Source: a virus. Taken from it: a stretch of 20,451 nucleotides of DNA. The notes beneath the pieces were generated by a model that saw nothing but the letters and a program-made list of their open reading frames with translations, was not told where the DNA came from and searched no databases. How positions within the stretch are numbered: position 1 is the stretch's first letter; each line of letters begins with the position of its first letter. The stretch is from IMG/VR virus record IMGVR_UViG_3300008516_000086, positions 1-20,451 of that record, one strand, 5' to 3'. Shown piece after piece: positions 1 through 20,451 of this stretch. The position numbers and the translations under genes were made by a program.

Positions 1-177
1 GATCTCGCCAGCTTTCTCCTGGCTCGCTTCCTGGCGCTGTCGGAGTTCCTTTCCGCTCATCTGTTGGCGCTCTTGGTCGTTGATGTTCACGGTAAAAGTC
101 GTGAAGTCATCCGACGTTGGCTCGCTGGCGATGAGGTCTTTGATCCTCTGTTCCAGGTTAGGACTCAATTCATACAT
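1..177 (-). CDS. Unknown protein, 3' end cut by window edge
   Basis: Only the first 59 codons are visible; the frame stays open to the window edge. The start is the ATG at 177, with a good Shine-Dalgarno (GGAGAAC) just upstream. The next in-frame-looking ATG at 173 belongs to another frame and stops at once. The peptide is hydrophilic and becomes strongly charged and Gln-rich from about residue 35 (QERQQ, ELRQRQE), which suggests a helical or coiled-coil segment. It follows the 160-aa gene by 12 nt, so the two are probably co-transcribed from the promoter at 874-902. I do not recognise the family. Confidence 0.7.
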   Translation of the reverse strand, partial: MYELSPNLEQRIKDLIASEPTSDDFTTFTVNINDQERQQMSGKELRQRQEASQEKAGEI

Positions 178-189
178 AGTGTTCTCCAT

Positions 190-672
190 TTATACAATCA
201 AATCAACGAGGTTGCCGAAGTGTGCGGCAACTTCATCATAACCAGCGGAGTGACCACTGTCATAAGCCTTGTCGTAGCAGAGGTCGGCTTTAGGGTTATC
301 TGTAACCCCATAGTATTCATACAGATCGGCACGGAATTTGGTAATACGCTCGCCGATAGTTTCCCGGTACTGATCATTCGCAGCCTTGTAAGCCTCTTCA
401 TCGAGAACTTTCTCGACAGTGAGTCCGAGGGTCTTCAGCTGGCCTGGGAGTTTGTCAAAGTCGTTGTTCAGTACGTCCGTGATACCCATGGCTTTGAGCG
501 ATGCTTCGAGGTCCATGAATTTTTCAGAGGCACAAAGAACTTCCGCTATGGTGAGTGCTGCTGCGAGTACCGCACCACGGTTGTATACGTAAAGCGTGGT
601 GTAGTCACGCTTGCCGGGATAGATCAGGTCTTTACCCCGAAGGTGGTCTGTTACTTCTTTTGTGAGATGCAT
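190..672 (-). CDS. Unknown phage protein with GH-SAGYDEV C-terminal motif, 160 aa
   Basis: A 160-aa soluble protein with no signal peptide or membrane segment. The start ATG at 672 has AAGGGTG about 8 nt upstream. The C-terminal 35 residues (NPKAD, then a Tyr-rich stretch, then GHSAGYDEVAAHF and DLI) resemble a signature I recall from many small phage proteins of unknown role, of the form AWxxGHxxGYxEVxxYF. This recollection was not checked by search. The N-terminal half is alpha-helical in appearance. It lies between two other small genes downstream of a strong host-type promoter, so an early, accessory role is plausible. No biochemical function can be assigned. Confidence 0.8.
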   Translation of the reverse strand: MHLTKEVTDHLRGKDLIYPGKRDYTTLYVYNRGAVLAAALTIAEVLCASEKFMDLEASLKAMGITDVLNNDFDKLPGQLKTLGLTVEKVLDEEAYKAANDQYRETIGERITKFRADLYEYYGVTDNPKADLCYDKAYDSGHSAGYDEVAAHFGNLVDLIV

Positions 673-684
673 AATGATTCACCC

Positions 685-867
685 TTAAGACTTTATGGTT
701 TTAAATTTGGCATCTAGTGTGCCACGAAGTTCCCAGGCGGCTTCCCATCCAGCCCATGCCTCATTTGACGAATCAATAGAATCGTCGTAAGTCGGCGGTT
801 CATGAGGATAATATTTCTTTATCCACCACGTTTCGAATGATATTTTACATAGATTATTTTCAGACAT
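685..867 (-). CDS. Small Trp-rich unknown protein, 60 aa
   Basis: The most likely start is the ATG at 867 (MSENNLCK). A longer frame to 972 would run back into the terminase gene and through its stop region, and is unlikely. The C-terminal half carries NEAWAGWEAAWELRG, a Trp/Ala pattern common in small phage proteins of unknown function. No Shine-Dalgarno precedes 867. Instead a consensus sigma70 promoter (874-902) puts the predicted transcript start on the A of this ATG, so the gene may be read from a leaderless mRNA. The downstream gene starts 13 nt after its stop. Function unknown. Confidence 0.65.
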   Translation of the reverse strand: MSENNLCKISFETWWIKKYYPHEPPTYDDSIDSSNEAWAGWEAAWELRGTLDAKFKTIKS

Positions 868-873
868 GACGAG

Positions 874-902
874 ATTATATCTGAGGCAGACAATTTTGTC
901 AA
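874..902 (-). promoter_or_regulatory. Consensus sigma70 promoter (early type)
   Basis: On the minus strand TTGACA (902-897), a 17-nt spacer and TATAAT (879-874) match the sigma70 consensus perfectly. The element starts 6 nt after the terminase stop codon, so it separates late packaging genes from the small genes at 1-867. Its predicted start point is about 867. Confidence 0.8.
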
Positions 903-907
903 GGATT

Positions 908-2689
908 TTATACGACGGGAGCGAATGCCATATTGTCCGGATGGCTGTCATCATCCTGATCATAATCTTCATTGAGATTGATAGACAGCGTGTCTTCCAG
1001 GTCTGGCTCGTGGAACCTCAGCTCTTCGATGAGGTGACACATAAGCACGCATGACATGACAATATCGTCCTTGGTGCCTTCTTTGGCTTGGTATGAATTA
1101 CCAACCTTAATGAAGTTCTTGAACTGTGTGATCAATTCCTTTGATCGTGGTACGAATAGGTTTCGCTCAACCAGAGACTTAAGCTCCAGGCAGAACCGCT
1201 TCTTGGTTGACACGGAGGTTAACAAACCACGGTAGTAGTTCAGGCTGTCCATACCACCCTTACTACCACGGACATTCATAGTGGTAGCCGTGGAGTCCAG
1301 CATCCACCCTGGGAACGACTCCTCGTTTTCCTCGATTATGTTTATGATACCAATACCGAGTGAGTTTCTTTCCACACTGTAATAGATATTGACATCACCC
1401 CGGTGCTCCGGGTCGTCCTGCTGGGTAAGATAAATTCTCTTGAGCACACGCTTAAGCATCCTCGCCTGCTCGGGCTGGTCCGCCTGATTATCGTTCCATT
1501 CTGCCACCTGGGTCATGGTCGGTATTTCCCATACCTGGAGACACGCATCGTCGGCGTTCACGCCCTGCGACGGATCGAGTACCACAGCATAAGCATAGTT
1601 GGGTTTGATCTCAGAGTACCACCGTCCGCCCCAGCGGTCGATGAACCTTGGAATCCTGGCGTTGTGACTCAGGGATGCCAGTTTTATTGGGGCGATAAGG
1701 GTTGCGTCACCGGAGATGAATTTACATTCGTATTCTCGTTCCCACTGTTCGAGGGTGAAGCCTTCCTTAAACTGCCTGCGTTTGAAGTTCTTACCACGGA
1801 AACCAGTGGGGTCTTTCTCGTCCGGAATCTGGTCCCACTTGACAAACATACCCGTGAAGCCGACTTCCACATCTTCATCGTCGTCGTCACCACCGGTCAT
1901 CAATTCGTTGTATTCACGGAGGCGCTCTTCGATTGCCTCATCCTCGTAGATCGTCTCGTACTCTTCCTCATCATTTTCTGTGGCACTGTACGGGCTCTCC
2001 CAGTGATCAGACTCTGGGGAAATATTAGCATTAAACCATATACTAGAGAACTTATCTTCATCGGTGTTCGGCGTGCTGGTGATGATCAGGTTACCACCGG
2101 TAGCCAGGGTAGGTGCCAAAGCGGTCCAGAATGCCTCAGCAATGTTCGGGCGCACGTAGGCGAACTCGTCACAGTACACGATTGAGTTGGACTTACCTCG
2201 ACCAGCGGTCGGGGTTGTAGCAACGGCTCGGACTATGCTCTTGTTGTCGAATTTCTTGGTGTGAACCTGATCAGTGATTACCCCAGGCTTGAGCCACCAG
2301 GGCAATTCCTCGTATGCATACCACAGACGACCCATTACTTCCTTAGCACCGTCATGGTCCTTACCGGTAATCAGAATGGTCTGGTCATCCTTGAATATTG
2401 CCCACCAGAGCAAATATGCGGCTGCTGTGGTGGTTTTACCAGCCTGCCTGGGTAACATGGCAATAACACGGTCGGACGAGTTATACACCTGCACAAGGCG
2501 TCTCTGGTAATCGTACATGCGAAACTTAACGGCACCACGGGTTGGGTGCTGGATCATGACGTAATTGAGGATGAAGTATTCGGGGTCGTTCCCACATCGG
2601 ATAAGCTCCGCCACCTGTTCCTTGGTGAATTCGTGAGAAAAGCCCGCAGGCTTTATCTTACCGCCGTCCTCTTCTGATAACCGTGCCAT
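908..2689 (-). CDS. 17: Terminase large subunit (T4 gp17-like ATPase-nuclease)
   Basis: This is the motor that pumps phage DNA into the prohead and cuts the concatemer. The 593-aa product is close to T4 gp17 in length. The ATPase domain shows Walker A PRQAGKTT (residues 80-87), Walker B IVYCDE (170-175, catalytic E175) and coupling motif TSTPN (204-208). The C-terminal RNase H-like nuclease has its acidic residues in VVLDPSQG (D372), SVERN (E440) and KDDIVMS (D541/D542). Between the domains, residues 238-277 form a very acidic stretch with DDDDEDVEV, which looks like an insertion. ATG at 2689 has AAAGGGC upstream and follows the 327-aa gene by 15 nt. Confidence 0.97.
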   Translation of the reverse strand: MARLSEEDGGKIKPAGFSHEFTKEQVAELIRCGNDPEYFILNYVMIQHPTRGAVKFRMYDYQRRLVQVYNSSDRVIAMLPRQAGKTTTAAAYLLWWAIFKDDQTILITGKDHDGAKEVMGRLWYAYEELPWWLKPGVITDQVHTKKFDNKSIVRAVATTPTAGRGKSNSIVYCDEFAYVRPNIAEAFWTALAPTLATGGNLIITSTPNTDEDKFSSIWFNANISPESDHWESPYSATENDEEEYETIYEDEAIEERLREYNELMTGGDDDDEDVEVGFTGMFVKWDQIPDEKDPTGFRGKNFKRRQFKEGFTLEQWEREYECKFISGDATLIAPIKLASLSHNARIPRFIDRWGGRWYSEIKPNYAYAVVLDPSQGVNADDACLQVWEIPTMTQVAEWNDNQADQPEQARMLKRVLKRIYLTQQDDPEHRGDVNIYYSVERNSLGIGIINIIEENEESFPGWMLDSTATTMNVRGSKGGMDSLNYYRGLLTSVSTKKRFCLELKSLVERNLFVPRSKELITQFKNFIKVGNSYQAKEGTKDDIVMSCVLMCHLIEELRFHEPDLEDTLSINLNEDYDQDDDSHPDNMAFAPVV

Positions 2690-2704
2690 AAATGCCCTTT
2701 TGGG

Positions 2705-3688
2705 TTACGACATACGTGGGTCTGTGGCTAACAGACTATCCTGATTCAGCTTGTTCTGGCGGGCTACCACCACGACAGCACGATCACGAGCACGGGTGTC
2801 ATCGAGGGCATCGACGATAACATTGTAGGACTTACCAGTATCCTGGTCTTTTACGTCCACGGAATACTTGGTTTCTATTACCGTTTTGCCTTTCGAGGTT
2901 GGCTTCATTGTGTATTTGAAATTACGGTCATACGCTTCCATGACTATTTTACTGGAAGATTCCACAGTAAGAGAACCGGCTCCTTCGACTACGAGGTCAG
3001 CAACAAACTCATAATTGGTTGGCTGCTTTTCAAACGGACCGGAGACCTTCATGGTACCATGGTCTGCCTGGGCACGCTCTACTACGTAGAAACCACGCTT
3101 CCACCCTGGGCTCAAGTGGTTCAGTGCCATGTGGGAGGTTACGAAAGATTCTTTGAGTTTCGGGGTGATCTGACGGACAGCCTCACGCTCTTTCTTGAGC
3201 TGGGCTTCAAGGTCTTTCAGGAATGCACCAATGCGCTTCTCACCGACTTCATCCTGAGCACCATCAACGATGTCGTCCAGGGAAGATGAGAAATCCTTGG
3301 CGGACTGCGCCAAGTTCTTGTATTCGCCGTCATCATCAACTTCGAGTTCTTTGTGCGGGTCCACGCCATCCTTATGAACGAGGAGATGCTCGTCGAAGAT
3401 GCGGGTGAACAGAGCAACTTTCTGTAATGCGTCATTGTCCTCGGGCGGCTCAAGACCCAGGGTAACCTTTACTGCATACGAGGGAGAATTCGGAACATTG
3501 GGGAAATCCTTGTTTCCAGCACCGATTGGCTTGTATGCACCCTTCTCGATTGCACGGAGGTCATACGGCAGCATGGCAAGCCGAATCTGGTCCATGGTCT
3601 CAGGATCATGAAGGTTATAAGTCGATTTGACCCAGTAAGTAAATTCCTGATCACTTTCAGCCAGGATTGATCGTAAACTCTTATGCAT
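2705..3688 (-). CDS. Unknown protein between small and large terminase, 327 aa
   Basis: Start at 3688 (MHKSLRSIL) is preceded by GGAGAAG at ideal spacing; upstream in-frame starts would overlap the small terminase gene and lack a ribosome site. The N-terminal 100 residues look globular (YDLRAIEKGAYKP, PNSPSYAVKVTLG). Residues 120-180 are acidic and helical (DSSSLDD-like, AQDEVGEKR), and about 210-310 are rich in alternating beta-type sequence (GAGSLTVESSSKIVME). There is no signal peptide or membrane segment. In T4 nothing separates genes 16 and 17, so its place suggests a packaging or head role, but this is inference from position only. I do not recognise the family. Confidence 0.8.
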   Translation of the reverse strand: MHKSLRSILAESDQEFTYWVKSTYNLHDPETMDQIRLAMLPYDLRAIEKGAYKPIGAGNKDFPNVPNSPSYAVKVTLGLEPPEDNDALQKVALFTRIFDEHLLVHKDGVDPHKELEVDDDGEYKNLAQSAKDFSSSLDDIVDGAQDEVGEKRIGAFLKDLEAQLKKEREAVRQITPKLKESFVTSHMALNHLSPGWKRGFYVVERAQADHGTMKVSGPFEKQPTNYEFVADLVVEGAGSLTVESSSKIVMEAYDRNFKYTMKPTSKGKTVIETKYSVDVKDQDTGKSYNVIVDALDDTRARDRAVVVVARQNKLNQDSLLATDPRMS

Positions 3689-3710
3689 GGTTCTTCTCCA
3701 CAGTATCCCT

Positions 3711-4241
3711 TTATTTATCAGAATCCGACTCTTGAACACCCTGCATATCCTGCACCGGTGGAGTTGCTTCTGATTCCGCCTGCCCACCGGAGTTGATTAG
3801 CTTGCGCAAATCCTCCCTGGAGCCGACGAAGAAATTGTTATTTGTATCACCGGACTTACCGGTGTTACCCTCAAACCCAGCCTCATCCAGCTTCTGCTTT
3901 TTCTTCTTGAGCTGTAAATTTGTCTTGTGCTTAACGGCATCCAGAGTAAGGCTGAATACCTGGGCGGACGTTTCTATGTGCCTACTCAGATACTTCGGGT
4001 CGATGTCGGCACGTTTGTCATCGAGGTCGGTGAATGTATTCATCCCCAACTTGATGAGATTTTCAAGCTGCTTCTCACCCTCTAGCATACGACGATCCTC
4101 GTCTGCCAGACTGGGGAGGTTTGGATTTTCAACCGGCTCAGGGACTTCATGGGGGGCTATCTCTACGAGAGAGTGGTCCACTTCGTCCTCTTCCGGGATT
4201 TCCATCCCAAGACTTTCAGCTATTGTCTTGTTGATACTCAT
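3711..4241 (-). CDS. 16: Terminase small subunit (T4 gp16-like)
   Basis: The small terminase recognises and feeds DNA to the large subunit. The 176-aa product has the layout of T4-type gp16: an acidic N-terminal segment (residues 14-40), a central helical hairpin core (about 48-120) with LADEDRRMLEGEKQLENL and a C-terminal run of LKKKKQKLDE, then a flexible polar tail. Cyanophage and T4 gp16 proteins share this helical oligomerisation core and are of similar size. Its ATG overlaps the stop of the upstream gp4-like gene by 4 nt (ATGA), so translation is coupled. The call rests on layout and position rather than a sharp motif. Confidence 0.7.
   Translation of the reverse strand: MSINKTIAESLGMEIPEEDEVDHSLVEIAPHEVPEPVENPNLPSLADEDRRMLEGEKQLENLIKLGMNTFTDLDDKRADIDPKYLSRHIETSAQVFSLTLDAVKHKTNLQLKKKKQKLDEAGFEGNTGKSGDTNNNFFVGSREDLRKLINSGGQAESEATPPVQDMQGVQESDSDK
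3712..3717 (-). promoter_or_regulatory. Candidate late promoter element GATAAATA
   Basis: TAAATA on the minus strand, preceded by GA, lies 24 nt before the ATG at 3688 and overlaps the stop codon of the small terminase gene. It fits the T4-like late element seen elsewhere in the window, but part of it is forced by coding sequence. Confidence 0.35.
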
Positions 4242-4876
4242 GTTTTCTTAATCCTCGGGGATTTCCGAACTTTACTGGAAACTCCACTCCTAACCTTACT
4301 TAGCCTACTAGTTGGTCTTTTACTACTCTTTCCCATTGTTTTTGCTAGTTTTGATCCGCCACGCTTCTTGTAAACCTTCGGCTTCAGGTCTTTAACCGTG
4401 GCTGGAACCGCTGCCCGGATCGGGTTTTGCCTGGGTTTCTTATTGGCACCACCGGCAAACAGGTCGGCTTCGGTCATTATAGAAAAGTCAATACCCCTAC
4501 GCATTGCCCACGCCTGGGCGGCTGCCCACTTGGCATCGTTCTGCATCTTTGCAACGGCATCGTTTGAGTTGCGGGCGAATCCTTGGTCAGCCTCATGTAG
4601 TGGTTTGATCTCTATCAGTTTGGTAGTAGTCTGCCCGCCCTTCTGTACGAACGTCACTAGGAAGTCCGGTAGGTAAAGCGATTGCGTCTTGTTGGCTTTG
4701 GTTGGGTTGTTGTATGGAATCTTTACAGGCTCATATGACCACTTGAGTACGTCCGGGTGGTTATCACAATACCGCATGAACTCAAGCTCCCACGAGGACT
4801 TTGCCACAATGGGGAATAATCCATCATACTTCTCTGGATTCTGCGGGGTGAATTTTGTTCGGATTCCTCTTGCCAT
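4238..4876 (-). CDS. 4: Head completion nuclease, TnsA-like (T4 gp4 family) with basic tail
   Basis: T4 gp4 is a head-completion protein with a PD-(D/E)XK fold related to the TnsA nuclease. Residues 8-91 match that family well: KFTPQNPEKYDG at the N terminus, SSWELEFMRYCD (E30), YLPDFLV (D71) and LIEIKP (E89, K91) give the full catalytic set. The remaining 60-70 residues form a Lys/Arg/Ser-rich tail (KKRGGSKLAK to the end) that T4 gp4, about 150 aa long, lacks. It begins 2 nt after the upstream stop without a clear ribosome site, and its end overlaps the small terminase start, so the three genes look translationally coupled. Confidence 0.82.
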   Translation of the reverse strand: MARGIRTKFTPQNPEKYDGLFPIVAKSSWELEFMRYCDNHPDVLKWSYEPVKIPYNNPTKANKTQSLYLPDFLVTFVQKGGQTTTKLIEIKPLHEADQGFARNSNDAVAKMQNDAKWAAAQAWAMRRGIDFSIMTEADLFAGGANKKPRQNPIRAAVPATVKDLKPKVYKKRGGSKLAKTMGKSSKRPTSRLSKVRSGVSSKVRKSPRIKKT

Positions 4877-4878
4877 AA

Positions 4879-6561
4879 TTACAACGGTCTAAATGGGCGG
4901 TTTTCTGTTTCGTCTATTTCTATTACTGATTCCGTTGCGAGTCTCTTTAATTCAGCTTGGTCATTGGCTCCTTGGCGTGCTTGAATCTCCAACTCACGTA
5001 TGGCTATTATATCCGATAATGCCCCACCATTCCTCTCCAGTTCTTCTATGGATTCCCTATAAGAGTCTGCTTCGGCATTTAGTTTAGCGTGCATGACTGT
5101 TGCCCTGTTATGAATATCTTGCCACTGGTCCCTGTTCCTTCCATTAACTATTAAATTAGACGGGTTCGGCATCGTTTGTTCTGGTGTACCAGCATCAGCG
5201 GCGGCCATCTGCTTCTTGGTGTTTTCCACAGCACTCTGGGTAGCCGGTGCTGCCTGCTCGGTCTTCTGCCGCTCAGAAACCACAGCCACAGACTGGTTGA
5301 GTTCTGCGTTGAGAGCCTCCAGTTTGTTGTTCAATGCAGTCTTCCTGGCATCCTGCTCCGGGGTTGATCCACTCGCTGTTTGTGTGGAGATTTCCGTAAG
5401 CTCACCACGAACGGTTTCTATATCATCCTCAATCTCGGATGGGGGTCTGAAACTGGGTGGCACAATGTTCCCTGGTCCCAATACCACTTGTGGAGTGGTG
5501 GTCTCCGGCATAGGCGTCATCGGGTTCGGTGATGTCTTGGATACCGGCACCGAATTGTTCTTCTGATCTTCCATCTTACCGTGATACCCGTCGAACAGGT
5601 CGGACGTTACCTGATCCGGTGGTCGAACCCCGGTCAGAAGCTCAACTGCATCCGCAACCTCAGACGTGCTCCTACCTAATGCAAAATAGTAGTTCTCGTA
5701 CTCGAAGTTGACGGTCACCTCAACCTTGGATGTCCTATCTTCAGTATCCAGCCCGTCGTGGTTGATTGCGGTGAACACCGGACGGTGGAAATAATAAATG
5801 TTGACAGAATTTGGCTCGGTTCCCAAATCGTATATCACGATGCTGTTGAAGAAATGCCTTTTGTAGTTGGGCTTCAACTTGAGACCCATCGAGTGCCTGG
5901 AATTCATATGACTGCGGGGCTCATCGGTTTCGGCATTCGTTATCAAGTGGTTGTACCCCACATTCGGCTGATCGTATGAAAATGCATCCGAGCCAAAAGC
6001 GGTATTGAAATTCGGTGGGCGGACTGGTCCAACACTGCTCGTGTTACCATCCGTCAATAATACTGACCCAATGTCGCCGGAGTGGGAGTAAAAGTTGATG
6101 TACTCCTTGATCAGGGCTGCCGTAATGGAAGTGGTGTCATCGTCGAATGTCATCGATGCTGCCGGGAATTCCATCTTAGTGGGGAGCTTCACGTATTTGT
6201 TGTACGAGCGCAACGTTTCGACGGCAAATGAGGGTTTGGGGTGATCGATTCGCTTCAACTGGGTGTACATGTTACCGTTATTGAGGAATTTCTTGAGGTT
6301 GGTTACTGCGATCCCGTCCAGGAGAGCATCCTCATTTACATGGAATTCAACCATATAGGTGTATTTCTGCCTGGGAACCATCAGTGGTCTCAGGTTGACA
6401 CGCTCAGATGCATAGTTCATAAACGGAAAACCGCCTACTATTCCGTGAGTTGTGTCACCCTGTCCCGGAGATGCAGCATTATTGGCGCTGTCATCATTCT
6501 TTTTCTTCTGGCGGAGAATCTTGGTTTGGACAAAACTCTGTAATTCGTCTAATGCACCCAT
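4879..6561 (-). CDS. Tail-tube-fold / baseplate tube initiator-like protein with long C-terminal extension
   Basis: A 560-aa virion protein candidate. The N-terminal 300 residues follow the tail-tube pattern of T4 gp19/gp54: PRQKYTYMVEFHVN (about 64-76) as an early beta strand and, near residue 240-296, IVIYDLG, HRPVFTAINHDGLD and KVEVTVNFEYENYYF, which resembles the closing strands of tube proteins. After this comes a Pro-rich linker (344-376) and Gln/Glu/Ala-rich probable coiled coils (376-455 and 480-545). T4 gp54 is only about 320 aa, so the second half is an addition. ATG at 6561 is preferred to an in-frame TTG at 6576, since GGGA then sits upstream at normal spacing. gp53- or gp48-like roles are possible. 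Confidence 0.5.
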   Translation of the reverse strand: MGALDELQSFVQTKILRQKKKNDDSANNAASPGQGDTTHGIVGGFPFMNYASERVNLRPLMVPRQKYTYMVEFHVNEDALLDGIAVTNLKKFLNNGNMYTQLKRIDHPKPSFAVETLRSYNKYVKLPTKMEFPAASMTFDDDTTSITAALIKEYINFYSHSGDIGSVLLTDGNTSSVGPVRPPNFNTAFGSDAFSYDQPNVGYNHLITNAETDEPRSHMNSRHSMGLKLKPNYKRHFFNSIVIYDLGTEPNSVNIYYFHRPVFTAINHDGLDTEDRTSKVEVTVNFEYENYYFALGRSTSEVADAVELLTGVRPPDQVTSDLFDGYHGKMEDQKNNSVPVSKTSPNPMTPMPETTTPQVVLGPGNIVPPSFRPPSEIEDDIETVRGELTEISTQTASGSTPEQDARKTALNNKLEALNAELNQSVAVVSERQKTEQAAPATQSAVENTKKQMAAADAGTPEQTMPNPSNLIVNGRNRDQWQDIHNRATVMHAKLNAEADSYRESIEELERNGGALSDIIAIRELEIQARQGANDQAELKRLATESVIEIDETENRPFRPL

Positions 6562-6589
6562 TAAGTTGGTTCCCAATTTTTCAGTATTA

Positions 6590-6603
6590 GTAAATATATT
6601 TAC
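6590..6603. promoter_or_regulatory. Palindromic divergent late promoter candidate
   Basis: The 14-nt sequence GTAAATATATTTAC is a perfect palindrome, so each strand reads GTAAATA. It ends 36 nt before the minus-strand ATG at 6561 and 37 nt before the plus-strand ATG of the bS21 gene at 6633. It could be two overlapping T4-type late promoters, or an operator shared by both genes. Confidence 0.55.
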
Positions 6604-6632
6604 TCCGATATTATTAATAAAATGAGGATACT

Positions 6633-6845
6633 ATGAAAATCGAAGTTAGAAATGGTAATGTTGAACGTGCATTGCGTAAATTAAAGAAGAAAATGTTCGA
6701 TGGCGGCACGATCAAAGAGTTATCTGATCGTCGATATTTCACCAAACCCTCCGAAGTCAAACGGCTCAAGAAGAAAGAAGCTATCCGTTTGAATCAGCGT
6801 GCTATTAAGAAAGAACAACTCAAGCAGTTACAACACAAACGCTAA
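6633..6845 (+). CDS. rpsU: Ribosomal protein bS21 (phage-encoded)
   Basis: bS21 binds the 30S platform next to the anti-Shine-Dalgarno end of 16S rRNA and helps start translation. The 70-aa product matches the bacterial protein (about 71 aa) along its whole length: KIEVRNGNVERALRKLKKK (E. coli has VRENEPFDVALRRFKR), then GTIKELSDRRYFTKPSEVKR (E. coli LAEVRRREFYEKPTTERKR) and a Lys/Arg-rich helical tail. The start has a strong GAGGA ribosome site. It stands alone on the plus strand among minus-strand tail genes, divergent from the tube-fold gene through a palindromic late-promoter-like element and closed by a strong hairpin. Viral bS21 genes are known, but function in this phage is inferred. 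Confidence 0.93.
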   Translation: MKIEVRNGNVERALRKLKKKMFDGGTIKELSDRRYFTKPSEVKRLKKKEAIRLNQRAIKKEQLKQLQHKR

Positions 6846-6869
6846 TAAGAAGGGCTCCCGAAGGAGCCC
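6844..6869 (-). terminator. Rho-independent terminator with UUCG loop (probably bidirectional)
   Basis: On the minus strand GGGCTCC-TTCG-GGAGCCC (6869-6852) is a 7-bp GC-rich stem closed by the stable C(UUCG)G tetraloop and followed by TTCTTATT. It should end transcription from the tail tube gene, and the same hairpin follows the bS21 stop on the plus strand. Confidence 0.8.
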
Positions 6870-6871
6870 CG

Positions 6872-6889
6872 CAACCTGCACGAAGGTTG
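6872..6889. repeat. Second short hairpin between convergent genes
   Basis: CAACCT and AGGTTG form a 6-bp stem around a 6-nt loop just beyond the main terminator; on the plus strand it is followed by ATTTGATT. It may back up termination of bS21 transcripts before they reach the tube gene. Confidence 0.45.
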
Positions 6890-6895
6890 ATTTGA

Positions 6896-7651
6896 TTAGA
6901 AGTTGATTCCGAAGCCTCCGCCCGCACCACCAACACTCAGACCAAACGAACCATTTCCGATGGATACACCACTGTCGCCGATGGAAATGTTGAATCCACC
7001 TGCACCAGTACCGGATGAACCAACACCTTCCTGGGACTGAATCTCGTCGGTGTGACGATATGTGCCCATACGGATGCCGTTCTGGTCGAATGCGATAACG
7101 TTGTCGTAACGAATCGTAAGTTCGATTTCCATTGCGTTTGCGTCTTCGTAGGTCATTTCACCCAGGTTAACGCTCTTGATCCAGCAACCAGCATACGAAT
7201 ATTTCTGGATGATGTTAGGATCAGCCGCAGTACCACCGGCGCTTGCGCCACCAGCCAGTACGTCAAGGTCGAGTTCGAACTTGTAGTTCTCACCAGCCCT
7301 GGACATGGTTTGATCAAAGAAATTCTGCTGCTTGGACACCTGATTCTGGACCCGGCGCATGGCTGAGTTAGTGATGTCATCAAACAGGGTCAGTGTAAGC
7401 TCACTCCACTCACCACGGGTAGCAACATATACGGTGGACACGTAGGAATAGATGGACTGCTCTTCGAATGACAGTTCCGGGCGACCGATCCTGCGGGTCT
7501 GGCGGGTCATATCATAAGGAGCGGGCTCACGACCCATTCCGAAGTTGAAAAACAACGTGCGGTATCTGTTGCTGAAAATTGGTTGCAATACAGCGGAGCG
7601 GTCTCCGTTAAGACCTGGAACACCGAAATTTGCGAGACTGTTGACTGTCAT
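6896..7651 (-). CDS. 19: Tail tube protein (T4 gp19-like) with Gly-rich tail
   Basis: It forms the inner tube through which DNA leaves the capsid. The 251-aa protein shows the tube-family pattern: NRYRTLFFNFG near residue 28, a central helical and strand region with SELTLTLFDD (83-92), and the diagnostic late segment AGCWIKSVNLGEMTYEDANAMEIELTIRYDNV (154-185, shown here only to locate the family motif by its key parts CWIKSV, GEMTYED and TIRYDN). T4 gp19 is about 163 aa. Residues 210-251 are an extra Gly/Ser tail with repeating SIG and GGAGGG units. ATG at 7651 has GGAGAA upstream and a TAAATA element 36 nt before it. Confidence 0.88.
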   Translation of the reverse strand: MTVNSLANFGVPGLNGDRSAVLQPIFSNRYRTLFFNFGMGREPAPYDMTRQTRRIGRPELSFEEQSIYSYVSTVYVATRGEWSELTLTLFDDITNSAMRRVQNQVSKQQNFFDQTMSRAGENYKFELDLDVLAGGASAGGTAADPNIIQKYSYAGCWIKSVNLGEMTYEDANAMEIELTIRYDNVIAFDQNGIRMGTYRHTDEIQSQEGVGSSGTGAGGFNISIGDSGVSIGNGSFGLSVGGAGGGFGINF

Positions 7652-7686
7652 TGTAATTATTCTCCACTAAACACTCTTGTAAGGAT

Positions 7687-7695
7687 TATTTACCC
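7687..7695 (-). promoter_or_regulatory. Late promoter candidate GGGTAAATA
   Basis: On the minus strand GGGTAAATA ends 36 nt before the tail tube ATG. The same GGG-TAAATA arrangement occurs before the gp13 gene and before the 148-aa gene at 19512-19958. Confidence 0.6.
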
Positions 7696-7704
7696 TGTGT
7701 AGAG

Positions 7705-7710
7705 TATTTA
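7705..7710 (-). promoter_or_regulatory. Second TAAATA element before the tube gene
   Basis: CCCCCTAAATACTC on the minus strand lies 54 nt before the tube ATG. It may be an additional late promoter or a chance copy; the copy at 7687 fits the usual spacing better. Confidence 0.3.
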
Positions 7711-7732
7711 GGGGGAGAAGTTGGGCTGTTTT

Positions 7733-8707
7733 CTAATCCATCATGTAAATCGAGCTGATAGACTCGCCAGAATGTGCCCTTCTCACTGTTTCTCCAAGGC
7801 TTTCAGCCATCGAGACGACCCGGATTTTACTGCTTCCAGTGGCTTCTTCACTGAGTGGGATGGTATCCGACACCACCAATTCTGTGAGGACCGACCCTTC
7901 GATGTTCTCGACGGCTTTCCCAGATAGTACCGGGTGGGTACAGTAAGCCGACACGCCAGTTGCCCCATTCTCTATGAGTGCAGCCGCACCCTTGCATAAT
8001 GTCCCACCAGTATCGATCATGTCATCCACCAGGATGCAGTGGTTTCCTTCAACGTCACCCAGGACGTTCATCACTTCGGACACGTTCGCTTTGGGGCGAC
8101 GTTTGTCGATGACTGCCAGATCAACATCCAGCTGCTTGCCTACCGACCGGGCTCGCTCAACACCACCAGCATCCGGGGATACCACCACCACATTATTGGT
8201 GAAATACCGATGGTATATGTCTGCGGTGAACCGGGTGGATGCACTAACATTTATAAACGGGATATCGTACATTCCTTGAATCTGGGCGGCGTGAATATCC
8301 ACGGTGATGACGGCATCGACTCCGGATGCCTGGATCATATCAGCCACAACCCTGGCGGAGATAGGCATCCTGCGGAATTTAGGACGACGGTCCTGGCGGG
8401 AGTACCCCAGGTATGGAATGACAGCAGTAATGGACCTTGCCGAGGATCGCTTCACGGCGTCTGCCGTGAGGAGCAGTTCCATGAGATTGTCGTTGACCGG
8501 GGCACAAGCTGACTGGATGATGTAGACATCTTTCCCACGAACAGAATCGAATATTTCAACGGAGATTTCCCGATCACTAAACACCGTGATTTCCGCACTA
8601 GCCAACGACTTCCACTTATTTTTCCCACACGATTGTCTTGATATCTTGTCTGCCAGCCCCGGAATAGAAGTACCGGCGATAATAACCATGTCATCATCAG
8701 ATGTCAT
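7733..8707 (-). CDS. prs: Ribose-phosphate pyrophosphokinase (PRPP synthetase)
   Basis: Makes PRPP from ribose 5-phosphate and ATP, the precursor of purines, pyrimidines and NAD. The 324-aa product is full length (E. coli Prs 315 aa) and strongly conserved: ACAPVNDNLMELL (67-79), YSRQDRRPK (102-110), VDIHAAQIQG (136-145), SPDAGGVERAR (177-187), the catalytic loop DKRRPKANVSEV (201-212) and the PRPP loop VDDMIDTGGTL (227-237). The start at 8707 has GGGG upstream; the upstream phosphatase gene ends 15 nt before. It sits in an insertion between sheath and tube genes. NAD-rescue enzymes of some phages (ADPR-PP synthetases) share this fold, but the catalytic loops here look like ordinary Prs. Confidence 0.95.
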   Translation of the reverse strand: MTSDDDMVIIAGTSIPGLADKISRQSCGKNKWKSLASAEITVFSDREISVEIFDSVRGKDVYIIQSACAPVNDNLMELLLTADAVKRSSARSITAVIPYLGYSRQDRRPKFRRMPISARVVADMIQASGVDAVITVDIHAAQIQGMYDIPFINVSASTRFTADIYHRYFTNNVVVVSPDAGGVERARSVGKQLDVDLAVIDKRRPKANVSEVMNVLGDVEGNHCILVDDMIDTGGTLCKGAAALIENGATGVSAYCTHPVLSGKAVENIEGSVLTELVVSDTIPLSEEATGSSKIRVVSMAESLGETVRRAHSGESISSIYMMD

Positions 8708-8722
8708 TACGTGCGTGCCCCT

Positions 8723-9301
8723 TTAGTCGCAAGTTTTACCGTAAAAGAAATAGGGAATAGCGTTTTCTATATTCCACCTTATAATATCAGTTTCGTCTGA
8801 TTTCTTCAAGTGTCCGATGATGGTTTTTATCACATCATTATGGGTCACTAACAAAACATTTTTATTGTCATCAACCAGCGGGAACACTGTTTCCTTGAGG
8901 AATGGTATAAGCCGCTGTTCCACATCCTGTAAGGACTCGCCCTGTGGGGGAGCTTCGAAATAATCCCGGTTCCACAGTTTGTATTTCCTGGGAGGGAGGG
9001 CTTTCCTGACTTCAGGGTATGGGGTACCTTCGAGAGAGCCGTAAGATCGTTCCCTGAGTTCCTGGACCAGTTCCATTTCCACATTATCTGAGAAGTTGTT
9101 AGTCGCCAGCACTATATTGGCGGTATCCTGACATCGCTCAAGGTCCGAGCAAAACACATAGTCAATATCATAGTCAGCCAAGCTCCTACCGGCATCGGTG
9201 GCTTCTTCCCTTCCGGCTTCTGACATCAAGTGGTTAACCTGCCCGGAAACTATGTTGTCCTCCTGGGCTACAGAAGAACCGTGACTGAGTAAAATTAGCA
9301 T
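8723..9301 (-). CDS. Histidine phosphatase / phosphoglycerate mutase family protein with altered RHG motif
   Basis: The family transfers or removes phosphate through a phospho-histidine. The 192-aa product begins LILLSHGSS, where the usual LVRHGES motif has lost its Arg: S6 replaces it, next to the nucleophile H7. Other active-site elements remain: CSDLERCQDTANIV (R56), ELRERSYGSLEG (E84), PPQGESLQDVEQR (119-130) and LLVTHNDVIK (H154). It is shorter than glycolytic dPGM (about 250 aa) and nearer to small phosphatases. Its ATG overlaps the stop of the upstream gene by 7 nt and prs follows by 15 nt, so it is in one operon with PRPP synthesis. The substrate cannot be told from sequence. Confidence 0.85.
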   Translation of the reverse strand: MLILLSHGSSVAQEDNIVSGQVNHLMSEAGREEATDAGRSLADYDIDYVFCSDLERCQDTANIVLATNNFSDNVEMELVQELRERSYGSLEGTPYPEVRKALPPRKYKLWNRDYFEAPPQGESLQDVEQRLIPFLKETVFPLVDDNKNVLLVTHNDVIKTIIGHLKKSDETDIIRWNIENAIPYFFYGKTCD

Positions 9302-9804
9302 ATTGGTATTTCGTAAATCCTCGGTGTGTTGATTTCTCTATCATTCCATAATTTATTCATGTTGGTGAAGAACGTTTCTGTCAACTTGGATTTCTCAATC
9401 AGTTGATCCATATAGAGTTCTATGGAATTCCTTGCGTTATCCCCGGAAATATATTGTTCCAGGAAATCGGTGAATGGGATGTAATCCCCTTCAAATCGGC
9501 GATCCTCGATAGTGTCGGTATCGTTTGTGATATTGTACCGGATTACTCCATGATTTTGAATTACATCAGTTTCTTCGTAACCGACACCGACATCTGCTGG
9601 GGCTGGACTGATGATACTTTCGGCAAATAGTTCGAATGCGATATTATGCTTTTTCAGCTTTATCTGAATGTATTTACGTTTTCCCATCCCAGAAAAAGGA
9701 GTACCTTCCAGGGGGACAGCCCCGTCAAGTAGTTTGGCGAACGAATTCAAACTCTTCAGCTCGGGTGGCTTATTTTCTTCTATACCACCAGATTCTGTTA
9801 TCAT
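9295..9804 (-). CDS. Unknown protein upstream of phosphatase and prs, 169 aa
   Basis: The start is taken as ATG 9804 (MITESGGIEENKP), which has GGAAGA at good spacing. A GTG at 9861 in the same frame lies inside the sheath-gene terminator and is rejected. The protein is mixed alpha/beta, with a Lys-rich strand (KRKYIQIKLKKHNIAFELF, about 43-61) and acidic helical C-terminal half (DYIPFTDFLEQYISGD). No signal peptide, membrane helix or familiar motif is visible. Its end overlaps the phosphatase start, so the three genes 169 aa, phosphatase and prs form a cassette. Function unknown. Confidence 0.75.
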   Translation of the reverse strand: MITESGGIEENKPPELKSLNSFAKLLDGAVPLEGTPFSGMGKRKYIQIKLKKHNIAFELFAESIISPAPADVGVGYEETDVIQNHGVIRYNITNDTDTIEDRRFEGDYIPFTDFLEQYISGDNARNSIELYMDQLIEKSKLTETFFTNMNKLWNDREINTPRIYEIPIC

Positions 9805-9830
9805 AATATCTTCCAATTTATCCGCCCCAA

Positions 9831-9868
9831 TTAAAAAGGGGTATGATCTTAATATGATCACACCCCTT
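9831..9868 (-). terminator. Rho-independent terminator of the tail sheath gene
   Basis: On the minus strand AAGGGGTGTGATC pairs with GATCATACCCCTT (13 bp with one G-U pair, 7-nt loop) and is followed by a T run. It lies 25 nt after the sheath stop codon and insulates the accessory genes downstream. Confidence 0.85.
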
Positions 9869-9892
9869 CAATTTTTCAATACCTATCTCAGA

Positions 9893-12247
9893 TTAGAACG
9901 GGAATTCGTCACCGGTGCCAAGTATTGTGATCGGTACAAAGATGAACTCGATGCTCTTCGCAGGCTTGATAGCCACGTCAACATACAGTTCATTCTGGTC
10001 GATTGCCGACGGAGGATTGTTAGCCTCGTCACAACGTACTGCATAGTCGAACAGAGCACGAAGGGATTTAAGACCAGCAAGATACCTTTCGGTAACAACC
10101 GTTGCAGAGCGACGGGTGACCGGATCGTTGATCTCGAACAGGAACGGCTCCAGGAGACGGGTAAGGTCGTACTTCATCTTGGCGATGAGGCGGGCGACGT
10201 TTACACGGTCAAGGGCAGAAGCGGTTGCTGCGTTGGTCTTCTGACCAAAGACAGTCAAACCACGGTTCGGGATGAACGCAATCGGGTTGATGTTGTTCTC
10301 ATAAAGAACGTCACGCTGAGACTTGATCAGCTGCACTGGCACGTACTCGCCATCATTGTTCAGGTAACCAACAGAACCAGCATTGTCAACACGACCACGT
10401 GTGTAACCAGCAGGCGGGAACCAAGGTGCAGAAACCTGATCGCTGTAAGCCATAGTGCGCATCATGAAGTGTGAAGGCGGAACGAACACGTCGTTGCCGT
10501 CAACGTTGGTGGAGATACCCCAGGGGTACCAGAAACCAGCGTATACGGACGGGGCAGAAGCAAAACCATCTTCACCGGTGGATACAACGTTATTAGCGTT
10601 GGTGATCCATTCAGCTGCGGTAACTTCACGACCAGTCGGGATGCCATTCGGAATCATGAACTTCGGAGTATCGGCAACGATGAAGCTAACTTCGTTGTTG
10701 TCGGTGTTCAGAGCATTCATCTCGTCATACAGTTCAGGGTAACCGGGACTGGTGATGAGCTGGAAATAGTTCACTTCGGCACGAATCTCGTCGTTGACCA
10801 CCAGGGATGACTGCATCTTCTCAACAACGATTTCACGCTGTGAGCGGCGACCGAAAGTGTCACCAGTTGCGGGAGCCCAGTAGTTGCCAGTCTCGGAAAC
10901 CACGCTGTAGGTAGAACCATCAAAGGTGACCGTAACGGCCTCGAATGTGGGATCATAAACCTTGACGGTGTTGCGGGTCTGAGACTCGCCGGTGTTCATC
11001 CAGTAGGTACCGTTCACCACAGCGGACGCATTCGGGTCATCAGACTGAATAAGAACAGCACTGGTGATATCGCCCCAGATGGCACCGTCCCAGCGTTTGA
11101 TCACTGGCCAGTTGTCAATGTTGTCGGCGGTTGAGATGTCAACCCAGATAGCACCAACGTTCGGGAACGCAGGAGCGGAGCCGGAGATAACTTTCTGCAA
11201 CGCAGTCGGGTTTGACACGGTGGTGGTTTCAATAGGAACCCACTGGTTGCCATAACCGTAATCTGTACCTTCAACATACAGACCGAAAGTAGTAATGTTG
11301 TCATCGAACCAATAGGTACCAGTTGCTGGCTCACTAACCGGAGCATCGTTCTGTACAAAAACTGGAAGTGGGATGAACTCAAGACCAGTGCCGACATAAA
11401 GCGGGCGGGCACCAGTGATGTTGATGAATGAAACGTCTTCCCAGATAACACCTTCGTTAGGAACCGGCATCACAGTATCACGGATGATAGCCTGGGTAAT
11501 CCAGACGCCATCAGCGGCACGGAAACGGGTCAGCTGTAAGTTGGTTCCACCGGCAGAAGAAGTTGTCTTGTACCAGAAGTCACCAACGTCAGGAGTAACC
11601 GGACCAGTTTGGGAAACATGTAAGTTGGTTGTTGCACCGTACTCAGCCTGAAGCTCGGCATCTGAGGCTACGTGCCACACGCCACCATTCTTGAACTTGA
11701 TAGCACCATCGGCATTCGAGTAGTCAAACGCCCAGTCACCATCTACACCATCTACTGACGTAGGGGTGGTGGTGTATACTGAGAAAGGAACTGCCTGCCA
11801 AGTTGCACCAACCAAGCGGAAGATACCACCAACCACTGCATCTTCATCGATCCAGTAAGTGCTGTCCGGGGGAGGAAGAACTGGCTCGACATCAGTGGTA
11901 ACGAGCTGACCGAGGTCGATGTCTGCACGTATAACATATGCCCTGCTTCCCTGTCCGAGGAAAGAGTGAGCTGAAAGAAGACCGTATTCATTGGTCTCGT
12001 CGCCGTTTACGGGGTCACCGTCGGCAGTTACGAACACCGGGTTGCCATAATTCTGAAGCAGTTCACGCTGCGAAGAAACTACCCGAAGTTTATTAGATTC
12101 TGTAGTACCAGGAGCGGTTCCGGAACCATCAGGAGTAATTTTATTTGCCCTGGTTGCAAATACAAACAGCGGCACTGTTTGGGGACTCGGTTCACTGTAG
12201 ATGGACTGGTCATTTACTGTTACCGATACTGAAGGAGACGTGGCCAT
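9893..12247 (-). CDS. 18: Contractile tail sheath protein (T4 gp18-like) with about seven internal W-repeats
   Basis: The sheath contracts to drive the tube into the cell. The 784-aa protein is longer than T4 gp18 (659 aa). Residues 1-115 and about 465-784 are sheath-like: the C-terminal part has VYAGFWYPWG, PPAGYTRGRV, NPIAFIPNRGLTVFGQKT and the closing RLIAKMKYDL... PFLFEINDPVTR region. Residues 126-445 hold about seven degenerate modules with a G-(T/D/A)-(Y/F/I)-W core at about 131, 171, 224, 268, 312, 367 and 415, each followed by a strand and another Trp (for example STYWIDED, GDFWYKTT, GTYWFDDN, GAIWVDIS, GTYWMNTG). They sit where T4 gp18 has its surface-exposed domain. ATG at 12247 has AGGA upstream. 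Confidence 0.93.
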   Translation of the reverse strand: MATSPSVSVTVNDQSIYSEPSPQTVPLFVFATRANKITPDGSGTAPGTTESNKLRVVSSQRELLQNYGNPVFVTADGDPVNGDETNEYGLLSAHSFLGQGSRAYVIRADIDLGQLVTTDVEPVLPPPDSTYWIDEDAVVGGIFRLVGATWQAVPFSVYTTTPTSVDGVDGDWAFDYSNADGAIKFKNGGVWHVASDAELQAEYGATTNLHVSQTGPVTPDVGDFWYKTTSSAGGTNLQLTRFRAADGVWITQAIIRDTVMPVPNEGVIWEDVSFINITGARPLYVGTGLEFIPLPVFVQNDAPVSEPATGTYWFDDNITTFGLYVEGTDYGYGNQWVPIETTTVSNPTALQKVISGSAPAFPNVGAIWVDISTADNIDNWPVIKRWDGAIWGDITSAVLIQSDDPNASAVVNGTYWMNTGESQTRNTVKVYDPTFEAVTVTFDGSTYSVVSETGNYWAPATGDTFGRRSQREIVVEKMQSSLVVNDEIRAEVNYFQLITSPGYPELYDEMNALNTDNNEVSFIVADTPKFMIPNGIPTGREVTAAEWITNANNVVSTGEDGFASAPSVYAGFWYPWGISTNVDGNDVFVPPSHFMMRTMAYSDQVSAPWFPPAGYTRGRVDNAGSVGYLNNDGEYVPVQLIKSQRDVLYENNINPIAFIPNRGLTVFGQKTNAATASALDRVNVARLIAKMKYDLTRLLEPFLFEINDPVTRRSATVVTERYLAGLKSLRALFDYAVRCDEANNPPSAIDQNELYVDVAIKPAKSIEFIFVPITILGTGDEFPF

Positions 12248-12260
12248 ATTATTTTTCCTA

Positions 12261-12289
12261 TTGACATTTGATTAAGCTCGTATTATATT
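12261..12289 (+). promoter_or_regulatory. Sigma70-type promoter for the endonuclease gene
   Basis: TTGACA (12261-12266), a 17-nt spacer and TATATT (12284-12289) precede the plus-strand gene at 12339, with a predicted start near 12296. It suggests early expression. Confidence 0.6.
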
Positions 12290-12291
12290 TA
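12286..12291 (-). promoter_or_regulatory. Late promoter candidate for the sheath gene
   Basis: TAAATA on the minus strand (context AACTAAATATAA) ends 39 nt before the sheath ATG at 12247. It overlaps the -10 region of the divergent sigma70-type promoter. Confidence 0.5.
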
Positions 12292-12300
12292 GTTATCATT

Positions 12301-12308
12301 GGTAAATA
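12301..12308 (+). promoter_or_regulatory. Late promoter candidate GGTAAATA for the endonuclease gene
   Basis: GGTAAATA on the plus strand ends 31 nt before the ATG at 12339. With the sigma70-type promoter just upstream, the gene may be read both early and late. Confidence 0.45.
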
Positions 12309-12338
12309 AGTAGTAAGTTTTAATACATCAACGAAAAC

Positions 12339-13637
12339 ATGTGGATTTGTAATGTGAAAAAATTAACAACTGATGAGTTTATAAAAAAAGCAACACACGC
12401 TCATGGTGAAAAATACGATTATTCAAAATCCAAATATATTAATAGTAGAACAAAAATATCTATTACATGCCCGGAGCATGGAGATTTTTTACAGGTGCCG
12501 AGTGCACACATCTATGGTTCACATGGTTGTCCATCCTGTAATGGTGGTGTTGATCACACACTTGATATTTTCGTAGATAATGCTAATAAAAAACATGGAC
12601 ATAAGTACGATTATTCCAAAGCGACATATACCAACTCCGCCACCAAAGTAGATATAATATGCAACGACCACGGTATGTTCAGCCAACGTCCAGTAGATCA
12701 CCTTCATGGGCAAGGATGCCCCAGGTGTGGTAATGATAAAAATAGAAAAGATAAAGAATTCGTACAGCGGGCTAACACAATCCACAATAATAAATATGAT
12801 TATTCAAAAGTAGAATATCACCGGGTTGATGAAAAAGTAATCATCACGTGTCCGATCCATGGAGATTGGGGAACCAAACCAAGCACACACTTATCCGGTC
12901 ATGGGTGCCCAAAATGTGCACACCCACATATGTCACGTGATGAGTTTCTTCAGAAAGCCTTTGATGTGCATGGACCAAAATATGAATACAATAAGGTGAA
13001 ACTATTAAGTTCAAGGGATAAAATAATCATAACCTGTAGTAAACATGGAGATTTTAATCAGAAGACCGGATCGCATCTTTCCGGTAGTGGGTGTCCGGAG
13101 TGTCAACACGACAAGAGAAGACTAACCACGGAAATTTTCATAAAACGCTCAAAGATGAATCATGATATAGAATACGACTACTCTAAAGTCATTTACACCA
13201 ACTCACACCATCACGTAACTATCATATGCCCAGACCATGGTGAATTTCAACAAAAGGCATACCAACACTTGGAGGGGAAAGATTGTAGACTTTGCAAATA
13301 CGTACAACATCCAGGTGGATACAATAACAGAATATTTAAACATCACCCCGAACTAGCACAAAGGAAAGGGATATTTTATATCGTACAGTTTACCTTCCCG
13401 GATGAGGAATTCGTAAAGATAGGGATAACGATTCATAACGCCAGGACTAGACTGAGCTATAACAAAGTAACCCTTAAAGTATTGGCAGAATTACCCATGT
13501 CCGTAGAAGATGCATTCCATCGGGAACAAGCGATACTCAATAATCCGGATTTCAAAAAATATCAGTATACACCAAAAAATATAAAATCCGGTGTTACGGA
13601 ATGTTTTAAAATGGACGTGTTGCCACTATTATTTTAG
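12339..13637 (+). CDS. Free-standing GIY-YIG-like endonuclease with five DUF723-like zinc-binding repeats
   Basis: Probably a homing-type endonuclease. The 432-aa protein has five tandem repeats of about 60 residues (10-67, 73-130, 137-193, 199-255, 262-319). Each follows HG.KYDYSK..Y, then I.CP.HG.F, then HL.G.GCP.C, with paired Cys and His that could hold zinc; this is the DUF723-like pattern. The C-terminal domain (344-423) fits GIY-YIG: GIFYIVQF, VKIGIT (359-364), R371 and E396 in HREQAIL. It is much richer in A+T than its neighbours, lies on the opposite strand between sheath and gp15 genes, and its stop codon overlaps that of gp15, all as in a mobile gene. The start could be GTG 12354 instead. 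Confidence 0.8.
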   Translation: MWICNVKKLTTDEFIKKATHAHGEKYDYSKSKYINSRTKISITCPEHGDFLQVPSAHIYGSHGCPSCNGGVDHTLDIFVDNANKKHGHKYDYSKATYTNSATKVDIICNDHGMFSQRPVDHLHGQGCPRCGNDKNRKDKEFVQRANTIHNNKYDYSKVEYHRVDEKVIITCPIHGDWGTKPSTHLSGHGCPKCAHPHMSRDEFLQKAFDVHGPKYEYNKVKLLSSRDKIIITCSKHGDFNQKTGSHLSGSGCPECQHDKRRLTTEIFIKRSKMNHDIEYDYSKVIYTNSHHHVTIICPDHGEFQQKAYQHLEGKDCRLCKYVQHPGGYNNRIFKHHPELAQRKGIFYIVQFTFPDEEFVKIGITIHNARTRLSYNKVTLKVLAELPMSVEDAFHREQAILNNPDFKKYQYTPKNIKSGVTECFKMDVLPLLF

Positions 13638-14467
13638 CACAATTCGTCGTCATGGTCGTCATTGCCGGGTGGTTGAAGGGATTCGAGGAACTGAACATCG
13701 TCCTCGTCTGCCTTTATTACACAACCATCCAGGGGACGATATTCATCGAAATCATCACCGTCTTCCATATCTAAAATGGACATATTGACTTCATAAATGT
13801 GTTTAGTTTCGTATACTTTCGCCGGTGGCGACATCCATATCACGGTGTCAAATGACAGTGTGTACGTATACATAGGATCAACTTCGGTTCCGGTCGGTAC
13901 CACCTTTTCCATGTTGACATCACCCTGGAACAGCAGAGATGTCAAAAAAATCCAGTCAGCTGGTGAATTCGACAGCTGGATATCAATATCGGGGTTGAAC
14001 ACGGTCGTCAGCTGCTCCACGATTTGGAAAGCCTGATCCTGGTTCGATGCCCATATCGACAAATCGACAGTCATATCGTAAGGCACCGGCATGAAACGTT
14101 CGACCGTTTTCTTCTGCCCAGCCTGATTCACCAACAGTTCCCCATCCGGGGTCATAGCACGTTCGAGGAAACTATATTTCTCCGAGTGCTGCGGGTTCTG
14201 CCTCCACTCTGCCTTTTGCGAGAGTCTCGTCATTAACAAAGACATGATGGGGAGATATGACGCCGTGTTGCCGCCGCCACCCTGCATGATGTAGCCGACG
14301 GTTTGCTGCATGTCACCATATATAATCGGCACGTCGAGGAACCGATGCTTACCATCTCGCTGGTTGCCGGTCCTTACCTGATACCCCGCAAAGCACGACA
14401 TTATCTGTAAAAGCAATCGCTTAAGCTGGTTATCATAAAAATATGGTTTACGTTTTAACGTCATCAT
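13634..14467 (-). CDS. 15: Tail sheath terminator / completion protein (T4 gp15-like)
   Basis: gp15 caps the sheath and joins tail to neck. The 277-aa product is close to T4 gp15 (272 aa) and shares its order of motifs: KPYFYDNQLKRLLLQIMSCFAG at the start (T4 has FGYFYNSSFRRYATLMGDLF), RFLDVPIIYGD, then MPVPYDMTVDLSIWASNQDQAFQIVEQL (about 127-154; T4 IYELSIFTRYEDDMFQIVEQI) and YTLSFDTVIWMSPPAK (T4 SLTFEVNGWMYPPV). The C-terminal 40 residues are acidic. Two adjacent ATG codons (14467, 14464) follow AAGGTGT; the first is used here. The gene follows gp14 by 15 nt and its stop overlaps the convergent endonuclease stop by 3 nt. Confidence 0.9.
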   Translation of the reverse strand: MMTLKRKPYFYDNQLKRLLLQIMSCFAGYQVRTGNQRDGKHRFLDVPIIYGDMQQTVGYIMQGGGGNTASYLPIMSLLMTRLSQKAEWRQNPQHSEKYSFLERAMTPDGELLVNQAGQKKTVERFMPVPYDMTVDLSIWASNQDQAFQIVEQLTTVFNPDIDIQLSNSPADWIFLTSLLFQGDVNMEKVVPTGTEVDPMYTYTLSFDTVIWMSPPAKVYETKHIYEVNMSILDMEDGDDFDEYRPLDGCVIKADEDDVQFLESLQPPGNDDHDDELC

Positions 14468-14482
14468 CTACACCTTGTTGTA

Positions 14483-15706
14483 TTACTTATTTCCTTGGTT
14501 CGTGGGTCCGTAGGGGTTTGCATCGGCGTGCTTCCCTGGGGATATCTCGTCAGCTTCAACATTCTCAGTCGGATTATCCGGCGACGGATCAGAGCGACGT
14601 TCCCTATCAGTGAGTACGTCATGGATTGAGCGCAGTTCCCAATTACGGTCCTTATCCTCGCATGAGCGATCCGACATAAACTCACGAAGCTTGACAACCC
14701 AGTTGTACGGCTGCCACTCACGCTTGATGTCTTTCTCACGCATCTTCCATTTGTTATTTTCGAACCTAAACAAACGGTTAGGCTCAAAGTCAACCCTTAT
14801 AAACCAGTCGCCATCGGATGGGTTGAATGGGAACTCAATGCCCTGCCCGACCGGTAATCCGTTGTCCGGTAATCCATCTTCCATCCAGCGATACGGTTTG
14901 CGATCCGGATGATCTGGATCGAAATACATATAAGTTGTGTCGAACCACGTTGTGTGAGCGTGCTCGTTGGCAAGCTCTTGATTAGCCTCAGTGACTGCCA
15001 TGACGGCATCCTTGGTGGACATCTGCTCAGCCAATGTCTTACCGTACTCATCAACACGCTCGAACAGGTCGAGGAATTCTTGCTGGTGTCGCAGGGGCTT
15101 CAGTATCACGGCAGAGATATGTCTTGCGTACATCGGGTCATACCCCGTCGGGGACCAGATAATGGAAGCAACCTCATACCAACGGTTTGCCACACGCCCG
15201 TCGAGACCGACCTCACGCAGGTGGGGTAGCTCAACCACATCACCTGGGATCATTCTGCGACCAAGTTGAATCTCCATAGTCTCAGCATGGAATTCCATGG
15301 TGAGGATATCATTGGCTAACGCCAGACCGAATCGGGCGTATTCTAATTCGTTTTGGGAAACGGTGTACGCACCCTTGATGATCGGAATCTCATCAAAGTC
15401 GTATTCACGGTCTCTGTTCTCATTGAGGATCGGGTCTTGAATACCCATGAACGATCCGACATCCAGTGGCTCCTGCCCTGATGCTTCCACCGGTACCGGG
15501 GAGTCATTATCATCCTGGCGAACGCCAAGTGGGTCTGCGTCCTGGGCGAACGTTCCTTTCAGTCGGTAGATATTACACCACACACCAGACATCTCCAAGT
15601 GACCTTTCATCAACTTGGATAGGAACCTACTGTTTTTTGACTGGTTGCCGAAGTGGGCTCCTTGCTTATAGAGTCCGAACGGCTTTGTTGGTTTAAACTT
15701 TGGCAT
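14483..15706 (-). CDS. 14: Neck protein (T4 gp14-like) with W-module in C-terminal half
   Basis: gp14 with gp13 forms the neck that closes the packed head. The 407-aa product exceeds T4 gp14 (256 aa). The family part shows HLEMSGVWCNIYRLKG (36-51), EYARFGLALANDILTMEF (122-139), RRMIPGDVVELPHL (150-163) and YEVASIIWSPTGYDPMY (177-193), matching the gp14 pattern FxxFGxxxxDExxL, PxxGDLIYxP and FEIxxV. Residues 296-323 (SDGDWFIRVDFEPNRLFRF, then NNKWK) repeat the kind of GDW/W module found in the sheath; cyanophage gp14 proteins, as I recall, carry the same segment. AGGA precedes the ATG at 15706, which lies inside the end of the 54-aa gene. Confidence 0.82.
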   Translation of the reverse strand: MPKFKPTKPFGLYKQGAHFGNQSKNSRFLSKLMKGHLEMSGVWCNIYRLKGTFAQDADPLGVRQDDNDSPVPVEASGQEPLDVGSFMGIQDPILNENRDREYDFDEIPIIKGAYTVSQNELEYARFGLALANDILTMEFHAETMEIQLGRRMIPGDVVELPHLREVGLDGRVANRWYEVASIIWSPTGYDPMYARHISAVILKPLRHQQEFLDLFERVDEYGKTLAEQMSTKDAVMAVTEANQELANEHAHTTWFDTTYMYFDPDHPDRKPYRWMEDGLPDNGLPVGQGIEFPFNPSDGDWFIRVDFEPNRLFRFENNKWKMREKDIKREWQPYNWVVKLREFMSDRSCEDKDRNWELRSIHDVLTDRERRSDPSPDNPTENVEADEISPGKHADANPYGPTNQGNK

Positions 15707-15857
15707 TAGGGTTCCTCATAAACCAATTATCACCACCGTCGTCTACTGCACCGAGGCGTTTATAAATGCTATGTACTTTCTTATCATTCCACACAAACGG
15801 TTCCGAACGCTCTTGTTCGTTCAAATTTATGGATTTGAGGAATGAGCGTAGTTTCAC
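15693..15857 (-). CDS. Small protein between gp13 and gp14, GTG start, 54 aa
   Basis: A GTG codon at 15857, 3 nt after the gp13 stop and with AGGT about 8 nt upstream, opens a 54-codon frame ending in TAA at 15693. It reads MKLRSFLKSINLNEQERSE at the start, then FVWNDKKVHSIYKRLGAV and NWFMRNP near the end. It fills the otherwise empty 154-nt gap exactly and overlaps the gp14 start by 14 nt, which also places gp14's ribosome site inside it. This tight packing, the absence of stops and the protein-like composition support a real gene. No family recognised; a role in neck assembly is only a guess from position. Confidence 0.7.
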   Translation of the reverse strand: MKLRSFLKSINLNEQERSEPFVWNDKKVHSIYKRLGAVDDGGDNWFMRNPNAKV

Positions 15858-15860
15858 AAC

Positions 15861-16685
15861 TTAACCTCGGATCGGCTGGGGCACTTCTTGCCCGTCTATA
15901 TAAAGGAGAGCATCCTCTTCCAGCTTGTCACGCTCTTGAGCACCTTCAGTTGCCAGCTGCTCGCCTTTCATAACAGTACCACCCTGGGCTCCGGGTAGAG
16001 TTGAGAACAAGCGGTACTTCTCACCTAGTATGGTTTTGAGATTCGCCATGGTGTATTTCTTCAACCACATGTATGCAAAATGATCTCGAAGCAACTCCTC
16101 GTAAGATTTGAGAACGTACACGGTGAGAACCACGTGCTCATCGACATTCGGAAGTTGGGTTATTAATATTGTGTTCGTCTCCGGGCGGAATACAAAATGC
16201 ATCTCACGGGCGAACAGGCGATCCAGGGTCTCCTGGTACTGCAACACAGAATCATACGAGAACAAGTCGAAGGCTGCACCGTTCTGACCAAGCCCACCGT
16301 TGAGGAGGGTATTTGCAGTTGCGGCACCGAAGGATTCAAATGCACCGGAACCACCAGCGGCACCACCGAACAGACCACGGGATCGGGAGATTTTCAATAC
16401 GTTGTCAACCCGCTCGTCGAGGGTGTAGACATTCTTCCCAGGTTCGAGTTTGAGAACACCGTATGACTTATACACGGACCCGGAAGACATCATGCGGTAC
16501 GTCTCTGTAGCACCACGAAATGCTGCGTCGTAATCCTCGTCCTCCAAATCGACCTCGATGTTACTACCACCAAGTAACAGATAATTATCATAATAAAGCT
16601 TCTCCAGACGCTTTTTAGCCTCCGGGGATTTGACCATATCGGCAGTATCTGCGCCCTGCTCGTTTGTAATTTGGAATTCACTCAT
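15861..16685 (-). CDS. 13: Neck protein (T4 gp13-like head closure)
   Basis: gp13 seals the portal after packaging. The 274-aa product (T4 gp13 309 aa) has the family order: LYYDNYLLLGGSNIEVDLEDEDYDAAF (30-56), YGVLKLEPGKNVYTLDERVDNVLKI, a Gly/Ala-rich loop (104-138) then FDLFSYDSVLQYQETLDRL, FVFRPETNTILITQLP (164-179), and the C-terminal helices YMWLKKYTMANLKTILGEKYR plus LPGAQGGTVMKGEQL, as in the gp13 segment WxKxYAxAxxKxxLG followed by LPGGxxL. GAGGAC lies upstream of the ATG at 16685, and GGGGTAAATA lies 25 nt before it. It heads the block gp13, 54 aa, gp14, gp15. Confidence 0.85.
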   Translation of the reverse strand: MSEFQITNEQGADTADMVKSPEAKKRLEKLYYDNYLLLGGSNIEVDLEDEDYDAAFRGATETYRMMSSGSVYKSYGVLKLEPGKNVYTLDERVDNVLKISRSRGLFGGAAGGSGAFESFGAATANTLLNGGLGQNGAAFDLFSYDSVLQYQETLDRLFAREMHFVFRPETNTILITQLPNVDEHVVLTVYVLKSYEELLRDHFAYMWLKKYTMANLKTILGEKYRLFSTLPGAQGGTVMKGEQLATEGAQERDKLEEDALLYIDGQEVPQPIRG

Positions 16686-16709
16686 GGTGTGTCCTCTTGT
16701 TCATTAATG

Positions 16710-16719
16710 TATTTACCCC
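16710..16719 (-). promoter_or_regulatory. Late promoter candidate GGGGTAAATA
   Basis: On the minus strand GGGGTAAATA ends 25 nt before the gp13 ATG, the first gene of the neck block. It is among the clearest copies of the late element. Confidence 0.6.
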
Positions 16720-16760
16720 AGAACCTCGACTTTCCTATGAGCATTAACCATATATAAGAA

Positions 16761-16839
16761 TGTAGGCTACTCTCCAGTAGTCCACATTTAACTTAAACTC
16801 TTGGGCAGTATCAAGACAAGACCTAGCGTGTTAGTTAGG
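16761..16839 (+). repeat. Two stem-loops in the leader of the plus-strand operon
   Basis: TGTAGGCTACT-CTCC-AGTAGTCCACA (16761-16786) can form a stem of 10 pairs with one mismatch. CCTAGC-GTGTTA-GTTAGG (16822-16839) forms a second 6-bp stem. Both lie in the 187-nt gap before the gene at 16873, whose ATG has AGGAGAA upstream. They may be mRNA leader structure; no convincing promoter was found in this gap for the plus strand. Confidence 0.4.
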
Positions 16840-16872
16840 CATTAAAGTCCCAAGTCGAACAGGAGAAGTACA

Positions 16873-17712
16873 ATGTTTAACACGTCACGTGACTGTGAGG
16901 TGTCGATCTTGGTTAATGGTCGCCCCGTCACAGAGGTCCAGTTTACTGGGCATACCTATATAGAAGGACGTAAAAACTCCGTCTATGAACTTCAAATCCG
17001 CAACAAAACCCCCAATCGTATCCTGGCAATCCCGTCTGTGGATGGCTTGAATGTGCTTGATGGAGAAAACTGCGGAGTGAATTCCCCAGGATATGTTATT
17101 GATCCGTGGGCTGTTATTACGATACCCGGCTGGATGGTTGACAACGATCAGGCTGCAAAGTTTCAATTCAAACCGCAGAATGCTTCATCTTCGAGGGATA
17201 AGACCTATTCCGAAGAGATGGGTGCCAATCCTATCAACCAGGGGATGATCGGCGTTATGGTTTTCAGAGAGAAAATCGTGCAACCGTTCAACATCCTTCG
17301 TGAAATGAACCACCAACCCTACGACCCGTTCAAGCCAATCGGTGGGAACCAAATGTATTCCCATCAGTGCTTTTCTTCGACAGTAGTTGGCGGGCTGGAA
17401 CAACCGGAATATACGGTGTCCAGTACTGCTGATTGCTGCGACGTAGATGCCGATAAGAGTCTGGGTACCGGCTTCGGCGAGGCAACCGAGTTCAAAACTC
17501 AGGATGCTGAGTTCGAGCGTGCTTCAGAAAGTCCGGAGTCCGTGTTCGTTTTGTATTACGACACGATCCAGGGACTGAAAAAGCTCGGTGTTCCGGTGGA
17601 ACAGTTCAAACCGGTTCCGGTAGAAATGCCAAATCCATTCCCGGCATCCCCCAATGTCACCAGTGGGTGCAAGCCTCCCGCAGGATGGAACTCAACGAAA
17701 TATCGCAAATAA
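16873..17712 (+). CDS. Conserved unknown protein (SVDGLNVLDG / IGVMVFREK family), 279 aa
   Basis: The 279-aa product carries motifs I associate with a widespread bacterial and phage family of unknown role: ILAIPSVDGLNVLDGE (50-65), SPGYVIDPWAVITIPGW (71-87), DQAAKFQF (92-99), INQGMIGVMVFREK (121-134) and LGTGFGEATEFK...FERASESPESVFVLYYD (197-230). Related bacterial proteins, as I recall, read SVDGLDVLDG, GYVL, IEGFR and NVGVIGVAVF in this order. No signal peptide or membrane helix is seen. Several Cys residues (67, 166, 188, 189, 265) are present. Start ATG has AGGAGAA. The VWA gene follows after 21 nt, so the two are an operon and may act together. Function unknown. Confidence 0.85.
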   Translation: MFNTSRDCEVSILVNGRPVTEVQFTGHTYIEGRKNSVYELQIRNKTPNRILAIPSVDGLNVLDGENCGVNSPGYVIDPWAVITIPGWMVDNDQAAKFQFKPQNASSSRDKTYSEEMGANPINQGMIGVMVFREKIVQPFNILREMNHQPYDPFKPIGGNQMYSHQCFSSTVVGGLEQPEYTVSSTADCCDVDADKSLGTGFGEATEFKTQDAEFERASESPESVFVLYYDTIQGLKKLGVPVEQFKPVPVEMPNPFPASPNVTSGCKPPAGWNSTKYRK

Positions 17713-17733
17713 CATACCATATAGGAATTTATC

Positions 17734-18471
17734 ATGAAGAATCAAAAGATTGTAGAAACACCGAAGATCAAAGCTGACACCCTGTGCCACATCATTCTGG
17801 ACATGTCCGGATCAATGCGGGGCATTGCCAGCGCAACCCGAGAGGGGTTAAACAACTATATCAACACCATGAAGGAAGACAAGAACGATGATATCGTCCT
17901 GGTATCGGTTACTGTTTTCGACTCGGAAGGTTGGCATGGTGATATCTCAGTTCATATCGATACCATTATGGATATGGTCCCGCTTGCTGATATCCCCGAG
18001 ATCACCGAGGAACATTACAAGCCACGTGGTGGCACGCCGATGTACGATGCAATCGGTAAGGCTGTGTGTCGCACCGAGAGTGCCCTGGAGGGCATCGAGG
18101 GGAGTCCCGAGGTCTTACTCGTGGTTATCACGGACGGTGACGAGAATACCTCCCAGGAGTTCAAGCAGAACCAAATCAAGACGCTGCTGGAAACCAAGGA
18201 AGGACAGGGCTGGTCAACGATCTATCTTGGTGCAAACCAGGATGCGTGGGCTGTTGGTAGTTCCCTCGGGATCAATTCTGGAAACGTGAAGGCATATGCC
18301 GCCACGGTTGACGGGATCAAGGATGACGTGTTTGCCTCAGTGGCGAATGCGACTGTCTGCTACCGGTCTATGAAGTCTGAGGCTAAAATAGCTGGGGTTG
18401 GTGATGGGTACACCACCAAGTCATTCTTTGCTGCCGATCTCGGGCTGCCGGAAGAGAAAGACGCCGAGTAA
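17734..18471 (+). CDS. von Willebrand factor A (VWA) domain protein with intact MIDAS
   Basis: VWA domains bind protein partners through a metal ion held by the MIDAS motif. The 245-aa protein has ILDMSGSM (D23, S25, S27), RGGTPMYDAIG (T101) and VVITDGDEN (D134), so all MIDAS elements are intact. The strands alternate as in the Rossmann-like VWA fold (VLVSVTVF, EVLLVVITD, STIYLGANQ). The rest of the protein after residue 175 is short and lacks another known domain. There is no signal peptide, so it acts in the cytoplasm or virion. It follows the 279-aa gene by 21 nt with AGGA before the ATG, and a G/C-run hairpin follows its stop. The partner and process are unknown. Confidence 0.88.
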   Translation: MKNQKIVETPKIKADTLCHIILDMSGSMRGIASATREGLNNYINTMKEDKNDDIVLVSVTVFDSEGWHGDISVHIDTIMDMVPLADIPEITEEHYKPRGGTPMYDAIGKAVCRTESALEGIEGSPEVLLVVITDGDENTSQEFKQNQIKTLLETKEGQGWSTIYLGANQDAWAVGSSLGINSGNVKAYAATVDGIKDDVFASVANATVCYRSMKSEAKIAGVGDGYTTKSFFAADLGLPEEKDAE

Positions 18472-18478
18472 GTGGAAC

Positions 18479-18497
18479 GGGGGGGGAAACCTCCCCC
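18479..18497 (+). terminator. G-run/C-run hairpin between convergent genes
   Basis: Eight G (18479-18486), AAA and CCTCCCCC (18490-18497) form an 8-bp stem with one G-U pair, 8 nt after the VWA stop. The sequence after it (ATTTCAT) is only moderately T-rich, so terminator strength is uncertain. Confidence 0.55.
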
Positions 18498-18505
18498 ATT
18501 TCATA

Positions 18506-18745
18506 TCAATGAGTTTGTGGCGGCTCCCAATCCAACGGGGCTCCAATTTCTGCTTTCTGTTTCATCGCTGCGATGTTGGCATCGATCTCGTCGATCTGCG
18601 CATGGTATACGGCGATGACTTGTTCCGGAGTGTCGAACTTACCAAGAATTTCCGATCCTGGGAGGTCATGCGACGTGATAACCGCTCTGTCTTCACCAAT
18701 GGTGACACCAACCATACCGTACCGTGATTTGCGCATGTAGATCAT
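18506..18745 (-). CDS. Small unknown protein, 79 aa
   Basis: Start ATG at 18745 (MIYMRKSRYG) has AGGAGAG at good spacing and lies about 20 nt after the predicted start point of the sigma70-type promoter at 18772-18800; a longer frame to 18781 would begin upstream of the ribosome site and near the -10 box. The N-terminal 35 residues look beta-rich (MVGVTIGEDRAVIT), followed by a helix (PEQVIAVYHAQIDEIDANIAAMKQKAE) and a Pro-rich end. No family is recognised. Being the only gene before the convergent VWA gene, it is probably a single early transcription unit. Confidence 0.75.
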   Translation of the reverse strand: MIYMRKSRYGMVGVTIGEDRAVITSHDLPGSEILGKFDTPEQVIAVYHAQIDEIDANIAAMKQKAEIGAPLDWEPPQTH

Positions 18746-18771
18746 GATTTCTCTCCTGTAACTGAAAAGAC

Positions 18772-18800
18772 AGTATACCATCCCTGGTAAATTCTGTCAA
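18772..18800 (-). promoter_or_regulatory. Sigma70-type early promoter TTGACA-N17-TATACT
   Basis: TTGACA (18800-18795), 17 nt, TATACT (18777-18772) on the minus strand, upstream of the 79-aa gene. The flanks TTGACAGAATTT and GGTATACT are shared with the promoter at 19487-19515. Confidence 0.8.
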
Positions 18801-18804
18801 GGAA

Positions 18805-19449
18805 TTATTTCAAGAAATCCAGCCGAATTCCACCCTGGACCATGACAACCCAGGTTGACTGCTCGCCGATAGCCGGGATGTAGCCAGCATTGGTGTACAC
18901 GGAGCCATAACCAACTTCGATGTTGGGGACAGCCATAGGTGCGGTACCGCCCGGACCCCAGGCAGCGTCGTCGTCGGGAGTATCCTCGTATCCGGTAGTC
19001 AGCCCCAGCTTCAGACCGGGGGCAACACGGAACTTACCACCACCGGGATAGAAGTCACGCTTGATGTTGACACCACCGTAAAAGGAGGTCTTCTCGTAGC
19101 TGTTGTCGTAGAAGCCTACAAAGGCATCAGCGTACTTGGCAATCCCGTACTTCAGACCAAAACCATAGTTGGCGGAGTTGTAGTTCTTCCGGCGCTCTTC
19201 TTTCACGTAGAGTCGGGTGTAATCTTCGTTGGCAATACAACAACCTGGGTGACCGACGAGATCACGGAGTTCACCATACCGGCGCTCATAACCGTCGTGG
19301 TAATCAGATTCACCATGGAACGAGGTGCCATTGACTTCCAACCAGAAATCACCTTTGGCAGCATTCGAATTGGGTGACCCGAATATTAAAAACATGAACG
19401 TGAGGACGGCTATCATCAGCGGGTGATGCTTGTAAAATGGTTGTTTCAT
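18805..19449 (-). CDS. Exported, probably outer-membrane beta-barrel protein, 214 aa
   Basis: The start is ATG 19449 (MKQPFYKHH) with GGAGACC upstream and an early promoter before it; the frame extends to 19515 but that overlaps the promoter. Residues 11-24 form a hydrophobic core (LMIAVLTFMFLIFG) and a signal-peptidase I site is likely after SNAA (about 31). The mature part alternates polar and aromatic residues in short strands broken by Gly and Asn turns (NYGFGLKYG, AFVGFYDNSY, TSFYGGVNIKRDF, LKLGLTTGYED) and ends in VVMVQGGIRLDFLK, as in small 8-strand barrels. CC at 70-71 is unusual. A PagP-like enzyme was considered but no catalytic match is clear. Early expression would suit superinfection exclusion; this is inference. 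Confidence 0.7.
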   Translation of the reverse strand: MKQPFYKHHPLMIAVLTFMFLIFGSPNSNAAKGDFWLEVNGTSFHGESDYHDGYERRYGELRDLVGHPGCCIANEDYTRLYVKEERRKNYNSANYGFGLKYGIAKYADAFVGFYDNSYEKTSFYGGVNIKRDFYPGGGKFRVAPGLKLGLTTGYEDTPDDDAAWGPGGTAPMAVPNIEVGYGSVYTNAGYIPAIGEQSTWVVMVQGGIRLDFLK

Positions 19450-19486
19450 TATGGTCTCCGGTACGTTTCTCTCAAAATGAGAAGCA

Positions 19487-19515
19487 AGTATACCAAAGAA
19501 TGAAAATTCTGTCAA
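19487..19515 (-). promoter_or_regulatory. Sigma70-type early promoter TTGACA-N17-TATACT
   Basis: TTGACA (19515-19510), 17 nt and TATACT (19492-19487) on the minus strand, 38 nt before the ATG of the beta-barrel gene. Its -35 box overlaps the stop codon of the upstream 148-aa gene. A TTCTC/GAGAA hairpin can form near the start of the leader. Confidence 0.8.
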
Positions 19516-19958
19516 GAAATTTTAGAGATGATCTGCTGGTACTCGGTGATTTTTTCACCACCGGATGACAATATTTCAAGGTCGCCCCGTTCGCTGACGA
19601 AAATATGCCTTGATTTTCTTGCGGTTATGTAATCCATCGTACCTTCGTCATCGGGCTTCCCGGTGATTGAGGTCAAGAAGATTGATCCCTGACTGCCGGA
19701 ATCCAGGATAAATTCTTTGAATTCATAGCCTTCACCGTCGTGCTCGATGATGTCCTTTCGGAGTTTAGTAAGAGCCTTTTTCTGGGGAGTGGTGACCGCA
19801 ACCTCTTGAAATTTCTGGTTCTTCTTCAGACTTGCCTTGTTGCGGTAGGCACTCTGCGCATGGCACTCGGTGCATTCCCATACAAATTTGAAATTTTCAG
19901 TGAGAGTTCTTTCGTGGGTGGAATTTCCACAAGTGCAGGTTTTATCGGTCTTTAACAT
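19512..19958 (-). CDS. Unknown protein with N-terminal zinc ribbon, 148 aa
   Basis: The first 40 residues have TCTCGNSTH (C8, C10) and WECTECHAQS (C29, C32), a likely zinc ribbon of the CxC...CxxC kind, followed by a basic stretch (RNKASLKKNQK). The rest (about 58-148) is mixed alpha/beta with ITARKSRHIFVSERGDLEIL near the end. This architecture is compatible with nucleic-acid binding, but no family was recognised. ATG at 19958 has GAGGCGGAA close upstream, and a TAAATA element lies 31 nt before it within a large inverted repeat. The beta-barrel gene downstream has its own promoter, so this gene need not share its timing. Confidence 0.75.
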   Translation of the reverse strand: MLKTDKTCTCGNSTHERTLTENFKFVWECTECHAQSAYRNKASLKKNQKFQEVAVTTPQKKALTKLRKDIIEHDGEGYEFKEFILDSGSQGSIFLTSITGKPDDEGTMDYITARKSRHIFVSERGDLEILSSGGEKITEYQQIISKIS

Positions 19959-19972
19959 TTCCGCCTCGGTGA

Positions 19973-20002
19973 GTTGGGGGTAGTATATTATTTACCCCCA
20001 AC
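19973..20002. repeat. Perfect 10-bp inverted repeat enclosing a late promoter element
   Basis: GTTGGGGGTA (19973-19982) and TACCCCCAAC (19993-20002) are perfect inverted copies around a 10-nt AT-rich loop. On the minus strand TAAATA (19994-19989) falls across the arm and loop, 31 nt before the ATG at 19958. It may be a promoter with operator-like symmetry or a hairpin ending the 67-aa gene transcript. Confidence 0.55.
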
Positions 20003-20020
20003 CCGTGCTGATTTCAATGG

Positions 20021-20224
20021 TTATCCGCACTTCCCACAGCCGCAGCAATCACAATCGCCCTTAGCAGCCTTGGAAGCAGCCTCCATTTCATCCACCCTGG
20101 CAATAGTACTGTCCTTCATGAGTTCGATGGTGCTGGATGGAACACCCTGTAAATCGGATGACGCTCTGGCTACAGCGTATACCTTGAGGATATCCGCACG
20201 GGTTTGATCATAAATAGTTCGCAT
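20021..20224 (-). CDS. Small protein with Cys-rich C-terminal tail, 67 aa
   Basis: Start ATG at 20224 has GGAG about 8 nt upstream. Residues 1-55 look like a single amphipathic helical region (TRADILKVYAVARASSDL, then IARVDEMEAASKAAK). The last 11 residues, DCDCCGCGKCG, hold five Cys and could bind metal or form disulfides. Such Cys/Gly tails are seen in various small phage and bacterial proteins, but I do not know this family. The gene is single, with the divergent gene at 20288 upstream. Confidence 0.7.
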   Translation of the reverse strand: MRTIYDQTRADILKVYAVARASSDLQGVPSSTIELMKDSTIARVDEMEAASKAAKGDCDCCGCGKCG

Positions 20225-20234
20225 AGTACTGACT

Positions 20235-20246
20235 CCATTATAATGG
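20235..20246. repeat. Palindrome CCATTATAATGG in divergent spacer
   Basis: A perfect 12-nt palindrome placing TATAAT on both strands, 11 nt before the minus-strand ATG at 20224. No matching -35 box is visible, so it could be an operator or a weak -10 element. Confidence 0.4.
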
Positions 20247-20252
20247 TAAAGA

Positions 20253-20260
20253 CATAAATA
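20253..20260 (+). promoter_or_regulatory. Late promoter candidate CATAAATA
   Basis: CATAAATA on the plus strand ends 28 nt before the ATG at 20288. It differs from the T4 late element TATAAATA at one base. Confidence 0.5.
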
Positions 20261-20287
20261 CTATAGCATACTCTGAGGAACAAAGCA

Positions 20288-20451
20288 ATGGCACGTATAG
20301 AAAGATTGAAAGCTGGCGATACTGTAGTAGAAATGCTCGGTGCTCACACAGATCGAAATTACTTTTCCACACACGCCCCCGAGTTACACGTGCAAATGTT
20401 TGGTGCCGGTGCCGTGCAATACCAAACGAATGCTGTTTGGATGTTCCGTGG
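20288..20451 (+). CDS. Unknown protein, 5' part only
   Basis: ATG at 20288, with GAGGAA upstream, opens a frame that continues to the window end (54 full codons). It starts MARIERLKAGDTVVEMLGAHT and contains APELHVQMFGAGAVQYQTN. The composition is protein-like without a signal peptide. Too little is present to name it. The late-type element before it suggests a virion or late function, by inference only. Confidence 0.65.
   Translation, partial: MARIERLKAGDTVVEMLGAHTDRNYFSTHAPELHVQMFGAGAVQYQTNAVWMFR

Follow-up and report, generated by a model that had tools for sequence, protein, structure and literature searches.

The window, that is the whole stretch of DNA analysed here, comprises 20,451 nucleotides of a viral genome (IMG/VR record IMGVR_UViG_3300008516_000086), and its minus strand carries at 9893..12247 an open reading frame of 784 aa which, judged by its sequence and by its predicted structure, is a gp18-like contractile tail sheath protein with an insertion. 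Two PHROG tail sheath families match this ORF (E 6e-177 and 4e-40), the C-terminal sheath domain PF17482 is found at 46 bits against a Pfam cut-off of 26.9 (E 5e-12), and a sequence match to T4 gp18 spans residues 533-782 (E 4e-31). The whole-protein model superposes on the sheath of Klebsiella phage KP1 with a Z score of 28.9 over 334 residues at 3.4 Å and on the T4 sheath with a Z score of 26.1, with approximately 330 core residues aligned, while a Foldseek search with the same model ranks T4 chains at the top. The sheath core is split in two. Its N-terminal part (residues 1-115, 11903..12247, minus strand) aligns in the model with solved sheaths from residue ~ 15-23 on, and its C-terminal part (residues 465-784, 9896..10855, minus strand) is identified by PHROG, PF17482, the T4 gp18 sequence match and the model. 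Indeed, residues 23-115 and 465-775 match the T4 and KP1 sheath core, and an insertion at residues 116-464 interrupts the core fold. Ordinary sheath domains on both sides of a repeat region had been proposed in a preliminary description of this DNA, and the core matches obtained on either flank with PHROG, Foldseek and the KP1 and T4 superpositions agree with it. Cultured relatives at 35-42% identity include RaK2, 121Q, PA5oct, Munch, GAP32, Phosso and Atu_ph07, the tblastn alignments with RaK2, 121Q, PA5oct and Atu_ph07 covering most of the query, and many IMG/VR contigs encode further sheath relatives. Searched alone by tblastn against cultured phages, the insertion gave almost no matches.

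According to PHROG, the genes found near the sheath gene in the window encode a tail tube, a sheath stabilizer, a neck-type protein, a head-tail adaptor and a terminase. The neck-type virion protein (phrog_11591, E 5e-36; 14483..15706, minus strand) lies at a gp14-like position between the sheath stabilizer and head-tail adaptor genes. Between the sheath and sheath-stabilizer genes, a 432-aa ORF on the opposite strand (12339-13637, plus strand) contains several treble-clef/DUF723-type repeats and matches PHROG endonuclease families (E 7e-82); by its sequence it looks like a free-standing homing endonuclease. Genes for a ribose-phosphate pyrophosphokinase and a histidine-phosphatase family protein (7733-9301, minus strand) separate the sheath gene from that of the tail tube. 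A second tail-tube-like protein (4879-6576, minus strand) matches PHROG tail tube families weakly at residues 66-164 and has a long extra C-terminal part, and a 245-aa ORF on the strand opposite the tail genes (17734-18471, plus strand) weakly resembles von Willebrand type A domains, at a score below the cut-off.

In T4 gp18, domain I (residues 98-188) is nested within domain II (88-97 and 189-345), itself nested within domain III (24-87 and 346-510), and domain I juts out without taking part in contacts between subunits, while the baseplate and the long tail fibres in their retracted state bind to it (PMC3004832). The two proteins share the same core fold and the same insertion point and, since the insertion lies between the same two core halves as in T4, it stands in for domain I as well as domain II. 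Thus the repeat region does occupy the position of the outward-facing T4 domains, as was first suggested, but it corresponds to domains I and II and not to the exposed domain I alone. The content of the insertion is where both sheaths differ: residues 88-345 of T4 gp18 form a six-stranded barrel together with a beta-sandwich (PMC3004832), whereas the window sheath has 349 residues of repeated four-strand units.

Seven units, named M1 to M7, were delimited along the insertion, all on the minus strand. M1 covers residues 119-158 (11774..11893), with a core Trp at W132, a second Trp at W150 and predicted strands over residues 131-158. It is followed by the divergent M2 (residues 161-212, 11612..11767; W172 and W191), M3 (residues 213-257, 11477..11611; W225 and W249), M4 (residues 258-299, 11351..11476; W269), M5 (residues 300-355, 11183..11350; W313 and W336), M6 (residues 356-402, 11042..11182; W368 and W391) and M7 (residues 403-460, 10868..11041; W416 and W457). 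The core Trp at residues 132, 172, 225, 269, 313, 368 and 416 are thus 40, 53, 44, 44, 55 and 48 residues apart, and in most units the second Trp is found 18-24 residues past the core one. The preliminary description had placed about seven degenerate repeats in residues 126-445 (10913-11872), and profile comparison, shuffles and AlphaFold2 all bear this out. The core that it gave for them, G-x-(Y/F/I)-W-x-(D/N), is exact in M4 to M7, but M1 has S in place of G, M3 ends in K and M2 (GDWAFD) is divergent.

Tryptophan is enriched in the insertion, with 15 of its 349 residues against 4 of the 435 elsewhere in the sheath (p = 0.004). A relaxed form of the core pattern, picked after the fact, matched the insertion seven times, whereas 2,000 shuffles averaged 0.4 matches and never gave more than 3; because two of these seven matches are the second-Trp positions of M3 and M6, this count is a test of composition and not a count of modules. 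Comparison of the units with each other by profile-profile alignment gave probabilities of 95% for M1-M5, 91% for M1-M3, 83% for M4-M6, 80% for M1-M7 (over 11 columns) and 60% for M3-M5, while none of 167 column-shuffled controls exceeded 50% and a further 56 included a single one as high as 28%. An HMM trained on M1, M5 and M6 only scores its own members at 42.8, 45.4 and 23.4 bits respectively, and touches M3 (7.6 bits) and M7 (5.2 bits) outside the training set, both scores being within the range of shuffled sequences, the best of which reached 9.3 bits. M2 is the weakest repeat, and its main support comes from the strand pattern together with W172 and W191, which are invariant in close relatives.

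Structure prediction with AlphaFold2, using an input alignment of 34 relatives, gave a mean pLDDT of 85 for the whole sheath; the insertion modelled by itself reaches a pLDDT of 94 and a pTM of 0.76. In the model four short strands recur seven times in register with the core Trp, in M2, M4 and M7 as in the other units, and the conserved Trp lie mostly within or beside predicted strands. One continuous fold like domains I-II of T4 gp18, the outcome named beforehand as refuting the repeats, did not appear: a PDB comparison of the insertion model gave nothing at E <= 0.001, and none of the 50 matches listed is a sheath, although absence from that list does not exclude the T4 barrel/sandwich fold; no clear PDB structural match, Ig-like or other, was obtained. 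In BFVD a sheath (TM 0.68) and an unnamed 537-aa protein come out on top, ahead of fibres and collagen-like virion proteins whose similarity is only local. A structure search with M6 gave weak matches in phage tail proteins with Z scores up to 3.5. ORF18 of Geobacillus virus E2, a weak structural match, could not be linked to the module in sequence, since a module-bearing Geobacillus phage fibre matched no solved chain, and an Arthrobacter query matched just a low-complexity repeat protein.

We then considered the conservation of the insertion among relatives. Its length is 341-355 aa within the clade of the window and up to 856 aa across all relatives. In the 15 closest sequences 11 of the 15 insertion Trp are invariant, including all seven core Trp; outside the second position the core Trp are mostly invariant. 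For the two least saturated pairs, dN/dS is 0.074 and 0.089 in the insertion compared to 0.075 and 0.063 in the core, the insertion dS of these pairs being already high (~ 1), and at the protein level the insertion changes approximately twice as much as the core (dN). In the sheath of the related phage L022 modules score best against their counterparts with the same number, and so do most modules of another relative, L045, this correspondence being less clear in more distant sheaths. Hence, the units were duplicated before the clade arose. The RaK2 and 121Q sheaths have just about two recognisable module copies.

The module is also present in other virion proteins of relatives, a finding that goes beyond the preliminary description. 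A profile built from sheath modules only finds approximately 17 copies (E 7e-49) in a reading frame of the L022 genome (L121:1663-12699, plus strand), and chance would hardly produce so many copies within a single protein. This frame encodes 3,679 residues, with many of its W-modules separated by QSTADGK-type segments, and is open to the end of the examined stretch. The sheath-module profile also matches fibre-like proteins, a virion protein of ~ 3,080 aa and a neck-type protein of related phages. In the fibre-like proteins one or two copies are found near the start, at residues ~ 56-135, just past a shared N-terminal region (phrog_15511), and the PHROG families containing the module are phrog_33754, phrog_8309, phrog_15511 and phrog_21412. 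In fibres the W-module occurs singly, in pairs or in long arrays between spacer segments, whereas in the window it is located inside a contractile sheath subunit. With the module consensus, 166 records of cultured phages were matched, and most of the matches listed carry a tail fibre or tail protein annotation.

The fibre-type module shows a Trp-marked pattern, G-[DT]-x-W-x-D ... G-x-x-W, with the profile P...G-x-x-W-x-D...G-x-x-W. Using a profile built from non-sheath, non-neck modules only, five of the seven sheath units fit the fibre type with probabilities of 82-97% (M6 97%, M3 94%, M5 94%, M1 90% and M4 82%), while M2 (40%) and M7 (14%) are weak as module copies. This fibre-only profile exceeds 20 bits in 59 of the 91 sheath insertions listed, whereas none of the 628 shuffled insertions reported and no sheath core reaches that score. 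The reciprocal search is partly circular because a sheath profile had served for the initial choice of the fibre modules. Furthermore, the neck-type protein of the window carries a single copy at residues ~ 284-325 (14732..14857, minus strand), identified by comparison of the neck-homologue profile, which reaches 95.8% with the fibre-module profile and 83% with M1; this W-module is kept in two dozen homologues. One building block therefore appears to be reused across the tail surface, in sheath, fibres and neck. No family naming the module was found in Pfam or NCBIfam, and searches of the PDB with module profiles found no solved chain carrying it. The ulvan-lyase trefoil, Mtd_N, DUF2793 and DUF7360 were rejected as its family, being weak and below the cut-off, and OXA beta-lactamases, an Arp2/3 subunit and virginiamycin lyases, which came up as PDB sequence matches of module profiles, were regarded as chance matches. 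Altogether, it is very probable that the insertion is an array of seven units of a recurring module and that the module is shared with these other proteins.

Expansion of the sheath is in itself already known. In 2022, multi-domain sheaths of jumbo phages were modelled as type 3, with 888 aa and four domains in RaK2, 887 aa and four in SP27/Asteriusvirus and 1086 aa and at least five in Atu_ph07 (Evseev et al., PMC9230969). These sheaths belong to the same protein clade as the window sheath and, like it, have extra outer domains in general; they differ in that most of the extra domains are termed Ig-like, and the passages covered here mention neither the repeat nor a link to fibre and neck modules, the word 'repeat' being absent from the text of that paper (PMC9230969). 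The tie between the array and the fibre and neck modules was not met in the open-access literature searched, which does not amount to a full survey.

An ordinary contractile-sheath core carries an array of approximately 350 aa, made of seven small beta modules, at the site of T4 domains I and II. By homology with T4 the array would face outward and form an outer layer on every subunit, so that the modules probably coat the tail. Most likely, the modules are part of the virion architecture, each of them a rigid, Trp-pinned bead, and the array would brace neighbouring subunits. It would also offer a repetitive surface where fibres or hair-like appendages with the same kind of module could rest or dock, much as domain I of T4 holds the retracted long tail fibres. 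Hairy appendages in rings along the sheath have been described for phAPEC6, a phage likened by its authors to 121Q and RaK2 (PMC7247149), and appendages of this type are, by analogy, a candidate docking partner. A structural role or one with virion partners is favoured because of the fixed length, the Trp scaffold, the low dN/dS, the copy in the neck and the anchor-end site in fibres; for this structural or docking role taken separately, the case is about evenly balanced. The whole explanation, from core and array to shared module and role, is given a probability of approximately 0.5.

Trp-rich surface modules are often sugar-binding, and tail fibre proteins commonly contain the module seen here. 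Both points fit weak adhesins along the sheath, with host glycans or surface polymers as ligands, and adhesion is what Evseev et al. suggested for extra sheath domains in general (PMC9230969). Binding of glycans or of the host by the modules is possible, but dN/dS in the insertion, at 0.07-0.09, is low and close to the core value, the position of the conserved Trp in or beside strands is scaffold-like, several fibres have the module near the anchor end and not at the tip, and no Pfam carbohydrate-binding family was matched above the cut-off. An adhesive function is hence considered unlikely, even though it is the strongest of the alternatives. Somewhat less likely still, the expansion would be near-neutral baggage of a large genome, with outer domains lacking a specific role. 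Sheath size does rise with genome size across phages (PMC9230969), and the length of the insertion varies from 341 to 856 aa among relatives, yet purifying selection is strong and length constant within the clade of the window, and several modules are kept at the same position in divergent sheaths.

The count of seven units with four short strands each is also that of a seven-bladed beta-propeller, and the array could accordingly be a single closed domain of this kind instead of a string of beads. Weak kelch-type matches in the PDB point in this direction, but their E values are above 0.6 with a TM of ~ 0.1, the pTM of the insertion is just 0.76 despite a pLDDT of 94, and other proteins of relatives have single or paired copies of the module. 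The propeller, raised by the strand count, was left without support in the PDB searches and we regard a closed domain as improbable, the least probable of the readings weighed here. Only slightly ahead of it stands a speculative extension of the docking idea, in which sheath, neck and fibres would share a self-associating module and fibres or hairs would dock along the entire tail by like-to-like contacts, as a common fastening code of the jumbo-phage clade.

Returning to an array with a structural or docking role, the sheath of phAPEC6 consists of 25 rings of six subunits (PMC7247149). Each virion of this studied relative thus contains well over a hundred copies of the sheath protein. The outer domains of giant-phage sheaths, left unexplained so far, are now tied to a module of fibres and neck. 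This gives a testable idea of where fibres and hairs may be attached, and the module profile can be used to find the module elsewhere.
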